A stretch of 64,000 nt of DNA, taken from Acidimicrobiales bacterium. GTDB taxonomy: Bacteria > Actinomycetota > Acidimicrobiia > Acidimicrobiales > SHLQ01. Below, piece by piece: positions 1-64,000 of this stretch; position 1 is the first letter of the stretch; every line of letters begins with the position of its first letter. The stretch lies in the NCBI GenBank assembly GCA_020628865.1, contig JAHDEJ010000007.1:1-64000 (forward strand), written 5' to 3'. Below the pieces are notes generated by a model. That model was given only the letters and a program-made list of their open reading frames with translations. It made no database searches and was not told the DNA's origin. The position numbers were made by a program, and so were the translations under genes.

Positions 1-676
1 TTTCGGTGCCCTCGAACAGGCTGGTGACGTTGCCGGCGCCGTCGGTGAACTGCGGCGGTGCCGCAGCGTTCGCGATGGTTCGGGTTTCGACCGTGACCGA
101 GGTGAGGATCTCGCCGGCCGGCGCAGTCCAGGCGCCGGCGCCGTCGAGAACGACACGGCGGGCCTGGAGACCAACGACGGGGATGCCGAGCGTTTCGCAC
201 TCCACGCCGTTGACCGGCACATACGGGTTGGATTGGCGGTCGTCGTCGAACGTGCCGGTGACGGTGCGGATCAGGTTCCCGACGCCGTCGAGCTCGATCT
301 TGGCGAACTCGAAGTAGCGGACGATCACCGAGCCGTCGCCGTTGATGTCGTCGCACATCTCGTGGATGTCGATCTGGAACGCTTCGCCGGTGTCGCATGC
401 CTCGAGGTGGTCGTAGGCGGTGGCGAACGGGGTGCCGTCCGGGTTACGCAGGTCTGCGGAAAGGAACACGCCGGTGTCCTCGTCCCACTGGTAGCCGACG
501 ACCACGTCGGCGACCTTGTTGCCGGCCGCGTCGACCGCGCACCACGTTTGCGGTGCGATCTCACGGTCGTTCGGGAACACGACAGGACCACCACCGCCGC
601 CGCCACCGGCGTTGAGGTCGACGAGGCCGCCGCCGGGCGGGGTAGCGCCGAGGGGTCGACAGTTGCGAACTGGCAT
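1..676 (-). CDS. virion-region protein, partial (runs off the left edge)
   Basis: An open minus-strand frame starts with ATG at 676 and continues without a stop to base 1, giving about 225 residues of an incomplete protein. The ATG overlaps the stop of the upstream gene as TGATG, so translation is probably coupled. A run of glycines lies near residues 25-32. I do not recognise the family. Position two genes after the major capsid gene suggests a head or head-tail connector or tail component; that is inference from synteny only. Confidence 0.75.
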   Translation of the reverse strand, partial: MPVRNCRPLGATPPGGGLVDLNAGGGGGGGPVVFPNDREIAPQTWCAVDAAGNKVADVVVGYQWDEDTGVFLSADLRNPDGTPFATAYDHLEACDTGEAFQIDIHEMCDDINGDGSVIVRYFEFAKIELDGVGNLIRTVTGTFDDDRQSNPYVPVNGVECETLGIPVVGLQARRVVLDGAGAWTAPAGEILTSVTVETRTIANAAAPPQFTDGAGNVTSLFEGTE

Positions 677-1614
677 CAGACTGCTCCTGCTGAGGTCTGG
701 AGGTTCATCAGAACCCCGGCGTGGATGCATGGGTCGCGCCACAGCAGGTACGTCTGGTGGGCGAAGTAGTTGAACCGGTTCTGGAGCCGGTCGAACGCGT
801 CCTTCTTTTGCTGCTCGATGCCGTCGTCGGCGTCAGGCGTCACCGACACCTGGGTGCGGGACCAGAACATCTGGCCAGTGGCGTAGGCCCACTGCTGGAG
901 CGGGTTGCCGGTCGGGACGTTGCCGGGCCCGGAGCCGGGGTAACCGGCGCCGGACACGACGTAGTGGCCGCTGGTGGCTTCGGTCCACCGGCCGTTCTCC
1001 CACAGGAGATGGCCGGCGGCGTGCCAGTCGAACACGACCGATGGGGAGGCGTGAATGATGCCGCGACCGCCGGGCGAGTTCGTCGCGATGTACTGGACGA
1101 GCGATCGGAGCCCGTACGACGTCGATTGGGCGGCGCCGCCATCGATGAGCTCGGGGCCCGGGTCGGTGGCGGGGACGAGCGGGCCCGGCTGGGCGAGCTG
1201 CTGAATGTTGGTGCCCGCTGCGGTGACGTCGTCGGTTTCGTTGCCGGTCCAGTAGACGAACTCGACGGTCTTCGCTGCGGTGATGTCGAGCAGCTTCTGG
1301 GCCTTGGACGGATAGTTGGCGAGCTTCTCTGCGGTCGCCGGGCCCGAGTACGGCTGGTAGACGGTGAACGCGTCGACCTCGATGATGTCGTCGCGGTTCG
1401 GGGAGCAGTCGTCGAGGACCAGGTCGGGTTGGCCGGACTCGCAGAAGTGCGCCTGCGCGAGCGCCGACTGGCAGGCCTCGGGGACGAACTGGCCGCCCAT
1501 CTCCCACGTCGGGTCTTCGGGGTCCTGCTTGAACTCCTGGGCGACGGTCAGGAGCGACGTTTTGCGTGTTCCCGCTGGAGGCGCCTTCAAATTCGGGCTT
1601 AGGCCTACCGGCAT
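676..1614 (-). CDS. probable virion structural protein
   Basis: 312 residues. The ATG at 1614 has a strong Shine-Dalgarno (AAGGAG) 6 nt upstream. No catalytic motif or membrane segment is visible; the protein is rich in Asp, Gln and Trp. It lies directly after the major capsid gene and is coupled (TGATG) to the next gene, the usual place for head-completion or minor capsid proteins. I cannot assign a family. Confidence 0.7.
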   Translation of the reverse strand: MPVGLSPNLKAPPAGTRKTSLLTVAQEFKQDPEDPTWEMGGQFVPEACQSALAQAHFCESGQPDLVLDDCSPNRDDIIEVDAFTVYQPYSGPATAEKLANYPSKAQKLLDITAAKTVEFVYWTGNETDDVTAAGTNIQQLAQPGPLVPATDPGPELIDGGAAQSTSYGLRSLVQYIATNSPGGRGIIHASPSVVFDWHAAGHLLWENGRWTEATSGHYVVSGAGYPGSGPGNVPTGNPLQQWAYATGQMFWSRTQVSVTPDADDGIEQQKKDAFDRLQNRFNYFAHQTYLLWRDPCIHAGVLMNLQTSAGAV

Positions 1615-1677
1615 GTCAGCTCCTTGATGCTCTGGGAGTGGGTCGAGGGGTCAGAAACAAACGGAGCCGGGCGAGGG

Positions 1678-1705
1678 CGGATCGCACATACCACAGTGCG
1701 ACCCG
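1678..1705 (-). other. RNA hairpin between capsid and next gene
   Basis: Inverted repeat CGGATCGCAC / GTGCGACCCG with an 8-nt loop (one mismatch) sits in the 111-bp gap after the capsid stop. No T-run follows, so it may be a processing or partial termination signal that sets capsid over downstream expression rather than a full terminator. Confidence 0.45.
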
Positions 1706-1725
1706 CCACTCACCCGGCAACCGAC

Positions 1726-3579
1726 TTACGGGCAGTTGAACGCTGCGAGGTCGCCAGATCCGGCGCCGTTCGGGCAGGTGGCGACGAGGAGCTTGACGCT
1801 CTCGTATCCGACCTTGCAGACCTTGGTCCACTGCTCTGCGAACAGGTGGAGGTCGTTGCGCACGTTCAGCACCGAATCTCGGACGAGGCCAAGGTCGAGG
1901 CTTCCGCCGTCGAGACGGATGAAGGTGCCCGGGGCGAACAGGTAGCCGGCCACCTCGGTGGGCAGCGCGTTGAGCGCCCCAGCTGCCTGCGGGCCGAAGA
2001 TGCCATCGACCGCAGCGTTGCCCGGTGCGGTGCCGCCGCCCTGGGCCTGGGTGGCCGAGGTCGGGAGATGGTACGTGAACACGATGTTCACGTGGATCTT
2101 CGAGAGCGCCTCACGCAGCGCACCGTGCGGATCGCGACCGAAGCTCATGCGACCGTCGTTGAACGCGTCGGTGAGCGACAGGTACTGGACGATGTCGTTC
2201 ACCATGAAGGTGAGCGGCGCGTCCATCGACATCCGGTGGCGCTTGCGGTAGCCGTACGCGGCGGCGTTGATCCGCGAGTACAGGTCCCGGTTGGCGCCGT
2301 AGACGGCACCAGGGTTGGTGACGGCGGTCGACTCGGCGTCGATGTCGTCGAGATACATGATCTCCTTGGCCTCGGTGAAGGCCACGCCGAGCTGGTAGAT
2401 CGCTTCGGCGGTGAACGACTTGAACGCACGGAACGTCAGGTTGTTGAACTGCAGGATCCGCGAAACGGAGCTGACGCAGCACTCACGCAGCGCCGGACAG
2501 ATGACCGACACGACGGACTTGTTGACGTACGGGTCGACGGCTTCGTCGGCGCAGGTCTTGATCGAGATGCCCTGGCTGAGGTACGCCCAGTCCGGGGGTG
2601 CCACGAACCGGATCGACGCCTGCGGGGCGGCGACTCGAGGAAGGTTCTGCTCGACTGGCCGCTGCGCGCGGGACAGACGGAAGAACCCGTAGTCGACCTT
2701 GGTCGGCATGCACGGGGCACCGGATGCGATCATGCCGTTGGAGCCCATGTGGGCTTCGGTGGCTTCTCGGGTGATCTCGGTGAGCGTGGTGAAATTCTCG
2801 AACTGGTCCTGGCCGAGGCTCGGGATGTTCGAGTCGTCGATCGAGGACGACACGAGGCTGATCGAATCCTCCGAAGAACGAATCTTCGACAGGTTCCAGT
2901 GGGCCTCGGAGGCGCCCTTGGCGAGGTCCTCGAAGGTGACGTGCTGGCCGGTGTCGACACCGGGCAGATGCTTGGTGGCGAGCATCGGCGACTCGTTGGT
3001 GCCGGCCGGGCCACCGGCGGGCTTCACCGAACGATCGGCGGGAGCCTGATTCTGCATGCCGGCGGCACGCTGCGACGCCGTCCGGTTCTCCTGCAGGGTC
3101 GTCTCGGGGACGTCGGTGCCGTCGTTGATCGAGTCGGCGAGCTGGTCGACGGCGTCGTTGTCGGCCTTGTCCATCGACAGGGCCGCTTCGTCGTCGGACG
3201 CGTCGGAGGCGCTGGCGGCGTCGTCCTCGTCGTCGTTGCCGTCGGCGTCGTCGCTGGAGCTGTCGTCGGCGTCGTCGCCGTCCTCGTCTTCGCTGTCGTC
3301 GGCGAGGGTGTCCTGCGGGGTGTCGGTGGTGGCCTGGAGCGCACCCTGGATGCGGGCCTTGCGCTCGTCGTTGGCGGCGGCGGCTGCGGCACGCTCGCCG
3401 ATCTCGGCCTCGAGCGCTTCGATCTGGCCGGCGTAGGCCTCGAGCTGGTCGAGGTCCTCGTCGTTGTCGACGGAGAGCTCGCCGGCGAGGTCACGGATCT
3501 GGTCTCGCCATGACGCCAATGCGGCGTCCTGAATGGCGGAGAAATCGGTGGGGAACTGCTCGGGAAGTGGGAACTTCAT
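1726..3579 (-). CDS. HK97-like major capsid protein with long acidic N-terminal delta/scaffold region
   Basis: 617 residues. Start ATG at 3579 is preceded by AAAGGACC. The first ~60 residues are helical, followed by a highly acidic Asp/Ser/Glu tract (about residues 90-140) and then a ~430-residue folded part. This matches the delta-domain plus capsid-fold architecture of HK97-type capsid proteins, whose N-terminus acts as scaffold and is removed by the prohead protease encoded just upstream (5671-8481). Assignment rests on gene order (portal, MuF/protease, capsid), length and this architecture. Promoter 3692-3720 lies about 110 bp upstream, separated by an untranslated leader containing a GCACAC/GTGTGC hairpin. 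Confidence 0.75.
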   Translation of the reverse strand: MKFPLPEQFPTDFSAIQDAALASWRDQIRDLAGELSVDNDEDLDQLEAYAGQIEALEAEIGERAAAAAANDERKARIQGALQATTDTPQDTLADDSEDEDGDDADDSSSDDADGNDDEDDAASASDASDDEAALSMDKADNDAVDQLADSINDGTDVPETTLQENRTASQRAAGMQNQAPADRSVKPAGGPAGTNESPMLATKHLPGVDTGQHVTFEDLAKGASEAHWNLSKIRSSEDSISLVSSSIDDSNIPSLGQDQFENFTTLTEITREATEAHMGSNGMIASGAPCMPTKVDYGFFRLSRAQRPVEQNLPRVAAPQASIRFVAPPDWAYLSQGISIKTCADEAVDPYVNKSVVSVICPALRECCVSSVSRILQFNNLTFRAFKSFTAEAIYQLGVAFTEAKEIMYLDDIDAESTAVTNPGAVYGANRDLYSRINAAAYGYRKRHRMSMDAPLTFMVNDIVQYLSLTDAFNDGRMSFGRDPHGALREALSKIHVNIVFTYHLPTSATQAQGGGTAPGNAAVDGIFGPQAAGALNALPTEVAGYLFAPGTFIRLDGGSLDLGLVRDSVLNVRNDLHLFAEQWTKVCKVGYESVKLLVATCPNGAGSGDLAAFNCP

Positions 3580-3691
3580 TGCTGGGGTCCTTTGCGGAAA
3601 CAGGCACACGGGTCGTGTGCGGTGACGTGTTTTCCGCGGACCGGGCTCCACCCAGCTCACTTCCGGTCGGCTATACCTCCCGGCCCGAATC

Positions 3692-3720
3692 ACAATAGCG
3701 ACGTCGTATCGTCGATGTGG
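3692..3720 (-). promoter_or_regulatory. TGATACG-box promoter (variant) for capsid operon
   Basis: The minus strand reads CGATACG, then 7 nt, then -10 TATTGT, the same GATACG-to-(-10) spacing as the other copies. The -35 is poor. There is no start codon at +1; the mRNA would have a ~105-nt leader with an SD, unlike the leaderless copies. Confidence 0.5.
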
Positions 3721-3723
3721 TTT

Positions 3724-4365
3724 CTACAACGGCAGCTGCTCGGGGGAGACCCGAAGCCGATGGAACGACAGCAGCTGGGACACGTTGTTCCGTGGGTTCA
3801 GCTGGCGGCGTCCGGCCGGCTGGGGGATCGGCCGGGCCATCAGATACCAGGGCGCCCGATATTCGAAGTCGCCGAGCGCAGCGACGGTGTCGATCACGTA
3901 GCGGGCCTGATCGATGTAGGTCGACCCGTTGATCATGTTTTGGCACTTGACGTGCAACCATCCGCCGGCGGCCACACACTTCGACGCGCCGACCGTGCCG
4001 TTGCCGATCAGGTCGAGAATGTCGTCTTTGGTGCGGGCCACGTCGATGCCGTACTGGTGACCCATCTTCGTGTCCGGCCGGCCATGCATCCGATACGGCG
4101 GATCCCACACGACCGCGTCAAAGCTCTGATGCCATTCGAACGGCGGGTTGCGGGCGTCGTGATGATGGTCACCCTTGTCGGGGTTCAGGTCGTTGGCGAC
4201 GAGACTGTCGGGCCGGAACTCGGTCCAGAACTTGCCGAGCCCATACGAAAGGTCGAGGACGCGCCCATCGAGCCACCCCAGGCGGGCGACCTCGGCGATG
4301 AGCTCGGCGTTGTTCTTCCAGCCGCCGGCGGCGAGCACTTCGCCGGGCCCGGTCGTCGAGCTCAC
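3724..4365 (-). CDS. phage DNA methyltransferase (DPPY type)
   Basis: 213 residues. Motif IV is clear (VVWDPPYRMHG, about residues 85-95), typical of N6-adenine or N4-cytosine amino-methyltransferases. VLDLSYGLGKFW (about residues 36-47) is a likely SAM-binding motif I variant. GTG start at 4365 overlaps the upstream stop by GTGA. Small phage methyltransferases of this type usually lack their own target-recognition domain and protect phage DNA from host restriction. The target base cannot be read from sequence. Confidence 0.8.
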   Translation of the reverse strand: MSSTTGPGEVLAAGGWKNNAELIAEVARLGWLDGRVLDLSYGLGKFWTEFRPDSLVANDLNPDKGDHHHDARNPPFEWHQSFDAVVWDPPYRMHGRPDTKMGHQYGIDVARTKDDILDLIGNGTVGASKCVAAGGWLHVKCQNMINGSTYIDQARYVIDTVAALGDFEYRAPWYLMARPIPQPAGRRQLNPRNNVSQLLSFHRLRVSPEQLPL

Positions 4366-4901
4366 TCAGCTGCCTCGGCTGCGGCGGCGATCGCCGTGTC
4401 GAATCCGCCGTCGCCGATGTCGTCGACGTCGAACCAGATGACGTCGCAGGTGCCGCCCTCGATCGACCAGTTCACGGTCGAGAACGGGGCGGTGAGGAAC
4501 GGCCGATACCCGTAGTCGTATGACGTGGGGAACTCGATGCCCTCCGAGCGGGCCCGGTTGACCGCCCCGCGCACGGCGTTCAGGTTGGACAGGTCGACGC
4601 CGTGCATTCGTTCGATGGCGAGCTCCATCCGCCAGAACCGGCCGATGACGGTTTCGCCGAGATCGATGTCGATCGAGAGGAACTGCGACCACACGAACCG
4701 GTCGACGTCGAACTCGACGGCGAGGATGGCGGCCGGGTCGCACCCGAACTTTCGGCTGATCAGCGTGTCGTCGTACTGGCCGTGGGGCCGATCGACGAGC
4801 ACGGTGTGCCGGGCGAACTGGCCCTGGACGGTTTCGACGTCACCGTCGATCGGCGTCCGGTTCGGTTTCGGGGTGAGCTCTACGGCTCCGGAGAGTTCCA
4901 T
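4362..4901 (-). CDS. unknown phage protein
   Basis: 179 residues, start ATG 4901 with AAAGG 9 nt upstream. Acidic, Trp/Tyr-containing, no recognisable motif. It lies between a basic small protein and the methyltransferase and overlaps the latter by 4 nt, so the three probably form one operon. Confidence 0.65.
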   Translation of the reverse strand: MELSGAVELTPKPNRTPIDGDVETVQGQFARHTVLVDRPHGQYDDTLISRKFGCDPAAILAVEFDVDRFVWSQFLSIDIDLGETVIGRFWRMELAIERMHGVDLSNLNAVRGAVNRARSEGIEFPTSYDYGYRPFLTAPFSTVNWSIEGGTCDVIWFDVDDIGDGGFDTAIAAAAEAAE

Positions 4902-4912
4902 CGGGGGGCCTT

Positions 4913-5335
4913 TCAGCGTCGGATCGAGTTGAGGTCGCCGGCGGTGGCCCGCCACAGGTTCTTGCCGGGCCGGGTGGCCCGCTTCTTGCCTCGAGCGATG
5001 TGCGAGTGCGTCTCGTAGCGCTGCGCGGAGGCGTACAGGTCGTCGATGAGGTGCCAGACCTTCTTGGCGCCGGCGTCGACGCGGGCGTAGTCCCACACGT
5101 ACTGGTAGAAGGCGGTGGTGGCTTCGTCCAGATCGGGCCTACGCCTCCATGCGGCGATGACGTCGTGGGCGTGGGAGGTGGGGAGCGACAGGAGCGCAGC
5201 GATCGTGAGCTGGATCCACGTGTCCAGGTCGGGTCGTGGCGCCGCCGCCTTCTTCGCCTTCGACTTGCGGCCCTTCCGTGCGGGCTTGTCGTCTTCGGAT
5301 TCGGGGAGGTCTTCCCCCCACACAACACCAGTCAC
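4913..5335 (-). CDS. unknown small protein with leaderless GTG start
   Basis: 140 residues. An N-terminal acidic stretch is followed by a Lys/Arg/Ala-rich segment (KGRKSKAKK) and a helical remainder. The GTG at 5335 lies exactly 7 nt after the -10 TATGAT of promoter 5343-5371, so I prefer this leaderless start over upstream ATGs that overlap the -10. Function unknown. Confidence 0.65.
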   Translation of the reverse strand: MTGVVWGEDLPESEDDKPARKGRKSKAKKAAAPRPDLDTWIQLTIAALLSLPTSHAHDVIAAWRRRPDLDEATTAFYQYVWDYARVDAGAKKVWHLIDDLYASAQRYETHSHIARGKKRATRPGKNLWRATAGDLNSIRR

Positions 5336-5342
5336 GGCGATC

Positions 5343-5371
5343 ATCATACGTAAGTCGTATCACAATGGGTG
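5343..5371 (-). promoter_or_regulatory. TGATACG-box promoter with leaderless GTG
   Basis: TGATACG and -10 TATGAT are 7 nt apart on the minus strand; a TTGTG precedes the box. GTG starts 7 nt after the -10. The -35 hexamer is weak. Confidence 0.65.
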
Positions 5372-5386
5372 AAGCCGGGACGCGAA

Positions 5387-5416
5387 ACGGGGCGCCTCCC
5401 GAAGGTGGCGCCCCGT
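5387..5416 (-). terminator. intrinsic terminator after protease/small membrane gene
   Basis: Near-perfect stem ACGGGGCGCC/GGCGCCCCGT followed by TTTC on the minus strand, 4 bp after the stop of the 40-residue gene. It closes the portal-protease transcript and insulates it from promoter 5343-5371. Confidence 0.8.
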
Positions 5417-5419
5417 TCC

Positions 5420-5542
5420 TCAGATTGCTTCGATCACTGCTGCGATTCCTGCAGTGAGCGCCCCGAGGGCCGCTGCTGCTTTGATTCCCAGCCCAACCCA
5501 CCGTTCCCGGCGGGTCGGAACCGAATCTTCATCCGTGTTCAT
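5420..5542 (-). CDS. 40-residue single-pass membrane protein
   Basis: Short frame with one hydrophobic Ala/Gly/Ile-rich segment (about residues 17-38) after a charged N-terminus. A very strong SD (GGGAGGTGAG) precedes ATG 5542, but it is buried in a hairpin (5547-5574). It is the last gene of the portal/MuF-protease transcript, directly before a terminator. Unknown role; it is too small and too early in the structural module to call a holin. Confidence 0.6.
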   Translation of the reverse strand: MNTDEDSVPTRRERWVGLGIKAAAALGALTAGIAAVIEAI

Positions 5543-5546
5543 TTCT

Positions 5547-5574
5547 CACCTCCCTGGGGTGACCCAAGGAGGTG
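5547..5574 (-). promoter_or_regulatory. hairpin sequestering the SD of the 40-residue gene
   Basis: CACCTCC pairs with GGAGGTG, and inner TGGGT pairs with ACCCA, placing the SD in the 3' arm of the stem. Translation would need melting of this stem, for example by ribosomes or a trans factor. Confidence 0.55.
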
Positions 5575-5670
5575 CACTCTTGAAAGTGAAAGGTGCCTGC
5601 TATACGACGCCTTAGGGGATCTTCCCCATGGAGCTACTCTCGCGGAGTAGTCGACGGTTGTCCACCGCCG

Positions 5671-8481
5671 TTACCGCACGGCGAGCTTCTCTTTCACTTC
5701 GGCCCGGCGCCGCTCGATCTCACGGATCTCGAGCTTCTGCAGGCGGGCGGAGAACTCGGCGATGAGCGTCTCGGTTTCGGACAGGACCGGCGACCCGGTG
5801 GGGGATCCGGTCATCGCAGCGATCTCGCCTTGATCGTTGAACGACACCTTGCAGCGGGGGCGACGCTTCGCCGGCGCACCCGACGCGGCGAGCCCGAGGT
5901 TGAACCCCGACATGTTGACCGCGAGCATCGCGACGCACTCGAGGTTGTCGCCGAACGGCAGCGACGCCATTGGCCGCCAGTCCGGGGAGATGTCGCAGCC
6001 ACGCAGGCGCGCTGCGTCGATCTCGGTCGTACCGGGCGCCATGATGCCGGCGACCTCGATGCCGTGCTCGGTGTCGTAGAACCGGGCGAACGCCAGCAGG
6101 TTGCCGGTGTTCGCGTAGGCGGCGGCGACGTCTTCGGGCGGGATCCGCTTCTCGGTCGACACGTGATCCATGTCGCCGAACACTCGGCCGACCTCGACCT
6201 CGGAACCGTCCGAGCAGATCATGGTGCCCGGCTTGTGCAACATGTCGTAGTTGGTCTTCGAGCGGGGCGGATGGATCTCGGCGCCCGAGAACGACAGGTG
6301 CACGGCATCCCACGTGGTGATCAGACCGGACAGCACGCCGTCGGCGTCGACCCGGAACGGATCGGTCGTGTTCTTGCACCGGAACACCGCTGGATCCGGC
6401 TTGAGCGCGAAGACCGAGGTGGCGCGGCCACCGGAAGCGACGAGGGGTTGGCCGTCGTCGCCGGCCGGGATCGTCCAGCCGCTGTTGTCGGCGAGCGCCA
6501 CGAGCGGCATCCCGAAGCGGGCGGTCAGGTTCGAGCGGAGCGCACCGGCCGCGGCGAGCGCTTCGTCGCCGGCGTTGAGCTCCACGTAGGCGCCCTCGAA
6601 CGCCGGGAACGGCGTGATCGTCGCCCCCATGATGCGGGCCTTGGTGATGATGAAGAGGTCCTCTTCGAAGTCGTACACGTACTCGAGCGCGGAGAGGTCG
6701 ACCGAGATGCCGCGCAGCGTCTTCTCGGAGATCATCCGCTTGGCTTCCTGGCCGGCTTCACCGGAGTCCCAGTAGCCGTAGGACCAGATCGACCCATCAG
6801 TGCGCGGCTCCATGCGGGCCATGTGACCGGCCGGCGTGGAGCCGTAGTGGGCGCCGAGGTTCTCCTTGGAGAACATGAGCGTGAGCGGTAGGTCTCGCCA
6901 GTCGAGCGCATTGTCGGCGATGTAGCGGCCATCGCCGGTGGCGATGCCTTCGAACACGACGGGCCCGGACCATTCGAAGTCGTCGCGCATTTCGCCGTCG
7001 GCCCGGTCCTTGATCGCGGCGAGCTCGCCCAGGCCGGGCAGCGTCAGCAGGTTGTCGGCCATGCCGGACTTGTTCGTCGACTTGTGCGGTGCGGGCGTGT
7101 CGCTGTCGACATCGACGGCATCGTCGACGTCGTCGGCCGCATCGTCGTCGTAGCTGTCCTTCTTCTTCGCCTTGGACTTCTTCTTCTTCGATCCGAGCTC
7201 GTCCCCCTCCTCGACCTCCTCGTCGACGTCGTCGGTGTCGAACACTTTGACGACTCGCGACGTCTGGTTCGATTCGGTGGTCGACACCTCGAGGGAATCA
7301 ATGCTGAACACGAGCGAGTCGCCCGCGGCGAGCGTGATCGGCTCGTCGAGCGCGAACGTGCGCCCTGCGGCGACGACCTGGTGCAACAGGCCGGGCGTGG
7401 AGGCGGCGGCTTCGCCCGTGAACTCCGCGGGCTTGGTTGGGGTGGTTGCCATTTCTGGCTCCTTTCCGGCCCGCAGGCCGAGCTGAGAGGGGGAGTCGCA
7501 CAGGACGAGATCGAAGGCGCCGAGCTGGGCTGCGGCTTCGGGGGAGATCACCTCGACCCACCGCTCGCGGAACAGCTCCTGGCTGTTGCGCTGGGACAGC
7601 GACGTGTTGTTCGTGAGGCCGCTGCGTTCGGAGCGGCGCAGTGGCGACACGGCGCATCGGCAGTTGATGCGCAGATGCACCGACAGGTTCGTGGCGCCCG
7701 GGTAGGCGGCTTTCTCACCGCCGACGTCGAACAGTTCGCCGTCGGCGGGGACGATGACCTGACCGTTGGGCGGGTTGGCCTGATGGTCGGGGCGGGTCCG
7801 GTCGTCGGAGCGGGCCAACCACTTGACCTGCACGCCTTCGGCGAGCTCGTACATGGCCATCGAGCCGCCGTTGCGAGCGGCGACGAGTTCGGTTTGGGCG
7901 ACCGCCCGGGCGGCGGTGAAGTCGTCGCGGAACGGGCCGGATTCGGCGATGCGCTCGGCCGTGTGCTCGACGGACAGGCCGTTGCGCAGCCCGGCCTCGA
8001 TCGAGCGCATCACGTGGGCCCGGATCGCTCCGGAATAGGCGTCGATCGTCGCGATGTGGCGGGCGGACGCTTCGACGACGAACGGGTTCGTGACCTGGGT
8101 GAGCCCGACGGCGATGCCGGCGTTCTTCGCCGCCTCCTCGACGACGAGCGTGATCGCCGGGGCGAGGTCTTCGTCGACGGCTTTGGCCCAGGCGTCGTCG
8201 TCGAACATCTCTTCGGCCGGCATGTTCCCGCCGAGGAACTGGCCGGTTTCACCGGACGCGGTGATGCCCGAGCCGATCGCCCGGGCGTTGAACGCCTCGA
8301 GGGCGTGGTCTCGTTGGTGTCGCAGCGCCGCGACGAACTCGTCGGCGAAGGCCTGCTCGGCGTCGCCGAGATCCTCGAGCGCGAACGCCATGCCACGGTC
8401 GAGCGCCACCAGGGCGGCATCGAACGCGGTGACGTCATCGGGGTAGTCGAGGACCCCGAGCGTGTGCAGGCAGACGCCCAT
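5671..8481 (-). CDS. MuF-like head morphogenesis protein fused to prohead protease
   Basis: 936 residues in one frame. Residues ~1-320 are MuF-like: helical bundle, then a Cys/His-containing minor head domain with DDRTRPDHQANPPNG and HLRINCRC. A middle Lys- and Asp-rich linker (about residues 430-500) follows. The C-terminal ~430 residues resemble a phage prohead protease with a large extension (phrases such as RGISVDLSALEY and MGATITPFPAFEGAYVEL are typical of U35-type proteases). ATG 8481 overlaps the portal stop (TGATG). An in-frame internal start at 7452 with a perfect SD probably also yields the protease alone. The MuF part would sit on the portal; the protease would cleave the capsid delta domain. 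Confidence 0.75.
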   Translation of the reverse strand: MGVCLHTLGVLDYPDDVTAFDAALVALDRGMAFALEDLGDAEQAFADEFVAALRHQRDHALEAFNARAIGSGITASGETGQFLGGNMPAEEMFDDDAWAKAVDEDLAPAITLVVEEAAKNAGIAVGLTQVTNPFVVEASARHIATIDAYSGAIRAHVMRSIEAGLRNGLSVEHTAERIAESGPFRDDFTAARAVAQTELVAARNGGSMAMYELAEGVQVKWLARSDDRTRPDHQANPPNGQVIVPADGELFDVGGEKAAYPGATNLSVHLRINCRCAVSPLRRSERSGLTNNTSLSQRNSQELFRERWVEVISPEAAAQLGAFDLVLCDSPSQLGLRAGKEPEMATTPTKPAEFTGEAAASTPGLLHQVVAAGRTFALDEPITLAAGDSLVFSIDSLEVSTTESNQTSRVVKVFDTDDVDEEVEEGDELGSKKKKSKAKKKDSYDDDAADDVDDAVDVDSDTPAPHKSTNKSGMADNLLTLPGLGELAAIKDRADGEMRDDFEWSGPVVFEGIATGDGRYIADNALDWRDLPLTLMFSKENLGAHYGSTPAGHMARMEPRTDGSIWSYGYWDSGEAGQEAKRMISEKTLRGISVDLSALEYVYDFEEDLFIITKARIMGATITPFPAFEGAYVELNAGDEALAAAGALRSNLTARFGMPLVALADNSGWTIPAGDDGQPLVASGGRATSVFALKPDPAVFRCKNTTDPFRVDADGVLSGLITTWDAVHLSFSGAEIHPPRSKTNYDMLHKPGTMICSDGSEVEVGRVFGDMDHVSTEKRIPPEDVAAAYANTGNLLAFARFYDTEHGIEVAGIMAPGTTEIDAARLRGCDISPDWRPMASLPFGDNLECVAMLAVNMSGFNLGLAASGAPAKRRPRCKVSFNDQGEIAAMTGSPTGSPVLSETETLIAEFSARLQKLEIREIERRRAEVKEKLAVR
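7459..7465 (-). promoter_or_regulatory. internal RBS for a protease-only product (start 7452)
   Basis: AAAGGAG lies 6 nt before an in-frame ATG at 7452 inside the 936-residue frame. The downstream 593 residues would form a separate protein. The SD is stronger than that of the full-length start. Confidence 0.65.
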
Positions 8482-10517
8482 CAGACGATGTCCACCGCGA
8501 GGCCGAGGGACTCTTCGATGAGGAGCCGCGGCACCCGCCAACCGGACTTGTCCTCGTAGAACGGCGTCTCGAACGCCACCTGGGCGAGCAGCTCGAGATT
8601 CATGCAGATCTCGTTCATGATGTAGGCGGCGTCTTCGTCGGCCTGGAGCCGGTCGATGCCGGCGGCGACGAACCGTTCACGCAGCCACTTGCGGCCCTTG
8701 GTGGACAGCTCATCCCATGCCCCTTCGAACAGCTGGGTGGTCGACAGGTTCATTTCGGTGAGGCCCTTGTGGCCGGCCATCGAGAGCACTTCGGGCTTGG
8801 GAACGGCCCGCATCCGGTCGCGATCGGCGTGGCTGGCCTTGTTCGCGGCCGACATGATGCGGCTGGCCGCCTTCTCGATCGCCCGTGACATCGCCATCTC
8901 GGCGGCGGCATGGATCTGGCCGACCGTGTTGGCGGCCTCGTTCGACGGTGACTCGCGGGTCTGGACGTCGTCGTTGTCCTCGCCGTCGCCTTCGTCGGGA
9001 TCCTCGTCGTCGCCGTCGTCGTCCCCAGATTGCTCCACAGACTGTGGATCATCATGTGCTTCGGGTATCACGATGTTCAGCCCTTCGAGCACACCCATCT
9101 CGCCAAGCAGCACGATCGACGCCCGGGCCTCGGCTGCAGCCTTGGTGGTGATGAGCTTGACGAGCAGACGCTGCACCCGCTCTTCGTCGTCGGGAGCGTC
9201 CAGCTCGGGGTCGAAGCCACCGGCGCGCAGCAGCGAATCGGCGGAGAGTTCTCCCCGGTCGAACACGGCCCGCGACGCCGCACCGGCGTCTTCTCGGCCC
9301 AACAGGTTCGAGATGTCGAAGCTGACCCGGAACCAGCGGGCCTGCTCGGGCGCCATGCCGTTCTCGATGAGCGCCGGCCGCAGGTACGACTCGGTGACAA
9401 AATCGGCGATCAGATCGCCGATCGGGGTCACGTGCTTGACGAGGAAGTCCTTGTCGACGCTCACCGCCGACCAGTGGTTGGCCTTACCCTTGCCCGAGAG
9501 CAGCTCGGGCGGCACGTCGAGACCGCCGGCGATCCGCTCGAGCGCTTCTTTGCGCAGCGCCGACGTTTCGTTCGTGATCGGGCGCGCGATGTCGATCAGG
9601 CGGATCTTGTCGGCCATGTCGGCGGGGCCGCGCATGACCAGCGGGGCGAGCGACGCCACCGAGGTGCGGTCCTCGATCGGCGCGGACACGTGCCCGATCA
9701 GCGACTCTTCGACCGGGTCGAGGTCGTCGGAATCGCCGGCGCCGCCGCCTTCGGTGAATTGGTCGTCGTGATCGAACGAGATCTCGTCGGGCACGTACAG
9801 GATGCCCGCCGACAGGCGGGACTTGGCCTGGGCTTCGACCATCTGGGTGAGCAGCAGCAGCTCACGGCAGATCGACAGCACCCGCTTGACCGGCGAGTCG
9901 GCGTCGCCGGACACGGCGAAGTGGGGGCGGTGCAGCCGCTGGTAGAAGGTCGACCCGTCGATGGGTTCGCCGTTGTTGCCGCCGATGTCTTCGTCGACGC
10001 CCTTCTTGCGGCCGCGGACACCGAGGCGCACCATGTTGCCCTCGTCGTCGTTCTTGAGCTCGACGACCGAGAGGAACTCGTAGTTGATCTCGTCGGTTTC
10101 GTCGTCGGGGATGCCGAGCAGGTGGGCTTCGCCGGCCACCCACAGGCCGAGAGCGGCCCGACGTTTCAGCTCTCGCTGGCCGCCGGTGCGACCCTTGAAG
10201 TTCTCCATGTGGAGCTTGGCATCGGGGTTCTGGTTGTCGGCCCACTCGTAGGTCTTCTTCGGGTCGATGTCCCCGTCGGGCATCTCGGTTTCGACCGGTT
10301 GGCCCTGGTCGTCGATCTCGGTGAACTGCTGGACGAGGAGCTGGCCGCGGGCCACGGTGTTCGCGGTGAGGTGACCGAGGTAGGCGATCTCGCCGATCTC
10401 ATCGACATACCGATACGCCTGCAGCGCCCACTCTTCGCGTTTGAATACCGAGCCGGCTTCACTGACGGTGCGACCCTTCGCCCCGGCGATCCGGCCGGTG
10501 TTCTTCTTGCGTGCCAT
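8481..10517 (-). CDS. portal protein
   Basis: 678 residues. A conserved-looking core (about residues 30-430) is followed by an acidic Asp/Glu-rich C-terminal region and a final helical domain. Length, position before MuF-protease-capsid and general composition fit an SPP1/HK97-type portal, the dodecameric DNA gateway of the capsid. I start at ATG 10517 (MARKKNTG); a TTG at 10541 in frame is nearer the promoter but less likely. There is no clear SD. Stop is coupled to MuF by TGATG. Confidence 0.7.
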   Translation of the reverse strand: MARKKNTGRIAGAKGRTVSEAGSVFKREEWALQAYRYVDEIGEIAYLGHLTANTVARGQLLVQQFTEIDDQGQPVETEMPDGDIDPKKTYEWADNQNPDAKLHMENFKGRTGGQRELKRRAALGLWVAGEAHLLGIPDDETDEINYEFLSVVELKNDDEGNMVRLGVRGRKKGVDEDIGGNNGEPIDGSTFYQRLHRPHFAVSGDADSPVKRVLSICRELLLLTQMVEAQAKSRLSAGILYVPDEISFDHDDQFTEGGGAGDSDDLDPVEESLIGHVSAPIEDRTSVASLAPLVMRGPADMADKIRLIDIARPITNETSALRKEALERIAGGLDVPPELLSGKGKANHWSAVSVDKDFLVKHVTPIGDLIADFVTESYLRPALIENGMAPEQARWFRVSFDISNLLGREDAGAASRAVFDRGELSADSLLRAGGFDPELDAPDDEERVQRLLVKLITTKAAAEARASIVLLGEMGVLEGLNIVIPEAHDDPQSVEQSGDDDGDDEDPDEGDGEDNDDVQTRESPSNEAANTVGQIHAAAEMAMSRAIEKAASRIMSAANKASHADRDRMRAVPKPEVLSMAGHKGLTEMNLSTTQLFEGAWDELSTKGRKWLRERFVAAGIDRLQADEDAAYIMNEICMNLELLAQVAFETPFYEDKSGWRVPRLLIEESLGLAVDIV

Positions 10518-10549
10518 GTCGATCGACCCTACGACAGACAAAGCACATC

Positions 10550-10578
10550 ATGATGTTCTTGTCGTATCGACAGGTGAG
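10550..10578 (-). promoter_or_regulatory. TGATACG-box promoter (variant) for the late operon
   Basis: CGATACG, 7 nt, then -10 CATCAT on the minus strand. The flanks form a longer imperfect inverted repeat (TACGACA ... TGTCGTA) around ACATCATGATGT. It drives portal and downstream head genes. The similar variant at 20347-20375 shares TCGATACGA and CATCATGAT. Confidence 0.5.
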
Positions 10579-10590
10579 GTGAAAACGGGA

Positions 10591-10633
10591 ACAACCCCGG
10601 CCGGTCACCGCAGTGAACCCGAACCGGGGTTGT
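10591..10633 (-). terminator. intrinsic terminator of the helicase operon
   Basis: ACAACCCCGG pairs with CCGGGGTTGT; the minus strand continues TCCCGTTTTC. It separates the accessory operon ending at 10658 from the portal promoter. Confidence 0.75.
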
Positions 10634-10657
10634 CGATCAAAGCGCCTGATGGCGCCG

Positions 10658-11158
10658 CTACTTCGGATAGATCTTCTTCATCCCGAACACTGTCCGGTTG
10701 CCGTCGCGCAGACACCACTGCGCCGGGATCGGCTTCTGCCTCGGCGTCCGCTCCATCGTGTCGACGAAGTCGCCGTCGTACCACTCGAGCCGGCCATTCG
10801 ACAGGATCGCGTTGACCGTCCCGTTGAGCTGCCAGCCCGGCTCGGTGCGCATCACCGTCACGGTCCGGAACGTCGACTTGCCCAGGATCGTGAACCGGAT
10901 CAGGTCACCGGTGTCGTCGCCGCAGTAGACCTCGCAGCCCGGGAACTGGATGGCCAGCAGCCCGACGGGCCCATGGGCGCTCATTTGCGGCGCCTCGGCG
11001 ACGACCCGTCGGGCCCGCTTCGCCTTCTTGGCCGGCGGCTGTCGATCATCGACCCCAACGGCACAGGCCGCCGCCACTTGCGTTTCGATGGGCGGCGACG
11101 CGGGCTCGGCGTCGGGTTCGGCCGGTCGGGAACGGAAGATGTCACGGATACTCCTCAT
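10658..11158 (-). CDS. unknown protein, last gene of the helicase operon
   Basis: 166 residues, Arg/Pro/Ala-rich N-terminus (~residues 1-55), then a compact beta-rich part. ATG 11158 overlaps the helicase stop by ATGA. No family recognised. The stop is 25 bp from a strong terminator. Confidence 0.7.
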   Translation of the reverse strand: MRSIRDIFRSRPAEPDAEPASPPIETQVAAACAVGVDDRQPPAKKAKRARRVVAEAPQMSAHGPVGLLAIQFPGCEVYCGDDTGDLIRFTILGKSTFRTVTVMRTEPGWQLNGTVNAILSNGRLEWYDGDFVDTMERTPRQKPIPAQWCLRDGNRTVFGMKKIYPK

Positions 11159-12675
11159 GTGGGCGCTGCCTCGAGCGCAGGGCGAATCGTCGAGATCTCG
11201 TTGGTCGCCCGGTTCGGGAAGTCGCGGGCCTCGGTCCGGGTGGCGAAGTAGGCGAGCGACGACACGTCCAGATGGGTCTTGGCTCGGGTGACGGCCACGT
11301 ACAGCAACATCAGCTCCTCCTCGTTGTCGTCGTCGATCTCCTCAGGGAAATCGGCACCCAGCATCACCTTCGGCCACGCCCGGCCTTTGACCTTGTGGAC
11401 GGTCGAGATGACGGTGTCGGCGTTGTCTTCGTCGACCTGCTGGTCGAGCGCAGCGATGATCGCATCGACCCCGTACTCCTCGATCAGCGACACCAACAGG
11501 AGCAGATCGCCGCCCTGTTCGTCGGTGTCCGCGTAGTGGACGACTTCGGCCCACGACACGAAGCACACCAGGTCGGGGTGGTGGACCGGCCGGCCGTTCA
11601 TCAGGTCGCGGGCGGCCTTGCAGAACGACACGACGTCGCTGGCCCCGCCGATCACGTGGAAGCTGCGCCCCTCGGCCATCTCGTAGAAGGCCTGCCGGAC
11701 ACATCCGGCGTTCGTGCGGAACAGGATCACGTCGGGATCATCGATCGGTCCGACGACGCTGGGTCCGCCCAGGCCGGTGAGCCGCAGCGACGTCGGCAGC
11801 TTGGCGAGCAGCTCGTTGGCGACGCCGGCGATCGGCGGCCCGAATCGGAACGACTCGGACAGGCGGGCCCGCTGGGAGTGCAACATGTGCTTGAGCAGCG
11901 ATACCGAACCGGTGAACCGGTTGATCTGCTGGCTGTTGTCGCCGACCGCGATGATCTGCATGTGCCGTTGGGCCCGGCAGATCGAGATCGCGACCGGTGC
12001 GAGATCCTGGGCTTCGTCGACGAACAGCACGTCACCGGGGAGCTCGACGCCGCCGCGCTCGGCTTGCTTGAGGTAGACGCTGTGACTGTAAGGGAGCTTG
12101 CCCGACGGGTCGCTCAGGTCTTCCCAGATCTGGTCGAGGACCGGGGCGAGCGTGTAACGGATGTCGTCGAAGATCTCCATGAACGTTGCGTCATGGCGGG
12201 CGGCCCGCGGGATCGGCACGTCCCAGATCGACGGGGCGTCGCGGTCGGACTGGCAGAACCGGTTGATCGACTTCATCGCCAACGAACCGAAGAACCCTCG
12301 GGCCACGTGCTTCGACCCGAACTTCGTGCGGAACGTCATCGATCGCAGGCCGAGCATCTTGCCGATCTCGTCTGACTTGATCCGGTTGCCGTTGAGGCGA
12401 TGCTGCATCGGGACCCCGTACTCGCGGAAGGCGAGCGAATGGAGCGTCTTGCATTTGATGAACGGGGGAAGCGCGGCGTCGGCTTCTTCGACGATGCCGC
12501 GGTTGAACGCGGTGAACACGCCCGGCTTGCCGAGATCTCGGGCGATCATGTCGATCGTCGAGGTCTTGCCGGCGCCGGCGCCAGCTTCGACACAGACGTC
12601 GAGGCCGGTGCGGGCGAGCTCGATGCACCTGGTTTGTTCGGCGGTGGGCGTCAGCCCGTCAGTATTCAAGCTCAT
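11155..12675 (-). CDS. SF1 DNA helicase (UvrD/Fbh1-like)
   Basis: 506 residues, shorter than UvrD/Rep (~700) and near phage SF1 helicases. Motif I GAGAGKT (residues 32-38), motif II DEAQD (220-224), motif III VGDNSQQINRF, motif IV-like SESFRFG, motif V VISTVHKVKGRAW and motif VI YVAVTRAK are all present, so ATPase and 3'-5' translocase activity is expected. Likely role is phage DNA replication, recombination or repair. ATG 12675 is 7 nt after the -10 of promoter 12683-12711 and has no SD, so translation is probably leaderless. Confidence 0.9.
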   Translation of the reverse strand: MSLNTDGLTPTAEQTRCIELARTGLDVCVEAGAGAGKTSTIDMIARDLGKPGVFTAFNRGIVEEADAALPPFIKCKTLHSLAFREYGVPMQHRLNGNRIKSDEIGKMLGLRSMTFRTKFGSKHVARGFFGSLAMKSINRFCQSDRDAPSIWDVPIPRAARHDATFMEIFDDIRYTLAPVLDQIWEDLSDPSGKLPYSHSVYLKQAERGGVELPGDVLFVDEAQDLAPVAISICRAQRHMQIIAVGDNSQQINRFTGSVSLLKHMLHSQRARLSESFRFGPPIAGVANELLAKLPTSLRLTGLGGPSVVGPIDDPDVILFRTNAGCVRQAFYEMAEGRSFHVIGGASDVVSFCKAARDLMNGRPVHHPDLVCFVSWAEVVHYADTDEQGGDLLLLVSLIEEYGVDAIIAALDQQVDEDNADTVISTVHKVKGRAWPKVMLGADFPEEIDDDNEEELMLLYVAVTRAKTHLDVSSLAYFATRTEARDFPNRATNEISTIRPALEAAPT

Positions 12676-12680
12676 CGGAT

Positions 12681-13358
12681 TCAGGATACTCCTTGCGTAT
12701 CAAAACGTCCATGTTGGGCGTCGTCGGTGAGTAGGTCTTTCAGAGCGAAGTCGCTGTCGGAGAGCGGCTGGTTGCGGCTGGCCCGTTTCCGGCGCCGACG
12801 GTCCTGCGCTTTCGGGTCGTTGTAGACGTGGGTACGCCACAGCTGCTCGATGAGACGCTCGTGCCGCCTCGAGATCTGGTCTCGGCCGAGCTGCAGGGCG
12901 CCGTGACCGCGGGGCTTGGTGCGGTTCTGGCCGATCGCATGGCCGATGTCGGACTTCGTCCAGCCCTTCGCCATCAGGGCGTCGATGCGCCGCCACGTCT
13001 CGGCCGCGTCCACGAGCGACGACGCGGCGCCGTTGTGGAGCCCGACGGCCATGATCTTGTCGATCGTGTCCTCGCGGGACTCGGTGACCTTGCCGGTAGC
13101 GATCTTCCACAGCGTCGTCTTCGACAGGCCCGTCTTGGCCGAGATCGCCACCCGACCGACCTGGTTCTTCGACAGCCACGCCAGATGCTCGCGGGCTTCG
13201 GTGTTGTCGACGTACGGTTCGATCCCGGCCTCCCGGTCGCGTTGGCGAGCCTTTTCGTATCGGTAGGCGGCGTCGGAGCATTCGAAACAGCGGCAGCCCT
13301 TGCCCGGGCCGGGTTCGATTCCCCACGTGTACGCGGCGTATGTGCCGTGTTCTCTCAT
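12681..13358 (-). CDS. helix-turn-helix DNA-binding protein with Cys pair
   Basis: 225 residues. N-terminus contains CRCFEC, a possible metal site. Residues ~75-110 (GRVAISAKTGLSKTTLWKIATGK) look like an HTH of the kind seen in WhiA-like or resolvase-like small proteins. C-terminus is very Arg/Lys-rich. ATG 13358 follows GAAAGGAG. The promoter of the downstream helicase lies inside the last codons of this gene. Regulator or nucleoid-type role is inference. Confidence 0.65.
   Translation of the reverse strand: MREHGTYAAYTWGIEPGPGKGCRCFECSDAAYRYEKARQRDREAGIEPYVDNTEAREHLAWLSKNQVGRVAISAKTGLSKTTLWKIATGKVTESREDTIDKIMAVGLHNGAASSLVDAAETWRRIDALMAKGWTKSDIGHAIGQNRTKPRGHGALQLGRDQISRRHERLIEQLWRTHVYNDPKAQDRRRRKRASRNQPLSDSDFALKDLLTDDAQHGRFDTQGVS
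12683..12711 (-). promoter_or_regulatory. TGATACG-box promoter, leaderless helicase
   Basis: TGGACG -35, 17-nt spacer with TTGATACG, -10 TATCCT, then 7 nt to the helicase ATG. It overlaps the 3' end of the preceding gene. Confidence 0.7.
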
Positions 13359-13371
13359 CGTCGTGCTCCTT

Positions 13372-13686
13372 TCAGAAGAGTCGTTGCTGCCCGACACCCA
13401 CCAGCTCCACCATCCGCCGCCAGTCGGCTTCGGAACACGGGGTTGGGGGTTTGGGGTTCATGTCGTCGTAGGCCTGCTGGATCGCCCACACGTCGACGTC
13501 GATGCCGTGCCGGCGAGCCCAGTTCCAGGCGCCGACGACCATGCCGGTGACGATCCGGCCCCGTTCGGGGTCGATCAGGTTGGGGTCGCCGCCAGCTCGG
13601 ATCGCCCGACGCAACTCTTCGGCGTCGTAGGTGATCGGTTGGGCGGCCTTCTCGAGCTGCTCGGCGAACTCGGCGATGTCGCTCAT
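13372..13686 (-). CDS. unknown small protein
   Basis: 104 residues, alpha-helical, acidic N-terminal half. ATG 13686 overlaps the upstream stop (ATGA). No motif recognised. Followed 14 bp later by the SD of the HTH gene, so it belongs to the operon from promoter 14254-14282. Confidence 0.65.
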   Translation of the reverse strand: MSDIAEFAEQLEKAAQPITYDAEELRRAIRAGGDPNLIDPERGRIVTGMVVGAWNWARRHGIDVDVWAIQQAYDDMNPKPPTPCSEADWRRMVELVGVGQQRLF

Positions 13687-14024
13687 GCCGGCCGCCTCGA
13701 GCTGAACCGGCCACGACCCTGGGCTGGTTCGGGATCCGGTGCGGCGAACAGGTCGAGCTGGCAGGTGGTGACGATTCGTTGCGGTGGCCGGCAGTGAACC
13801 ATCCACATGTAGATCAGGTTGACGCGCAGCCACCAGCGGGCCGAACCGACGAGCTGGTCGTCGGTCCGGTCCCAGTGGTTGGCGACGAGGCCGTCGACAT
13901 AGCCGCAGGTCAGCCACGCCTCGATTGCCCACTCGAGATCGAATTGGGGCCGGTAGCGCGGCGATTGGTTGTCGACGGCCTCGGCGAGCGCGTCGATGAA
14001 ACGGGGATCAAGGACGTCCATCAT
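13683..14024 (-). CDS. unknown small protein, Trp-rich
   Basis: 113 residues from ATG 14024 (ATG 14021 also possible). Contains several Trp and ends with LDLFAAPDPEP followed by basic residues. Its ATG overlaps the stop of the (frameshifted) upstream gene as TGATG, which supports the start. Function unknown. Confidence 0.65.
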   Translation of the reverse strand: MMDVLDPRFIDALAEAVDNQSPRYRPQFDLEWAIEAWLTCGYVDGLVANHWDRTDDQLVGSARWWLRVNLIYMWMVHCRPPQRIVTTCQLDLFAAPDPEPAQGRGRFSSRRPA

Positions 14025-14247
14025 CAGTCGAGGAGGGTGAAGCTTCGAGCTCCACGGTTGCGGGCCTCGGCCAGTGCCGCCTTCTTGCACTCGGCGAAGG
14101 TGCCGAAGGGAGCGAAGAACGCGTCGTCGGGTTCGGTGTTGCCATCGAACCCGAAAGCGAACGCGCCCGTTTCGGAGGCGTTGGGGGCCGAGGTGCGGAA
14201 GCTGCCGCGGGCCGGAAGTTGAAGGTGGGGTTGCCGTTCGTGCTCAT
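14024..14247 (-). pseudogene. frameshifted small gene (or programmed -1 frameshift)
   Basis: The leaderless ATG 14247 (6 nt after a -10) opens a frame beginning MSTNGNPTFNFRPA. A different frame, -1 relative to it, encodes a sensible C-terminus (FDGNTEPDDAFFAPFGTF ... ARSFTLLD) whose stop overlaps the next gene's ATG as TGATG but which has no start of its own. Joining them needs one extra base near 14205-14215 (TTCCGGCCCGCGG region). It could be a mutation, a sequencing error or a programmed slip. Confidence 0.6.
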
Positions 14248-14253
14248 GTCATC

Positions 14254-14282
14254 ATCATGTGCAACACCTATCAATGTGTCAG
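14254..14282 (-). promoter_or_regulatory. TGATACG-box promoter (degenerate), leaderless
   Basis: CTGACA -35, 17-nt spacer with TTGATAGG, -10 CATGAT, six nt to ATG 14247. Confidence 0.6.
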
Positions 14283-14402
14283 TAGTTCGTTCGACCTTGT
14301 GCCTGAGTTATCATTTTGTGGGTGCTTGACGAACCGCGCCTATGTCCACTAGGACGGAAGTGACGGCGGTGGGTTCTGAACAAGAATGAAACGGAGTTGC
14401 CC

Positions 14403-15053
14403 GTGACTGGCGGAAGAAAATGGGTGGTTGCGCTTGGCGCAATGCTGCTCGGAACATCACTCGCTATTGCAGAAGTGGGCGCAACGAGCGACCGAGATGC
14501 GGTCGCCTTTCGGAACGCCCATGGCGAACCGATCGAGATGTGCCCGGATAGCCGGATCGGGGTGTCGGAGAATCACCTGCATCCTGACGACGACCATGGC
14601 CACGAGCATGGCCAGGACCATGGCTTGCCGGCGAGCGCAGAAGCAGCGGCGCAGGCGTTCATCGATGAGATGAAGCTGGCTGTGAGCCCGGACAACCCCG
14701 ACCTCGAACGATCGGCCGGATCCGACGAGGAGCTCGAAGCGATGAGGGACTACCTGAGCAGCGATGCTTTCGCTCCAGCCCGATCGTTGTCGGTGGGTGA
14801 GAAGGTCACTCAAGAGGGCGACTTCACATCGTTCGCTCGAGTCACCGATGAGGGCTGGGTCGATGTCCACCTAGACGTCCTCGAGACCAAGGGCGGCTTC
14901 ATCGTCGCGATGTCATTCATCTGCGAAACGGCAATGTCTGACCCGGTCAAGCGTCGCGCCGCTGAAGAGGTTCTCGACCGGCGCGTTAGAGCAGAAGAGG
15001 TTCTCGACCGGCGCGTTAGAGCAATCGTCGAGGGCGAGGAGGTAGCCAAGTGA
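14403..15053 (+). CDS. secreted His/Asp-rich protein (moron)
   Basis: 216 residues from GTG 14403 with GGAG 7-8 nt upstream. A signal peptide is clear (KWVVALGAMLLGTSLAIA). A His/Asp-rich patch (HLHPDDDHGHEHGQDHG, about residues 57-73) could bind metal. The C-terminal helix contains an exact 30-bp duplication giving EEVLDRRVRA twice. Stop overlaps the next gene (ATG inside GTGACC). First gene of a three-gene plus-strand island of exported proteins inserted between minus-strand operons, so probably expressed in the lysogen. Unknown function. Confidence 0.75.
   Translation: MTGGRKWVVALGAMLLGTSLAIAEVGATSDRDAVAFRNAHGEPIEMCPDSRIGVSENHLHPDDDHGHEHGQDHGLPASAEAAAQAFIDEMKLAVSPDNPDLERSAGSDEELEAMRDYLSSDAFAPARSLSVGEKVTQEGDFTSFARVTDEGWVDVHLDVLETKGGFIVAMSFICETAMSDPVKRRAAEEVLDRRVRAEEVLDRRVRAIVEGEEVAK
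14964..15023 (+). repeat. exact 30-bp tandem duplication inside the secreted-protein gene
   Basis: Two identical 30-bp copies (14964-14993 and 14994-15023), in frame, encoding EEVLDRRVRA twice. Perfect identity implies recent slippage or duplication. Confidence 0.9.
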
Positions 15054-15745
15054 CCGTTGCACGAAGCCTCATCAGCAAGCTCTGGATTGTCGCCCTTGCG
15101 CTGGCCTCGTACCTCGTGGCTTCCCAAGCGCTCGATGCAACACCGCTCGGCGCGCACAACGCGAACGTCGACTTCTACATTTCCAGCGGAAAGTGGGCGT
15201 CCGACCCGAAGATCCGTTTGGGCAACTTGGACAACGACCTCGACGGCAACACCAGCAAACGAAACCAGACCAAGGCATCAGCTGAGGCGGTGAGAGCAGA
15301 CCTCTCCAATATGTCGGGTTCGACGTTCGATATCACCTCGGTCTATTGGAATTACGGCGCAACGTACGGTGGCGTGTGTTCTTCTCCGTCCGGTGTCATC
15401 ACCGTCGTGAGCAGCAACATTTCACCGCTCGGTCGCACTGAATGGTGCCTCGTGTCGGGCACCTACACGCTCGACAATGTGGTGATCTCAATCGACTATC
15501 GGGCGTGGGATCCGGGAGGAACCGTGCCGAGTAACAAGTGGGACTTCCATGGCGTGCTCATGCACGAGGTTGTGCACGCAACCGGGTGGGGGTTGGAATG
15601 GCGGGCAGATCACTTCGTCGGCTCGTCAGCGTGTCCATCGAATGTGGTGCTGCGACAGACGATGTGCCCGTCCTATAGCATTGGGCATGTTTATTGGCGG
15701 TCATTGGAGTCCCACGACATTCACACGATTCAGGGTGCGTACTAG
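15050..15745 (+). CDS. secreted zincin metalloprotease
   Basis: 231 residues. Signal peptide at residues ~8-28. Zinc-site HEVVHATGW (His172, Glu173, His176, Gly179) matches the HExxHxxG core of metzincins, but the canonical third His (position 182) is Leu; Asp187 or His188 may replace it. A later TMCPSYS could serve as a Met-turn (Met205). Four or more Cys suggest disulfides, so it is extracellular. The size is like snapalysin/matrixin-type minimal proteases. Start ATG 15050 overlaps the previous stop. Confidence 0.75.
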   Translation: MTVARSLISKLWIVALALASYLVASQALDATPLGAHNANVDFYISSGKWASDPKIRLGNLDNDLDGNTSKRNQTKASAEAVRADLSNMSGSTFDITSVYWNYGATYGGVCSSPSGVITVVSSNISPLGRTEWCLVSGTYTLDNVVISIDYRAWDPGGTVPSNKWDFHGVLMHEVVHATGWGLEWRADHFVGSSACPSNVVLRQTMCPSYSIGHVYWRSLESHDIHTIQGAY

Positions 15746-16109
15746 GCGACTTCTGGCGGTGGTCGGGGTTGCCGTAGTCCTTTGGGGCTGCGGCGGCTCT
15801 GACCCGGCCAACACCCCGGCAGGCAGGGCCTTGGAGTGCGCCGATCCGCCGTTGGAAGGATCCATCGTACCGGACCCTCCGGTTTCTGGCGCCACGATCG
15901 ATGCGGCGCTCGATGCGCTCGAGGTGGGAAACCCGTCGTTCGATGATCCTTCGCTCGCGACAGCTAGTCGGGACATCTTCACCGAGTCGGACCGATACAC
16001 GAGGGTCGACTATCTGCGCCCGGATGGATCGGTCACTGCAAGCGCCGAACTGAGCCGTGCCCGTGACGTGTGGAAGGTCGACCGCTTCCGGAGCTGCGCT
16101 CCCGGCTAG
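15735..16109 (+). CDS. small lipoprotein
   Basis: 124 residues from GTG 15735, overlapping the protease end by 11 nt. N-terminus RTRRLLAVVGVAVVLWGCGG is a short lipoprotein signal with the acylated Cys around residue 18. The mature part is acidic with a compact C-terminus and one more Cys. Third gene of the exported-protein island; it converges on the minus-strand gene ending at 16129. Confidence 0.7.
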   Translation: MRTRRLLAVVGVAVVLWGCGGSDPANTPAGRALECADPPLEGSIVPDPPVSGATIDAALDALEVGNPSFDDPSLATASRDIFTESDRYTRVDYLRPDGSVTASAELSRARDVWKVDRFRSCAPG

Positions 16110-16128
16110 GCGGTGTCCGCCGTGCATG

Positions 16129-16608
16129 TCATCGGCCGACCTGGTCGGCGAACTCGGTGACATCGTGGATTACGGTGGCGGTGAGCCCCAACAGGTGCGC
16201 ACCTGCGCCAGCGGTTTGGGTGTCCATGATGTAGGTGAACAGGCCTTCGCGGGTCATGGCCGGCTTCTGGGTACGCTGCACGTAGTCGGCGTAGTTCTTC
16301 GACGATTCGAGCGTTCGGATCTCGACCTGGCGGACCGTGTGGGCGCCGGTGCATTCGTAGAAGTCGGCGCCGTCGTCGGCCTTGGCGTCGGGACGGCCGG
16401 TCGGCGCGGGGTTCTGGGGGTCGGTCGGATGACACGTCATGCCGGGCGCTTCGCCGGTGCGCAGCCCGTCCCAGAGGCGGGCGAGGTTGTCGGCGTCGTA
16501 CCAGCCGTCCGGGTGGGGTCGCCCGTGGTTCGAGATGCGCCATGGACACGCGGCGCACGGCTTGTCGGCGACACCGAGGTTGCGGCCGCGGACCGGTTCG
16601 TCACTCAT
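16129..16608 (-). CDS. unknown Cys-containing phage protein
   Basis: 159 residues. PCAACPW near residue 18 plus CHPTDPQNPAP and YECTGAH suggest a metal-binding small domain of the type seen in DUF6283-like phage proteins (tentative). ATG 16608 overlaps the upstream gene by 8 nt. Confidence 0.65.
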   Translation of the reverse strand: MSDEPVRGRNLGVADKPCAACPWRISNHGRPHPDGWYDADNLARLWDGLRTGEAPGMTCHPTDPQNPAPTGRPDAKADDGADFYECTGAHTVRQVEIRTLESSKNYADYVQRTQKPAMTREGLFTYIMDTQTAGAGAHLLGLTATVIHDVTEFADQVGR

Positions 16609-17338
16609 CGAATTCGATCTGGTCGAGGGGGATGAGCAGCTCGCCGGGTCGGCCCGGGTTCTGGCCTCGACGATCGCGGCCCTCGCGGACCATCCAACCG
16701 ATCGTCCAGCCCTCGGTCGACGTGATCCGGGCGCATGCGACGCCGGCGTCGAGACCGTTGTAGCGGCCGATGTCGGTCGAGTGCCACCGGCAGCGCAACG
16801 GTTCCGCGACAGCCGGCGAGATCGTGGCCCTGCCGGTGGTGACGTCAACGGTGAGCTCGAGGCGGGCCCGGAGCCGCTGCTGGAATGTCTCGATTTTCTC
16901 GTCGAAGGCCCGCAGCCGCTCCGAGACCTGCAGTTGGGCGACGATGACGGACTCGTCGAACTGGTCGAGGTGGGTTTCGGCGAGCCGCCCCGCCGTCTTC
17001 TCGCCCCAGTCGCGCAGCTTGATGCGAATGTTCTCGGTCGGATAGTCGGTGCTGCCGGTGCCGACCCGGCGGGCGCAGCGGGATCCGACGTAGCGCCACG
17101 ACCCGGGCGTCTGCTCGACAACGGCGAGCCCTGCGACCTGGCAGGCGACACCGTTGACGGTGACGACGTTGGGGTGGTGGTCGATGTCTTTGCGGTGGGT
17201 GGTGAACACGTTCCCGCCGAACGTGACCATGCGCAGCCCTGATTCGTTGCGGGCGAACCGGACCTCGAGCGTGCCGGCCATCCGGGGTTCGGCGATGTCG
17301 ACGGTGAGCGCCCCGTCGAAGGTGAGGCTGGTCTGCAT
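16601..17338 (-). CDS. unknown phage protein with coiled-coil segment
   Basis: 245 residues. Beta-rich N-terminal part, a helical coiled coil around residues 135-170, then a C-terminal domain. Stop/start coupled on both sides (TGATG upstream). Function not recognised. Confidence 0.65.
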   Translation of the reverse strand: MQTSLTFDGALTVDIAEPRMAGTLEVRFARNESGLRMVTFGGNVFTTHRKDIDHHPNVVTVNGVACQVAGLAVVEQTPGSWRYVGSRCARRVGTGSTDYPTENIRIKLRDWGEKTAGRLAETHLDQFDESVIVAQLQVSERLRAFDEKIETFQQRLRARLELTVDVTTGRATISPAVAEPLRCRWHSTDIGRYNGLDAGVACARITSTEGWTIGWMVREGRDRRGQNPGRPGELLIPLDQIEFDE

Positions 17339-17859
17339 CAGGCGACCGCCTTGTCGAGCTGCTGCCAGGCGAGATGAATGTGGGTGTCGGCCGGGTTGGC
17401 GTCGAAGTCGTCGCACTCGGTTCGCCGTTCGTTGGCGTAGTAGGCGAGCAGCTGGCGGATCGATTCGACCGTCGCCGCGTTGATCGTGATGTCGGGGGTG
17501 TGGCCGAGCGCCGGGAGCAGGACCGCCTCGAGCTCGGCGAACGCGCCGATCTCGTCGTACCAGGAGGGACTGTCGCCCCAGCTGAGCCCGCCGACCATCA
17601 CCCGACCGTTGCAGCGGTCGACGTCACGTCGGCCGCCGCCGAACAGCGGGTCGATGGCTGCTTTGAGCCAGACGCGGGTCGCTTCGTGGATCCACTCGAT
17701 GTCGGGTTCTTCGGTGTCTTGGTCCCAGATCGAGTACTCATAGAGATCCCAGAGGCTGTCGAGTGACGCTCCGTCGAGCTCATCGATCGCGTTGGCGATC
17801 GCCTCTTCGGTGAACTGGGTCAGGTCGTGGCACGAAACCACCATCATGTCGGCGCCCAT
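17338..17859 (-). CDS. unknown phage protein
   Basis: 173 residues, acidic and Trp-rich (DSLWDLYEYSIWDQD). ATG 17859 overlaps the previous stop as TGATG. No motif recognised. Confidence 0.65.
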   Translation of the reverse strand: MGADMMVVSCHDLTQFTEEAIANAIDELDGASLDSLWDLYEYSIWDQDTEEPDIEWIHEATRVWLKAAIDPLFGGGRRDVDRCNGRVMVGGLSWGDSPSWYDEIGAFAELEAVLLPALGHTPDITINAATVESIRQLLAYYANERRTECDDFDANPADTHIHLAWQQLDKAVA

Positions 17860-18359
17860 CAGTCTCCTCCTTGCAGGTAGTGATCGCGGTCGCGAGGGTT
17901 GCCAGCGTCGACGTCGGACAGCGGCGCGTCGCGGGTGTCGGTCCATTCGTCGATGTTGAGCAGCGTCCACCCGTTCTCGACGACCGTGTGGAACGTGTCG
18001 GTGTCGATGTGGCCGGCCGACCAGCGCAGCGCTGCTTGGACGGCCAGATGGTACGGATGCTCGGCGAGGCTGTCGGTCCCGCCGTAGGCGTCGATCATTT
18101 CGTCGACGCGGCCTGGGTCGGGAACGGCGAGACGGAGCTGCTTGAGCCAGTCGTCGCTGACGTGCTGCCAATCGCAGCTGCGGCACTGGACGCCGATCGA
18201 TTCGGTGGAGTCCCAGTCGACGTCGGTTTGGCCACCGAAGTTCGGGGTGAGGTCGGCGTCGAATCCGTTGAAATCGCAGAGGCCCTGGAGTCGTTCGATC
18301 GTGGCGAGCGAATCCCCGGAGAAGCAGGTCGGGCAGATCCGACGGATGAGATGGTTCAT
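17859..18359 (-). CDS. zinc-ribbon-containing phage protein
   Basis: 166 residues. CPTCF near the N-terminus and CRSCDW near residue 58 form a likely four-Cys zinc site. The rest is helical, acidic. ATG 18359 overlaps the upstream stop (ATGA). Unknown function. Confidence 0.65.
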   Translation of the reverse strand: MNHLIRRICPTCFSGDSLATIERLQGLCDFNGFDADLTPNFGGQTDVDWDSTESIGVQCRSCDWQHVSDDWLKQLRLAVPDPGRVDEMIDAYGGTDSLAEHPYHLAVQAALRWSAGHIDTDTFHTVVENGWTLLNIDEWTDTRDAPLSDVDAGNPRDRDHYLQGGD

Positions 18360-18673
18360 GCCGCCACCTCGGCCGGGTCGATGATGTGGATGTCGCCTTC
18401 GGTGTACGAGATGGCCGACTGGCCGTCGGGGGCGGTCGCCACCCACCAGTAGGAGGCCTTGGCGTGGAACGTCCAGCCGGCCTGCTGGAGCGCGCCGGCG
18501 ACTGTGCGGTCGCCGCCGGATCCGGCGAAGAAGCCGGGAGCCGACGAGATGTCGGGGTCGCCGTAGGGGTTGTCGGCGGTCGCGAGGATCGAGATCACTT
18601 CGTCTGCGTCTTGCGCGGCGGTGAGGTGATCGAGTTGGAGGTCGATGGTCGACCAGAAGTCATCGAGGGCCAC
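18356..18673 (-). CDS. unknown small protein, first gene of a class B operon
   Basis: 105 residues from GTG 18673 with AAAGG upstream (10 nt). An ATG at 18709 in frame is possible. Contains YWWVATAPDGQ-like beta segments. Transcribed from the class B box at 18733-18745, right after a terminator. Confidence 0.6.
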   Translation of the reverse strand: MALDDFWSTIDLQLDHLTAAQDADEVISILATADNPYGDPDISSAPGFFAGSGGDRTVAGALQQAGWTFHAKASYWWVATAPDGQSAISYTEGDIHIIDPAEVAA

Positions 18674-18732
18674 GGCGGGCCTGCCTTTCGTTGGAGGGTT
18701 GGATCTCATCTTTGGGAACGTGCCGGCCACGT

Positions 18733-18745
18733 CATGGGTCGTTCG
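18733..18745 (-). promoter_or_regulatory. class B promoter box (CGAACGACCCATG)
   Basis: Minus-strand CGAACGACCCATG is shared exactly with sites near 32202 and 42138 and with one mismatch near 56110. This copy lacks the CATGATGATGAC -10/start segment of the other three. Confidence 0.5.
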
Positions 18746-18761
18746 ACTTCGATGGCGGCGT

Positions 18762-18797
18762 GGGCCCGGGCGTGTGTGGCTGCCACACCCGGGCCCG
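18762..18797 (-). terminator. strong hairpin terminator
   Basis: CGGGCCCGGGTGTGG pairs with the matching GC-rich arm around an AGCC loop, just after the gene stop at 18810 and before the class B box of the next operon. Confidence 0.75.
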
Positions 18798-18809
18798 CCT
18801 GGTGGGGGA

Positions 18810-19190
18810 TCAGTCGACGACGGGGGCGGCGGCAAGCCACCAGATGTCGTGCGTCTGCTGGTCGGCTGTTTCCTTGGCGTGGATGCAGTCGACGGTGCCG
18901 GCGTCGAGATCGATGCCGGCGATCGTGAACGGCGACTTGGCGGCTGGCCGCTGACGGACCTGGCCGATCTCGACGCCTCGCTCGAGCACCCACAGGGTCA
19001 GGAGCGTGCGGGCGTCGGTGTCGCCGTTCTCTGCGGGCCGGTAGGCCCAGCGGATCGCGGACGGGAGCGTCCGCAGGTAGGTGTTGAGTGTCTTCGCCTC
19101 GGGAGCGTCGACGGGTCCATCGCCTTCGAGGTCGGCTACGAGGAAACTCGCAGCGGTGCTCGGGGTGGTGGTTGTTTCGGTGAGGGCCAT
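18810..19190 (-). CDS. unknown protein, paralogue of 44411-44728
   Basis: 126 residues, ATG 19190 after AGGAGAG. Shares with the gene at 44411 the segments LRTLP, an identical GQVRQRP, a hydrophobic beta segment, and a THD(I/V)WW ending near the C-terminus, so the two are clear paralogues about 26 kb apart. Function unknown. Confidence 0.7.
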   Translation of the reverse strand: MALTETTTTPSTAASFLVADLEGDGPVDAPEAKTLNTYLRTLPSAIRWAYRPAENGDTDARTLLTLWVLERGVEIGQVRQRPAAKSPFTIAGIDLDAGTVDCIHAKETADQQTHDIWWLAAAPVVD

Positions 19191-19237
19191 GGCAGGCTCT
19201 CCTTTCTGTTGGGGATCTGGTGCGGGTTGTCGCCGGG

Positions 19238-19690
19238 TCAGGTGAGCGCGCGGTGCAGGGCTTCGGAGTCGAGGGCGACGCCGAAGTACTTCGACAGGAG
19301 CGTGTCGGCGGCGGCGAGCGTCAACGAGACGGTGTCGCCTTCGCTGTTCGTGGAGGTGAGCACGACGGGGCCGCACGGAATGTCGAACGGGGAGAGGCCG
19401 CCGTGGACCTCGAGTACTTCTCGGGCCCGGCCGTTGCCGGGGAGCCGCTGGATCTTGCCTTCTTCGTTCATCCAGGCGTCGGCGAGTAGCTCGCCGCTGG
19501 TGGAGCCGCCGTAGGTCCAGCGGGTGTAGAGCGAGTGGACTTCGACGAGTCCGCCGACGACCTCTTGGAGGAAGACGAGCGAGTTGGACCGGTCGAACTT
19601 GACGATTTCGATCGGGCCGTGCTGGCTGCCGTTGTCGGGGTGGAGGACGATCGCGACGCCTCCGGAGAGGGGTGTTTGGGGAGTGGTCAT
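19238..19690 (-). CDS. unknown protein, leaderless
   Basis: 150 residues, ATG 19690 exactly 6 nt after -10 CATGAT; no SD. Beta-rich protein ending in a helical tail. Probably co-transcribed with the downstream paralogue gene. Confidence 0.7.
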   Translation of the reverse strand: MTTPQTPLSGGVAIVLHPDNGSQHGPIEIVKFDRSNSLVFLQEVVGGLVEVHSLYTRWTYGGSTSGELLADAWMNEEGKIQRLPGNGRAREVLEVHGGLSPFDIPCGPVVLTSTNSEGDTVSLTLAAADTLLSKYFGVALDSEALHRALT

Positions 19691-19696
19691 CACATC

Positions 19697-19725
19697 ATCA
19701 TGTGTACCACGTATCAAGATGTCAA
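19697..19725 (-). promoter_or_regulatory. TGATACG-box promoter, leaderless
   Basis: Perfect TTGACA -35, 17 nt with TTGATACG, -10 CATGAT, 6 nt to ATG 19690. One of the best copies. Confidence 0.8.
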
Positions 19726-19727
19726 GT

Positions 19728-20348
19728 TTAGGCGACGGCTGTTTCGGCGGCCCGTATCACAACGGGCGGCGTTGGACCCTTCGATTCGTAGCTGCGTCGC
19801 ACCTTGCGGGACGCTTTGGCATCAACACCAGTGAACTCGACGCTCAGCAGGCGTCCGAGCCCGACAAGTTGCTGCGCCGAGTCTTCCTGGTCGTCGCCGA
19901 ACATCTCGTTGGCGTGATAGGTGATGCCGGCGTCGGTGACGAGCACGGCGGGCAGCGGGACGAGGTCGCCCTGCATCGTGATCCAGGCGGTCAACAGGAC
20001 CGAGGGGCGAGCGCCGCCCTCGGTTTCGGCAAGGAATTCCGGGGGAGCGGCCCACTGGGTGATCGCGACCATCGGGGCGTTGGAGTCGAACACGGTGATC
20101 GGGTTGGCGGCGGCCCCGGTGTGGAGCTGCTCAAAGGCGCTGCGATCGTCCAGGTCGGCCTCGGACACGTGGAAGTCCCATGGGGCGTACACGAGCCGCT
20201 CAGCGGCCGCAGACGCTGCGACAGCGGCGGTGGTGAGCTCGTCGAGGGTCGCTTCGATGTCGGGGTGGGAGAGTGTGTAGGCGAGGTCCCGCATCTCTCG
20301 GTGCACGGTCAGTGCTCGGCTCCACGCATGCGTCTGGTTGATGATCAT
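19728..20348 (-). CDS. unknown protein
   Basis: 206 residues. N-terminal helical region rich in Ala/Glu, then a beta-rich part. The only apparent ATG (20348) overlaps the -10 of promoter 20347-20375, so either the start or that promoter assignment needs revision. It ends 3 bp before the next promoter. Confidence 0.6.
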   Translation of the reverse strand: MIINQTHAWSRALTVHREMRDLAYTLSHPDIEATLDELTTAAVAASAAAERLVYAPWDFHVSEADLDDRSAFEQLHTGAAANPITVFDSNAPMVAITQWAAPPEFLAETEGGARPSVLLTAWITMQGDLVPLPAVLVTDAGITYHANEMFGDDQEDSAQQLVGLGRLLSVEFTGVDAKASRKVRRSYESKGPTPPVVIRAAETAVA

Positions 20349-20375
20349 GATGCTGCTTTCGTATCGACGGTTTCG
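20347..20375 (-). promoter_or_regulatory. TGATACG-box promoter (variant)
   Basis: CGATACGA, 7 nt, -10 CATCAT; closely similar to the portal promoter variant at 10550-10578. Confidence 0.45.
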
Positions 20376-20405
20376 TGCAGCATAGATGGCGGCCGGCCGG
20401 GACGA

Positions 20406-21557
20406 TCAGGCGAAGAGCGCCGGGATTGGAGCGTCGGCGATTTCGCTGCGGGCCTGACCGCTGATGTCGGTGAGCTTGGCGGTGGCCACATAGTGCGAGC
20501 CGCGGGCGGCGCCACGCTGCTCGATCAGTCCGGCGGCGACGAGAGCATTCAGGTCCTTGGTGACGCTCTGCTTTGACATGGATTCACCCGTCGACGATTC
20601 CATCACGTCGAGGTACGACGAGTTCGTCACCTTCTTGCCGGCGGCGGCATCGATGAGTGACCCGACGCATCGTTCGTGGATGCCTGCGTCGCGGGCGGCC
20701 TGCTCGAGCAGTTCCCAACGGAGCTCGGCTTCTCGGACGCGTCGGTTGAGCAGCTCGGCCTGTACGAAGTGGGCGGTGAGGCAGTACCGGATCCATAGCC
20801 GGGTGTCCCGTTCGGGCGCCCAGTCGGGTCCGCCAACGGTGCGGAGGATCTCGTAGTAGCCCTGCGTGTAGTTGCCCAGGTACTCCTCGATCGACACGAA
20901 CTCGGGAACAAGGATGCCGGATCGGGCGAGCACGAGCGTCTGGAGGATCCGGCTCATGCGGCCATTGCCGTCTTTGAACGGGTGGATCTTGACGAGGTTG
21001 TAGTGGGCCATGGCGGCTTCGACCATCGGTTCGACGGTCTTGGGCCGATTGAGGTGGTCGCAGAGCGCGGCGACGAGCTCGCGGGCATGGTCGGGGTCGG
21101 GTCCGGTGTATTCGGAGACGCCGGTGGCGGTGTCGACGACGAAGATCCCGCCGTCACGGAACCGGCCCGGGTGGGCGTCGAGGTCGAACTCGTTGATCAT
21201 GAACTGCATGGCTTTGAGTACGCCCGGCGAGTACTCGAAGTGCGGGTCGCGGGCGGCCTGGAGCACGAAGGTCATGGCCCGCTGGTAGGCGCGGACGGCG
21301 GTGTGGTCGATGGATTCGGAGGTGACCCGACCGTCGACGATCGCTTCGGCGTCTTCTTGGGACACGACGTGCCCTTCGATCTTGGAGGATCCGAGGATGG
21401 CGGCGGCTTGGGCTTGGCGACGCATCGAGCCGACCCAGCGGCGCGGTTCGTAGGTGCGGTGGCGGAGATCTTGCTGCTTCGCGGTGATCTTGGCGATCGC
21501 TTCGTGCTCGTCGTCGCCGAGCTCTGGGGCGACAGCAAGGGTGTTGTTTACCGACAT
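20406..21557 (-). CDS. Fic family AMP-transferase-like protein with C-terminal winged helix
   Basis: 383 residues. Active-site motif HPFKDGNGRMSR (His192 to Arg203) matches HxFx(D/E)GNGRxxR, so AMPylation or related nucleotide transfer to a protein hydroxyl is expected. SSKIEG (residues 57-62) matches the N-terminal inhibitory (S/T)xxxE(G/N) motif of class II Fic proteins, so activity is autoinhibited. The last ~90 residues look like a winged-helix domain (QSVTKDLNALVAAGLIEQ). ATG 21557 is 7 nt after -10 TATGAT. A perfect palindrome in its own promoter suggests autoregulation. Class II Fic proteins with C-terminal wHTH also occur as chromosomal genes; a phage role is unproven. Confidence 0.9.
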   Translation of the reverse strand: MSVNNTLAVAPELGDDEHEAIAKITAKQQDLRHRTYEPRRWVGSMRRQAQAAAILGSSKIEGHVVSQEDAEAIVDGRVTSESIDHTAVRAYQRAMTFVLQAARDPHFEYSPGVLKAMQFMINEFDLDAHPGRFRDGGIFVVDTATGVSEYTGPDPDHARELVAALCDHLNRPKTVEPMVEAAMAHYNLVKIHPFKDGNGRMSRILQTLVLARSGILVPEFVSIEEYLGNYTQGYYEILRTVGGPDWAPERDTRLWIRYCLTAHFVQAELLNRRVREAELRWELLEQAARDAGIHERCVGSLIDAAAGKKVTNSSYLDVMESSTGESMSKQSVTKDLNALVAAGLIEQRGAARGSHYVATAKLTDISGQARSEIADAPIPALFA

Positions 21558-21564
21558 GTATCCC

Positions 21565-21593
21565 ATCATAACAACCATCGGTTGTCATTTAAA
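21565..21593 (-). promoter_or_regulatory. Fic promoter with palindromic operator
   Basis: -10 TATGAT followed by 7 nt to ATG. The spacer holds ACAACC-N3-GGTTGT (21571-21585), a different operator from the TGATACG box. Local sequence is AT-rich (TTTAAA near -35). Confidence 0.6.
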
Positions 21594-21612
21594 GGGCAAT
21601 CTGCTTACCGAT

Positions 21613-22404
21613 TTACTGATTGAGTTCGCCGTAATGGGCAACCGGTCGGGCCGTGTGCTCGATGCGGTCCTGGCCGAGATCGGCGGCTTCGGCCGCTTGC
21701 GCGCCGGCGACGATACCGGCATTGGAGAGCTTCGCCGACGGCGTCTCGAACTCGAGGCCATCTTCCTCGACGACCTTGCGTTCCGCCTTGTCGTAGTCGG
21801 ACTTGAGCACGAGCGCCATGCCCGACCCGGCCCCGCCGTCGTGTTCGGCTTCGGCTTCGGCTTCGGCGACGCCGGCGGCGAGCCGCTCACCGACCCTGAT
21901 GGCGAACCCGATGATCATCGACGACTGATACTCGTCGACCGGTTCGAGCGACGGGAACTCGATCCAATGCTCACCGAACTGGACCTTCAACATCGGCTCC
22001 GCGGTCAACGCTACCGAATCGATCTGGGTTTGGAGCATCAGGAACGTCCTGATCGTCAGGTCGATCGATTCGGGCAGCCCGACGAGCGACACGTACCCGG
22101 GCTGGCCGTTCTCGCCGAGATGGGCGTAGGCGAACACGCCGAACGGTTTGGCCACGTTCCCGATGAGGGTGCCTCGAGCCTGCGGATACGGCAGATCGCC
22201 CCACAGGACGGTCGTGGTCAACGTCGACGTGATGATGTCGCTCTCGTCGACCAGGTCGGATTCTTCGATCCGATGCTTGGCCATGAGCCGGCCGGCGCCG
22301 GCGATGAACGCGTCGGCTTCGCCTTCGTGCTCGGTCGACGCCGCTTTGTCGAGCAGCGCCTTGATCCGGGCCATCACCTTGTCCTTCTCGGCGTCAGTGG
22401 TCAT
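21613..22404 (-). CDS. DUF2786-type protein
   Basis: 263 residues. Residues ~8-50 (VMARIKALLDKAASTEHEGEADAFIAG.. RLMAKH) match the DUF2786 helical signature. The middle is a compact domain and the tail is rich in Glu/Ala. ATG 22404 follows AAAGGAA. An intrinsic hairpin lies just upstream of its SD, so expression may depend on read-through from the operon starting at 23026. Molecular role of the family is not established. Confidence 0.75.
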   Translation of the reverse strand: MTTDAEKDKVMARIKALLDKAASTEHEGEADAFIAGAGRLMAKHRIEESDLVDESDIITSTLTTTVLWGDLPYPQARGTLIGNVAKPFGVFAYAHLGENGQPGYVSLVGLPESIDLTIRTFLMLQTQIDSVALTAEPMLKVQFGEHWIEFPSLEPVDEYQSSMIIGFAIRVGERLAAGVAEAEAEAEHDGGAGSGMALVLKSDYDKAERKVVEEDGLEFETPSAKLSNAGIVAGAQAAEAADLGQDRIEHTARPVAHYGELNQ

Positions 22405-22432
22405 CTCGGGTTCCTTTCTGGCCAGAAACGGG

Positions 22433-22472
22433 GAGGGCCCGACGACTGCGGCGGAACGGTCGTCGGGCCCTC
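22433..22472 (-). terminator. intrinsic terminator/attenuator between genes
   Basis: GAGGGCCCGACGAC pairs perfectly with GTCGTCGGGCCCTC. It lies between two genes transcribed in the same direction with no promoter visible after it. Confidence 0.7.
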
Positions 22473-22516
22473 ATTTCGGTGCACGGGAGCGGCGGAACTC
22501 CCTTGATGTGCCCGAT

Positions 22517-22981
22517 TCAGGTGCCGGTCGGGTCGGACAGATCGGCGTGGATCTGATCCCAACAGGCATCGATGAACACGTCGTCGTCGGCCCCGTCGGG
22601 GATCGTGACGGTCAATTCGTAGTCGCCGACGTCGGGCTGACCACCACGAAGGGTGAGGATCTCGGCGTTGATCTGGCTGCGTTCGTCGGCATGAATTTCG
22701 AGCCGGCCCGGGTTGTTGGGCGGGAACACGTTGTCCATGCACCGGCGCCAGAGTTGGCCCGGGAGCGGAACGATAACGTCGGTCGGCGCGCCGGCTTCGA
22801 CGGTGGGCCAGATCTGTTCGACCTGGGTGACGGTGGCCGTGACCTTTTCGACTCGGCCTGCGATCACTTTGGCCGCCCGGACCGCTGAGCCTTCGTCGTC
22901 CCACATGGTGACCAGCTCGCCTTCGGCGGTGAAAACTTCGTACCTGACGATCGTCGGCTTGTTGCCGCGCCTTCCGCTCAC
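22517..22981 (-). CDS. unknown protein
   Basis: 154 residues from GTG 22981, chosen because GGAAAGGA lies 6 nt upstream; an ATG at 23011 is possible. N-terminal part resembles a small beta domain (YEVFTAEGELVTMWDDEG). Function unknown. Confidence 0.65.
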   Translation of the reverse strand: MSGRRGNKPTIVRYEVFTAEGELVTMWDDEGSAVRAAKVIAGRVEKVTATVTQVEQIWPTVEAGAPTDVIVPLPGQLWRRCMDNVFPPNNPGRLEIHADERSQINAEILTLRGGQPDVGDYELTVTIPDGADDDVFIDACWDQIHADLSDPTGT

Positions 22982-23025
22982 TGCATGTCCTTTCCGGGGA
23001 GCCCGCCTCATGCGAGCTGAGAATC

Positions 23026-23054
23026 AGAATACAGGGACGGTATCAAGATGTCCA
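23026..23054 (-). promoter_or_regulatory. TGATACG-box promoter
   Basis: TGGACA -35, 17 nt with TTGATACC, -10 TATTCT. The downstream gene starts about 40 nt later with an SD, so this transcript is leadered. Confidence 0.65.
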
Positions 23055-23104
23055 AACGGGAGTGAAAAAAGTTTCACGCTGAGACACCTGTGGTTGTTTC
23101 GATC

Positions 23105-23539
23105 TCACGGGGCGTCCATCTCATCACCATTCGCGCTCCGAATCAACTTGTCCAAGTGGCCGTCGGGCCGTTCAGGCCGAAGCTCGCGGCCGTACAGTCC
23201 CCGCTGGCGGGCGAGACCCGGGTTGTTCGTCTTCATGTGATGACAGTGCCAGCATGTCCCGTTCCAGTTCGTCTCATCGAGCACACCGGGCGGGTCGACA
23301 CCCCGGTTCACCGCATGATCGATCTCGGTCGCCCACCTCGTGCAATCGGAGTCCCACCGGATCTGACACTCAGGGTTGCGGGCCAGGTAGTCGTCTCGCT
23401 GCTCGTAGTAGCGACGATCCCGGTCGGCGGTCTTGGCCGAACGGGCCGCCAGCTTCGACGTTCGTTTGAGCGGACCGCTCCGGCGCAGCCCGCCGCTGCG
23501 CTTGAGCGGTCCGCTCCGTTTCAGCTCGGACCGCTTCAT
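23105..23539 (-). CDS. HNH endonuclease-like protein
   Basis: 144 residues. Basic N-terminus with repeated L(K/R)RSG units (residues 6-25). CQIRWDSDCTRWATEIDHAVNRG then TCWHCHHMKT gives a Cys-framed HNH core (His in EIDH, Asn in the linker, His in CHHMK). Phage HNH proteins of this size near packaging genes nick DNA during terminase action; here it sits in the accessory block. ATG 23539 overlaps the upstream stop (ATGA). Confidence 0.75.
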   Translation of the reverse strand: MKRSELKRSGPLKRSGGLRRSGPLKRTSKLAARSAKTADRDRRYYEQRDDYLARNPECQIRWDSDCTRWATEIDHAVNRGVDPPGVLDETNWNGTCWHCHHMKTNNPGLARQRGLYGRELRPERPDGHLDKLIRSANGDEMDAP

Positions 23540-23670
23540 CGCCCGAACAGCTTGTGGAGACGCATGCGGGTACGACGCCGACGCGACCGCATCTCAGGGG
23601 TCGTGTCCGGGTCGTTCATCGCTTCGTCGATTCGTTCGAGGAGCGCCTCGAGATCGGCTTTGAGGCTCAC
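23536..23670 (-). CDS. 44-residue basic protein
   Basis: GTG 23670 overlaps the upstream stop (GTGA) and its stop overlaps the HNH start (ATGA). Helical, ending in an Arg-rich stretch (RSRRRRTRMRLHKLFGR). Unknown role. Confidence 0.65.
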   Translation of the reverse strand: MSLKADLEALLERIDEAMNDPDTTPEMRSRRRRTRMRLHKLFGR

Positions 23671-23960
23671 AGCCGGAACTTGTCGCCGTCCCGCGGATCC
23701 GGCTCGGCCGGGATCCACCCCGGCTCGAGCTCGGCGTCGGGTTCGGTGACGAGATAGATGGGCGGCGACTCGTCGACGACGTCGACGTCGGGTTCGGTGA
23801 CGACCTCGGCTGGGACGGGTGGCGGGGTCCAGTGCGCTTTGCGTTCGAGCCGCTCGACCGCCGTGGTCAACCGGATCGCCTGCGCCTGTAGCGCAGCGAC
23901 GATCAGGACGAGCACGAATAGGCCAGCACCGACGAGCACCCAGAACTGTGCGGTGGTCAC
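23667..23960 (-). CDS. single-pass membrane protein with Pro/Glu-rich cytoplasmic tail
   Basis: 97 residues, one N-terminal transmembrane segment (FWVLVGAGLFVLVLIVAALQA) then a Pro/Glu/Asp-rich tail. GTG 23960 overlaps the previous stop (GTGA). Confidence 0.65.
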   Translation of the reverse strand: MTTAQFWVLVGAGLFVLVLIVAALQAQAIRLTTAVERLERKAHWTPPPVPAEVVTEPDVDVVDESPPIYLVTEPDAELEPGWIPAEPDPRDGDKFRL

Positions 23961-24223
23961 CGGTGGTTCCCCCATTGGGCTTCGCCATCGATCAGGCGGG
24001 GCCGCATCGACCGGGCCGGGTCGATCTCCACACCTTCCAACGGCGCCCACTCCGAGCCGCCGTCGCCGGTCGAGGTCGCAGCGAAGATGCCACCGTCGGC
24101 GCCGGTCACCATCTGGTTTCCGGGCCCGTCGGCGGCGGTGCCGTCGGAGTCCTGATTGATCCACCAGTAGGCGACCAGCCAGGCCGCGGCGCCGGCAACG
24201 AACCCGGCCAGGAACCGGCTCAT
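23957..24223 (-). CDS. small membrane-anchored protein
   Basis: 88 residues. One N-terminal hydrophobic segment (LAGFVAGAAAWLVAYWW) followed by an acidic, Gly-rich exported part. Overlaps both neighbours by ATGA/GTGA. Unknown function. Confidence 0.65.
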   Translation of the reverse strand: MSRFLAGFVAGAAAWLVAYWWINQDSDGTAADGPGNQMVTGADGGIFAATSTGDGGSEWAPLEGVEIDPARSMRPRLIDGEAQWGNHR

Positions 24224-24810
24224 GACGCGATCCCCGACGCGGCCGACAGCTGCGCCGGGTCGAACACGTTGTTGCGATACCAGACCGCTTCGAGGATCGA
24301 GAGGTGAAGATCGGGGATCGCCCGATGCGGCAGCAACGGCGCCTCGGGCCGAGCGAACTTGGCGTCAGGCGCCCACATCGCCACCGCAGTGCGCAGGTTC
24401 GACACGTCGAGGTTCCGATAGTGGAACCGGTTGAGCAGGTCAGGGCCCCATGTGGCGAGCATGCGCCGATCGAAATGCAGGCCAGATCCGCCCATCACGG
24501 CGCCCGTCCAGGCGTGATGGTCGAGCCAGTCACAGGCCTCGACCATCACATCGGAAAGCCCGTCGGTAGCGGCGATGCAATCGACCCACAGGTGGGAGGT
24601 GTCGTGCATGTTGCGCACGACGTGGTCGGCTTCACGTCGGCGTTGATCGATGACGGCCGGCGGGTAGCTGACTGGTCGGGCCCAGTGGTCGAGCTCGTTG
24701 AGGTCGTGATCGGTGACGACCATGCCGACCTCGAGGATCAGGTCGGACGTGTCGAGGCCGGACGTTTCGAGATCGAGCCAGACGATGACGTTCGAGTGCG
24801 GGGAGATCAC
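24220..24810 (-). CDS. oligoribonuclease-like DEDDh 3'-5' exonuclease
   Basis: 196 residues, normal size for Orn. Exo I VIVWLDLETSGLD (Asp13, Glu15), Exo II region GGSGLHFDRRML and Exo III HRAIPDLHLSI with the DEDDh His are all visible. Expected to degrade nano-RNA dinucleotides; in a phage it may recycle nucleotides from RNA or degrade short signalling oligonucleotides. GTG 24810 overlaps the preceding stop. Confidence 0.85.
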   Translation of the reverse strand: MISPHSNVIVWLDLETSGLDTSDLILEVGMVVTDHDLNELDHWARPVSYPPAVIDQRRREADHVVRNMHDTSHLWVDCIAATDGLSDVMVEACDWLDHHAWTGAVMGGSGLHFDRRMLATWGPDLLNRFHYRNLDVSNLRTAVAMWAPDAKFARPEAPLLPHRAIPDLHLSILEAVWYRNNVFDPAQLSAASGIAS

Positions 24811-24971
24811 AGCGCCTCCTCGACGAGCTCGGCGGCCTGGTCGTTGAGCTCACACCAGGTGCGCCATTCGGATTCGTGCCATCTGACGAGCTCGACCGGC
24901 AGGTCGTACTCGTAGCAGCCTTGCGGTGGTGGGGCGGCGGCGACGGGCAGGCGGGGCGGGGCGGTGAACAT
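24807..24971 (-). CDS. 54-residue protein
   Basis: Pro/Ala-rich N-terminus then an acidic Trp-rich helix (VRWHESEWRTWCELNDQ). SD AAGGAGAA precedes ATG 24971, which overlaps the upstream stop (TGATG). Confidence 0.6.
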   Translation of the reverse strand: MFTAPPRLPVAAAPPPQGCYEYDLPVELVRWHESEWRTWCELNDQAAELVEEAL

Positions 24972-25210
24972 CACTTCTCCTTGGGTTGACGGCGTTGCTC
25001 GGAGCGCCACTTCCGAAGGTTCCGGCCGTACACGACGACCATGGCGGCATTGAGCGGGAGGAGACCCCAGGCGTCGAAGGCGACGATGAACGCCAGCCAC
25101 AGGCCCTGGTTGGCGATGCCGAGCGTCCACGCCCGGGCGTTGTGGTTCCCGGCGAGCCACATGCCGTAGACGGTGATCACCGATGTGGCCAGCGGCAGGA
25201 GCTGGCGCAT
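24971..25210 (-). CDS. small multi-pass membrane protein
   Basis: 79 residues with two hydrophobic segments (about residues 5-22 and 28-58) and a basic C-terminal tail (NLRKWRSEQRRQ). The pattern resembles small PnuC-like phage membrane proteins, but the length is too short for a transporter. Coupled by TGATG on both sides. Confidence 0.65.
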   Translation of the reverse strand: MRQLLPLATSVITVYGMWLAGNHNARAWTLGIANQGLWLAFIVAFDAWGLLPLNAAMVVVYGRNLRKWRSEQRRQPKEK

Positions 25211-25854
25211 CAGGCGAGCCCATGGCAGTGCCCGGACCGATACCAGTCGCCCCACGGGTTGGAGCCGCGGTCGGTCTTGCGTTTCACGAGCAGCCCGGAC
25301 ACGTAGCCGTTCCAGTACGGGTCGGCGAGCGCGGCTCGCCAGTCGCGGTTGCCGGATGCGGCGACGACGAGATCTCGGTGGATCTGGTTCACCTGTGCGT
25401 AGCCGTGGTCGCCGGTGTCGGAGGGCCGCGACCAGTAGCCGGTTTCGCAGTCGACGATGCCCGATGGCCGCCAGAACGTGGCGAGAAAGGCGGGGTCGGC
25501 TCCGGAGTCCACATATCCCTGTTCCCAGGCCTGCTGGTCGGCTTCGAGCGGGGTGAGGGTGGGGGCGGTGGAGAACGGGAGGTCGTCGACGATGTTTGGC
25601 CAGGCGGTTGGTTCGGGGTGGCCGATGGCGGCGGCGATCGATGGGGCTTGGATGGGGGCGACGGGCGCCGGCCGAGGATCCGGCGGTGGCGGCGCGGTGG
25701 AGGCGAGGACGGCGTGGCGGGGCAGGGCTTCGACCGATTCGACGGTGGCGACCGGTTCAGCAGTTTCGGCCGTTTCGTTGGTCAGCGCGGTGAACGTGAG
25801 CGCGCAGAGCAGGAGGGCCGACAGGGCGAGCCACAGGCGCACGAGATCGGTCAT
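25210..25854 (-). CDS. secreted transglycosylase/lysozyme-like cell-wall hydrolase
   Basis: 214 residues. N-terminal signal/TM segment (LWLALSALLLCALTFTAL), Pro/Ala-rich linker, then a C-terminal domain with IVDCETGYW.. DTGDHGYAQVNQIH, resembling SLT-type transglycosylases where Glu is catalytic. Two Cys may form a disulfide. Probably acts on peptidoglycan outside the membrane; it could be a lysin accessory or act on the lysogen's wall. ATG 25854 overlaps the preceding stop (ATGA). Confidence 0.7.
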   Translation of the reverse strand: MTDLVRLWLALSALLLCALTFTALTNETAETAEPVATVESVEALPRHAVLASTAPPPPDPRPAPVAPIQAPSIAAAIGHPEPTAWPNIVDDLPFSTAPTLTPLEADQQAWEQGYVDSGADPAFLATFWRPSGIVDCETGYWSRPSDTGDHGYAQVNQIHRDLVVAASGNRDWRAALADPYWNGYVSGLLVKRKTDRGSNPWGDWYRSGHCHGLA

Positions 25855-26381
25855 CCGTCGATGTCGTGGTCGGTGTTGCGGGCGTGGATCAGCAGGTACC
25901 GGCGTTCGGGGAACAGCGAGCCGCATTGGCGGCATTGCCGGTTGACGGCCCCCATCTCATCGTCGTCGTCCTCTTCGGCGTCCTCCTCGTCGTCGCCCTC
26001 CTCGGCGTCGTCGCCCTCGTCGCCCTCGTCGCCCTCCTCGGCGTCGTCGCCCTCGTCGCCCTCGTCGCCCTCCTCTGCGTCGTCGTCGGGCAGGCCGATG
26101 AGTTGCTCCGTCGGACGTTTCGGGCAGGCACCCTTGTGCCGGCCGAGCCCGGCCGGAGACTTGAACGTGCGCCGACACCACACGCAATGGGGCCCGGCGT
26201 CGACCGCCTCGTCGTCGTCGGTGTCGGGCGCGAGGATGACGTTCATGTCCCCGTCGAGCTGCGCCCGCTTGGCGGTCGGGGCGCCGTCGTCGATGAGGAT
26301 GACGAGCGCAGCATCGAGCTTGGCGAGTTCGCGTGCCGTCTGATCTCGTCGCTCGCGGAGCAGGTCGATGATGTCTTTCAC
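25851..26381 (-). CDS. double zinc-finger protein with acidic repeats
   Basis: 176 residues from GTG 26381 (GTGA overlap with the upstream stop, AGGAG 6 nt before). Helical N-terminus, a C2H2 finger (CVWCRRTF.. GRHKGAC), a long Asp/Glu/Gly repeat tract, and a second C2H2 finger (CRQCGSLF..LLIHARNTDH). Fingers may bind DNA, and the acidic tract may act as a DNA mimic or interaction arm. Eukaryote-like C2H2 fingers are uncommon in actinophage regulators. Confidence 0.7.
   Translation of the reverse strand: MKDIIDLLRERRDQTARELAKLDAALVILIDDGAPTAKRAQLDGDMNVILAPDTDDDEAVDAGPHCVWCRRTFKSPAGLGRHKGACPKRPTEQLIGLPDDDAEEGDEGDEGDDAEEGDEGDEGDDAEEGDDEEDAEEDDDDEMGAVNRQCRQCGSLFPERRYLLIHARNTDHDIDG
25996..26067 (-). 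repeat. 36-bp tandem repeat encoding acidic residues
   Basis: Two perfect 36-bp units (25996-26031 and 26032-26067) with partial further copies on both sides. Encodes repeats of GDEGDEGDDAEE type. Confidence 0.85.
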
Positions 26382-26602
26382 GGGCATCTCCTCACAGGGG
26401 GCCGGGTTGGGCGGACGTTGGGCCGGTAGTGGCCGTGCTCGAGGCGCTCGAACCAGACGGTCGCCCGGTACATGGCTCGGGACCGCCAGCGATGCCGGGC
26501 CCGCACCTCGATCGCGGTGACCTGACCGGACGCGCGCCGCCAGTAGCCGACGGTCGTGTAGCCGGTGGCGAGAGCAAACACGGTGTGTGGTCTGATCTCC
26601 AC
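26378..26602 (-). CDS. 74-residue basic protein
   Basis: GTG 26602 with GGAGGGG upstream; an overlapping ATG frame at 26619 is less likely. Mixed beta/Arg-rich content, no motif. First gene after promoter 26621-26650. Confidence 0.6.
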   Translation of the reverse strand: MEIRPHTVFALATGYTTVGYWRRASGQVTAIEVRARHRWRSRAMYRATVWFERLEHGHYRPNVRPTRPPVRRCP

Positions 26603-26620
26603 AACCCCTCCAAAAGCATC

Positions 26621-26650
26621 CAGATAGCGGGCGAGTATCTACAGGGTCAG
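26621..26650 (-). promoter_or_regulatory. TGATACG-box promoter (degenerate)
   Basis: CTGACC -35, 18-nt spacer with AGATACT, -10 TATCTG. The gene starts ~18 nt after the -10 with an SD. Confidence 0.5.
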
Positions 26651-26787
26651 AACGTTGCGGTCAGGGCCCACCAGAGGCCCCGAACCAGCCAGACAACGGC
26701 GATGACGGCGACGATCACGCCGACCGAGACGAGGCCGCCGACCATCGTCCAGGCGCAGCCGGTGAGAGCCCGATCTGTGCCGTTCAC
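26647..26787 (-). CDS. 46-residue membrane protein
   Basis: GTG 26787 overlaps the stop of the surface-protein gene (GTGA). One hydrophobic segment (VGGLVSVGVIVAVIAVVWLV) spans most of the peptide. Confidence 0.6.
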   Translation of the reverse strand: MNGTDRALTGCAWTMVGGLVSVGVIVAVIAVVWLVRGLWWALTATF

Positions 26788-27566
26788 TGCTGCCGCCGGC
26801 GGCGACGCTGCGCCCATTCGTGGGCGGCGCCGAAACCGATCATCGCCAACGAGAGCGCGGTGAGCATGACGAGCCACCCGTCGGGCGGGCCGGTGACGGC
26901 GAGCTCGGTCGGCGCCGGCACCGTCGTCGTGGTCGTCGTCTCGTCCACGACCGTGGTGGTAGGCGTGGATGTCGTCGTGGCCGGCGCCACCGTCGTGGTG
27001 GTGACCGCGGGTGCCACGGTGGTGGTGGTCGGGGTGTCGATCGGCGTGAAGCAGGCGGTGGCCGGGTCGATCGAGTTGATCGAGCTGCCCAGGCGGACGT
27101 GTTGCGCGCGCACTTCGGTGATGTCGATGTCGACGACCACCTCGAGCGACGTGACGTTCTTGATGTCGTCGTCGGCGAGGTCGAGGGTGGGCCCGTACTG
27201 GACGCCCAGGCCGGTAATGAGCAGCCACTGCTCCTCGGTTTGGGCGGGGTCGGGAGTGTCGACGTGGGTGACGTCGGTCGAGACCAGATCAAGCCGGTAC
27301 GTGCCGACCGGGAGCGACAGGAGCGCCAACGCCGAGGAATCTTCGCCGTCGCGGTTCAGCAGGCGGGTTCCGGAGAAGTCGACGCATTCGGCGCCGTCGA
27401 TCTGGACGCCAACCACGGCTGGCGCCGCGTGCACTTCGATCGCTGAGGTCGCTTCGACGACGTCGCCGCTACCGCCGGTGCCTGCGACGACACTGGTGGC
27501 AGCGACCAGGCCGGCGGCGAGGAGCCCGGCGCGGGCCAACGGCCGCAGCGTGGAGGTTCGGTTCAT
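26784..27566 (-). CDS. cell-wall-anchored surface protein with LAxTG sorting signal
   Basis: 260 residues. Signal peptide (about residues 8-30), an exported domain of ~140 residues with two Cys, a Thr/Pro/Ala-rich linker (about 178-220), then LAVTG (222-226), a hydrophobic helix and RRRRR tail. This is a complete sortase substrate signal; LAxTG is the form used by class E sortases of Actinobacteria. ATG 27566 follows AAAGGAA. Sits in the same operon as the Acb2-like gene. The protein would be displayed on the lysogen or infected cell, so a superinfection-exclusion or receptor-masking role is possible but inferred. Confidence 0.8.
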   Translation of the reverse strand: MNRTSTLRPLARAGLLAAGLVAATSVVAGTGGSGDVVEATSAIEVHAAPAVVGVQIDGAECVDFSGTRLLNRDGEDSSALALLSLPVGTYRLDLVSTDVTHVDTPDPAQTEEQWLLITGLGVQYGPTLDLADDDIKNVTSLEVVVDIDITEVRAQHVRLGSSINSIDPATACFTPIDTPTTTTVAPAVTTTTVAPATTTSTPTTTVVDETTTTTTVPAPTELAVTGPPDGWLVMLTALSLAMIGFGAAHEWAQRRRRRQQ

Positions 27567-27928
27567 GTGGTTTCCTTTCCGATGCGCCACACCTGCGAGA
27601 CCGAGAGGCCCGCGGCGTCAGCGATGTCTTGTCGAGGGAGACCGGCGGCGAACGCGTCGCGGATGAGCCGGTCCCGGTCGGCCGTGTGCTTGAGCGCCGC
27701 GATCTCGCCGATGATCGCGACCTGGTCGTCGTAGCCGTCGGCGGCCTGCTCGATGAACGCGCCGAGCTGCCGCAACCCGATGAGGGGCCGGGCGACCTTG
27801 GCCAGATGGCCGTTGTTCCAGCCTGCGGCGATCGCCGACCGTACGGTGGCGACCGCGGTCCGGCGATGGTCGTCGGTGGGGTCGACGGCGAATGCCTCAA
27901 GGGCGGCGTGCAGCTCGGCGGTGTCCAT
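27563..27928 (-). CDS. helix-turn-helix protein
   Basis: 121 residues, helical. C-terminal GLPRQDIADAAGLSVSQVWRIGKE is a canonical HTH. Coupled by TGATG to the Acb2-like gene and by ATGA to the surface-protein gene. Probably a DNA-binding regulator of the operon or a small terminase-like HTH. Confidence 0.7.
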   Translation of the reverse strand: MDTAELHAALEAFAVDPTDDHRRTAVATVRSAIAAGWNNGHLAKVARPLIGLRQLGAFIEQAADGYDDQVAIIGEIAALKHTADRDRLIRDAFAAGLPRQDIADAAGLSVSQVWRIGKETT

Positions 27929-28173
27929 CAGGTCACCGACGCGGCTTCGTCGGCGGGGTCGCCGAGGAACTCGACGCGGGCCTGCTGACGTACGAACGCA
28001 TCTTTGGCTTCGAGGAGCTTGCGCAACGCGACGGTGAGCTCGGGGCCGCCAACGGGGGACCGGTCGACCATCAGGTGGGCGAGATCGGAGAACGGCTTCG
28101 ACTGTTCCTGCAGGTGGACGGGCAGATGGTCGTAGGCGAAGAAGTCGAGGAGCTGAGCGGTGGACGGATGCAT
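27928..28173 (-). CDS. acb2: Acb2/Tad1-type hairpin protein, predicted anti-CBASS sponge
   Basis: 81 residues. FFAYDHLPVHLQEQSKPFSD followed by DLAHLMV and TVALRKLLEAKDAFVRQ are the hallmark segments of the Acb2 (T4 Vs.4-like) family, whose hexamers bind cyclic di- and trinucleotides and so block CBASS effectors. The length matches the family (about 75-95 residues). ATG 28173 overlaps the preceding stop (TGATG). Its operon, headed by a leaderless membrane-protein gene, also carries a surface protein, so the cluster may be a host-interaction module. Sponge activity is inferred from family membership. Confidence 0.85.
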   Translation of the reverse strand: MHPSTAQLLDFFAYDHLPVHLQEQSKPFSDLAHLMVDRSPVGGPELTVALRKLLEAKDAFVRQQARVEFLGDPADEAASVT

Positions 28174-28745
28174 CAGTTGGCCTCTGCTTCTGGCTCGTCG
28201 CCGTCGTCGGCGAGCATCTCGTCGAGGTGCTCGAGCTTCGACTTCTCGCCGCCGTCGTCGCTTGTGTCGGGTTCGCCGAAGTTGCCTTCGGTGACGTTGT
28301 CGATCGACGGCATGTCGTCGAGGTGGGTGGACAGGTCGTCGACGTCGATCGCGGCGGCGGCGTCGGCCATGTCGTCGGCCATGTCGTCGACGATCGCGGT
28401 GTCGGACTGGTCGTCGTCGGGGCCGGGGAACTGCATGGGTTCGGTGCCGACGTCGTCGGGCCGGTTCAGCCAGAACTCCATGACTCGATCGAGCAGGTCG
28501 GCTTCTTCGATGACGGCGACCCGAACGGTGGCGGTGTTGTGGATGCGGGTCAGCGTCGAGTTCTTCGTGGCATGCGTGATGCCTTTCTTGCCATCGACCT
28601 TCACCTCGAGGGTCAACATGACGGTGTCGCCGTCGAGGAGCCGCTTGTTGTGCAGCACGTCGAATCCGGGCACTTTGAGCAGCCCGTTCTGGACGTCTTC
28701 GCCGTCCATCTTTCCGAGCTCGAAGCGGGAGCCAGCTTTAGCCAT
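28173..28745 (-). CDS. unknown protein with acidic tail
   Basis: 190 residues. N-terminal ~110 residues form a beta-rich domain; the C-terminus is highly acidic (repeated DDMAD). GGAG precedes ATG 28745. Coupled to the Acb2-like gene. Function unknown. Confidence 0.7.
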   Translation of the reverse strand: MAKAGSRFELGKMDGEDVQNGLLKVPGFDVLHNKRLLDGDTVMLTLEVKVDGKKGITHATKNSTLTRIHNTATVRVAVIEEADLLDRVMEFWLNRPDDVGTEPMQFPGPDDDQSDTAIVDDMADDMADAAAAIDVDDLSTHLDDMPSIDNVTEGNFGEPDTSDDGGEKSKLEHLDEMLADDGDEPEAEAN

Positions 28746-29142
28746 TGGGTGGTATCTCCTGTTGGTTGCTGCCGCCCGCTGGTTGCGAGTCGGCGAGAAG
28801 GGTGGCGACGTCGACGTGTTGGCCGGTGTCGGTGTTCACGATCCGTGACGCCGGGAAGTCGTCGTTGTCGATCAGGAACCGTTTGGCTCCTTGCAGCGAC
28901 GAGTAGGTGCGCGACCGGACGGTCGGGGTGAACGATTCGATGCGCCAGGGTCGGCGGACGGCGGGTTCAGTGGGGGCGACGGGCGGGTCGCCGAGGATGT
29001 CGAGCTGGCGGCCCAGGCCCTTGATCTGGGCGTCCTGGCCGAGGAACTCGATCGAGTAGGCGTCGTTGCGGCGGCGGCGCAACAGCAGGTGAATGGCTGC
29101 GGATCCGACGATCAACGCGACGAAAGCGACTGCATACAACAT
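28738..29142 (-). CDS. membrane-anchored protein, leaderless
   Basis: 134 residues. N-terminal TM segment (MLYAVAFVALIVGSAAIHLLL) then RRRRN and a cytoplasmic domain. ATG 29142 is 7 nt after -10 TATTCT with no SD. Heads the operon that includes the Acb2-like gene. Confidence 0.7.
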   Translation of the reverse strand: MLYAVAFVALIVGSAAIHLLLRRRRNDAYSIEFLGQDAQIKGLGRQLDILGDPPVAPTEPAVRRPWRIESFTPTVRSRTYSSLQGAKRFLIDNDDFPASRIVNTDTGQHVDVATLLADSQPAGGSNQQEIPPNG

Positions 29143-29149
29143 CCCGCCA

Positions 29150-29178
29150 AGAATACACACTACGTATCATGATGTGTC
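29150..29178 (-). promoter_or_regulatory. TGATACG-box promoter, leaderless
   Basis: ATGATACG in the spacer, -10 TATTCT, 7 nt to ATG 29142; -35 is weak (GACACA). Confidence 0.6.
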
Positions 29179-29216
29179 GATTCGGGCGGTTCGGCCTAAA
29201 TCTGACCCTTGGACGC

Positions 29217-29245
29217 CTGACGAGTTGATACAGGTGGCGCATGCT
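29217..29245 (+). promoter_or_regulatory. plus-strand TGATACG-box promoter, leaderless
   Basis: CTGACG -35, 17 nt with TTGATACA, -10 CATGCT, 7 nt to ATG 29253. Divergent from 29150-29178 and the only copy on this strand with a gene. Confidence 0.6.
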
Positions 29246-29252
29246 GGTTCAG

Positions 29253-29504
29253 ATGAGGCGGGGGGACCAACGGGGAACAAGATCATGGATGCCGCAAACG
29301 GGCGACGAAAAAATTTCGCTGAGCCTTCGTCTCGAGACCATCGACGGCGAACCGGTCATCTTCGAGACGTTGCGCACCCGTCATCGCCATCTGGCCGCGA
29401 ACGTTGTGCTGACCCGCTTCGATCGGCCTGCCACCGTCAGCGACGTCGAAGCCTTCGGCATCGGAACCAGTCAATGTCGGGACCATCCGAACCGGCCGTT
29501 CTGA
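29253..29504 (+). CDS. small protein, leaderless, plus strand
   Basis: 83 residues. Coherent alpha/beta sequence (ISLSLRLETIDGEPVIFETLRTRH) with high-GC third positions. The start is set by a promoter 7 nt upstream. Isolated plus-strand gene between minus-strand operons; possibly a regulator, no motif visible. Confidence 0.6.
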   Translation: MRRGDQRGTRSWMPQTGDEKISLSLRLETIDGEPVIFETLRTRHRHLAANVVLTRFDRPATVSDVEAFGIGTSQCRDHPNRPF

Positions 29505-29525
29505 CGGCCGACCGGTCCGAGACGG

Positions 29526-29678
29526 TCATCGCCGATACCCGTGTGCCCACGCTTTGCCGGTTGAGGTGCGGGCAACGGAACGGCCGCACACCGGGCACAC
29601 GCCGCGGCGTTCGGTCGTGACGCGCAGCATTGGCGGGTCGACGAGCCTGCCCGAACCGGGGCATGGCCGGACGGTCAC
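29526..29678 (-). CDS. 50-residue zinc-ribbon protein
   Basis: GTG 29678 overlaps the preceding stop (GTGA). CPVCGR and an N-terminal CP pair suggest a small zinc ribbon. Unknown role; Arg-rich ending. Confidence 0.65.
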   Translation of the reverse strand: MTVRPCPGSGRLVDPPMLRVTTERRGVCPVCGRSVARTSTGKAWAHGYRR

Positions 29679-30055
29679 TCGGCGGCGAGCGCCGTCAACA
29701 TGACGGATCCGACCGCGGCGACCTCGTCGTGGGTGTAGGGCCGGCCGTCGGTCTCGATCTGCTGATACAGCACGACCGAGAGGGTGGCGACGCCGGCGAT
29801 CGCCGCATGCAGGTTTACCGGGTCGGTCAGGTCGATGCCGAAGTCGGCGAACTGGCTGCGGACCTGCATGCGGATCTGGTCGATGCGCGCCGTCTGGCCG
29901 GGGCTTTGGAGCACCGCGTCGGCCGATGCCCGGACGAGTCCGGACAGCACGGCACCCATTTCTGGCGGTTCAACCGGTTGGAGCTGCTCGGCGATGCGCC
30001 GTCGGGCCCGGGCTTCGTCGACACCGGCCCGCCAGGCGTCACGGATCCATCCCAT
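29675..30055 (-). CDS. unknown helical protein
   Basis: 126 residues, mainly helical, with a hydrophobic segment near residues 85-103 (LHAAIAGVATLSVVLYQQI). Starts 2 bp after the stop of the MerR-like gene. Unknown. Confidence 0.65.
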   Translation of the reverse strand: MGWIRDAWRAGVDEARARRRIAEQLQPVEPPEMGAVLSGLVRASADAVLQSPGQTARIDQIRMQVRSQFADFGIDLTDPVNLHAAIAGVATLSVVLYQQIETDGRPYTHDEVAAVGSVMLTALAAE

Positions 30056-30056
30056 G

Positions 30057-30419
30057 TCAGGCGGCGGCGGTGAGCGGTTCGAGCCGGGTACTGACCACGA
30101 TCCCGAGGCCTTCGCCGAAATCGAGCTCGATCCGCTCGGCGGTCGGATCAGCCCGATACTTCTCGAGCAGCTCGATCGCGAACCCGTTGTAGCCGGCGGA
30201 CGGGAACCATTCGCGGACGCCCTTGACCAGGCGGGCGAGGACGCGGGCTTCGTCGATCTGGGTCCGGTTGTAGCGGCAACGGGTGCCGGATCCGGTGGCG
30301 GGGGTGGTCGGTGCGAACACACCGTTCTTTTCCCACCGGTACAGGGTCATGTGGTCGAGCTCGACGAGCGCGGCGAGTTCGTTCCGGCTGATCGTGTCAG
30401 GTCCGAGGTGCGTTGCCAT
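30057..30419 (-). CDS. MerR/Xis-type helix-turn-helix protein, leaderless
   Basis: 120 residues. TISRNELAALVELDHMTLYRWEKNGVFAP is a winged-helix MerR/excisionase-type DNA-binding motif. ATG 30419 is 6 nt after -10 TATCAT. Heads a three-gene operon. Likely a transcription regulator. Confidence 0.75.
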   Translation of the reverse strand: MATHLGPDTISRNELAALVELDHMTLYRWEKNGVFAPTTPATGSGTRCRYNRTQIDEARVLARLVKGVREWFPSAGYNGFAIELLEKYRADPTAERIELDFGEGLGIVVSTRLEPLTAAA

Positions 30420-30425
30420 CCCACC

Positions 30426-30454
30426 ATGATACGTCGACTGTATCAGGATGTCCA
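30426..30454 (-). promoter_or_regulatory. TGATACG-box promoter, leaderless
   Basis: TGGACA -35, 17 nt with CTGATACA, -10 TATCAT (second half of the inverted repeat), 6 nt to ATG 30419. Confidence 0.8.
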
Positions 30455-30506
30455 TGGGGCGGGTGGTCGCGGTGTTCGCGCGTCGATCGGCGCCTACTGT
30501 GGGCGC

Positions 30507-30854
30507 ATGGATCAGCCCACGTTGGGCGGAGGCGCCCACCTCATTCTGTTCTTCGTTGTCGTGCTGCCGGTGTCGTATCAGCTCGGCGAAGGCGGACCCT
30601 GGTTCCTGTATGCGATCGCCGCCCACATCGTGATCGTCGGTGTCATCGCCGCGGTGATGGCGTGGGCCGAATCGAACGAGCAGCCATCAGCGTCCGACCT
30701 CGCCCGGATTTCTCGCATCCAGTTCGAGCAACGCAACTGCCCCCACGACAAGGTCGAGTGGCGGTCCGAACGCAACCAGAGCTTCGACCCCGACGCCTAC
30801 GGCACGGAGTACCTGTACCGGGTGTGTGAGCGCTGCGGGAACCGGTTCGACTAG
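30507..30854 (+). CDS. two-pass membrane protein with C-terminal Cys motif
   Basis: 115 residues, ATG 30507. Two hydrophobic segments (about 11-26 and 34-54) and a C-terminal CPHDK...CERCG four-ligand motif likely to bind zinc. TACTGT lies 6 nt before the ATG and may be a -10 for leaderless expression. Plus-strand, isolated; moron-like. Confidence 0.65.
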   Translation: MDQPTLGGGAHLILFFVVVLPVSYQLGEGGPWFLYAIAAHIVIVGVIAAVMAWAESNEQPSASDLARISRIQFEQRNCPHDKVEWRSERNQSFDPDAYGTEYLYRVCERCGNRFD

Positions 30855-30875
30855 CTCCCGGTCCGGACGCGCGAA

Positions 30876-30907
30876 GAGCGGCGGACCCCGCCGAGGGCCC
30901 ACCGCTC
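30876..30907. terminator. bidirectional hairpin between convergent genes
   Basis: GAGCGGCGG pairs with the CCACCGCTC arm; lies between the stops at 30854 (plus) and 30926 (minus). Confidence 0.65.
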
Positions 30908-30925
30908 GTTCGTCACCGCGCAGGG

Positions 30926-31426
30926 TCAGGTCACGAGCACCGTGTCCTGCGGGGCGTCTTCGGTCGGATCGGCGAACGTGAGCGCCGCATGCACCGCGAG
31001 CACCCGATCGGTGTCGTTGTCGTGCTCGGCGCAAATCTGGTGCCAGTCGTGGGCGGAGAGCATCGTGCCCGCGTCCTGGTCGGCGTCCCGCTCGGCGAAG
31101 CTGCGCCCGTCCCAGCGGGACACGGTCGCTGACCATTCGTATTTCGCTTCGGTGTGCGCGAACCAGACGACGTCTCGATGCCGGCTCAGCGTCGACTCGA
31201 GGTTGCCTTCGACCCCGGACCAGCCGTAGTTGAACTCGGCGATGAACGTGACGGTTTCGCCGGCACGCAACATGTCGCACGCCTCCGCGAGCGTCGAGCA
31301 CTCGCCGAAGTCGGGCATCCCGAACCCTTCGGCGATGGCGACCTCGAGCAGCGCGATCGCGGCGTCGGCTGAGATCGCCTGTGCGGCCTTGCGGATCCGA
31401 ACCGAGGATTGGATGGGGTCACCCAC
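30926..31426 (-). CDS. unknown protein
   Basis: 166 residues from GTG 31426, overlapping the upstream gene by 8 nt. Contains several Trp and His; no motif recognised. Confidence 0.65.
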   Translation of the reverse strand: MGDPIQSSVRIRKAAQAISADAAIALLEVAIAEGFGMPDFGECSTLAEACDMLRAGETVTFIAEFNYGWSGVEGNLESTLSRHRDVVWFAHTEAKYEWSATVSRWDGRSFAERDADQDAGTMLSAHDWHQICAEHDNDTDRVLAVHAALTFADPTEDAPQDTVLVT

Positions 31427-31841
31427 GAGCGGCCTCCTGTGCGGGCGTTGCGACGGCCTGGTCGACGTTACGGACCGTGATCGGGGTGCCGTCAGGCAGA
31501 TAGCGGAACCCCTGCTCGAACCGGTGCTTGAACCCGGCCGGCCGGCGGGCGCCGGTGGGCATGCGGGCCCGGACACGGACGCCGGGTGCCGGACCGTCCT
31601 CGGGGTAGCCGTCGCGGATCTGTTCCCACAGTGCCGGCGCCAGGCCGGCCATGATCGTCTCGAGCTCGTCGAGTGTCCGGCATTGCACCGATGTGACCGC
31701 ACGGGTCCGGGGGGCGTTGTCGCCGACGAACGTGATGTTCTGCCGGTCCACGAAGTAGCCGTCGGCGAGGTCGCCGGCCCGGCCGACGTGCCACTCGGTG
31801 CGGATGGCGACGAGTTCGAACGTCTTGAGCGATGGGGGCAT
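31419..31841 (-). CDS. unknown protein
   Basis: 140 residues, ATG 31841 with AAAGGAA. Beta-rich, Arg-rich C-terminal half. A terminator-like hairpin with T-run sits immediately upstream, with no promoter in between, so expression probably needs read-through. Confidence 0.65.
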   Translation of the reverse strand: MPPSLKTFELVAIRTEWHVGRAGDLADGYFVDRQNITFVGDNAPRTRAVTSVQCRTLDELETIMAGLAPALWEQIRDGYPEDGPAPGVRVRARMPTGARRPAGFKHRFEQGFRYLPDGTPITVRNVDQAVATPAQEAARG

Positions 31842-31868
31842 AGCGGTTCCTTTCAGGTGAAAAACGGT

Positions 31869-31901
31869 GGACCCCCGCCGGGGTGGGTTCGGCGGGGGTC
31901 C
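31869..31901 (-). terminator. intrinsic terminator with T-run
   Basis: GGACCCCCGCC pairs with GGCGGGGGTCC; the minus strand continues ACCGTTTTT. Located after the gene ending at 31913. Confidence 0.8.
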
Positions 31902-31912
31902 GGGGTGGGCGG

Positions 31913-32170
31913 TCAGATGCGGGCCTCGCAGATGGCTTCCCACATTGGCCATTCGTTGTGTGAGGGGCGCAGCATCGACGTGTCGAGGACGTTGCCGCCG
32001 ATGTGGAGTGCGTCCCAGTCGGCGTCGAGGTCGGAGACGAGGACGACGACCTGGACGGCGTCGAACGTGCCGTCTTCCCACACGTTGAACACCCATGTGG
32101 TGCCGTTGGCGGCTTCGGACTTGTGGGCCTGCTCGGCGAGGATTCGGGTGCGGGTGCTGGTGTTGTTCAT
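31913..32170 (-). CDS. unknown small protein, leaderless
   Basis: 85 residues; ATG 32170 lies 6 nt after CATGAT of a class B promoter. Single-gene transcript closed by a terminator. No motif. Confidence 0.65.
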   Translation of the reverse strand: MNNTSTRTRILAEQAHKSEAANGTTWVFNVWEDGTFDAVQVVVLVSDLDADWDALHIGGNVLDTSMLRPSHNEWPMWEAICEARI

Positions 32171-32214
32171 GTCATCATCATGGGAGACGTGCATCACCTG
32201 ACATGGGTCGTTCG
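32171..32214 (-). promoter_or_regulatory. class B promoter, leaderless
   Basis: CGAACGACCCATG box (32202-32214), then ~20 nt, CATGATGATGAC directly before the ATG. Same layout at 42106-42150 and 56079-56122. Confidence 0.65.
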
Positions 32215-32223
32215 GCCCGTTGT

Positions 32224-32547
32224 CTACAGGATGGAGGCGAACGCGACGGCGGCGTGGTGGAGGTCTTCGATGCCGTGCCATCCGTCGCTGCTTTGCGGGT
32301 GGTGGCCGGCGTTCTCGCACGCCAATGCGATGTGGAGGTCGACGGCGGTGACGAGGTCGCTGCCGCCGTCCCACTGGTTGATGTTGGCCAGCCACACCTT
32401 GACGATGGACGAGTGAAGCGAGTCGAGGATGTCTCGGGCGATTTCGGTGCGGGTGAAGTTCGGGGCGGCGATGGTCGCCCGGAAGGCTTGTTTGAGTTCG
32501 CCCGAGGGGCGCTCTCGGATGGTCGGAACGGTGTCGGTGAAAGTCAT
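32224..32547 (-). CDS. unknown small protein, leaderless
   Basis: 107 residues, ATG 32547 6 nt after -10 CATGAT. Helical; no motif recognised. Confidence 0.65.
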   Translation of the reverse strand: MTFTDTVPTIRERPSGELKQAFRATIAAPNFTRTEIARDILDSLHSSIVKVWLANINQWDGGSDLVTAVDLHIALACENAGHHPQSSDGWHGIEDLHHAAVAFASIL

Positions 32548-32553
32548 GTCATC

Positions 32554-32582
32554 ATCATGATTAACCCGTATCAGGATGTCAG
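32554..32582 (-). promoter_or_regulatory. TGATACG-box promoter, leaderless
   Basis: CTGACA -35, 17 nt with CTGATACG, -10 CATGAT, 6 nt to ATG 32547. Confidence 0.8.
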
Positions 32583-32599
32583 GTTGTTTCGGTGGGTTG

Positions 32600-32659
32600 T
32601 CACACGAATGAGACGCCGGCGGCCGCCCACGGCTGCTTGAGGGTCAGCGCATAGGTCAC
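32600..32659 (-). pseudogene. ASCH-domain N-terminal stub
   Basis: 19-codon frame from GTG 32659, overlapping the upstream stop (GTGA). YALTLKQPWAAAG is the typical opening of ASCH-domain proteins (RNA-binding fold), but the frame stops after 19 residues just before promoter 32554-32582. It looks like a gene truncated when the next operon was inserted. Confidence 0.5.
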
Positions 32660-32880
32660 GGCAGGTTCCTTTCGAGGTCGTCGGCGGCCGCCAACAGGAC
32701 GACCGCGAACGTGGCGGAGGTGAGCGCAAGGAACAGGTGGGCGCAGATGTGCCACCAGGCGTCGCCGGCGAACAGGTCTGCGACAGCACGCACCACGTTC
32801 ACGCCGGCCCGCCATCCCGACAGCAACGCCAACGTGAGGACCGTTCGGGTCTTGGCCCGATGCGGGATCCAATCAAGCAT
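32656..32880 (-). CDS. small membrane protein
   Basis: 74 residues with two hydrophobic segments. ATG 32880 overlaps the upstream gene by 8 nt. Unknown function. Confidence 0.6.
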   Translation of the reverse strand: MLDWIPHRAKTRTVLTLALLSGWRAGVNVVRAVADLFAGDAWWHICAHLFLALTSATFAVVLLAAADDLERNLP

Positions 32881-33127
32881 CGTCGTCCTCGACGATGACG
32901 GCGTCGGAGATCACGTCGGGATCGAGGTCGATGTCTCGACGCTGCTGTTGCAGATCGGCCCACCAGGCGTCGAAGTCGCGGCGGGCTTCGATCAGCTGCT
33001 CGTCGATCGCCTGCCAGATGATCACGGCGCTGAGGCCACCGATGAGGATTGCGCCGACGGAGTCGCCGTTGCCGGCCAGCTCGACAGCCGCCCAGGCGAA
33101 CAGCAGCCCGATGAGCCACAGGATCAC
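32873..33127 (-). CDS. small membrane protein
   Basis: 84 residues: two N-terminal hydrophobic helices (ILWLIGLLFAWAAVELA; VGAILIGGLSAVIIW) then a charged coiled-coil-like tail. GTG 33127 overlaps the preceding stop (GTGA). Confidence 0.6.
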   Translation of the reverse strand: MILWLIGLLFAWAAVELAGNGDSVGAILIGGLSAVIIWQAIDEQLIEARRDFDAWWADLQQQRRDIDLDPDVISDAVIVEDDDA

Positions 33128-33342
33128 GTGTGCGCCTCGAGCAGCTCGATCGATGTCCGGTACCAGGCTTCGAACGCTTCGGCGGGCCCGATGAACGACA
33201 CTGCGAAATCGCCGTCCGTGGCGGCGAGCACGAACACGGTGTCGCCCTTGCCGTTGCGATAGTTGCTGCCGTCGATGCCGGCGGGCAGGTCGGGTATCTG
33301 TTCGGTGATGAACGTTTCGGCTTCTTCGAGCGAGATCGTCAT
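33124..33342 (-). CDS. unknown 72-residue protein
   Basis: ATG 33342 overlaps the upstream stop (ATGA). Small alpha/beta protein with TVFVLAATDGDFAVSF; no family recognised. Confidence 0.6.
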   Translation of the reverse strand: MTISLEEAETFITEQIPDLPAGIDGSNYRNGKGDTVFVLAATDGDFAVSFIGPAEAFEAWYRTSIELLEAHT

Positions 33343-33563
33343 GCGACCGCTGCGATCTGACGCCACGCCGCCACCTGGGCGGTCACGGGGCCGTCGTCCA
33401 TGCCGAGACAGTTGTGCAACCATTCGACGGCATCAGCGAGCGCGGAGCCGGTTTGACGGCGTTCCTCGAGCTCGGCGTTGATCCGGTCCTGACGTTGTTT
33501 CCATGCGGCAGCGGCGCGGGTCGCGGCGTATCCGGCGACCGCGGCGCCGAGGAGGCGACCCAT
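33339..33563 (-). CDS. unknown 74-residue protein
   Basis: Hydrophobic Ala-rich N-terminus (MGRLLGAAVAGYAATRAAAAW) then helices. ATG 33563 overlaps the upstream stop (TGATG). Confidence 0.6.
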   Translation of the reverse strand: MGRLLGAAVAGYAATRAAAAWKQRQDRINAELEERRQTGSALADAVEWLHNCLGMDDGPVTAQVAAWRQIAAVA

Positions 33564-33823
33564 CAGAAGGCCTCCTCGACGAGCTCGTCCCCGTGCGCGG
33601 CACGCGAGTGGATGGCGGCGACGTGGTTGAGGTTCACGAACGTGGTGAGCGGCTGGTCGAGCGCTCCTGGCCGGAACCATTCGAGCCGGTAGAAGCCTTC
33701 GTCGGAGACCTCTTGCAAGAGGGACTCCAAGAGGAACTCTTCGATGGCGTCGGGCGTCATGATGAATCGGGCGGTTCGGCCGTCGGCGGCGTAGGTGATC
33801 TCGAGGATCATCAGTTCAGGCAT
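33563..33823 (-). CDS. unknown 86-residue protein
   Basis: ATG 33823 follows GAAAGGAA. Contains a beta strand pair and the ending DELVEEAF. Unknown. Confidence 0.6.
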   Translation of the reverse strand: MPELMILEITYAADGRTARFIMTPDAIEEFLLESLLQEVSDEGFYRLEWFRPGALDQPLTTFVNLNHVAAIHSRAAHGDELVEEAF

Positions 33824-34115
33824 GGGCAGGTTCCTTTCGGTGGTGCACAACGGGGATCGCTTCGACCATCCGGTGATGCGTTTGGGGAGACGAGATCGGG
33901 ATCGGGAGCTTGGCGGCGGCGGGGATGATGCGGGTGGCGAGCCGGCCGGACACGTTCGGGCTGTGGAAGTGGCTGCCGGCCCGGTTCTGGAGCTGTTCGT
34001 TGCGGCGGGCGCCGCGGCGGGTGGCATGCCATTCGACGCCGACGAGGAGGCTGGGTTGGCCGGTGTAGTAGTGGGCCCACGTTTCGAGCGCCCACCGGCG
34101 CCGCCACCTACCCAT
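33816..34115 (-). CDS. unknown basic 99-residue protein
   Basis: Arg/Trp-rich N-terminus (MGRWRRRWALETW) overlapping the DUF5131 gene by 8 nt. No motif; could bind nucleic acid. Confidence 0.55.
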   Translation of the reverse strand: MGRWRRRWALETWAHYYTGQPSLLVGVEWHATRRGARRNEQLQNRAGSHFHSPNVSGRLATRIIPAAAKLPIPISSPQTHHRMVEAIPVVHHRKEPAHA

Positions 34116-35175
34116 GCGGGAACTCGTCCCAGGTGCGGCCGTCGAGCTCGCGGCCGGCATGCGCTTTGGCGGTGACCCTTCGCGTCGGGTGCGGGCCCGT
34201 GGCGGTCAGGTTCAGTTCGGGTTCGATGTCGGTGATGGTCCCGTCGAAGTGCACGGCGCGAAGCCGGTCGTCGTCGGGATGGCCGGGCCGGTATTGGCCC
34301 CACTGCTTGAAGAACCAGGCGGTGCCGTACGGGCGGCCGTTGCAGAACGTGCAGGGCGTGTCGTCGCTGCGGTCGATGCCGTCGCCCTGGCGGGCGTCGC
34401 ATTCGGGGCAGCTGGTGTCGACGCAGGCGTCTCGGAGATCTCGGACCCATTGGGGATGCATGGGTCTCGATCCGGGCCCGGATTCGCCGCCGGCGATCAC
34501 CCAGTCGATGCCGTGAAGGTCGAGGTCGTCGTGGTCTGCGAGGGCGACGAGCGGCCCGAGGAGCGGTTCAGCGGAGATGAACCGGACCGCAGCGGGCGTG
34601 TCGCGCAGGTGGTTGGCCCGCCAGTTGTAGTCGGCGGACTCGATCGACGTCCCCAGCCAGACGTTCGGGAGCGGCCAGCCGGGCCACGGCGTGTCCGAGT
34701 TCGGTGCTGTTGCGCCGGTGCGCTCGAACCACCGTCGATAGACGACCTGCTGGAACGTGTCGACGGCAACGATGCGGGCCATCCGGTTCGGGCGTTTGGT
34801 GAGCACCTGAAAGGTGTGCTGCGGGCAGGTGGCCATGACGGCGAACACGTCGGCGATGAAGTCCATGTGCACGTCGGGGTGAAACAAGTCTGACATTGAG
34901 TTGACGAACACCATGGAGGGTTTGGTCCAGCGGCCCGGATGGTCGAGCCGGTCGGGAAGCTGCCGCAGTTCGCCGGTCCATTCGGTGCCGGCATCGGTGG
35001 AGATGGTGAGGGTCGGTGTGTACGCCTTGGCGCCCATGGCGGTGTTGCGATGGGATTGGCTGATGGCGTAGCAGTTGTCGCAGCCTGGCGACGCTTTGCT
35101 GCAACCCAACGTCGGGTTCCAGCTGCGACCGACTCTGCCTTCGCCGTGCGTCCACTCGATTGAGGTCTTCGACAT
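34108..35175 (-). CDS. DUF5131 (phage Gp37/Gp68) family protein, leaderless
   Basis: 355 residues. Opening SKTSIEWTHGEGRVGRSWNPTLGC followed by SPGCDNCYA is the family signature, with a conserved Cys cluster resembling radical-SAM type sites; a second cluster CPECDARQ...CTFC lies near residue 285. The family is widespread in phages; the reaction is unknown. ATG 35175 is 6 nt after -10 TATCAT. Confidence 0.85.
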   Translation of the reverse strand: MSKTSIEWTHGEGRVGRSWNPTLGCSKASPGCDNCYAISQSHRNTAMGAKAYTPTLTISTDAGTEWTGELRQLPDRLDHPGRWTKPSMVFVNSMSDLFHPDVHMDFIADVFAVMATCPQHTFQVLTKRPNRMARIVAVDTFQQVVYRRWFERTGATAPNSDTPWPGWPLPNVWLGTSIESADYNWRANHLRDTPAAVRFISAEPLLGPLVALADHDDLDLHGIDWVIAGGESGPGSRPMHPQWVRDLRDACVDTSCPECDARQGDGIDRSDDTPCTFCNGRPYGTAWFFKQWGQYRPGHPDDDRLRAVHFDGTITDIEPELNLTATGPHPTRRVTAKAHAGRELDGRTWDEFPHG

Positions 35176-35181
35176 CCCCCA

Positions 35182-35210
35182 ATGATACGTTACACGTATC
35201 AAGATGTCCA
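35182..35210 (-). promoter_or_regulatory. TGATACG-box promoter, leaderless
   Basis: TGGACA -35, 17 nt with TTGATACGTG, -10 TATCAT; full inverted repeat TGATACG-N5-CGTATCA. Reference-quality copy. Confidence 0.85.
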
Positions 35211-35220
35211 AGCTGTGCGG

Positions 35221-35541
35221 CTATTTGTCGAGCGTCACCGTCAACTGCCCATCGAGATCTACCTTGATCAGGCCGAGGTCCTCGAGCTCAGCGAGCGCCC
35301 GTTTCACCGTCGCCGCCGAAACACACGTCCGGGCGGCAATCTCACGTCCCGAAAGCCGCCCAGCATCCCCGGACAGCAGCAGAACGAGCAGAACGAGTCG
35401 GGTCGACCCCGACGTCGACCGGTCGTGAATCGTCACCCAGCGGGCGTCACGCACACCGTCGATGCGGCGCGGCAGCTCATCGAAACTGATCGGGGTGTCC
35501 GAAGCCATGCCGGCGACGTTAGGCGACAGGGACGACCTCAT
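35221..35541 (-). CDS. winged-helix DNA-binding protein
   Basis: 106 residues. Residues ~65-90 (GREIAARTCVSAATVKRALAELEDLGLIKVD) form a GntR/ArsR-like winged HTH. ATG 35541 overlaps the preceding stop (ATGA); ATG 35508 is possible. It lies just before the DUF5131 promoter. Confidence 0.75.
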   Translation of the reverse strand: MRSSLSPNVAGMASDTPISFDELPRRIDGVRDARWVTIHDRSTSGSTRLVLLVLLLSGDAGRLSGREIAARTCVSAATVKRALAELEDLGLIKVDLDGQLTVTLDK

Positions 35542-35867
35542 GAACCATGGAGGACATCTTGATACGTCGCGTGGCGTTGTTGCTGTTCGTCAAGGGTGCG
35601 CGTCTCGGAGAACACGACCGACAGGACCGGTTCATCGGCGACCGGCCGGAACCTGAACATGCCGGTACGCCCGGTCGACGTTTGCACCCACCGCCAGTTC
35701 GCCAGATGCACGACGCCACGATCGACGTCTACTCGACGAATGTCAGCTTCGGTGAACCCGAACGCCTGCACGGCGATCCGTCGATGCAACAGCTCATTGA
35801 TCTCGACCAGCACATTGCCGACCCGCCGGCGCATCCACGCGTCGAGCTCGGCATCGAAGACGTTCAT
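35538..35867 (-). CDS. unknown protein
   Basis: 109 residues, ATG 35867 overlapping the upstream stop (ATGA). An operator-like element (35552-35566) lies within its last codons, oriented opposite to the usual promoters. Confidence 0.6.
   Translation of the reverse strand: MNVFDAELDAWMRRRVGNVLVEINELLHRRIAVQAFGFTEADIRRVDVDRGVVHLANWRWVQTSTGRTGMFRFRPVADEPVLSVVFSETRTLDEQQQRHATYQDVLHGS
35552..35566 (+). promoter_or_regulatory. orphan TGATACG operator, reversed orientation
   Basis: Plus strand GGACATCTTGATACG matches the -35/operator part of the promoters exactly, but no -10 follows within spacing. A solitary regulator site inside a gene. Confidence 0.55.
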
Positions 35868-36118
35868 TGCCAGACAACCTGGCGCAGGGCGAGCTCGAGG
35901 GGAGCCCACCAGAACCCGCCGCCCGGCGATTCACGGAACGGATCCGAGACCGCCCGCAACACAACCTCTTGGTGGCCGTCGGGGCCGGCGTAGACGGTGA
36001 CCCGGCCGCCGTCAGCGGCGACGTTCACCCGGTCGACATCGGCGGGCAGCAGCCCCCGCCGGACGAGGCGATCCATTTCGGGCCGCGACATCCACGGGCC
36101 CCGTCGGGTCTCACCCAT
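35864..36118 (-). CDS. unknown 84-residue protein
   Basis: ATG 36118 overlaps the upstream gene by 8 nt. Basic N-terminus, beta-rich middle (GRVTVYAGPDGHQEVVLRAV). Unknown. Confidence 0.6.
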   Translation of the reverse strand: MGETRRGPWMSRPEMDRLVRRGLLPADVDRVNVAADGGRVTVYAGPDGHQEVVLRAVSDPFRESPGGGFWWAPLELALRQVVWQ

Positions 36119-36623
36119 GGGCGGCCATCACTTGACGCATGGTGCTGTGCCAATGCCCGGCCAGCCACGCCCACACTGCTGCTTTGCCTTCGGTCTCGAG
36201 CAATCTGAGGCCCTCATCGGCTTCGATGTACGACGTGTCGAAGAAACAGTCGATGCCCAACGTGATGCAGCCCTGTTGGGTCGGTTGACTTTCGTACAGC
36301 GGGGTCGCTGTGTGGAACCCGAGGCCGCCAGCCGATGGGGTTCGGGGGCCGTGCAGGCCGCGCCGTTTGAGCTCGGCGACAGATTCGGGCAGATACTCGC
36401 CGGTGAACATCGACCAAGACACCGCAATGCCTTCCCCGCGGATCACCCATTGTTCGGCGGCGGTGCCGCGGCCGTGGCTGGCGCCGCCGAGGTCGCTGCC
36501 GCCCGGGCAGCCTTCGACGCTGCAGAGGCCGAGGATGCAATCGAAAGGCGGGCGGCGTTCGGCGAACACCTCGAGACGGTCGCGGGTGCCTTCGTAGACA
36601 CGTTCGAAGCTCAGCCCGCCCAC
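36111..36623 (-). CDS. unknown Cys-rich protein
   Basis: 170 residues from GTG 36623, overlapping the 34-residue gene. CILGLCSVEGC forms a close Cys triad; other Cys at GCITLGIDCFF. Possibly metal-binding; function unknown. Confidence 0.6.
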   Translation of the reverse strand: MGGLSFERVYEGTRDRLEVFAERRPPFDCILGLCSVEGCPGGSDLGGASHGRGTAAEQWVIRGEGIAVSWSMFTGEYLPESVAELKRRGLHGPRTPSAGGLGFHTATPLYESQPTQQGCITLGIDCFFDTSYIEADEGLRLLETEGKAAVWAWLAGHWHSTMRQVMAAHG

Positions 36624-36715
36624 AGGCACCCCAGGCCGATGATGCCGGCGAGCGACAAGGTGCCGAGCACGATGGCGAACCCGATCAACGTGGACGTGAG
36701 CCGTTCGGTGTTCAT
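36611..36715 (-). CDS. 34-residue membrane peptide
   Basis: ATG 36715 overlaps the previous stop (ATGA). One long hydrophobic helix (IGFAIVLGTLSLAGIIGLGCLW). Unknown role. Confidence 0.55.
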   Translation of the reverse strand: MNTERLTSTLIGFAIVLGTLSLAGIIGLGCLWAG

Positions 36716-36918
36716 GCAATGTCCAGACAGGCCGGGCACGTCACGTCGGTTTCGCCGGTGTCGATCAGCCGGAACTCTTCGCTGACACCGTCGTCGGTGC
36801 GGTTGTCGCTCTCGTCCCACAGATGTTCGGCGCTACATGCGGTGTCACCGAACAGCGTCGTGTTGTGGCGTTCGTTGTCCGACCCGAGCATCACCGGGTA
36901 ATCGTTTGGCATGGTCAC
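36712..36918 (-). CDS. unknown 68-residue acidic protein
   Basis: GTG 36918 overlaps the preceding stop (GTGA). Ends CPACLDIA; a second Cys in TACSAEH may complete a zinc site. Confidence 0.6.
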   Translation of the reverse strand: MTMPNDYPVMLGSDNERHNTTLFGDTACSAEHLWDESDNRTDDGVSEEFRLIDTGETDVTCPACLDIA

Positions 36919-37154
36919 TTCCTTCTGGTCTTGCCGGGGCGTTTGCCGCCGGTACCTGGCGCGGGACGGTTTGGGGTCGCGGCCCGCGGTTTCTGGTTGT
37001 TCAACCCGACGAGGCCGCCGGTGAGGCGCATGGCCCGATCCATCGACATCGATTCGGCCTCACGGGCCCGTTGTCGACCGGCGAGCCGTTGTTCGGCGGT
37101 CGACGGTTCGGTTGGTTTGCGCCGGAACTTCTCGTTGTCATGCGCTGCGGACAT
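36915..37154 (-). CDS. basic 79-residue protein
   Basis: AAGGAG precedes ATG 37154. Lys/Arg-rich, ending GKRPGKTRRK; probably nucleic-acid binding by charge alone. Confidence 0.6.
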   Translation of the reverse strand: MSAAHDNEKFRRKPTEPSTAEQRLAGRQRAREAESMSMDRAMRLTGGLVGLNNQKPRAATPNRPAPGTGGKRPGKTRRK

Positions 37155-37392
37155 GGATCTCCTTGTAGATGCGGCGGGCCCGTTGGCTGCGGGTCTGCCA
37201 GCCTTCGACGTGGACGTGGAGCTGGTCGGTTTCGTAGTTGTGCTCGGCGAACGACACGATGTCGGTGGCGTTCTCCCGGGCGGCGAGACGTGCGATCGCG
37301 GCTCGTTGCCACCAGACAGCCAGCCATGGCCGCCGGTAGACGTCGATGCCAGGGAACGACCGGTGCAAGACGGTCACGGATTCGCCGACCAT
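37138..37392 (-). CDS. unknown 84-residue protein
   Basis: ATG 37392 overlaps the upstream stop (TGATG). Trp- and His-containing (HNYETDQLHVHVEGW). Overlaps the next gene by 17 nt. Confidence 0.6.
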   Translation of the reverse strand: MVGESVTVLHRSFPGIDVYRRPWLAVWWQRAAIARLAARENATDIVSFAEHNYETDQLHVHVEGWQTRSQRARRIYKEIHVRSA

Positions 37393-37787
37393 CAGAACAG
37401 GGCGCCTTGCCGGATCGGATGCTCGGCGATGAGCTGATCGAGGCGGGTCACGCTGATCGACCCGGCCGACGACCCCAGGCGTTGCCCTGGCATCGTGTCC
37501 GAGGCGGGCTCGGCGGCGATCGCGTCGAGCAGCTCGTCGGAGGGGCCGGGGTCGCCGATGCGATGCTCCACGAACCGGCGCAGCTGCTCGCGGACCTCAG
37601 CCCGCCGCTCCTTGGCGGTCGCGGTTGCCGCCATCGGACGGCCGTCGGCGGCGGTCTGGTCGGGGCCGGTGGCGTAGGAGAACTCGCCGAGCTCCACATA
37701 GTCGACGTCGGACAGGTATAGCGGCATCGCCCACATGGGCCCGTAGTCGCCCTTGTACTGCCAGGCGACGACGTAGCGGCCGTTCAC
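37392..37787 (-). CDS. unknown protein
   Basis: 131 residues from GTG 37787 (GTGA overlap). N-terminal beta segment (GRYVVAWQYKGDYGPMW), then a helical tail. Lies directly downstream of the phosphoesterase gene. Confidence 0.6.
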   Translation of the reverse strand: MNGRYVVAWQYKGDYGPMWAMPLYLSDVDYVELGEFSYATGPDQTAADGRPMAATATAKERRAEVREQLRRFVEHRIGDPGPSDELLDAIAAEPASDTMPGQRLGSSAGSISVTRLDQLIAEHPIRQGALF

Positions 37788-38392
37788 CGGTCGGCCCGGT
37801 GATGATCGACAGGTTCGTAGGTGTGGCCGTGGGTGGCGATCTCGTCGGCGATCAGCGCCGCCGCGACCGGATGTCCGTGCGGCCATCCCATGTGCCACGT
37901 TGGGGGGCCATCCACGCCGACGTCGAACCGGGTGGAGGATTGGGGTAGCCCACCGTGGCTGTGCCCGTGGAGGTGCACTGCGCCTCGATGCGCCCGGTTC
38001 CATGTGAGCATCGGATAGTGGCAGAGCACGAACCGTTGCCGGGCTTCGACACCGAGCGTTGCGGCTTCATCGTCCTCGAGGCGGACGACGATGTCGGCGA
38101 TCGGTGGGAGTACTTCCCAGCCCATCGCTTCGAGCACGGCGGGTTTCGGGTCGTGGTTGCCGGGGACGATCAGTTTGCGGCCGTTGAGCTGATCGAAGAT
38201 CGGCTGCCAGTTCGCTTTGCGGCCCATGGCGAAATCGCCGAGGTGGTAGACGGTGTCGTCGTCGTCGACGGCGTGGTTCCATCGGTCGATCAGGTCTTCG
38301 TCCATCTCGTCGACGCCGGTCCACGGCCGATCCGTGTATTTCAGGATGTTGGCGTGCCCGAAGTGGGTATCAGCAATGAAGTAGGTCGTCAC
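37784..38392 (-). CDS. calcineurin-like metallophosphoesterase
   Basis: 202 residues. YFIADTHFGH (D-x-H), YHLGDFAMG (GD-x), VPGNHDPK (GNHD) and HLHGHSHGG (GHxH) give the full metal-ligand set of calcineurin-like phosphoesterases, the small YfcE-like/phage phosphohydrolase type. Substrate cannot be predicted. GTG 38392 overlaps the MazG-like gene stop. Confidence 0.9.
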   Translation of the reverse strand: MTTYFIADTHFGHANILKYTDRPWTGVDEMDEDLIDRWNHAVDDDDTVYHLGDFAMGRKANWQPIFDQLNGRKLIVPGNHDPKPAVLEAMGWEVLPPIADIVVRLEDDEAATLGVEARQRFVLCHYPMLTWNRAHRGAVHLHGHSHGGLPQSSTRFDVGVDGPPTWHMGWPHGHPVAAALIADEIATHGHTYEPVDHHRADR

Positions 38393-39099
38393 GGCGTGTC
38401 CTGCTGGTCGGGGGTCATGTAGCCGCGGGCGATGAGCTCGGGCGCTTTGTGCGCGACGCATTCGTCGACGGTGGTGCCGAGGTGGTCGGCGAGGCGGGCG
38501 AGGTAGACGGCGACGTCAGCGATTTCGTCCATGACCTCGGCGACCCATCGGTCGTAGAGCTCGTCGGCCCGTTCTGTGTTGTCGGCGTTGTAGTCGCCGC
38601 GCCAATGCTTCTTGACCTTGTTCAGGAGTTCGCCTGCCTCGCCAGAGGTCGCGGCCGCGTAGAAGTAGATCGTTGACCAGCCCTGGCTGGGTGCGGGCGG
38701 TTCGACGTCGAGGAGCCGATCCTGCCAGGCAGGCGTCGCCGGCGGCGGGGTGTCGATGTCGAGCTGGTCTTCGCTGATGATGCCGAAGTCGAACACGTCG
38801 AGCGCGCCTTCGGTGGCGCACACGACGTGATGGCCCTTCATCGAGGCCTGGTCGTCGAGGACGACAGCCCAGCCGAGCCATCGGTCGTCCTCGTTGTCGT
38901 AGGGCTGGGCGACGACCTTGTCGATGAGACGGAGCACGGCGTCTTTGTCCCAGTCGCATCCGACGGCCAACGGGCCGCCGACCTTCATGTTGTGCACGGA
39001 TTCGTGTTCGGAGAAGTACCAGTTGGCGAAGTCGCGCATGTCGGCGGGGGCGATCGTCCAGCATTCGGGTCGGCCTTCGGGCCGGCAGCGGAGCTTCAC
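38389..39099 (-). CDS. protein with C-terminal MazG-like nucleotide pyrophosphohydrolase domain
   Basis: 236 residues from GTG 39099. The C-terminal ~95 residues carry the EAGEL (EExxE-like) helix and DEIADVAVYLARLADHLG, the metal-binding helices of all-alpha NTP pyrophosphohydrolases. The N-terminal ~140 residues are a separate unknown domain with one Cys. Expected to hydrolyse (d)NTPs or alarmone-like nucleotides; role in phage nucleotide sanitation or in lowering ppGpp/defence signals is inference. Confidence 0.75.
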   Translation of the reverse strand: MKLRCRPEGRPECWTIAPADMRDFANWYFSEHESVHNMKVGGPLAVGCDWDKDAVLRLIDKVVAQPYDNEDDRWLGWAVVLDDQASMKGHHVVCATEGALDVFDFGIISEDQLDIDTPPPATPAWQDRLLDVEPPAPSQGWSTIYFYAAATSGEAGELLNKVKKHWRGDYNADNTERADELYDRWVAEVMDEIADVAVYLARLADHLGTTVDECVAHKAPELIARGYMTPDQQDTP

Positions 39100-39515
39100 G
39101 AGTCCACCCCGGCCGGTTCGCCGGCGCGCAGCTCGGCGACTTTCGTCGACCAGGTGTCCCAGTCGGCCGCCCACTTGTCGGCATCGAATCGTTCGCCGTC
39201 CTCGATGTTCGGGGCGATCTGTTCCCAGCGGCCGATCACCAACGGCACGTCGGCGTGGTGGAGGGTCTTGCACGACATGAACGCCGGCAGGCCGTTCACT
39301 GCCATCGACGAGGCGGACACGTATTCGTAGACGGCGCCGGCCTCGAGCGGGAACTGGTCGACTTCGACGAGCGCCAGGATCATGAAGATGCGGCGGAGCT
39401 CGGCGATGTCGGTGTAGGGGACGATGCGCACCAGGACCGTGTTGGCCGCCATCGCGATCGCGAGTACCTGCACTTCGGTGTCCGTGAGGCGGGGGAGTTC
39501 GGGGCGGTCGGTCAT
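39096..39515 (-). CDS. unknown protein
   Basis: 139 residues, ATG 39515 overlapping the upstream stop (ATGA). Helical with a hydrophobic stretch (IFMILALVEV). No motif. Confidence 0.65.
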   Translation of the reverse strand: MTDRPELPRLTDTEVQVLAIAMAANTVLVRIVPYTDIAELRRIFMILALVEVDQFPLEAGAVYEYVSASSMAVNGLPAFMSCKTLHHADVPLVIGRWEQIAPNIEDGERFDADKWAADWDTWSTKVAELRAGEPAGVDS

Positions 39516-40024
39516 GTTTCGCTCGTTTGGGTGGTGGTCGTGGTGTCCATCAGCGTTTCGCCCGTCCGGGCCATGTACTGCTGGCCGGCGTTGTCGGTGT
39601 AGCCGGTGGCGTATTCGCCGCCATCGACGGGCGTCTGGCTGGTTTGCACGGTCCGGAAGGTCGGCGATTTGAACACGAGGGCGACGAGTTCGCGGTGGTC
39701 GTCGAGCCGGTCTTGCATGTGCTGTTGACGCAGGTCGAGGGTCGATTCGGCTAGTTCGAGTTGGCGTTCTCGTTCGTTGAGTTCGGCGCGGCGGGCGTCG
39801 AGCGTTTGATGGTCGGCGACCTGTTGGACGAGTTCGCCGTGCGCGCGGCGGGATTCGTCCAGTTCGGTGCGAAGGTCGCCGAGGTCGCTGTATGCCCGGT
39901 CGAGTTCGGTTTCGAGCCGGTCGGCTTGCTCGAGCCGGTCTCGGAGCCAGTCGACTTGTTGGGCGGGGAGCGATTCGGCGATCGCTGCGTCGATTCTTTT
40001 TTGGAGGGCTTGTTCGTCTGACAT
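39512..40024 (-). CDS. coiled-coil protein, leaderless
   Basis: 170 residues. Residues ~20-110 are a continuous heptad-rich coiled coil; the C-terminus is Thr/Gln-rich. ATG 40024 is 6 nt after -10 TATCAT. Heads a long operon of at least 13 coupled genes down to the DUF5131 promoter. Confidence 0.7.
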   Translation of the reverse strand: MSDEQALQKRIDAAIAESLPAQQVDWLRDRLEQADRLETELDRAYSDLGDLRTELDESRRAHGELVQQVADHQTLDARRAELNERERQLELAESTLDLRQQHMQDRLDDHRELVALVFKSPTFRTVQTSQTPVDGGEYATGYTDNAGQQYMARTGETLMDTTTTTQTSET

Positions 40025-40030
40025 CCCATC

Positions 40031-40059
40031 ATGATACGGCAGTCGTATCAAAATGTCCA
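40031..40059 (-). promoter_or_regulatory. TGATACG-box promoter, leaderless
   Basis: TGGACA -35, 17 nt with TTTGATACG, -10 TATCAT, full inverted repeat TGATACG-N5-CGTATCA, 6 nt to ATG 40024. Confidence 0.85.
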
Positions 40060-40172
40060 AACCAGACAGGTGGGCTATTTCGGGTGCGCTGCATCCACCA
40101 CCGTGTCACACCCCACCGGTAGCTTCACTGCGGCTGGATGGGTCAACGGTGGACGAATCCAGGAGAAAAACA

Positions 40173-40922
40173 ATGTCATACGTCAGTGGGCGTCGAGAGT
40201 TCAAACTCAAATGGGCGGTCTTCATCGTCCTTTCCTTCGTGTGCTCATCGCTCGCGGTTGTGGAGGCAACACAACCGGCCGATGCACGAGAAATCTGCAA
40301 GATCACGGTCGGCGACGACTCGTTCTCCAACTACCTGTGGAACGACAGCCGAAGTGAGATGCGGGTCCAGGCATCATCAGGCGTCGCCGACTTCACAAAC
40401 GCATGGACCAGCGATTCGCGCTGGAACTTTGCTCGAGTGCAGCCGCAGCACACCACCGACGGCTGGAAAGATCACCCAGGCGATGACGTATGCGACCTCG
40501 ACTTCTTCTGGGCGAAGGAGAAGATCCGCATTCACGAACCTGTCTGCCGGGCGGAGAACCGAAGCGGCATCGTTGGCTGCACGGACCTTTCGTGGCCGTG
40601 GAAGAAGACGCTCGCGGCGAAGCGCTGGCACAAGGTGGACCGCAACTGGCGGTACATCACCTGTTTCTCGGGAACGTCAGTACCGACGGACAACACAATC
40701 CTGCGGTGTTTCGCGTCGCCGGTGAAGTCCTTCAACCACTTCGCGAACAACATCGAGCCGAGAACAATCCGGCTCGACATGAACCCGATGCGATCGAATC
40801 ACCTGAACCCCCTTGATCAGGTCCCGTCGACGTGGGACGTTCCGAGAGGTGGGGAATCGAAGTCGACCACATCGAACGTGACGACCTGTCCGACGAAGTG
40901 GGCGAGGTGCCCAACCGCCTAG
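40173..40922 (+). CDS. secreted Cys-containing protein (moron)
   Basis: 249 residues, ATG 40173 with AGGAG 8-9 nt upstream. Signal peptide (KWAVFIVLSFVCSSLAVVEA) followed by an exported domain with about eight Cys, suggesting disulfides. Composition is less GC-rich than neighbours, consistent with separate acquisition. Its stop shares CTAG with the convergent membrane gene. Function unknown. Confidence 0.75.
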   Translation: MSYVSGRREFKLKWAVFIVLSFVCSSLAVVEATQPADAREICKITVGDDSFSNYLWNDSRSEMRVQASSGVADFTNAWTSDSRWNFARVQPQHTTDGWKDHPGDDVCDLDFFWAKEKIRIHEPVCRAENRSGIVGCTDLSWPWKKTLAAKRWHKVDRNWRYITCFSGTSVPTDNTILRCFASPVKSFNHFANNIEPRTIRLDMNPMRSNHLNPLDQVPSTWDVPRGGESKSTTSNVTTCPTKWARCPTA

Positions 40923-41293
40923 GTTGAGGCGTCGAAGGCCCGCCCGTGACGGAGTGCAGCGAGCACGATGAACGACGGGCCGACAATGACCATGACGAGA
41001 GCGGCGGCGGTGAGCGTAGGCGAACCGTCGCCGCTGGTCTGGTCCCAGAAGAACGTTCCGACAACGGTGCCGAGCGCGACCGAAACGAGGACGGCCAGAC
41101 CGGTTGAGATCCAGGCCGGGCGGGACATCATGAACCAGTAGAGGCCGAAGTGGCCGGCGGCGAGGATCGCGAGTGCGCCGGCCGCGCCGGCGGTGGTGAC
41201 GACGTCATCGTCGACGCCGATTCCGACACTCGCAGCGAAGACGGTGACGGTCATCCAGATGACCGAGGCGATCGCCCAACGTACGGGATTCAT
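40919..41293 (-). CDS. four-helix membrane protein
   Basis: 124 residues with about four hydrophobic segments. ATG 41293 overlaps the preceding stop (ATGA). Convergent with the secreted-protein gene; the two stops use the two strands of one CTAG. Resembles superinfection-exclusion-size membrane proteins but no family recognised. Confidence 0.65.
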   Translation of the reverse strand: MNPVRWAIASVIWMTVTVFAASVGIGVDDDVVTTAGAAGALAILAAGHFGLYWFMMSRPAWISTGLAVLVSVALGTVVGTFFWDQTSGDGSPTLTAAALVMVIVGPSFIVLAALRHGRAFDAST

Positions 41294-41625
41294 GGCCGCA
41301 CGTAGGTGGCGTGAATCCGGGTCCACCCGGCCGGCAGATACTGCAACCGGATCGAATCACGGTCCACCGCATGGGCCGGCATGTCGGCCAACGCCAACAA
41401 CAGATCGGCGAACAGCTGCATGCCGATCTGGTCGGGGGCCGGCTCGTAGTGCACCGAGTGGTGGATGCCGTCCTCGTCGCCCCACCAGACGTTGTAGCCG
41501 CCGATCTTGGCCTGCACCCCCACCAGCTTCACCGGGGACGTCTCATCGGCGTCCCAGGCGGCCGACAGGCCACAGGCGGGCCGGTCGGTGAATTCGCGTA
41601 CCGTCGCCGGTTCGGTTGTGCTCAC
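41290..41625 (-). CDS. unknown protein
   Basis: 111 residues from GTG 41625 (GTGA overlap). Mixed alpha/beta; no motif. Confidence 0.65.
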   Translation of the reverse strand: MSTTEPATVREFTDRPACGLSAAWDADETSPVKLVGVQAKIGGYNVWWGDEDGIHHSVHYEPAPDQIGMQLFADLLLALADMPAHAVDRDSIRLQYLPAGWTRIHATYVRP

Positions 41626-41903
41626 CGGTCGTCTCGGCGCCGCTGATCATGCCGTGCGATCGCTTCGGCCACCTCGGTCTCTGTCATCTCAGCGATTTCG
41701 CCGATCTCCGCGTGCGACCATCGGCCCGTGTTCGCAGCCAACGCCACCTTCTGATCGACGACCTCGGCCAACAACGCCAGTCCGTTGGGGTCGGTGGTGT
41801 CGCCGTACCGGTCGACGAGACGAACGGCGTAGCGGACACCGTCGAGCGCGTCGGCGTGGATCACGTCGTCGAGCAGCGATTCGGTCGGGTTCGGGGCCAT
41901 CAT
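41622..41903 (-). CDS. unknown helical protein
   Basis: 93 residues from ATG 41903 (AAAGG 10 nt upstream); ATGs at 41909 and 41900 are alternatives. Acidic, helical, basic C-terminus. Confidence 0.6.
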   Translation of the reverse strand: MMAPNPTESLLDDVIHADALDGVRYAVRLVDRYGDTTDPNGLALLAEVVDQKVALAANTGRWSHAEIGEIAEMTETEVAEAIARHDQRRRDDR

Positions 41904-41910
41904 TGGCATG

Positions 41911-42105
41911 TTACCTTTCGGTTCGGTCGAGGAACGTGGCGAGTTCTCGTTCGAGGCGGACCATGGCCCACACCCGGTCCCAGCCGTCGGGGTCGTCGTC
42001 GCCGGGAACGCCGTGCGCCTCGAGCTCGGCGCGGGCGGTGTGGAGCGCGAAGAGCGCCTGGTGGCGAAGGTGCTCGAACCCGGCGGAACGACTGGTGGTG
42101 GCCAT
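41911..42105 (-). CDS. 64-residue protein from an internal leaderless start
   Basis: ATG 42105 is 6 nt after CATGAT of class B promoter 42106-42150. Helical protein (FEHLRHQALFALHTARAELEAHG). Same frame as the longer gene above. Confidence 0.6.
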   Translation of the reverse strand: MATTSRSAGFEHLRHQALFALHTARAELEAHGVPGDDDPDGWDRVWAMVRLERELATFLDRTER

Positions 42106-42531
42106 GTCATCATCATGAATGGCATGCATCGACTGGTCATGGGTCGTTCGGCCTCCACTGTCGTCGGTCGGCCAGCCGTCCGCGAGCAGGTCCCCGAAGC
42201 CGGGTTTCGCGGCTTTCGGTGCCATCCAGCAGCGGGTCAGCGACATGACGGACGGCTGGGATCCGAACTGGGCGAGCTCGTAGATCGGTTCTTCGCCGGT
42301 TTCGCCGGGGTCGTCGGGCCGGTAGCCGTCCAACCAGTCGATGACCGCCCACCAGGCGCTCTGGTCGAGGACAACGGTGCGGATCACGCCAACTACCGTG
42401 TTCGATTGTTCGGCGTGGCCGTAGATGGGCATGCCCGGCTGGCCGTCGTAGAAGGCGATCATCTGGACCGGTTCGATGACGATGTCGACATGGTGGAGCG
42501 GGTCGACGCGCATGATCAGCGGCCGGGTCAT
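41911..42531 (-). CDS. unknown protein reading through into the next gene
   Basis: 206 residues from ATG 42531, coupled to the SLOG gene stop (TGATG). The first ~130 residues are a clear domain, but there is no stop before the class B promoter and the leaderless ATG 42105, so the frame continues through the promoter and the downstream 64-residue protein. Either a natural fusion with an internal start or a lost stop codon. Confidence 0.55.
   Translation of the reverse strand: MTRPLIMRVDPLHHVDIVIEPVQMIAFYDGQPGMPIYGHAEQSNTVVGVIRTVVLDQSAWWAVIDWLDGYRPDDPGETGEEPIYELAQFGSQPSVMSLTRCWMAPKAAKPGFGDLLADGWPTDDSGGRTTHDQSMHAIHDDDMATTSRSAGFEHLRHQALFALHTARAELEAHGVPGDDDPDGWDRVWAMVRLERELATFLDRTER
42106..42150 (-). 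promoter_or_regulatory. class B promoter, leaderless
   Basis: CGAACGACCCATG (42138-42150), spacer, CATGATGATGAC, ATG. Entirely inside the upstream open frame. Confidence 0.65.
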
Positions 42532-42986
42532 CACGACCATCCGGGCGGGTCGTTCGGGTCGACCCAGTCGAGGGCGACGCGACCGTCGGGCAGGAACAGC
42601 CGGTACGGGGTCACGGTCGAGATCGCATAGTCGATCGTGTACCAGGTGCCGCCGAGGCGGGGGATGGGATGGGAGGGGGCGGCGAACACGACGTCGGCTT
42701 CGTCGACGAGCCACCGGTTGCGGGCGAAGTGGCCGCCGTGATGGTCGGCGGGGACGGCGGTGCAGCGGATGTTGAGCCGGTCGCACACCCATGTCGCGTA
42801 CTCGTCGATGCCCGCCGCGCCGCCGTGGTGCACGGCGAACCCTGCGCCGGCGTTGCGACACGCCCGATCGAACGTCGTCAGCCACCGTTCGAGGTTGGCC
42901 CGGACCGGTCCGGGCGGGTCCGCTTGCGCGCCGGTCACGGCGACGGTGACGGTCCGGGTCGGGGCGATCACCTTCGTCGCCGCCAT
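42531..42986 (-). CDS. SLOG-superfamily (DUF2493/YspA-like) protein
   Basis: 151 residues. VAVTGAQADP, FAVHHGGAAGIDEYATW, PADHHGGHFARNRWLVDEADVVFAAP and GGTWYTIDYA follow the Rossmann-like SLOG pattern. Such proteins bind nucleotides or nucleotide-derived ligands and are linked to DprA/LOG and to nucleotide-signal defence. Role here unknown; ATG 42986 overlaps the preceding stop (TGATG). Confidence 0.75.
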   Translation of the reverse strand: MAATKVIAPTRTVTVAVTGAQADPPGPVRANLERWLTTFDRACRNAGAGFAVHHGGAAGIDEYATWVCDRLNIRCTAVPADHHGGHFARNRWLVDEADVVFAAPSHPIPRLGGTWYTIDYAISTVTPYRLFLPDGRVALDWVDPNDPPGWS

Positions 42987-43201
42987 CAGGCGAGCCCCTC
43001 GAGGCGTTCCTGGCGGCGTTTCGTCACCCGCCCCCAATGCATCTTGCGGCCGGCACGACGGAACGACTGCCACAGGTTGCCGTGCTTGCATTCCCAGACG
43101 GCACCGACCCGGGGCGCGTCGAACCCCGGTCGGCATGCGCATTCGCCGACGGCGGGCATGTGGAGGGGCCGCTGGTTGGTGTAGCGGCGCGGTTCGGTCA
43201 C
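42986..43201 (-). CDS. small Cys-containing basic protein
   Basis: 71 residues from GTG 43201 after GGAGGAA. CACRPGF and CKHGN suggest a zinc site; Arg/Lys-rich. Confidence 0.6.
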   Translation of the reverse strand: MTEPRRYTNQRPLHMPAVGECACRPGFDAPRVGAVWECKHGNLWQSFRRAGRKMHWGRVTKRRQERLEGLA

Positions 43202-43350
43202 GAGTTCCTCCACTTGCGTTCCCAGTACTGTTCGGCCGAGCGGCGGCGCATCGCCCGCTCGCAGGCGTCGCAGGGTTCTTCGCCGTTGCGGATGTGCCGC
43301 TGATAGGCGGCCCAGGTGCCGCACGGTTTCAGCTTCACGTTGGTGGTCAT
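43198..43350 (-). CDS. 50-residue Cys-containing protein
   Basis: ATG 43350 overlaps the upstream stop (ATGA). CGTWAAYQRHIRNGEEPCDAC is a small zinc-binding element common in actinophage proteins. Basic C-terminus. Confidence 0.65.
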   Translation of the reverse strand: MTTNVKLKPCGTWAAYQRHIRNGEEPCDACERAMRRRSAEQYWERKWRNS

Positions 43351-43685
43351 GCGGCCGCTCCGAGCTCGGCGATGGCGGCGGTTCGTTCGTCGATCTGGGC
43401 GGCTTTGCGTTCGTCGCCTTCGACGCATCCGAGCGTCATCGCATGGCGCATGCATTCGGCGCTGCAGGTGCCGATGTCGTATTTCAGTCCGCCGGGCGGC
43501 CACCATTCGAGGGTCATCGGGTGGAAGCAGCCGTCGCAGCGCAGCCGGTCGGGACGTTCGGTGAAGTACGGGACGTGTTCGGTGATGGCGAGCGCACTGT
43601 CGCGGTCGAGGGGTTTCCCGTCGATGGTGGCGGTCCGGTCGGCGTGGAACACGATCTGTGCAGTTTCGGTAGCTGTGGTGGTCAT
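43347..43685 (-). CDS. zinc-ribbon protein, leaderless
   Basis: 112 residues. CDGCFHP and CSAECMRH form a four-Cys site. ATG 43685 is 7 nt after -10 TATGGT. Confidence 0.7.
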   Translation of the reverse strand: MTTTATETAQIVFHADRTATIDGKPLDRDSALAITEHVPYFTERPDRLRCDGCFHPMTLEWWPPGGLKYDIGTCSAECMRHAMTLGCVEGDERKAAQIDERTAAIAELGAAA

Positions 43686-43692
43686 ATGCATC

Positions 43693-43721
43693 ACCATAGG
43701 TACAACGTATCAGAATGTCAG
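43693..43721 (-). promoter_or_regulatory. TGATACG-box promoter, leaderless
   Basis: CTGACA -35, 17 nt with CTGATACG, -10 TATGGT, 7 nt to ATG 43685. Confidence 0.75.
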
Positions 43722-43760
43722 TAGGTCGTGCGCATTGAAGCGGCCCGCTCTGCACGCGAA

Positions 43761-43794
43761 GAGGCCCCCTCGAGCGGCGACTCGAAGGGGCCTC
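43761..43794 (-). terminator. intrinsic terminator of the lipoprotein gene
   Basis: GAGGCCCCTTCGAG pairs with CTCGAGGGGGCCTC, followed by TTCG on the minus strand. Confidence 0.75.
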
Positions 43795-43832
43795 CTCGAC
43801 CGGCATGCTCCACAGAGCGCCGGACAACTACA

Positions 43833-44231
43833 TCACGGGATCCGGGTCACGGTACAGAACACCGGATCCCCGAGCTCGTCGCCGAGCTCCTCAAACTGGG
43901 CTGCGGCCCGCTCGGCGTCCTGTCGATCGACTGCCTCGATCGGGAAGTTCTCCACTCGACCCGACTTCGGGTTCGACGGGGCGTAGTTGCAGTCGACGCC
44001 CCACGACAGGTCGGATTCGACCGCCCGCGTCGTCGGCGCCGCCGTCTCGACCGGGGGAAGCAAGATGTCGCACTGCTCGCCGGCCAGTTCGCCCTCGGTC
44101 TTGCCGTCCGGGTTCTCGACCGTGAACGTCTCGACCGTCAGCCCGTTGCTGCACCGCACCTGCGCTGTCCCTCCGCCGGCACATGCGGCGAGCGTCAACG
44201 CGAGAGCGAAGCCAGTGACAGCGAATTTCAT
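43833..44231 (-). CDS. small lipoprotein
   Basis: 132 residues. FAVTGFALALTLAACAGGG is a lipobox signal with Cys17. Exported domain has four further Cys. GAAAGGACC precedes ATG 44231. Its mRNA leader contains a terminator hairpin (44289-44321) between promoter and gene. Unknown function; possible exclusion lipoprotein. Confidence 0.75.
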   Translation of the reverse strand: MKFAVTGFALALTLAACAGGGTAQVRCSNGLTVETFTVENPDGKTEGELAGEQCDILLPPVETAAPTTRAVESDLSWGVDCNYAPSNPKSGRVENFPIEAVDRQDAERAAAQFEELGDELGDPVFCTVTRIP

Positions 44232-44288
44232 CAGGGTCCTTTCGGATGGGCGAGCGGGGACGCTCGATGGTTGGGGAGAAGGTGCGGC

Positions 44289-44321
44289 GGAGCCCGGAAC
44301 CGGCGTGTGGTTCCGGGCTCC
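44289..44321 (-). terminator. leader terminator/attenuator of the lipoprotein gene
   Basis: GGAGCCCGGAACC pairs with GGTTCCGGGCTCC around a 7-nt loop, about 75-105 nt after the promoter and upstream of the SD. Confidence 0.65.
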
Positions 44322-44393
44322 GCCTAGCCGACGTCTCTCCTCGGTGGCGGGTCGCCGAGGCATTGGCCGACAGAGCAGATGGCATGTCACATC

Positions 44394-44422
44394 AACATGC
44401 CGTACGTGTATCAGGATGTCAG
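44394..44422 (-). promoter_or_regulatory. TGATACG-box promoter
   Basis: CTGACA -35, 17 nt with CTGATACA, -10 CATGTT. An ATG lies 8 nt after the -10 and opens a short frame that overlaps the lipoprotein gene; the function of that leader frame is unclear. Confidence 0.65.
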
Positions 44423-44728
44423 GAGGGGTGCGCAGGTGCACCACCACACGTCGTGGGTGACTTCGGCGACGACGGCGCCGGTTTCGTCGAGCTGCTCGAC
44501 CGTCACGATGTTGGTCTGCACGTCGATGTCGACAATCCGGAACGGGAACCGGGCCCTGGGCCGCTGACGGACCTGGCCGACCTCGAGCTGCGGCAACATC
44601 CAATGGGTGAGCGTCTTTTGGGCTTCGACGTCGCCGGTCGCCGCTGGCATGAAACACCAGCGGGCAGGGGCGGGAAGGGTTCGTAGGTGCGCGTTCATCG
44701 ATGCGGGTGGGGCAGTGGTCGTGGTCAT
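44411..44728 (-). CDS. unknown protein, paralogue of 18810-19190
   Basis: 105 residues, lacking ~20 N-terminal residues of its paralogue. Shares LRTLP, GQVRQRP and the TxDVWW-type ending. ATG 44728 has a weak SD. Confidence 0.7.
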   Translation of the reverse strand: MTTTTAPPASMNAHLRTLPAPARWCFMPAATGDVEAQKTLTHWMLPQLEVGQVRQRPRARFPFRIVDIDVQTNIVTVEQLDETGAVVAEVTHDVWWCTCAPLLTS

Positions 44729-44897
44729 CGCGGGAGTGGCTTTCGTTACGGAGGTGGGTCATGAATCATGATAGAAAGCCTGCATCCCGGTGTGATGGGC
44801 CCTTCGACCCATGGGCTCTCGTTGGGTATTTCGGCCGGAATCGACGCGATACTGTCGAGGTTCAACGGCATGGCAGAACGTGCCGAAAGGAAGGGCG

Positions 44898-45335
44898 ATG
44901 GCGAAAAAGAAAGAAGACGAAACGCGGCCCCGCCGGCGCAGGGCCGTCACCCGCGCGAAGATTCGCCAGAAACCGAAGTCAGGCAAGGTCACCAAGGGCG
45001 AGAACATCACGGTCGTTTCCCAAGAGACGCTCGACAAGCTCGGATACGACATCAGGGTCTACTCGAAGGGCAACCCTCGCCGTGTCGCATCTCGCTTCAA
45101 GTACGAGACGCCCGACGGTCATGCCGCCGATCCGCCGGACCTGAGTGACAAGGGCACCGTGGAGGAGCTCGTCGAACGGCTCGCCGCCCAGGAGGCTGAG
45201 ATCGAGAATTGGGAAGCCCCCGACCTCGACGACATCAACGCACAGCGGGCCGAGCATGGCCTCGAGCTGCTCCCCGACGACTACGAGTTCAAACGGCCGC
45301 AGGTGATCTACACCGAAGACCAGCCACTCGCCTAA
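44898..45335 (+). CDS. unknown protein with basic N-terminus
   Basis: 145 residues, ATG 44898 after GAAAGGAAGG. Lys/Arg-rich first 35 residues, then an acidic helical region. First of a plus-strand three-gene island; moron-like. Function unknown. Confidence 0.7.
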   Translation: MAKKKEDETRPRRRRAVTRAKIRQKPKSGKVTKGENITVVSQETLDKLGYDIRVYSKGNPRRVASRFKYETPDGHAADPPDLSDKGTVEELVERLAAQEAEIENWEAPDLDDINAQRAEHGLELLPDDYEFKRPQVIYTEDQPLA

Positions 45336-45359
45336 CGCAACGGCAGTCGGGGGAGAGTA

Positions 45360-45761
45360 GTGTCAAGAGGGGAACGCCCGTACGTCTTTGCTCTCGCGGA
45401 TTCGCGGGGTCAGCTGCGGCAATGGCTGGCTGCAGCCAGGGTCTTCTGTGAGTACGAAGTGCTCGCGGCGGTCCCGAATCGGCTCGATGCCCAGATGCGC
45501 ACCCCTGCGCTGCTGCGCAAGGCGGAGAAGTTCCGCGACGAGTATGGGTTCGCCGGCCTCGACCTCAAGCTCGGCGGCGTCAGCGTGTGGGTGTTGGGCT
45601 CTGTGTGGTTCCCGGACGAGTTCGACCAGTACAACGAATGGGATCGGGCGCAGACGCCCGACGCGTTCCGGCAGATCCTGCGTGAGGGGCGCACGGTGTT
45701 CGACGTTGTGGCAGTGCTTCCGACCGATCACCGAAGGGCGAGGGTCGATCGGAGGAGGTAG
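45360..45761 (+). CDS. unknown protein
   Basis: 133 residues from GTG 45360 with a purine-rich SD. Starts 25 bp after the previous gene, so co-transcribed. Compact alpha/beta sequence (LGGVSVWVLGSVWFPDEF); no family recognised. Confidence 0.7.
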   Translation: MSRGERPYVFALADSRGQLRQWLAAARVFCEYEVLAAVPNRLDAQMRTPALLRKAEKFRDEYGFAGLDLKLGGVSVWVLGSVWFPDEFDQYNEWDRAQTPDAFRQILREGRTVFDVVAVLPTDHRRARVDRRR

Positions 45762-45835
45762 CCGGCTCAGTCTCGACTGTCACAGGCTGCTGGTAGGTTC
45801 GCGCGGCGCGCGGAACAACCAGAAAGGCGCCCGCC

Positions 45836-46216
45836 ATGGCACACGACCCCTTGACCTCCGACGAGATCGCAGCGAACCGAACCAACACCGACCGGTTCGT
45901 GCGCCTCGACCGCCGATTCGCTGAGGTCACCATCTCCAAAGCGCACCCCGACTGCGTGACCTGCGACGACACCGCACTCGACGCCCTCAACCAGCTCCAC
46001 GCCCACGGCACCCCACCGTGGTCCACCGCCGTCTCCTACGACACCCGCCACCAGCACGAGATCACGGTCGCGCCGCTGTGGAACCCGGCGGTCAACGACA
46101 ACCTGACCCGGCTGCGCATGCTGGCCGAGTCCGAGGACGTCACGGTCGCCGGCGACGCCGACGCCAACACGGTGTTCCGGGCGCTCGTCGACGACCGGCT
46201 GGCCAGGATCGGATAG
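45836..46216 (+). CDS. unknown protein
   Basis: 126 residues, ATG 45836 with AAAGG 10 nt upstream. CVTCDD Cys pair near residue 40. Third gene of the island. Confidence 0.7.
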   Translation: MAHDPLTSDEIAANRTNTDRFVRLDRRFAEVTISKAHPDCVTCDDTALDALNQLHAHGTPPWSTAVSYDTRHQHEITVAPLWNPAVNDNLTRLRMLAESEDVTVAGDADANTVFRALVDDRLARIG

Positions 46217-46291
46217 GAACGTCGGCCCTTCGGGTCACACCTTTTGCCTCCCCAGGCGCAAGTACGACGGACCCGAAGGACCGGTTTCGGC

Positions 46292-46441
46292 TCAGTCCAG
46301 CCCCTCCGAACTGGCGAGCACGACCAGGATCGCGACTCCGATCCAAAGGGCGGTGAGGAGCAGGATCAGGCGGATCACGAATCGAGTGACGGTGGCGGCG
46401 ATGTTCGGGGAGTGCCACCAGGCGACGACGGTTCGTATCAC
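46292..46441 (-). CDS. 49-residue membrane protein
   Basis: GTG 46441. One strong hydrophobic helix (LILLLTALWIGVAILVVLA). No SD; tandem TGATACG-box promoters overlap its start, so the exact start is uncertain. Confidence 0.6.
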   Translation of the reverse strand: MIRTVVAWWHSPNIAATVTRFVIRLILLLTALWIGVAILVVLASSEGLD

Positions 46442-46484
46442 AATGCGAACGTATCAGAATGTCTTTAACGTATCTACTTGGCGG
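46437..46484 (-). promoter_or_regulatory. two tandem TGATACG-box promoters
   Basis: AGATACG then -10 CATTCT (46456-46484), and 19 nt further CTGATACG with -10 TGTGAT (46437-46465). GATACG is 13 nt from each -10 start. The only double site seen. Confidence 0.55.
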
Positions 46485-46564
46485 TGTCGCAGGCGGGCCG
46501 GTTGCGGACTCGAGCAGCGTCCGCGAATGTGGATGCGGCGGAAACATCACGAAGGGCGGACCGC

Positions 46565-47080
46565 ATGTTCGACGTACTCAAGCGATTCATCGATCGACTC
46601 ACCACGTGGATCACCAACCGGAACAAACCGTTGATCCCGGAGAAGACCGAGCAAGAGAAGATCGAGGACGCCCTCAAAGCGTCACGTCAGAGGCCGGGCC
46701 TGACGGTCACCGAGTGGGGCCGGAAATGGCTCGAAGAGGGCTACCAGATCGACCCCGAGGACGCGAACTCGTGGAGCCGGTCGTTCGTCGATGCCGACGG
46801 CAACCCGACCGGCAGACCCGAAGGGAACGGTCCCGCGTCGCAGCGCTTCCTGCAGTTCAACGAGGAAGGCACGCTTCATCCGGGTTGCACCACCAATCAG
46901 GTGCAGCGGGCCACAAACTTCGTGTCGCTCGCCGAATGGCAGAAGACGTCGACGAGAGCGATCGCGGTGTGGATGGTCGGCGCGAACTGTGTCGACAAGT
47001 CGACGCCGCCCACACAGGGGTCCGATGGTGGCCTGACCGTCAATCTGCTGCCCGGCTGCAAGACTCCGTGGCCGTGCTGA
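46565..47080 (+). CDS. unknown protein
   Basis: 171 residues, ATG 46565. Amphipathic N-terminal helix (FDVLKRFIDRLTTWI), Cys-containing C-terminal part ending GCKTPWPC. Convergent with terL, 4 bp apart. Isolated plus-strand gene. Confidence 0.65.
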   Translation: MFDVLKRFIDRLTTWITNRNKPLIPEKTEQEKIEDALKASRQRPGLTVTEWGRKWLEEGYQIDPEDANSWSRSFVDADGNPTGRPEGNGPASQRFLQFNEEGTLHPGCTTNQVQRATNFVSLAEWQKTSTRAIAVWMVGANCVDKSTPPTQGSDGGLTVNLLPGCKTPWPC

Positions 47081-47084
47081 CCGG

Positions 47085-48767
47085 CTACCAGTCGTCCGAC
47101 GTGGTTCCCGACTGCGTACCCCGGCCCATCCGGCCACGACGCTGAATCCGGACCTTCTTCCGTAGCCAGTTGTACGCCGTCGCCGCCGCATCGACCTGGT
47201 CGTCGTGGCGGCCCGTCGGGAACGCTGCGAGCTCACGAACGAACGGGCCCGTCCACTGCCGGCCCGCCCCTTCGCCGGGCATGTCGCCCGACAGCTTCAC
47301 CCAGCCCCGCTGCTGCTCAGCGGACAGCGACTGGGCGCGCACCAGCTTCGAACCGGTCGCCGGCACATGATGCACCGGATACTTGGCCAGCAGCTTCGCC
47401 TGATCCTCTTCCCACGTGACACCAGCAGCGCCCGGCTGCTTCTCGATGACGATCGAGACCGCCTGGTTCGAACCGAAGAACTGGGCGTCATAGGCGGCGA
47501 CACGGGCGATGTTGTCGTCCACCGACGTGCCGTGCGCCCGGAACCGGGCCACATGCAGGATCGTCGCCCGATACTCCTGATCGATGCCGATCAAACAGCC
47601 GACCGTGAAATCCGATGTTTCCTTCTCGGTCGCGGCCAGATCCCAGCCGCGCGCCAACCAGATGTAGTCGGTGCCCCAGGCGGCTTCGAACGACACCCGT
47701 TCCCAGTTCTCCGACGGGAACGTGTCGCCCTCCACGACATGCTCTTTGTGCTGCTTCTCCGACATGAACGCCGCCAGGCCCATGTCGTTCATTTCTTTCT
47801 CGGTCGTTTCGAGATCGAGGCCGGCCCACGACGGCTGACCCGACAGCACCACGTACCGGCGCGGATCCTCGTCGCTCGGGATCTGCTCTTCGTACTCGAG
47901 GTCCCAGACCTGCGGGACCGGCCCGACCGTGATCCGATCGGAAAGGAAATCGGCTCGTTTGTCGAGCAGCTGCGCCATCATCGAGTCGCCGTGGATCATG
48001 TTCTGGATGTAGACGATGATCACGTTCTCGGCGCCCGCCGGGATGATCGCGTTCGTCACGATCTCGATCTTCTTGCGGGTCATGTACGGCGTGTCGTGCT
48101 TTTCCTCGAGATCGTCGAGGATGATCATGCCCGGCCGGTCATCCTCGACCTTCGCGCCACGGATCGCCTGATCCATGCCGAGCGCGTCGATCGTCAACCC
48201 CGACCGTGTACGGATCCGGGCCCGACGCCAATCACGGGCCGTGCCCTTCGCCGTCACATACGTCGACGCCACGTCCGGGTAGGCGGCGGTCATGATCGGT
48301 GACGCCAACAGCTCGCCGACGTCCGACACCTTTCCCTCGGCCGCCGTTTGGGTCGATTGGACGTACAAGCAGTAGGGGCGGAGCCGCATCATCGCCACCT
48401 GGGCGAGCATCAGCTGCAACGTCGTCGTCTTCGCTCCGCCACGATTCAGGCACATGACCATCGGCCGAGGACGGGTCTGGTCGATCGAATGCAACCAGTT
48501 CCACGCCGTACGGTGATGGGCCGCATAGTCGACCGACGCATAGCCGGGAGCCAGCAGGGCGTTGGTGAGCTCCCAATACTTGCAATCGATCGCCAGACGC
48601 ATCAGCGCCGCCCGATCGGCGATCGCCGGATCCGAACCGATCGCCTCGATCGCGTTGTGGAACTGGTCGACGAGCGGATCGGACAGGTCCACCAGGCCGG
48701 TGCCGGTCCGGCGCACCGGACGGAACTCGGGTTCGTCCGGCACGGCGAGCGTCGTCACCGCGCTCAC
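47085..48767 (-). CDS. terL: terminase large subunit
   Basis: 560 residues. ATPase: Walker A RGGAKTT (residues ~109-115), Walker B MIILDDLE with catalytic Glu (~221). Nuclease: RGWDLAATEKETSDFT, SIVIEKQPGA and GRHDDQVDAAATAY give RNase-H-like acidic residues. Motor and headful or site-specific nuclease for DNA packaging. GTG 48767 overlaps the small-subunit stop (GTGA). Unusually far (~37 kb) from the portal gene. Confidence 0.9.
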   Translation of the reverse strand: MSAVTTLAVPDEPEFRPVRRTGTGLVDLSDPLVDQFHNAIEAIGSDPAIADRAALMRLAIDCKYWELTNALLAPGYASVDYAAHHRTAWNWLHSIDQTRPRPMVMCLNRGGAKTTTLQLMLAQVAMMRLRPYCLYVQSTQTAAEGKVSDVGELLASPIMTAAYPDVASTYVTAKGTARDWRRARIRTRSGLTIDALGMDQAIRGAKVEDDRPGMIILDDLEEKHDTPYMTRKKIEIVTNAIIPAGAENVIIVYIQNMIHGDSMMAQLLDKRADFLSDRITVGPVPQVWDLEYEEQIPSDEDPRRYVVLSGQPSWAGLDLETTEKEMNDMGLAAFMSEKQHKEHVVEGDTFPSENWERVSFEAAWGTDYIWLARGWDLAATEKETSDFTVGCLIGIDQEYRATILHVARFRAHGTSVDDNIARVAAYDAQFFGSNQAVSIVIEKQPGAAGVTWEEDQAKLLAKYPVHHVPATGSKLVRAQSLSAEQQRGWVKLSGDMPGEGAGRQWTGPFVRELAAFPTGRHDDQVDAAATAYNWLRKKVRIQRRGRMGRGTQSGTTSDDW

Positions 48768-49447
48768 TTCTTCGCCGCCGCCTTCTTCACCGGCTTCTTC
48801 GCTGCCGTCTTCTTCTTGGCCGGCGCCTTCTTCTTCACCGGCTTCTTCGCCGGCTTCTTCGCCGGTTCCTCCTCCGGCTGCGCCCGAGCCGCCTCGAGTA
48901 GCGACGTCAACGCCTGCGACACCTGCGGATCCGGCTCCGCCTCCACCTCAATCGGGCCGCCCTCCGGACCCGACAACTCCACCTTCTGATCCGGTTCGCC
49001 CCGAGATGTCCGCTCGACCTTCGTCCCCACCTCCAACCAACGAATCAGCTCCGACGCCGACATCTTGTTCAGATCGATCGCCTCGATCCCGTTCGCCTCG
49101 TCGCCCAACAGCCGCTGCGCCACCTTCTGCAACGTCTGACGAGACAGATCGGCATGGAACTTCGCCGTTTCCCGGCGGGCCTCCTCGAGCTCGTGGCGGG
49201 CGATCCGGTCGAGGTGGATGTCCCACCGTCGGCAGCGTTCCTGCCACCACCAGCGGGCCGACAGCTGTCCAATGTTCGTGAGGGACATGTCCAGCTGCTG
49301 CGCGAGCGACCGTAGCGATCGGGCTGTGGGGTCGAGGTTCCGGTAGGCGGCGAACGCGGCGAAGCTCTTTCCCGCTTCCTTGGGGAGCTGTTCCCAGGGT
49401 TCGCAGTCGAGCCGGTCCCAGTCGGGTTCGGGGCGGGAGTTGGGCAT
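48764..49447 (-). CDS. terminase small subunit-like protein with histone-H1-like tail
   Basis: 227 residues from ATG 49447. HTH-like region (RSLAQQLDMSLTNIGQLSARWWWQERCRRWDIH), helical middle, and a C-terminal (KK/A/P)-rich tail of ~35 residues like bacterial histone-H1 repeats. Position directly before terL supports DNA recognition for packaging. The tail may bind DNA non-specifically. Confidence 0.75.
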   Translation of the reverse strand: MPNSRPEPDWDRLDCEPWEQLPKEAGKSFAAFAAYRNLDPTARSLRSLAQQLDMSLTNIGQLSARWWWQERCRRWDIHLDRIARHELEEARRETAKFHADLSRQTLQKVAQRLLGDEANGIEAIDLNKMSASELIRWLEVGTKVERTSRGEPDQKVELSGPEGGPIEVEAEPDPQVSQALTSLLEAARAQPEEEPAKKPAKKPVKKKAPAKKKTAAKKPVKKAAAKK

Positions 49448-50313
49448 CAGACGAACAGGGACCAGGGGCTGTCGGTGTCGGTGAGCAGTCCGGTCTCGTA
49501 GGCGTGGTCGATTTTGTGGCGGATCTGGTCGGCGATGTCGTCGGGGATGACGCCGGTGCCCATGACTTCGACTACGGGGGTGGTTGCGGTGTCGGGTTGG
49601 GGGTCTTCGGCGAGCCGTTGGAGGCCGGCGTTGACCATGTACGAAATCGCGGTGCCGACGGAGACGATGGAGCGTTCTCGTCGGACGGTCGAGAGGGCGT
49701 CGATGAGTTTGCGGTAGTGCTCGATTGAGGCGTAGCCGTACAGGTCGCCGGTCTTGTCGACTTTGTCGATCAGTTCGGAGAAGTCGTCTTGTTGGGCGGG
49801 GGTGAACGTGAACACGATCGTGCGCCATGTGAACGGGACGGCGGGGGCGGGGAGGATCGATTCGTCGGCGGCTTTCGGGGTGGGGAGCAGGTCGACGTCG
49901 AGGCCGGTGGCGAGGAGCTGGTCGGGGTTGCTGATTTCGGCGACCATGCGGCGCAGCACATCAGCGTCGGACTCGCCGACCAACGCGTTGTGGGCGATCT
50001 GCTTGGCGACCTGTTCGCCGCGGTCCATGTTGGTGCGATCGACGATCGTCGGGATCTCGGTGAGGCCGGCGACTCGGGCGGCACGGGACCGGTGGTGTCC
50101 GGAGATGATGTCCAGATGGGTCGGTTCGGCGATGTCGGCCGGCAGGTGGCAGTAGGGGAACTGTTCGAGGGCGCCGCGTTGGCGGATGTTGTCGACGAGC
50201 TGATCGAACTTCGCCGGTGCCATCACCTGAGCGTTGACATCGGCTTCGCGAAGCTCGTCGATGCCGACCATCCACAGTTCCATGCCGTCGCCGAGGTCAA
50301 CGAGTTTGTGCAT
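49447..50313 (-). CDS. ParB/Srx-fold nuclease-like protein
   Basis: 288 residues. N-terminal ParB-like domain with DIISGHHRSRAARVAGLTEIPTIV (the GxxR motif region). C-terminal helical domain. ATG 50313 overlaps the preceding stop (TGATG). Phage ParB-like proteins beside terminase often act as DNA nickases or CTP-dependent DNA clamps; which applies is not visible. Confidence 0.75.
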   Translation of the reverse strand: MHKLVDLGDGMELWMVGIDELREADVNAQVMAPAKFDQLVDNIRQRGALEQFPYCHLPADIAEPTHLDIISGHHRSRAARVAGLTEIPTIVDRTNMDRGEQVAKQIAHNALVGESDADVLRRMVAEISNPDQLLATGLDVDLLPTPKAADESILPAPAVPFTWRTIVFTFTPAQQDDFSELIDKVDKTGDLYGYASIEHYRKLIDALSTVRRERSIVSVGTAISYMVNAGLQRLAEDPQPDTATTPVVEVMGTGVIPDDIADQIRHKIDHAYETGLLTDTDSPWSLFV

Positions 50314-52562
50314 CAGTCCGTTCCTGTCTTTCGGGTGTTCTTCGCTCGCTGCTGTTTCCAGCGTTCGTCCCGGTCCCACCAGCGGCGGTACGTGTCGGCG
50401 ATGCCGTCGTCGCCCAGGTCGCCCCGGTAGATCAGCTTGAATCCGTGCTCCGGGTGGACGTCGCGGCGGGCCAGTTCCATCAGGCCCCGGTAGCCCTTCA
50501 CCTCGTGCTTCGAGGTGAACATGACGGTGGTGATGCCCTCGGCGAGGTCGACGGCCATCATCGTTTTCGGTGACGCCATCGCCTGCAAGGTGGGGCGTTG
50601 CATGGCGAGCATGGCGCCCAACAGGGTCAGCCGGCCGTCGTCGTCACGGGGTGGGGCGAACGACCATTGCAGGATCGCGAGTTTCGGGGCCCGAGGGGAG
50701 TGCGGCCGGAACACCGGCGACAGGTCCACACCGAACGCACAGGCGATCTTGCCGTCGACCAGCACGGCGGCGGAACCGGCGGCGGCGTCGGTCAGGAACC
50801 GGTGAGCGAACCGCTGTTTCAGGTAGTTCGCTTCGCCCGGATCCAACATGGCGAGGCGGACGTCGGCTTTGCGGCGCAGCGGATCGTCCGGCTCGAGCAC
50901 CGGCCAACGCGGTTCTGAACGGACCGCTTGGGTGCGTTTGGGGGTGACCTTCACGCCGCCAACTGCGTCGAGGAGCTCGTCAGGGCGGTTCGTCACGTAG
51001 TAGGTGTGATGGCCGGCAGCGCCAGAGCCGCGGGCATACACCGGTGGGCCGGCCGGTTTCCCGATCGGCGCCATCTGGATCGACACGACCAAACATTCGG
51101 CGTCAGCTGCCTGGGCGAGCAGATCGGTGACGCCCTGCTGAGGGTCGAAGATCTTGTAGTCGGGTTCGGTCCAATCGATCCGGCCGCCCGTGTCGAACTG
51201 CTGCTCGAAGCCAGAGTTATGCATGGCGTAGCCCTCGCCGATGTACGTGCCCGAGTCGGTGGTGATCGACTGGATCTCCCGCAAACCGACCGGTTCGACC
51301 GACACGATCTGGACCTTCTCGATGATCCGGAACCCCTTCGGTGGCCGGTACTGGCCGAGGAGCCGGATCGGTCGGAAAAGGCCGAGCGCCCTGGTCGTCT
51401 CGGCGACGTTCGTGATCGACAGTTGGTGGACGTCCCCATTGGTTCCGCCACCGGCCGAGTGCGAGACAACGAAGCCATGCTCTTTGAGGATGCGTTCGCA
51501 CTCGTCGAGCACCGGACCGGACTTCCGGGACACTGTGAGCGAAAACGAGCTCTTCTTGCCTGGCTGCATGCTCAGATGGCCCTCGCCGTCGTACATGCCC
51601 GACAGCCAGCCGGCATCGAACGACCGGGCTGGTTCCCACATGTCGTACGCCCTCAGCGCGAACATGCCGACCAGCGGGCGAGGACGCTCACCGCCCGTGC
51701 CTTCCGACGTCACATACTGCCGGTTGGAGGCCGTGTACTCGTACGGGTCGACCAGCCATGGATGGTTGGTGGTGCACACCACCGAATCGCCGTTGGCGAG
51801 CGTTACGCGGACGCACGGCGCTGTTCGACGATCGGACCGGGTGATCGTCGCGATCTTGGAGTTGCGGCGACCGTGCGCAACATCGGGGGTCTCTTCGTCG
51901 AAGGCGACGATCTGGTCGCCGACCTCGAGCTCACCGCACGGCACCCAGCGCAGGTCAGCGGTCAAGATGCGCTCAGAGATCTCCAAGCATTTGTAGGTCG
52001 GCACGTTGGCGATCATCAGCGCTTTCGGATCGGTGAGGATCCGGTCGAGGTGATCGACGACGTCTTCGCCGGCGAACTTTGCGCCAGCCAACTCGCCGGC
52101 CAACGCCTTCGTGCGTTTCGTCAGCGACGCCCGATGATCCGACGCTGCGGCTTTGAGCTCGTCGACGATCGCTGCGGTGTAGTCGGAGTCCTTGCGAGCC
52201 AGGATCGCTTCGTTGCGTTGCACGACGATCTCGTGGAACAGATGGGCGGCCTGGGCGCACGGGTCGTCGCTGTCGAACGGGAACGGATCGCCGAGCAGCG
52301 TGACGTTCAGTTCCTCGAGGGACCGGCCAGCGATCGCCGTGCCCAACGCACAGCTGAACAGGGTGACGTCGGAAAGCTCCATGAGCTTCGGGTCCCAACC
52401 GAGGCTGCACGCGAGACTGCCGACGGCATAGGAGCCGCCGGCAGGTTCATGCAACGCCGAGTACTTCGATCGGATGGCCGGCGAGGCGAGCAGCTCGCCG
52501 AGCCAGGCCCGTTCCGGTGCTTCAACAACCCCGAGAAACAGACCCCACGGCATTTGGTGCAT
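50313..52562 (-). CDS. methyltransferase-like phage protein interrupted by an intein
   Basis: 749 residues including a 258-residue intein (residues 192-449). The spliced host protein is ~491 residues: EPAGGSYAVGSLACSLGW resembles a SAM-binding motif and DVTLFSCALG and NVPTYK (the position of DPPY in adenine methyltransferases) follow. The intein sits right after NVPTYK, at a conserved site as inteins usually do. It may be a putative antirestriction or DNA-modifying enzyme working with the ParB-like protein downstream. No SD at ATG 52562; transcription probably comes through the tRNA-Pro promoter. Confidence 0.6.
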   Translation of the reverse strand: MHQMPWGLFLGVVEAPERAWLGELLASPAIRSKYSALHEPAGGSYAVGSLACSLGWDPKLMELSDVTLFSCALGTAIAGRSLEELNVTLLGDPFPFDSDDPCAQAAHLFHEIVVQRNEAILARKDSDYTAAIVDELKAAASDHRASLTKRTKALAGELAGAKFAGEDVVDHLDRILTDPKALMIANVPTYKCLEISERILTADLRWVPCGELEVGDQIVAFDEETPDVAHGRRNSKIATITRSDRRTAPCVRVTLANGDSVVCTTNHPWLVDPYEYTASNRQYVTSEGTGGERPRPLVGMFALRAYDMWEPARSFDAGWLSGMYDGEGHLSMQPGKKSSFSLTVSRKSGPVLDECERILKEHGFVVSHSAGGGTNGDVHQLSITNVAETTRALGLFRPIRLLGQYRPPKGFRIIEKVQIVSVEPVGLREIQSITTDSGTYIGEGYAMHNSGFEQQFDTGGRIDWTEPDYKIFDPQQGVTDLLAQAADAECLVVSIQMAPIGKPAGPPVYARGSGAAGHHTYYVTNRPDELLDAVGGVKVTPKRTQAVRSEPRWPVLEPDDPLRRKADVRLAMLDPGEANYLKQRFAHRFLTDAAAGSAAVLVDGKIACAFGVDLSPVFRPHSPRAPKLAILQWSFAPPRDDDGRLTLLGAMLAMQRPTLQAMASPKTMMAVDLAEGITTVMFTSKHEVKGYRGLMELARRDVHPEHGFKLIYRGDLGDDGIADTYRRWWDRDERWKQQRAKNTRKTGTD
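51216..51989 (-). other. intein with LAGLIDADG homing-endonuclease motif
   Basis: Residues 192-449 of the host protein. Cys192 begins block A (CLEISERILTADLRWVPCGE); NGDSVVCTTNHPW carries block B TxxH (Thr264, His267); DAGWLSGMYDGEG is a LAGLIDADG-type block C; the C-terminus is MHN followed by Ser450 (His448, Asn449). All four splicing residues are present, so it should splice. At 258 residues it is a small endonuclease-containing intein, with one clear LAGLIDADG motif. Confidence 0.9.
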
Positions 52563-52596
52563 TCGGTCGGTGCTTTCGGTGGGCGGCTATGGCGAA

Positions 52597-52672
52597 TGGT
52601 CCGGAGCCACAGGGATCGAACCTGGCTCTCCACGCCCCAAGCGTGGTGTGTTCCCCAGAACACCTACTCCGA
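52597..52672 (-). tRNA. phage tRNA-Pro(TGG) with encoded CCA
   Basis: 76 nt cloverleaf: acceptor TCGGAGT/GCTCCGG, discriminator A and encoded CCA; anticodon stem CCACG/CGTGG with loop CTTGGGG, anticodon TGG, G37. The T-stem has one mismatch. Reads CCA/CCG proline codons. Driven by TGATACG-box promoter 52679-52707 with +1 about at the mature 5' end. It lies between the DUF488 gene and the intein gene. Confidence 0.8.
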
Positions 52673-52678
52673 ATGACG

Positions 52679-52707
52679 CCGATACTAGCCATGTATCATG
52701 ATGTCTT
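52679..52707 (-). promoter_or_regulatory. TGATACG-box promoter for tRNA-Pro
   Basis: AAGACA -35, 17 nt with ATGATACA, -10 TATCGG, 6 nt to the tRNA 5' nucleotide. Leaderless tRNA promoter. Confidence 0.75.
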
Positions 52708-52719
52708 CCACTACCGGGG

Positions 52720-53175
52720 TTAGACCCCGAGTGTCGGAGCCGCCTTCTCCTGCCGTTTCTTCATCGCCAGGAGCTTCTGCGACAGATTGCCCCGATCATC
52801 GATCTCGGGGACGTTCTCGCCCGTCTGGGCATGCCACCAGTCGGCGAACATGCGTCGGTGACATGAGCCCTCACCCTGGATCTCGATGTGTTCGAAACAC
52901 AACAGGACCGGATCAGCCCCGTCGCCGGTGATCGCCAAGATCTGCCGTCGGATCTCATCGACACCCATCTCATCGAGTTGGGCCACATACTTTGCGGTGA
53001 AGTCACCTCCCCCGTACATCGTGTCCCGACTGGGAGCCAACCCACGGATCGACCCGGCCAGGGTGTAGGGGAGTTTGAACCGTGGTGCCCCCATCGTGAT
53101 ACGGATCGGTACCAGCCCGAGCCGAAGGATCTCTTCGCCGTTCTGGTAGCGACTCGTGTGAATCGTTGTCGTCAT
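52720..53175 (-). CDS. DUF488 family protein
   Basis: 151 residues, ATG 53175. LLCFEHIEIQGEGSCHRRMFADWWHAQTG and LAPS near residue 50 are the conserved elements of DUF488, with the CHR catalytic-like motif. Function of family unknown, often with restriction/modification or DNA-repair genes. Overlaps the ParB gene stop (ATGA). Confidence 0.75.
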   Translation of the reverse strand: MTTTIHTSRYQNGEEILRLGLVPIRITMGAPRFKLPYTLAGSIRGLAPSRDTMYGGGDFTAKYVAQLDEMGVDEIRRQILAITGDGADPVLLCFEHIEIQGEGSCHRRMFADWWHAQTGENVPEIDDRGNLSQKLLAMKKRQEKAAPTLGV

Positions 53176-53945
53176 GTCTCTCTTTCCAGCGCGGCCCGTA
53201 TCTCGGACCCGAGCTGCTCGCCGTCGAGCTGCTCCGCCGCCTGATGGAGAAGCCCGATCAACGCCTTGCGGGAGCACCGCCGGTTCGCCTGAGCGTCCAA
53301 CGCGTACTCCTCGATCGACAGTTCGAACGACGAACCATCGAACAGATCCTGTGTCGCCTCCTCGGACGCGACTCGTTCGGTGAGACGCTGCACGGCCCAC
53401 CAGTCGAGACCCTGCCCGACGATCTCGGCGGCGACCCGCCGTTGGTTCACCAACGACAATCGGGCCACCATCCGGGCGGCGTCGGTACCCAACGCACCAG
53501 ACGCCACCTGCTGTTGCACGCCGTCATCGAGGGTGAGGAGGGTCAAACGGTTCTCGACCCTCGATACGCCCACCCCAGCGATCTCAGCGACACGTTCCAC
53601 CGTCGAACCCGAATCGAGTGCCTTGCGGTAGGCCATCGCCTCCTCGAGCGGGTTCAACTCGACGCGGGCCATGTTCTCTGCGAGCATCGCTTCACCGGCC
53701 AGCACATCATCGGCGTGCAACAACCTGGCCGGGACCGTGGCGAGCCCAGCGAGCTGCGACGCGCGCCATCGCCGTTCACCGGCGATCAGTTCGTATCCGT
53801 CGTCGGTGGGACGCACGGTCACGGCCTGCAGGACCCCAAGTTCAGAGATCGACTTGGCCAAACCGCCAAGTTCGGTGGGGTCGAAGACCTTCCGGTCGTT
53901 ATCGCCCGGGGTGATGTCGCAGACCGAAATCTCTTGAATGTCCAT
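53172..53945 (-). CDS. ParB family DNA-binding protein, leaderless
   Basis: 257 residues. ParB box I/II: GVLQAVTVRP, YELIAGERRWRASQLAGL, ENMARVELNPLEEAMAYRKAL, then HTH-containing centre (VERVAEIAGVGVSRVENRLTLL). A canonical KorB/ParB organisation (shorter than chromosomal ParB). ATG 53945 is 7 nt after -10 TATGGT. No ParA is visible in the window, so partition is not implied; a regulator or CTP-clamp role is possible. Confidence 0.85.
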   Translation of the reverse strand: MDIQEISVCDITPGDNDRKVFDPTELGGLAKSISELGVLQAVTVRPTDDGYELIAGERRWRASQLAGLATVPARLLHADDVLAGEAMLAENMARVELNPLEEAMAYRKALDSGSTVERVAEIAGVGVSRVENRLTLLTLDDGVQQQVASGALGTDAARMVARLSLVNQRRVAAEIVGQGLDWWAVQRLTERVASEEATQDLFDGSSFELSIEEYALDAQANRRCSRKALIGLLHQAAEQLDGEQLGSEIRAALERET

Positions 53946-53952
53946 CTGCATC

Positions 53953-53981
53953 ACCATAGGTAATGTGTATCAAGATGTCCA
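53953..53981 (-). promoter_or_regulatory. TGATACG-box promoter, leaderless
   Basis: TGGACA -35, 17 nt with TTGATACA, -10 TATGGT, 7 nt to ATG 53945. Confidence 0.75.
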
Positions 53982-54035
53982 TTTAGATTCGGCGGAAAAT
54001 CAACGATTTCGGCGGGTCTGTCGCACGACAGTCGG

Positions 54036-54446
54036 CTATTCGTTGGGTCGGAACTCGGCGGGGAGGCGATCGCCTCGACCCGTCTCGATCGCCCACTCGA
54101 CGATCGTTGCGAACTCCCAGGCCGAGAACCCGTTGACCGATTCGTACTCGGGTTCCGGCAGGATCTTGCGAGCCGACTTCCACGTGTGGACTGTCCGCTC
54201 CGCGACCCCCAACAGCACTGCAATCTCTTGGGTTCCGACCGGGTTGCACACGGCGACATCGCCGGGGATCGTGCCCTCGAAGCGGGCGTCGATCTCGGCC
54301 CACTCCCACGCCGGATAGCCGTTCACAGAGTCGTACTGCGGCTCGGGGAACTTGCCGTTGCGTTTCCATGCGTGAGCGGTCTCGCGGGCGACATCACGTC
54401 GCCGGGCGATCTCGATCACGCCAACAGGGTCGAATGGGGCGCTCAT
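54036..54446 (-). CDS. tandem-duplicated HTH protein
   Basis: 136 residues made of two similar ~60-residue HTH units: (D/N)PVGxxEIA...(R/E)xTxHxWK...(F/L)PEP(Q/E)Y(D/E)SVNG(Y/F)xAWEx. Each resembles a phage AlpA/MerR-type DNA-binding domain, so the monomer could bind a direct or inverted repeat on its own. Start ATG 54446 (MSAPFD); GTG 54455 is an alternative. Candidate regulator of the TGATACG network because two identical recognition units in one chain would suit an inverted repeat. Confidence 0.75.
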   Translation of the reverse strand: MSAPFDPVGVIEIARRRDVARETAHAWKRNGKFPEPQYDSVNGYPAWEWAEIDARFEGTIPGDVAVCNPVGTQEIAVLLGVAERTVHTWKSARKILPEPEYESVNGFSAWEFATIVEWAIETGRGDRLPAEFRPNE

Positions 54447-54475
54447 CGCATCCACCGTATCGCAATCGAGGAATA

Positions 54476-54504
54476 GCCATAATCGTCGCGTATCACATTC
54501 GGCG
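54476..54504 (-). promoter_or_regulatory. TGATACG-box promoter (variant) of the tandem-HTH gene
   Basis: GTGATACG, 7 nt, -10 TATGGC. A second CGATACG lies ~25 nt downstream just before the start codon, giving two boxes around one gene. Confidence 0.5.
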
Positions 54505-54519
54505 ACGATCCGGTGTGCA

Positions 54520-55101
54520 TCAGCAGTCCTCGAGCAGAATGTTGTCCGGATCGGTCCAGCCGAACAGTTCGGCGACGATCATCCGGCCGCCACCGATCTC
54601 GCCGGCGGTGAACCGGCCGTGGCCGCCACGCCAGTAGTCGCCGCCGTGGAGCCACTCGAAATGCCAGTCGCCGTCCGAGAGCAGCTGCACGGCGCCATCG
54701 AAATGCACGTAGGCCCGCAACAAGATGGCTTGCACCACCGCGTCGTAGGGCTTCCTGTTTGTCTTGGCGAAGTTGTAGGTGGAGTTGTGTTCGGCGACCC
54801 ACAGATGCGGCCGTACGTCGCCGGGCCCGGCCTTGATCGCGTCCAGGTCCAACGAGAAGGTGGCGTGCGCCCCGTCGGACGGGGCGCCGTGGCGTTCGTC
54901 CCAGCCGTTCAGGCGGATCCCGAACTCAGACAGCGGTTCCTCGTGATCGGGATGGCCGGGAGGACGACCATCCCAATCACAGATCTTCACGCCCCGCTCG
55001 GCGGCGAAATCGATGATCAGCTTCGTGTCCATGATCGTGCGGGCCAGCGCATCGGCCGGCACCCGATCCGGGTTGATCAGCCACACGTTCGCATAGCCCA
55101 T
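54520..55101 (-). CDS. unknown protein
   Basis: 193 residues, ATG 55101 coupled to the DUF4262 gene (TGATG). Contains FDGRPPGHPDHEEP-like and Trp-rich segments; no family recognised with confidence. Confidence 0.65.
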   Translation of the reverse strand: MGYANVWLINPDRVPADALARTIMDTKLIIDFAAERGVKICDWDGRPPGHPDHEEPLSEFGIRLNGWDERHGAPSDGAHATFSLDLDAIKAGPGDVRPHLWVAEHNSTYNFAKTNRKPYDAVVQAILLRAYVHFDGAVQLLSDGDWHFEWLHGGDYWRGGHGRFTAGEIGGGRMIVAELFGWTDPDNILLEDC

Positions 55102-55628
55102 CAGCCCGCCGCCTCCACCAGCTTCTCGAGCTGCTCGACGCGGCCCAGACACAGCCCGGCCCGTTCGTCGGGCGAGTACTCGTCGATCTGCCATGGCCAG
55201 CGATGCTCGTCGTCCTCGAAGATGACGATCGCAGCCGTGTAGTCGGGGCAGAACGCTCGGGCCCGGGTCATGAACTCGGTGTCGAGCTGCTCGTCGCGGT
55301 CGATGCCTGCGACAAGCATCTGATACTCGCCGCCGGCCGGCCGGAACGGCACATCGAGTTCGATCGTGCCCTCGTCGAGCTCGGCGGCGACCCGATTCAA
55401 GAAATCGGCCTGCGAGGTTCCGATGACGATCAGGTCACGTCGGCCGGACAGGCCGCGGCCCACCGTGTAGGTGAACGGCCAGCCGTCGGACTCGTCGGTG
55501 CAGAACACGCCTTGGAGGGCGTGCCCGTAGGCGGCGACCTGACCGGCCTGCTGGGCGTCGTATGCCGCCTTGCGGGCCCGGAACTCATCGGAGTCCGCCC
55601 GGTGCTCGGCGGAATCTTCGTCAATCAT
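55101..55628 (-). CDS. DUF4262 protein
   Basis: 175 residues. FTYTVGRGLSGRRDLIVIG matches the DUF4262 core, where YTVGL is the conserved phrase. Function not established. SD GAGGAGG and ATG 55628. Confidence 0.75.
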   Translation of the reverse strand: MIDEDSAEHRADSDEFRARKAAYDAQQAGQVAAYGHALQGVFCTDESDGWPFTYTVGRGLSGRRDLIVIGTSQADFLNRVAAELDEGTIELDVPFRPAGGEYQMLVAGIDRDEQLDTEFMTRARAFCPDYTAAIVIFEDDEHRWPWQIDEYSPDERAGLCLGRVEQLEKLVEAAG

Positions 55629-55658
55629 CAGCGCCTCCTCGGCGATTCGGTGAACGGG

Positions 55659-56078
55659 TCATGATGCGATCGCGACGACGTTGATGCCCTCGCGGCCCAG
55701 AAAGTGGATCTGGGCGCCGGCGATCGAGAACGAGTAGACGCCGGTGAACGAGCACACGGTGTAGCCGGTGATCTCGGCACCGTCGCGGTAGAAGGTGCGG
55801 CCGCCGGCGTCGAGGGCGACGGCCAGGTCCTCGGCCCGCAGGTAGAGGGAGGTTTCGGCGGCGGTGTTGGTCTTCATGTTCATGATCTCCACTTCGGTGT
55901 CGAGGTTGAATGCCCAGCTGGCGCCGGTCGAGAAGGTGACGACCACCTCGGCGCCGTTGACGACGCTGGCCCGGGCGACGAGCCGAACTTCGGGGCCGTG
56001 GGGGAGGTGGAGGCGGACGAGGTGTCCGGTCTCGAGCTTTTCGGCGGGGATGGTGGTCGGGGTGGTGGTGTTGGTCAT
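55659..56078 (-). CDS. unknown protein, class B leaderless
   Basis: 139 residues, beta-rich (VRLVARASVVNGAEVVVTFSTG). ATG 56078 is 6 nt after CATGAT of a class B promoter. Confidence 0.65.
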   Translation of the reverse strand: MTNTTTPTTIPAEKLETGHLVRLHLPHGPEVRLVARASVVNGAEVVVTFSTGASWAFNLDTEVEIMNMKTNTAAETSLYLRAEDLAVALDAGGRTFYRDGAEITGYTVCSFTGVYSFSIAGAQIHFLGREGINVVAIAS

Positions 56079-56122
56079 GTCATCATCATGAGTGACCTGC
56101 ACGCCACGTCCTGGGTCGTTCG
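56079..56122 (-). promoter_or_regulatory. class B promoter, leaderless
   Basis: CGAACGACCCAGG box (56110-56122), spacer, CATGATGATGAC, ATG. Confidence 0.65.
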
Positions 56123-56157
56123 ACCTCGACCGCGTCACCGCGACTAGCGTCGCTCGA

Positions 56158-56745
56158 ATGGGCATCACGCCGCCGCCAGACCACCCGCTCTTGAGCCGCC
56201 TCGCGAGTTTCTTCGGATCTCATCCGGGAGCCGCGCTCGCGATCCTCGGAGTGGCAGCTTTCTCGATCAACAGGCTTGCCATCGCGATCGTGTTGCGAGG
56301 CTTTCGCGTGACACCGGAGGAGATCGGCCTCGACTACTTCAAGACGATTTCTGCGCTGATCGGAAACCCCCTGATGGTTCTCAGCTTCGCGGTTGCAGCC
56401 GGCTGCGGGTGGTGGATCACCGAGAATGCCCGTAAGAACGGTCCACCCGAGGGGCCTGGCAGCCTCATCGCTGCCGGAATCATGGTCGCTGCGCTGGGCT
56501 GGCCGTTCGTCGCGGCAGGCGCTAGTCCAACGTGCAGTAGCGGGAGCCTCTTCTTTCTGAGGTCGGAGTTGTCTGACTTCACAATCGACGAGCTCGGCCC
56601 GATTTCTGCCGAGGCACAGCTCAGCTACTTGGGCACCGGTCCAGATCACGCCGTATTCATCCGCTGCATCGACAACGAACCCGTTGAAGTCATTCGTGTC
56701 ACCGGCGAGTACGACCTTCGTAGCAACTTCGAGCCGAGGGCCTAG
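56158..56745 (+). CDS. multi-pass membrane protein
   Basis: 195 residues with about three hydrophobic segments (AALAILGVAAFSI; PLMVLSFAVAAGCGWW; AAGIMVAALGWPFVAA) and an exported C-terminal domain with Cys. No SD before ATG 56158; TAGCGT 7 nt upstream may be a -10 for leaderless expression. Isolated plus-strand gene whose stop shares CTAG with the convergent gene. Moron-like; function unknown. Confidence 0.65.
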   Translation: MGITPPPDHPLLSRLASFFGSHPGAALAILGVAAFSINRLAIAIVLRGFRVTPEEIGLDYFKTISALIGNPLMVLSFAVAAGCGWWITENARKNGPPEGPGSLIAAGIMVAALGWPFVAAGASPTCSSGSLFFLRSELSDFTIDELGPISAEAQLSYLGTGPDHAVFIRCIDNEPVEVIRVTGEYDLRSNFEPRA

Positions 56746-57110
56746 CGGGCGACGACCCGTCCGACCGCCATCGCGACCGCGAGCACACCGAAACTGACCC
56801 AGCCGGTGCCGGTGACCGCCGCCCACACGATCGTCGCGACGACCGCGGCCTCCCAGGCCACACACGTTTCGCAGGTGACCAGCAGCCACAGCCACTTGTG
56901 TCGGGCCGAGTGCGGTTCGTCGAACACGATCCGGACGATCTGACCGAAGTCGTCGGGCACATCGATGCGAAGCTGATGCAGGTTCTCGCCCAACCGGATC
57001 CGGGGGGCGTCGAGCAGCGACGACTTGGCGATCAGGTAGCCGATGACACCGGCGATGGCGCCGAGCACCGTCCCGTTGGCCAAGATGATCGTGAGCGTTT
57101 CGGTGGTCAT
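56742..57110 (-). CDS. membrane protein
   Basis: 122 residues with an N-terminal TM segment and two C-terminal ones, CETCVAW in between. Coupled (ATGA) to the upstream zinc-site gene. Unknown. Confidence 0.65.
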   Translation of the reverse strand: MTTETLTIILANGTVLGAIAGVIGYLIAKSSLLDAPRIRLGENLHQLRIDVPDDFGQIVRIVFDEPHSARHKWLWLLVTCETCVAWEAAVVATIVWAAVTGTGWVSFGVLAVAMAVGRVVAR

Positions 57111-57526
57111 GGTGTCTCCTCGGGAGGCTGGGCGGGGTTGGGTTCGAGCGTCGTGTCGTACCAGACCTGAAAGTCGTCGCTCAGGGCGGCTGCTGCGGCG
57201 TCGCTGAGCCCGTCGATGGCCCGCACGAGGCTCACTTCGACGGCAGCGTGCGGCGCCGACGGGTACGCCAGCGCGGCGAGCGTCATCTTCGTCGCTGCCC
57301 GTGTGGTCGCTTCGCTGGCGAGCAGCGAGATCGCCAGCAGGTCGCCGGCGGTGCGCTCGATCTGGCTGTGGGCCCAGGCGATCGCGTCCTTCTCGATGCC
57401 ATCGGGCATCGTCTCTGCGAGCTTGGCGATCTCGTCCATGTACGGATGCGATGAGATCGTCCGGCACGCGCTCTGTGGCTTGCCGCAGTTCGGGCACACG
57501 GACGGGTCGTCGGGCTGCGGGATCAC
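57107..57526 (-). CDS. protein with CPNCG zinc site
   Basis: 139 residues from GTG 57526 (GTGA overlap). VCPNCGKPQSAC near the N-terminus, then a helical body. Unknown. Confidence 0.65.
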   Translation of the reverse strand: MIPQPDDPSVCPNCGKPQSACRTISSHPYMDEIAKLAETMPDGIEKDAIAWAHSQIERTAGDLLAISLLASEATTRAATKMTLAALAYPSAPHAAVEVSLVRAIDGLSDAAAAALSDDFQVWYDTTLEPNPAQPPEETP

Positions 57527-57819
57527 GCCCATCGGGCGTCCCAGGCGTCGTGTGCGGCCCGCAGGGCCTCGTGGATGTTGGTGTGGGCCTTGTCGTCGGA
57601 CCGGGCCCACACGGGCCCCTCGGCGACGATGTCGCCCACGTGGTAGGGGAGCAGGATCCATCCGCCGTGCGAGAGCTCGACTTCGACGACCATCAGGTTG
57701 CCGTCGATCGACCGCCAGGCGCCGGTGTCGTCGAGAACGACGAGGCCCATGATGTCGCCGCGTAGGTTGGGATCCCAGACGCATCGGGTGCGCCGGCGGG
57801 TCTCAATGTCTGCTGTCAT
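57523..57819 (-). CDS. unknown protein, leaderless
   Basis: 98 residues, beta-rich (MGLVVLDDTGAWRSIDGNLMVVEVEL). ATG 57819 is 7 nt after -10 TATCAT. Confidence 0.65.
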   Translation of the reverse strand: MTADIETRRRTRCVWDPNLRGDIMGLVVLDDTGAWRSIDGNLMVVEVELSHGGWILLPYHVGDIVAEGPVWARSDDKAHTNIHEALRAAHDAWDARWA

Positions 57820-57826
57820 GCACATC

Positions 57827-57855
57827 ATGATAACTCGGCGGTATCAAAATGTCAT
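57827..57855 (-). promoter_or_regulatory. TGATACG-box promoter, leaderless
   Basis: ATGACA -35, 17 nt with TTGATACC, -10 TATCAT, 7 nt to ATG 57819. Confidence 0.8.
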
Positions 57856-58079
57856 GCCCGGGGTTCGATGGGTTGACGCTGCCGGGCGTTCGTCGCCCAG
57901 TCGAACCGTTCGTGGTAGTAGTCGTCGCCGGTGACGTCACGGCTGTGCTGGCCGAGGAAGTGCTTGGCGTCGACGGCGGTCACCTCGTAGAGGACGTTGT
58001 TGGGGCCGAGCACGAGCCTCATGTCGACCCGATTGTCGACGCTGAGCGCCGATCGCAGGCGGCCCACGAGCGTTTGCAT
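57852..58079 (-). CDS. unknown 75-residue protein, leaderless
   Basis: ATG 58079 is 6 nt after -10 TATTCT. Mixed alpha/beta; no motif. Confidence 0.65.
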   Translation of the reverse strand: MQTLVGRLRSALSVDNRVDMRLVLGPNNVLYEVTAVDAKHFLGQHSRDVTGDDYYHERFDWATNARQRQPIEPRA

Positions 58080-58085
58080 CCCATC

Positions 58086-58115
58086 AGAATACCCCGGACG
58101 TATCAGACAGGTCAG
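58086..58115 (-). promoter_or_regulatory. TGATACG-box promoter, leaderless
   Basis: CTGACC -35, 18 nt with CTGATACG, -10 TATTCT, 6 nt to ATG 58079. Overlaps the end of the upstream replication gene. Confidence 0.7.
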
Positions 58116-59296
58116 AACTGTCGGTTGTCGTCGGTGTCGAGCTTGAGCGGCACCGGCGGCAACGGGACCGTGCGGGCGCCGGACCGTGAGGGCGTCATCC
58201 CGTCGGGGACGACGGTGAGCCGCAGGATCGCGTTCCCGTCGGGCACGAGCTCGGTGTCGGCGTCATCGGAGTACTTCGTTCGCTTCGCTGCTCGCATCCG
58301 CTGCTCGGACACGGTCGATTCGGGCCGGATGATCGTCTGGTCCCGGTCCATGTCACGGATCCAGGCGACCGCGGCGTCTCGAGCAGAATCGAACGACATG
58401 TGCGTCGTGTTCTTGGCGCCGACGAACACCTCGCCGTAGGCGCGGTCGCGGATCTCGAAGAACGACCGGTGCACCACGAACCGGGACATGCGGACACCGG
58501 AGTTCTTCACCGTTCCGGGCCCGTCCTCGAACAGCTTGTACTTCGCTCGCAGCTCGTCGGCCTTCGCGGCGACGAGCCGGTCGTGCTCAGCGAGCCGTTC
58601 AGCGAACTTGTCCGGTTCGTCCCGACGCAAAGCCAGCTCGGTGCGCCACTGCTCGCCGGTGCGCTCAGGGACGAGCGACAGCGAGTAGCGGTGCAGCTCG
58701 AAGAACGCCTTCGCGGCGTTCGGGTCGCCCTCATCGGCCTCGTCGTCATCGCCGGTGAACGATGGGGGAGCGGGCAACGGCAGGAACTCGGGCATGTCGG
58801 CCGGGCGCAGCACACCACCTGGGGTCGGCTGGTTCGGGTTCGCGCGCAGGTTGGCCCGGATCCGGGTCGCCGACGCCAAGATCTCCGGTGTTGCCGCCTT
58901 CTCGACCGCCGCCGGCAGCACCTGGGAGTACGTGATCCGGAAGTCTCGGGACATCTGCTCGAAGTTCCCTTCGCGCCAGGCCCGATGGTCGCCGATGCCG
59001 TCACGGACCGATTCGACGAGCGGATGCACGATGCCGCCACGGTGGAGCTGGTGGAGGGCTTCGTGCACGTTCGGGGGTTCGGTGCCGATGTTGAGCGCCA
59101 TCTGGCCGAGGATGTCGATCGGCCGGGGCGGGAACGTGCCGGCGGCGAGCGCGTCGACGGTCGCCTCGAGCACGTCGGCGACGTCGAGCTCCCCGAAGAT
59201 CTCCATCCAGAGCTTGATCCGGTCCGGGCCGGCATCGAACGTCGGATGCTCGGTCGTGATCACGGCGAGCACGGTGGTGAGGTCGTTCAGGTTCAT
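58112..59296 (-). CDS. replicative helicase loader-like protein (tentative)
   Basis: 394 residues. The N-terminal ~110 residues (TVLAVITTEHPTFDAGPDRIKLWMEIFGELDVADVLEATVDAL) resemble phage G39P-type helicase loader/inhibitor helical domains. The middle is Pro/Asp-rich and the C-terminus basic. Coupled to the initiator gene (ATGA). In phages this pairing loads the host replicative helicase at the origin. Confidence 0.6.
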   Translation of the reverse strand: MNLNDLTTVLAVITTEHPTFDAGPDRIKLWMEIFGELDVADVLEATVDALAAGTFPPRPIDILGQMALNIGTEPPNVHEALHQLHRGGIVHPLVESVRDGIGDHRAWREGNFEQMSRDFRITYSQVLPAAVEKAATPEILASATRIRANLRANPNQPTPGGVLRPADMPEFLPLPAPPSFTGDDDEADEGDPNAAKAFFELHRYSLSLVPERTGEQWRTELALRRDEPDKFAERLAEHDRLVAAKADELRAKYKLFEDGPGTVKNSGVRMSRFVVHRSFFEIRDRAYGEVFVGAKNTTHMSFDSARDAAVAWIRDMDRDQTIIRPESTVSEQRMRAAKRTKYSDDADTELVPDGNAILRLTVVPDGMTPSRSGARTVPLPPVPLKLDTDDNRQF

Positions 59297-60291
59297 GGGG
59301 TCTCCTCGCCCGATGGCAGGGCTGACTGGTCGTCGAGTACTTCGGCGGACGCTTCGGCGGGTGCGGCGTCGCCGTAGCCCTCGTTTTGGAGCTGGCGAAC
59401 CGATTCGGCCAGCTGGTCGCGGCCCCGGTTCGGGCTCTTGTCGCCGGTCAGGTGCTCGTTGCGTTCTCGACGCAACCTGTCCCAGTGCTCGCGCAGCTTC
59501 TTCGCCGACCGGACGTTGCCTCGGGTGCCGAGCCACGAGTGCGCGGCGGTGAAGTCGATGATCGCAGCGACGTTGGCCGGCGGGACCTCGGCTGGTTGCG
59601 CCCAGCTGGTCGGGCCGCGACGCAACAGCAGATCCATTTCCTTGCGCCACGGCTGCCACTTGAGCGGTGCGTCGACGACCTCGTGCTCGAGCAGCTTGTC
59701 GGCCAGGCGTTGGCACAGCTCGTCGGTGGCTGGGTGGAGCGACGCAGGGTCGCTGGTCGCTTCGTCGACGTCGTCGGCGGCGCCGGCGGAGACGAGTGGA
59801 GTCGGAGTAGGAGGAGGAGTAGGAGTATGAGTAGGAGTACGAGATATCGAAGGGGTATTGCAAGGGGTATCCGGTACCCCTTCGAACTCCTTTCGAAGCG
59901 CTTTGCCGAGATCCTCGCTCAGCCGCTCACATTCGTTGATAAACAAGGGCAGAATGCACGTCGCCGGCAATTCCCGGAGCTTGTTGCACGCCCCCTTGAT
60001 CTGCTTTTCGCCTTTCGGGACCTGAGCGACGAGCAAATCGACGATCCAGACCACTTCGCAGGTGCTGCAATACCGGATCAAGCCGGTTTCGATGAGCCTC
60101 GAAAGGGCATCCGATACCCTTTCGGAGCCCCATTCGAGATCGGCGGCGATGTAGGCCGCTCGAAGCCGATAGAGCCCCTCGGACGTCCGGTGTGGGCAGG
60201 CCACCAGATAGAAGATCATGACCCGCTCGTCGTCGCTGAGACGCGACACCTTCTCCCAGAAGCCACGCGGGATGGTGAGGTAGTTGCTCAC
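59293..60291 (-). CDS. replication initiator-like protein (winged helix) with possible embedded origin
   Basis: 332 residues from GTG 60291. N-terminal ~120 residues look like a phage replisome-organiser winged helix (FWEKVSRLSDDERVMIFYLVACP...ERVSDALSRLIETGLI). A Thr/Pro linker (TPSISRTPTHTPTPPPTPT) is encoded by a purine-rich repeated DNA tract with GGGGTA boxes, as in lambda O where the origin lies in the gene. C-terminal half helical and basic. Confidence 0.7.
   Translation of the reverse strand: MSNYLTIPRGFWEKVSRLSDDERVMIFYLVACPHRTSEGLYRLRAAYIAADLEWGSERVSDALSRLIETGLIRYCSTCEVVWIVDLLVAQVPKGEKQIKGACNKLRELPATCILPLFINECERLSEDLGKALRKEFEGVPDTPCNTPSISRTPTHTPTPPPTPTPLVSAGAADDVDEATSDPASLHPATDELCQRLADKLLEHEVVDAPLKWQPWRKEMDLLLRRGPTSWAQPAEVPPANVAAIIDFTAAHSWLGTRGNVRSAKKLREHWDRLRRERNEHLTGDKSPNRGRDQLAESVRQLQNEGYGDAAPAEASAEVLDDQSALPSGEETP
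59797..59900. other. possible replication origin: repeated boxes in the initiator gene
   Basis: Purine-rich GGAGTA-type repeats (59797-59845) are followed by GGGGTA at 59852 and 59864, inverted TACCCC at 59875-59880, and lower GC than surroundings. Further box-like GGGTA sequences occur up to ~60120. No binding data; inferred from the lambda O/ori arrangement. Confidence 0.45.
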
Positions 60292-60530
60292 GGCTGACCG
60301 TCGGTGGCGCGCAAGAAACCGGCCACGGCCAGATTGGACATGAAGTGCCCCAACGCAGCTGGGTCGCCCTGCCACTTGGCCAGAATCATCTCTTCCGCCG
60401 CTTCGAGTTCGTCGGCGGCGAGTCCAAGCCAGACGATGACGTGGTCGAAGCCGAGGCCGGCCTCAAGAATCGCCTTGATCGTCCTCCCGATGTCCGAATC
60501 AGAATGCGTGTGAGCTATCATCTTGGACAA
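60288..60530 (-). CDS. unknown 80-residue protein
   Basis: TTG 60530 has GGGAGG 5 nt upstream; ATG 60521 is the alternative. Helical. First gene of the replication operon; a hairpin lies upstream of its SD. Confidence 0.6.
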   Translation of the reverse strand: MSKMIAHTHSDSDIGRTIKAILEAGLGFDHVIVWLGLAADELEAAEEMILAKWQGDPAALGHFMSNLAVAGFLRATDGQP

Positions 60531-60557
60531 CGGGACCTCCCAGAAAGGTCTTGAATG

Positions 60558-60592
60558 GAGCCCCGCCTTCCTCGTCCGGAGTGGCGGGGCTC
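60558..60592. terminator. hairpin/attenuator before the replication operon
   Basis: GAGCCCCGCC pairs with GGCGGGGCTC around a 15-nt loop, between promoter 60642-60670 and the first gene. Confidence 0.6.
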
Positions 60593-60641
60593 TTCCCGTT
60601 TCTCGGGAAGGTTCGCGAACCTATCACCAGTTGCGCTGATC

Positions 60642-60670
60642 ACCATGCATCGGGCGTATCAGACCGGGAC
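60642..60670 (-). promoter_or_regulatory. TGATACG-box promoter (variant) of the replication operon
   Basis: CTGATACG, 7 nt, -10 CATGGT; weak -35. Immediately downstream of the repressor terminator. Confidence 0.5.
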
Positions 60671-60676
60671 GAAGAA

Positions 60677-60700
60677 AGACCCCCGATCGCTCGGGGGTCT
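60677..60700 (-). terminator. intrinsic terminator of the repressor gene
   Basis: AGACCCCCGA pairs with TCGGGGGTCT, followed by TTCTTC on the minus strand. Confidence 0.85.
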
Positions 60701-60800
60701 CGCTAGGGTGTACGCAGCAACGAACTTGTCACGCGATTCGTTCCGTTGCCTCGAACGGCTTCGGGTGGGAGTGACGGCGCCCGCCCGAAGCCTGTTCCCC

Positions 60801-61127
60801 TCAGGTGGAAGCGGCCTCTGCGGCCGAACGGAGCGCCGCCATCTGCTCCCGCATGTCGGCAATGTCGCGCTCGATATCCTTCACCCTGGCCTCGAGCGAC
60901 GAGAACGATGTCGGCTCGTCTTCGTGGAGGAGTCTGTAGAGGTCCTCACCCGTCACGCCCAGGAACGAGGCGAGTGACGGCCGGAACTCGTCCGACGGCA
61001 TCACCTCACCTGCCTCCCATCGATACCAGGTCGGCTGTGAAACGCTGAACCGAGCGGCCGCCTGACGCTGGTTCTCTCCGCGCCGCACGCGCTCGCGGCG
61101 CAGTGCCTCTCCGATTGCTGTGGTCAT
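60801..61127 (-). CDS. Xre/CI-type repressor
   Basis: 108 residues. N-terminal HTH (GEALRRERVRRGENQRQAAARFSVSQPTWYRWEAG) of the Xre family, then a short helical or coiled-coil tail (LEARVKDIERDIADMREQMAALR) for oligomerisation. No LexA-like peptidase domain. Divergent from the Xis-RusA-WhiB operon across 190 bp. Candidate immunity repressor; it may or may not be the protein that binds the TGATACG operators. Confidence 0.8.
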   Translation of the reverse strand: MTTAIGEALRRERVRRGENQRQAAARFSVSQPTWYRWEAGEVMPSDEFRPSLASFLGVTGEDLYRLLHEDEPTSFSSLEARVKDIERDIADMREQMAALRSAAEAAST

Positions 61128-61316
61128 TTTCTATCTCCGTGTCGTGGGTGGAGTACGTCGCTGTGTTTCGAACAGTATCTGGTGGGCGGCAGAATTATCG
61201 GACTCCATATGGGGATAGTACCGACTTGCATCAATATACGCCAGTATTTGAGGTTGGATCTTTGCAGGGTGGGGCCGCGCTTGATGCGTGGTATGCATTG
61301 GAATAGCCTGCCGTCC
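61128..61316. promoter_or_regulatory. repressor/early control region
   Basis: Lower-GC intergenic region. Plus promoter TTGATG-N17-TAGCCT (61281-61309) ends 7 nt before ATG 61317, again leaderless. Minus side contains AGATACTG-like half sites and a CCATATGG palindrome; no perfect TGATACG box. Confidence 0.6.
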
Positions 61317-61520
61317 ATGGAAGACACCCCACTCATGACCCTCGAAGAGGTCGCCGACCTGCTCCGCGTCTCACCCGAAACCGCTCGCCGCATGGCTGTA
61401 AACGGTGAGCTGCCTGGGGCGCTGCCCAAGATCGGGAACGTCTGGCGGGTCAACCGCCGCCGATTCATGGCCGGTATTGGCGAACCCGCCAATGCCGAAA
61501 GCCCCGAAACCGTGGCATGA
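61317..61520 (+). CDS. excisionase/MerR-type HTH protein
   Basis: 67 residues. LMTLEEVADLLRVSPETARRMAVNGELPGALPKIGNVWRV is the classic HTH_17 excisionase fold. Leaderless ATG. Located near the integrase; likely directs excision or regulates the early operon. Confidence 0.8.
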   Translation: MEDTPLMTLEEVADLLRVSPETARRMAVNGELPGALPKIGNVWRVNRRRFMAGIGEPANAESPETVA

Positions 61521-61526
61521 TGCATC

Positions 61527-61928
61527 GTGCGTATGGAAATACAGGAGCGTCGTCGTCGGAAACTGTTCGGGATCCGGATCCCCGGCGACCCCGTCACCAA
61601 GGGACGCCCCCGAGCGACCATCGTCAACGGTAGCCCCAGCCTATACACGCCGGCCAAGACCAAACAGGCCGAGAAGCTCCTGGCGCAGGAGTTCATGGCC
61701 CGCCGGGTAATCCCGTCCACGCCATACACCTTCGAGGTCGCCGTCCACCTCGACTTCTTCACCAAAACCGCCCACCGGCGCGATATCGACAACTACGCGA
61801 AGCTTGTACTTGACTCGGCAAATGGACTGATCTGGGACGACGACGCGCAGGTGCTCGAGCTGTCGTGCCGGATCTGGCGCAAGGACGAGCGACCCCGCAC
61901 CGAATTCACCGTGTGGGCGCTCATCTGA
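61527..61928 (+). CDS. rusA: RusA-type Holliday-junction resolvase
   Basis: 133 residues. PGDPVTKGRPRA, RRDIDNYAKLVLDSANGLIWDDDAQV (Asp86, Asp88, Asp96 and the DDD) match RusA's metal-binding signature. GTG 61527 or ATG 61533. Resolves replication/recombination intermediates before packaging. Confidence 0.9.
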   Translation: MRMEIQERRRRKLFGIRIPGDPVTKGRPRATIVNGSPSLYTPAKTKQAEKLLAQEFMARRVIPSTPYTFEVAVHLDFFTKTAHRRDIDNYAKLVLDSANGLIWDDDAQVLELSCRIWRKDERPRTEFTVWALI

Positions 61929-61938
61929 GGTCGCAGGC

Positions 61939-62367
61939 TTGTCCCAGCGGGACGCGTCGCACCCCTATGCGGGGCTGTTCCAGTCTCAGGACTGGATGGT
62001 CAACGCAGCTTGCCGACCCGACAACCGGCCGCCATGGATCAGCGAATACGACTGGACCAACATGTTCTTCCCCGAACGAGGGGAGAGCTCGGCCGAGGCC
62101 GAAGAGATCTGCGGCTTCTGCCCTGCCGTCGACAACTGCCTCAGCTACGGCATGTCGGAGAAGTTCGGCATCTGGGGCGGATTGCGCACGTCGCAACGCC
62201 GGCGGCTCGGCCAGTGGGACGCCGACGTCGTCACCGAAGCCGAAACGATCCTGGCTTCCGACCAGGCACTGTTCTCGCTGCCGGCCGTCGCCGCGCCCAA
62301 GGCGGTCCCTCGGGCCCGACGCAAACGGCGGGCTGCAGTCGACGTCGAACAGCTCGGCCTGTTCTAG
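61939..62367 (+). CDS. WhiB-like Fe-S regulator
   Basis: 142 residues. Four Cys (25, 58, 61, 67) in C-x32-CxxC-x5-C and GIWGG (77-81) are diagnostic. C-terminus basic (RARRKRR). TTG start 61939. Actinophage WhiB proteins can act on host WhiB regulons and superinfection. Stop shares CTAG with the integrase stop. Confidence 0.9.
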   Translation: MSQRDASHPYAGLFQSQDWMVNAACRPDNRPPWISEYDWTNMFFPERGESSAEAEEICGFCPAVDNCLSYGMSEKFGIWGGLRTSQRRRLGQWDADVVTEAETILASDQALFSLPAVAAPKAVPRARRKRRAAVDVEQLGLF

Positions 62368-63740
62368 TCGTCCTCAAGCTCATCGTCGCGCGCCGACGAG
62401 TGAAGCTCGTCGAGGTACTCGATCGCCGCCTGCTTGACCTCGCTGTTGTCGACCGAGTCGCGGATGTACCCTGCCGTCGTTTCGAAGCGGGCGTGCCCGA
62501 GCAGCTGCTGCATCACGATCGGCGGGATGTCCGGATTCATCGCCATCTGCGACGCATCAAGGCGACGGATCTGGTGCCACGACGGCGCCTTCTTGCGTGG
62601 CGGCACTGGGACGAGCCTGCGCCTGTATCGCTTCAAGCCCTTCTGGTCGTAGTGGGTCGACTGCTCGACCGTCACCAGGCCAGCGTTGATCGCTGCGCGC
62701 GACAGCCACGAGTTGAACCGGACCGGTGTCGTCAGCGTGTTCCGCTCCACCGCACCATCGTTGCCTGACGGGTAGTAGGCGAGGTCGAAGATGTAGTGGT
62801 GGTCGGGGATCGGCCCGAACTCGACCTCGCGGGCAGTACGCAGGAGAAACAGGTCATCCCACAGTGCGACGGGGACCGGCACCCGGCGCACACCGGCTTC
62901 GGTCTTGGGCGGGTTCACGAACACCTCGCCCTTCGCGTTCTGCGTCACCGAGCGGAGGATGTGCAGCGTCCGGTAGCCGCCTTTGTTCTCGAGATCCTCC
63001 CAGCAGATGCCGATGATCTCGCCGCGCCGGCAGCCGGTGGCGGCAGCGATCCGCAGAGCGAGCTTCGCTTCCATGAGCGTCGCGGCGTCGATCAGCTTGA
63101 CCAGGTCGACCGGATCCATCGCCGGAAGTCGCTCGGCCGGCTTTGCCACCTGCGTCCCCGGCGCCGCCCATGCCACCGACGCCAGGTCGACGACGTTCAG
63201 CCCGGCGAGCTGCGCGTGCTTGAACCCGGCCGACATCGCCTGCACCGCCTTGGCCACCGACGACCGGCTGAGGCCCTTGCCGCGCGTCGTCACGACCTCG
63301 GTCTGCAGGTAGATGAGGTGGCGTTGCATCTCGGCGCCAGTGATCTCGTCGATCGGCCGATCCGCGATCGGGTAGCCGGCAACGTGATTGTCGATGGTGG
63401 CGCGGCGGGTGGAGTTGGAGACCGGCCGGCGACGCAGCGCCAGAATCGCCTCGGCGCGGTCGACGAACTCGAGCAGCGTCGGCTGCTTCGTCAGATCCTC
63501 GACCTTGTTGCACAGGATCGTGAGCGCATCGTTGCGCCACTTGTGCAGTTCGATCGTCGCCGCGGGCTTCGAGTTGGCGGCGACCGTGTGCGATGCCGTG
63601 TGCCGCTTCCCGCCGAACTCGGGGCGAGCAGTCAGCTTGAGGACGAGCCGCCAGCGGCCTGGCTCGCTCTCCGAAACGCTGCCCAACGTCGTCTCGGGGC
63701 GGACGAACAGACGCTGTGCCCGTGCTTCGATTTCCTCCAT
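62364..63740 (-). CDS. int: phage tyrosine integrase
   Basis: 458 residues. Catalytic residues: Arg239 (TGCRRGEI), HQIR (His389, Arg392), LLGHARFETT (His416) and Tyr425. N-terminal SAM-like core-binding domain (~90-200). ATG 63740 after GAGGAAAG. Next to tRNA-Arg; predicted to recombine attP with a site in the tRNA gene. Confidence 0.95.
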   Translation of the reverse strand: MEEIEARAQRLFVRPETTLGSVSESEPGRWRLVLKLTARPEFGGKRHTASHTVAANSKPAATIELHKWRNDALTILCNKVEDLTKQPTLLEFVDRAEAILALRRRPVSNSTRRATIDNHVAGYPIADRPIDEITGAEMQRHLIYLQTEVVTTRGKGLSRSSVAKAVQAMSAGFKHAQLAGLNVVDLASVAWAAPGTQVAKPAERLPAMDPVDLVKLIDAATLMEAKLALRIAAATGCRRGEIIGICWEDLENKGGYRTLHILRSVTQNAKGEVFVNPPKTEAGVRRVPVPVALWDDLFLLRTAREVEFGPIPDHHYIFDLAYYPSGNDGAVERNTLTTPVRFNSWLSRAAINAGLVTVEQSTHYDQKGLKRYRRRLVPVPPRKKAPSWHQIRRLDASQMAMNPDIPPIVMQQLLGHARFETTAGYIRDSVDNSEVKQAAIEYLDELHSSARDDELEDD

Positions 63741-63761
63741 TGACGCTGCTTTCCTCGATTT

Positions 63762-63776
63762 ACTGTCCCTGACAGT
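63762..63776. promoter_or_regulatory. palindrome upstream of int
   Basis: ACTGTC-CCT-GACAGT inside a larger CCTCG/CGAGG inverted repeat, just before int. Possible int operator or arm-type site. Confidence 0.5.
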
Positions 63777-63841
63777 GTCCCCGAGGAAATCGGCCGAATC
63801 AATGGGCCTTGTGAATCTGTTGATTTTTCAACGTTTATTGG

Positions 63842-63913
63842 CGCCCTCGGCAGGATTCGAACCTGCGCTCACGGCTCCGGAGGCCGATGCTCTATCCACT
63901 GAGCTACGAGGGC
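63842..63913 (-). tRNA. tRNA-Arg(CCG), probable attachment site
   Basis: Acceptor GCCCTCG/CGAGGGC, anticodon loop CTCCGGA (anticodon CCG), GTTCGAATCC T-loop; no encoded CCA. Its 3' end faces the integrase, the usual attB geometry. The far att copy is outside the window, so the repeat cannot be confirmed. Confidence 0.9.
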
Positions 63914-64000
63914 GGAAGTCCTGACTCTACCGGTTCTCGGCCGTGGCGCCGCAGACCGGATCGAATGCTCCCGCGGAGGCCGCAGATACGCTGGTCGGTC

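Follow-up and report, generated by a model that had tools for sequence, protein, structure and literature searches.

The locus raises two questions: what is the 258 residue segment that interrupts a phage gene at an apparent active site, and what does the interrupted protein do? The window, i.e. the whole stretch of DNA analysed, comprises positions 1 to 64,000 of contig JAHDEJ010000007.1 of an Acidimicrobiales bacterium (assembly GCA_020628865.1), and its relevant features are listed in Table 1. We consider it probable (about 0.8) that the segment is an intein at motif IV of a precursor that joins a Dam-like methylase to a GNAT domain (Dam-GNAT), that it splices and homes, and that the enzyme modifies phage DNA before packaging as part of a gene cassette.

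Table 1. Positions of the features discussed, in window coordinates
Feature	Position	Strand	Remarks
Terminase large subunit (terL)	47085..48767	-	Terminase_6C; phrog_38
Terminase small subunit (terS)	48764..49447	-	phrog_6299; start approximate
ParB-like protein	49447..50313	-	phrog_7405 (PHROGs); TGATG overlap with Dam-GNAT stop
Precursor ORF, Dam-like methylase and GNAT fusion with intein	50313..52562	-	749 aa; 491 aa once spliced (predicted)
C-extein, remainder of Dam-like domain and GNAT domain	50313..51215	-	GNAT domain PF22559, residues 567-732, about 50367-50864
Class 1 intein, 258 aa	51216..51989	-	residues 192-449; Cys1, TTNH, HN, Ser+1
LAGLIDADG_3 homing endonuclease domain of the intein	51408..51620	-	single motif LSGMYDGEG; slightly below Pfam cut-off
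N-extein, Dam-like domain	51990..52562	-	motif I (EPAGGSYAV), S-D-V, motif IV (NVPTYK at junction)
tRNA-like RNA	52597..52672	-	ARAGORN tRNA-Pro tgg; between DUF488-like and Dam-GNAT genes
DUF488-like protein	52720..53175	-	conserved CxE...CHR...W...G....E; weak Pfam matches, motif, homologues
ParB	53172..53957	-	ParB_N and HTH_ParB domain matches, PHROGs
Phage integrase	62364..63740	-	phrog_1; borders tRNA-Arg
42-bp attachment core	63841..63882	-	within tRNA-Arg(ccg) 63839-63913; identical copy on contig C90

The intein and its relatives

The original prediction of a complete intein in the precursor proved exact to the residue. The intein begins at Cys192, has T-T-N-H as the TxxH of block B (within VVCTTNHPWLV), carries LSGMYDGEG in its endonuclease domain and ends with MHN, which is followed by Ser+1. 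The LAGLIDADG_3 domain scores 22.1 bits against a Pfam cut-off of 22.5. The NCBIfam model of the intein-bearing Rv2578c, NF038136, matches residues 192-449 exactly, with an E value of 1e-6 that is far under the model's own cut-off. A PDB sequence search with the intein as query gave no match.

A tblastn search with the intein gave 152 phage records, each with at least 80% coverage and the best with 100%, and most of these were terminase and portal genes. A scan of viral contigs added 80 inteins that could be aligned over positions 1-258; all of them start with Cys, end with HN and continue with Ser, Thr or Cys. The boundaries of the predicted class 1 intein are confirmed by NF038136, by these phage alignments and by the intein-free homologues described below, and we regard a chance origin of its features as excluded. 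Judged from its sequence, the segment is a new intein of an already known type.

Inteins of the same size class and LAGLIDADG type are found in terminases of cluster C1 mycobacteriophages (e.g. LRRHood gp245, about 32% identity over 258 aa) and in portal proteins of Gordonia phages (e.g. Minos gp8, about 30% identity over 258 aa). These, however, occupy other host proteins and other sites, and in the tree the window intein joins the Dam-GNAT inteins instead. The model of the Rv2578c-type radical SAM intein fits the window intein exactly, but the host protein is a different one.

The insertion site

The insertion point is motif IV of the Dam-type fold, NVPTYK^SGFE (NxPTYK^SGFE with the second residue left open), and the active-site-like character that was ascribed to NVPTYK is thereby explained. 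Using the precursor as a single query against viral contigs gave no close relatives, and alignments were required to find homologues. We found 65 distinct homologous ORFs that have no insert and are continuous across the intein site. At the junction NPPTYx, the form in most of them, is directly joined to a sequence that is typically [SAGTK]G[FY]E. These homologues come from the cultured phages FP_Brigit, ValentiniPuff and Clawz and from viral and bacterial contigs. The original prediction would have failed if homologues had shown the segment to be a normal part of the protein. That it is an ordinary domain of the Dam-GNAT family is ruled out for practical purposes, since all 65 ORFs lack it at exactly the intein position and relatives of the intein occur in a wide range of other proteins, terminase and portal among them.

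Five viral contigs (L116-L119 and L149) carry an intein in motif IV of proteins with both PF22555 and PF22559. These inteins have 36-42% identity to the window intein, are among its best matches and, in a phylogeny built from 76 phage inteins, form one clade with it (support 100/91). The insertion follows PTYK or PAYK in the window and L149, and PPTY or PPFY, one codon earlier, in L116-L119. With insertion points that differ by one codon, this clade lends itself to studying how inteins shift between sites. The usual C-terminal end in this clade is [LA]MHN. Contig L017 starts with ATGATGCACAAT, that is MMHN joined to SGFEKWYD, the remainder lying beyond the contig edge, and is likely a seventh allele of the clade.

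Inteins in the active centres of DNA-modifying proteins have been reported, and they are known in the mycobacteriophage N6/N4 DNA methylases DNMT-1/2 (PMC5050341; for the methylase family, PMC9957025). The latter likewise reside in phage DNA methylases, but their hosts are described as N6_N4_Mtase and not as PF22555 Dam-like proteins with a GNAT domain, and it is by this description that we set them apart. The window intein marks a phage enzyme with an active site conserved enough to serve as a homing target.

The host enzyme

According to its domain matches and modelled fold, the host protein combines a Dam-like adenine methylase (PF22555) with a GNAT domain in one chain, which substantiates the earlier description of it as methyltransferase-like. 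PF22555 (DAM-like-phage1) matches in two stretches flanking the intein (E 5e-40, 137.8 bits, cut-off 27) and PF22559 (GNAT-phage-like) matches further downstream (E 2e-22, 80 bits, cut-off 27). When the PF22555 profile was run across 396 genomes of the phylum, the genome of the window alone matched.

An AlphaFold model of the precursor, made with 29 sequences, has a mean pLDDT of 73; most extein blocks exceed 85 and the intein is low. VIA-align ranked E. coli Dam first (4rtn, Z 12.8, 200 residues, rmsd 4.1), aligned to model residues 6..529 across the intein, and matched about residues 563-717 to GNATs, including Mom of phage Mu (8bv8, Z 9.5). Foldseek lists GNATs and PI-SceI inteins, and for the whole precursor model it gave no match with E ≤ 0.001.

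The fold of residues 6-529 and the positions of motifs I and IV are in common with E. coli Dam, but identity is 11-14%, Dam has DPPY where the family has NPPTY (NVPTY here), and the GNAT fusion is particular to the present protein. Motif IV also departs from the amino-methyltransferase pattern [DNS]PP[YFW], as relatives have NPPTY or FPPTY and the window has NVPTY. This weakens the case for adenine methylation and leaves that for a common fold unaffected. It should be added that NVPTY in place of NPPTY could impair catalysis in the window enzyme.

Mom, which puts a glycinamide-type group on adenine, is a phage DNA modification enzyme that has the GNAT fold in common with the C-terminal domain and does not have the Dam-like domain. 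Its Z score sits among those of many unrelated GNATs (Z 9-10), so the likeness is one of fold and not of membership in the Mom type. PADLOC gave no meaningful match to the Dam-GNAT enzyme, which is therefore not a listed defence system.

The gene cassette

The ParB-like protein, terS and terL named as neighbours in the original prediction were recovered with PHROGs. The C-terminal GNAT domain, the presence of the same intein clade in motif IV of other phages, the cassette of DUF488-like protein and tRNA-like RNA, and the prophage in tRNA-Arg go beyond that prediction.

The conserved cassette consists of genes for a DUF488-like protein, in most loci a tRNA-like RNA, the Dam-GNAT enzyme, the ParB-like protein, terS and terL. 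Its carriers are phages and prophages from Firmicutes, Actinobacteria and other groups, with Microbacterium phage ValentiniPuff and Faecalibacterium phage FP_Brigit among the cultured ones. With loci clustered at 90% identity and each cluster counted once as an independent locus, Dam-GNAT is followed by the ParB-like gene in 46 of 49, and 34 of 41 have a DUF488-like gene on the same strand no more than 2.5 kb upstream. An S-adenosylmethionine synthetase is encoded near Dam-GNAT in 8/41 loci. In the window, parB and the genes for the DUF488-like, Dam-GNAT and ParB-like proteins are tightly packed, with stop/start overlaps at the parB/DUF488-like junction (at the likely ATG of the latter) and at the Dam-GNAT/ParB-like junction. 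A search of the literature for the cassette or its RNA found no description of either. The cassette is widespread but uncharacterised.

The DUF488-like protein stays below the Pfam cut-off for DUF488 (14.0 against 22.2 bits), as does its relative in locus L012 for DUF488-N3a (18.9 against 27 bits). In an alignment of 50 sequences C168, E170, C180, H181 and R182 are invariant (1.00), and W188, G194 and E199 accompany them. We take the CxE...CHR of the window protein to be the active-site pattern known for DUF488. At the right end of ValentiniPuff we found a DUF488-like gene, gp111 (E 2e-28), and a tRNA-like element that its annotation lacks; gene 1 of this phage is Dam-GNAT.

The tRNA-like RNA

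The tRNA-like elements were found with ARAGORN and a covariance model, R1. Of 45 independent loci, 39 have a single element that shares the strand of the enzyme gene and closely precedes it, a count that includes a few weak elements (L078, L082, L095) that may be ordinary tRNAs or chance matches. Where the DUF488-like gene was recognised, the element mostly follows it after 4-29 nt. Neither ARAGORN nor the covariance model detected the RNA in Clawz, L022, L094 and L109, all of which keep the Dam-GNAT enzyme. As a specific detector R1 was rejected, because it also matches host tRNAs at 42-73 bits, and element counts are accordingly based on position and acceptor signature.

The secondary structure is well supported by covariation: over 23 sequences pairing reaches 94%, with 105 double-change cells compared to 29 in shuffles. 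In the acceptor stem C1-G72, C2-G71 and G3-C70 occur together (CCG...CGG) in 39 of 44 distinct elements; singly, C2-G71 is present in all 44 and G3-C70 in 43. No tRNA sampled from the genome of the window has the triple. The anticodons differ, being Lys ctt in most Firmicutes-type loci and Arg, Pro or Gly elsewhere, and the anticodon loop is short (6 nt) in four elements (L049, L106, L007 and ValentiniPuff). CCA is encoded in 33/44. When 2.9 million viral contigs were scanned for this acceptor signature, 26 were retrieved, 18 with cassette genes; the other eight show none of these genes over the stretch read, and the signature is therefore not confined to the cassette.

The window element is degenerate. 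Its R1 score of 38 bits is the weakest among the matches in its own genome, and with Rfam tRNA (RF00005) it reaches 23.0 bits, under the gathering threshold of 29. Given this low overall score, we classified it by position and by its acceptor bases, which are U1.G72, C2-G71 and G3-C70.

Proposed function and alternatives

We infer that the intein excises itself from the precursor after translation. In brief, Cys1 and Ser+1 would act as nucleophiles, cyclisation of the Asn would release the intein, and NVPTYK would be joined to SGFE in the spliced enzyme, the active site of the precursor being interrupted until then. Copies of motif IV that lack the intein are presumably the homing target of the endonuclease domain, and this would account for the recurrence of one intein clade at that motif in very different phages. 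The fold, the location beside the terminase genes and the ParB-like neighbour suggest DNA as the substrate. Most likely the spliced enzyme would modify a base of phage DNA, probably adenine, ahead of packaging, and would act alongside the DUF488-like and ParB-like proteins, whose genes flank its own immediately upstream of the terminase genes. The tRNA-like RNA is one more conserved component of the cassette. The most likely role of the cassette is a protective DNA modification before packaging; with its RNA it probably serves DNA hypermodification. ParB-like proteins and GNATs are also found in other roles.

The alternatives concern the state of the gene and the part played by the RNA. The intein might be past splicing and homing and the ORF defunct within a decaying prophage, as the Val for Pro in motif IV and the borderline LAGLIDADG score could suggest. 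We find this improbable, since the splicing residues are all intact, the 2.25-kb frame is open, as are the phage genes on either side, and the intein is intact in five relatives. It is also rather unlikely that the RNA is an ordinary phage tRNA, serving in decoding or in resistance to tRNA-cutting host defences, which lies beside the cassette by chance. Phages often carry tRNAs, and the weak or displaced elements in L078 and L095 resemble ordinary ones. PMC10264068 describes anticodon-loop mutations by which tRNA-targeting defences are evaded. This explanation must, however, accommodate one element in the same place across most loci, usually at a short distance after the DUF488-like gene, an acceptor end that stays constant while anticodons change, a signature scan dominated by cassette contigs and a window element under the Rfam cut-off.

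Two further possibilities give the RNA a part in the chemistry. The Dam-like and GNAT domains could act on RNA instead of phage DNA, perhaps the tRNA-like RNA of the cassette or tRNAs of the host, and modify tRNA or aminoacyl-tRNA for counter-defence or host takeover. GNAT-fold enzymes acting on aminoacyl-tRNA exist, some Rossmann methylases act on RNA, and an RNA with a kept acceptor signature accompanies the enzyme in most loci. Still, the top structural match is a DNA adenine methylase, the cassette adjoins the terminase genes and has two ParB-type proteins, and some relatives keep the enzyme with no detectable RNA, and we hold an RNA substrate to be unlikely. Alternatively, the RNA could supply aminoacyl groups: charged by host synthetases, it would let the GNAT domain pass an amino acid (or amide) to a phage DNA base. 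The acceptor triple shared across Lys, Arg and Pro anticodons and absent from the sampled tRNAs of the genome, the encoded CCA, the strong covariation and the Mom-like GNAT fold favour a donor role, whereas 6-nt anticodon loops may weaken recognition by synthetases, and the amino acid identity varies across the family. On balance a donor role is possible but not probable. Its full form is a tentative and somewhat more doubtful proposal, namely DNA hypermodification in which a phage-encoded tRNA-like RNA is dedicated to carrying the aminoacyl group. The Dam-like half would prepare a base, the GNAT half would transfer the amino acid to it, the DUF488-like and ParB-like proteins would be their partners, and the intein would parasitise the catalytic motif across unrelated phages. 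If the RNA does take part in the chemistry, aminoacyl-tRNA-dependent DNA modification would be a new principle, and one open to testing in phages that collections already contain. We know of no counterpart, and found none in the literature searched, among described DNA modification systems to a tRNA-like RNA beside a methylase-acyltransferase fusion.

The prophage

We also considered the cassette RNA as an attachment site and rejected this, because the integrase and the 42-bp attachment core are located at tRNA-Arg, 11 kb away. The cassette is carried by a prophage integrated in the tRNA-Arg gene. The copy of the core on contig C90 adjoins a partial tRNA, and a core on both contigs is what an integrated prophage would show if its two ends lay on different contigs.

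tRNA-like RNA of the Dam-GNAT loci

A single tRNA-like RNA was found in each of 39 of the 45 independent loci encoding Dam-GNAT (Dam-like methylase plus GNAT); its acceptor end is nearly invariant and its anticodons vary. As far as searched, we found no earlier description of this RNA. The same acceptor, CCGCC...GGCGGACCA, also occurs on tRNA-like genes of phages L230, L233, L236, L245, L246 and L247, and the cassette genes were absent from the stretches read with these genes. The gene order in Microbacterium phage ValentiniPuff (L251) is DUF488-like gp111, gp112 and the tRNA-like element.

Features outside the Dam-GNAT coding sequence
Feature	Position	Strand	Remarks
tRNA-like RNA	window 52597-52672	-	relatives include L002, L044, L088, L103, L251
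ValentiniPuff gp112	L251:4368-4796		second DUF488 protein, canonical-looking, CSE...CHR
att core, 42 bp	window 63841-63882; contig C90:26656		in tRNA-Arg(ccg)

Inteins and prophage ends

Within a single intein clade in Dam-GNAT motif IV, the insertion point is offset by one codon, being PPTY^ in the viral contigs L116-L119 versus PTYK^ in the window and L149. Contig L017 begins (positions 1-30) exactly at MMHN, the four final codons of a probable intein, joined to SGFEKWYD. Motif IV therefore probably holds a seventh intein there, the rest of which is lost beyond the contig end. The inteins L116-L195 form a widespread phage family of 241-288 aa, with host proteins that fall into about 25 groups by BLAST clustering. 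The largest of these (n=32), with the site ARQ.G^C...HN^[TS]T, is terminase-like.

Going by the 42-bp att core, the window covers the greater part of a prophage, the remaining end of which is on another contig.
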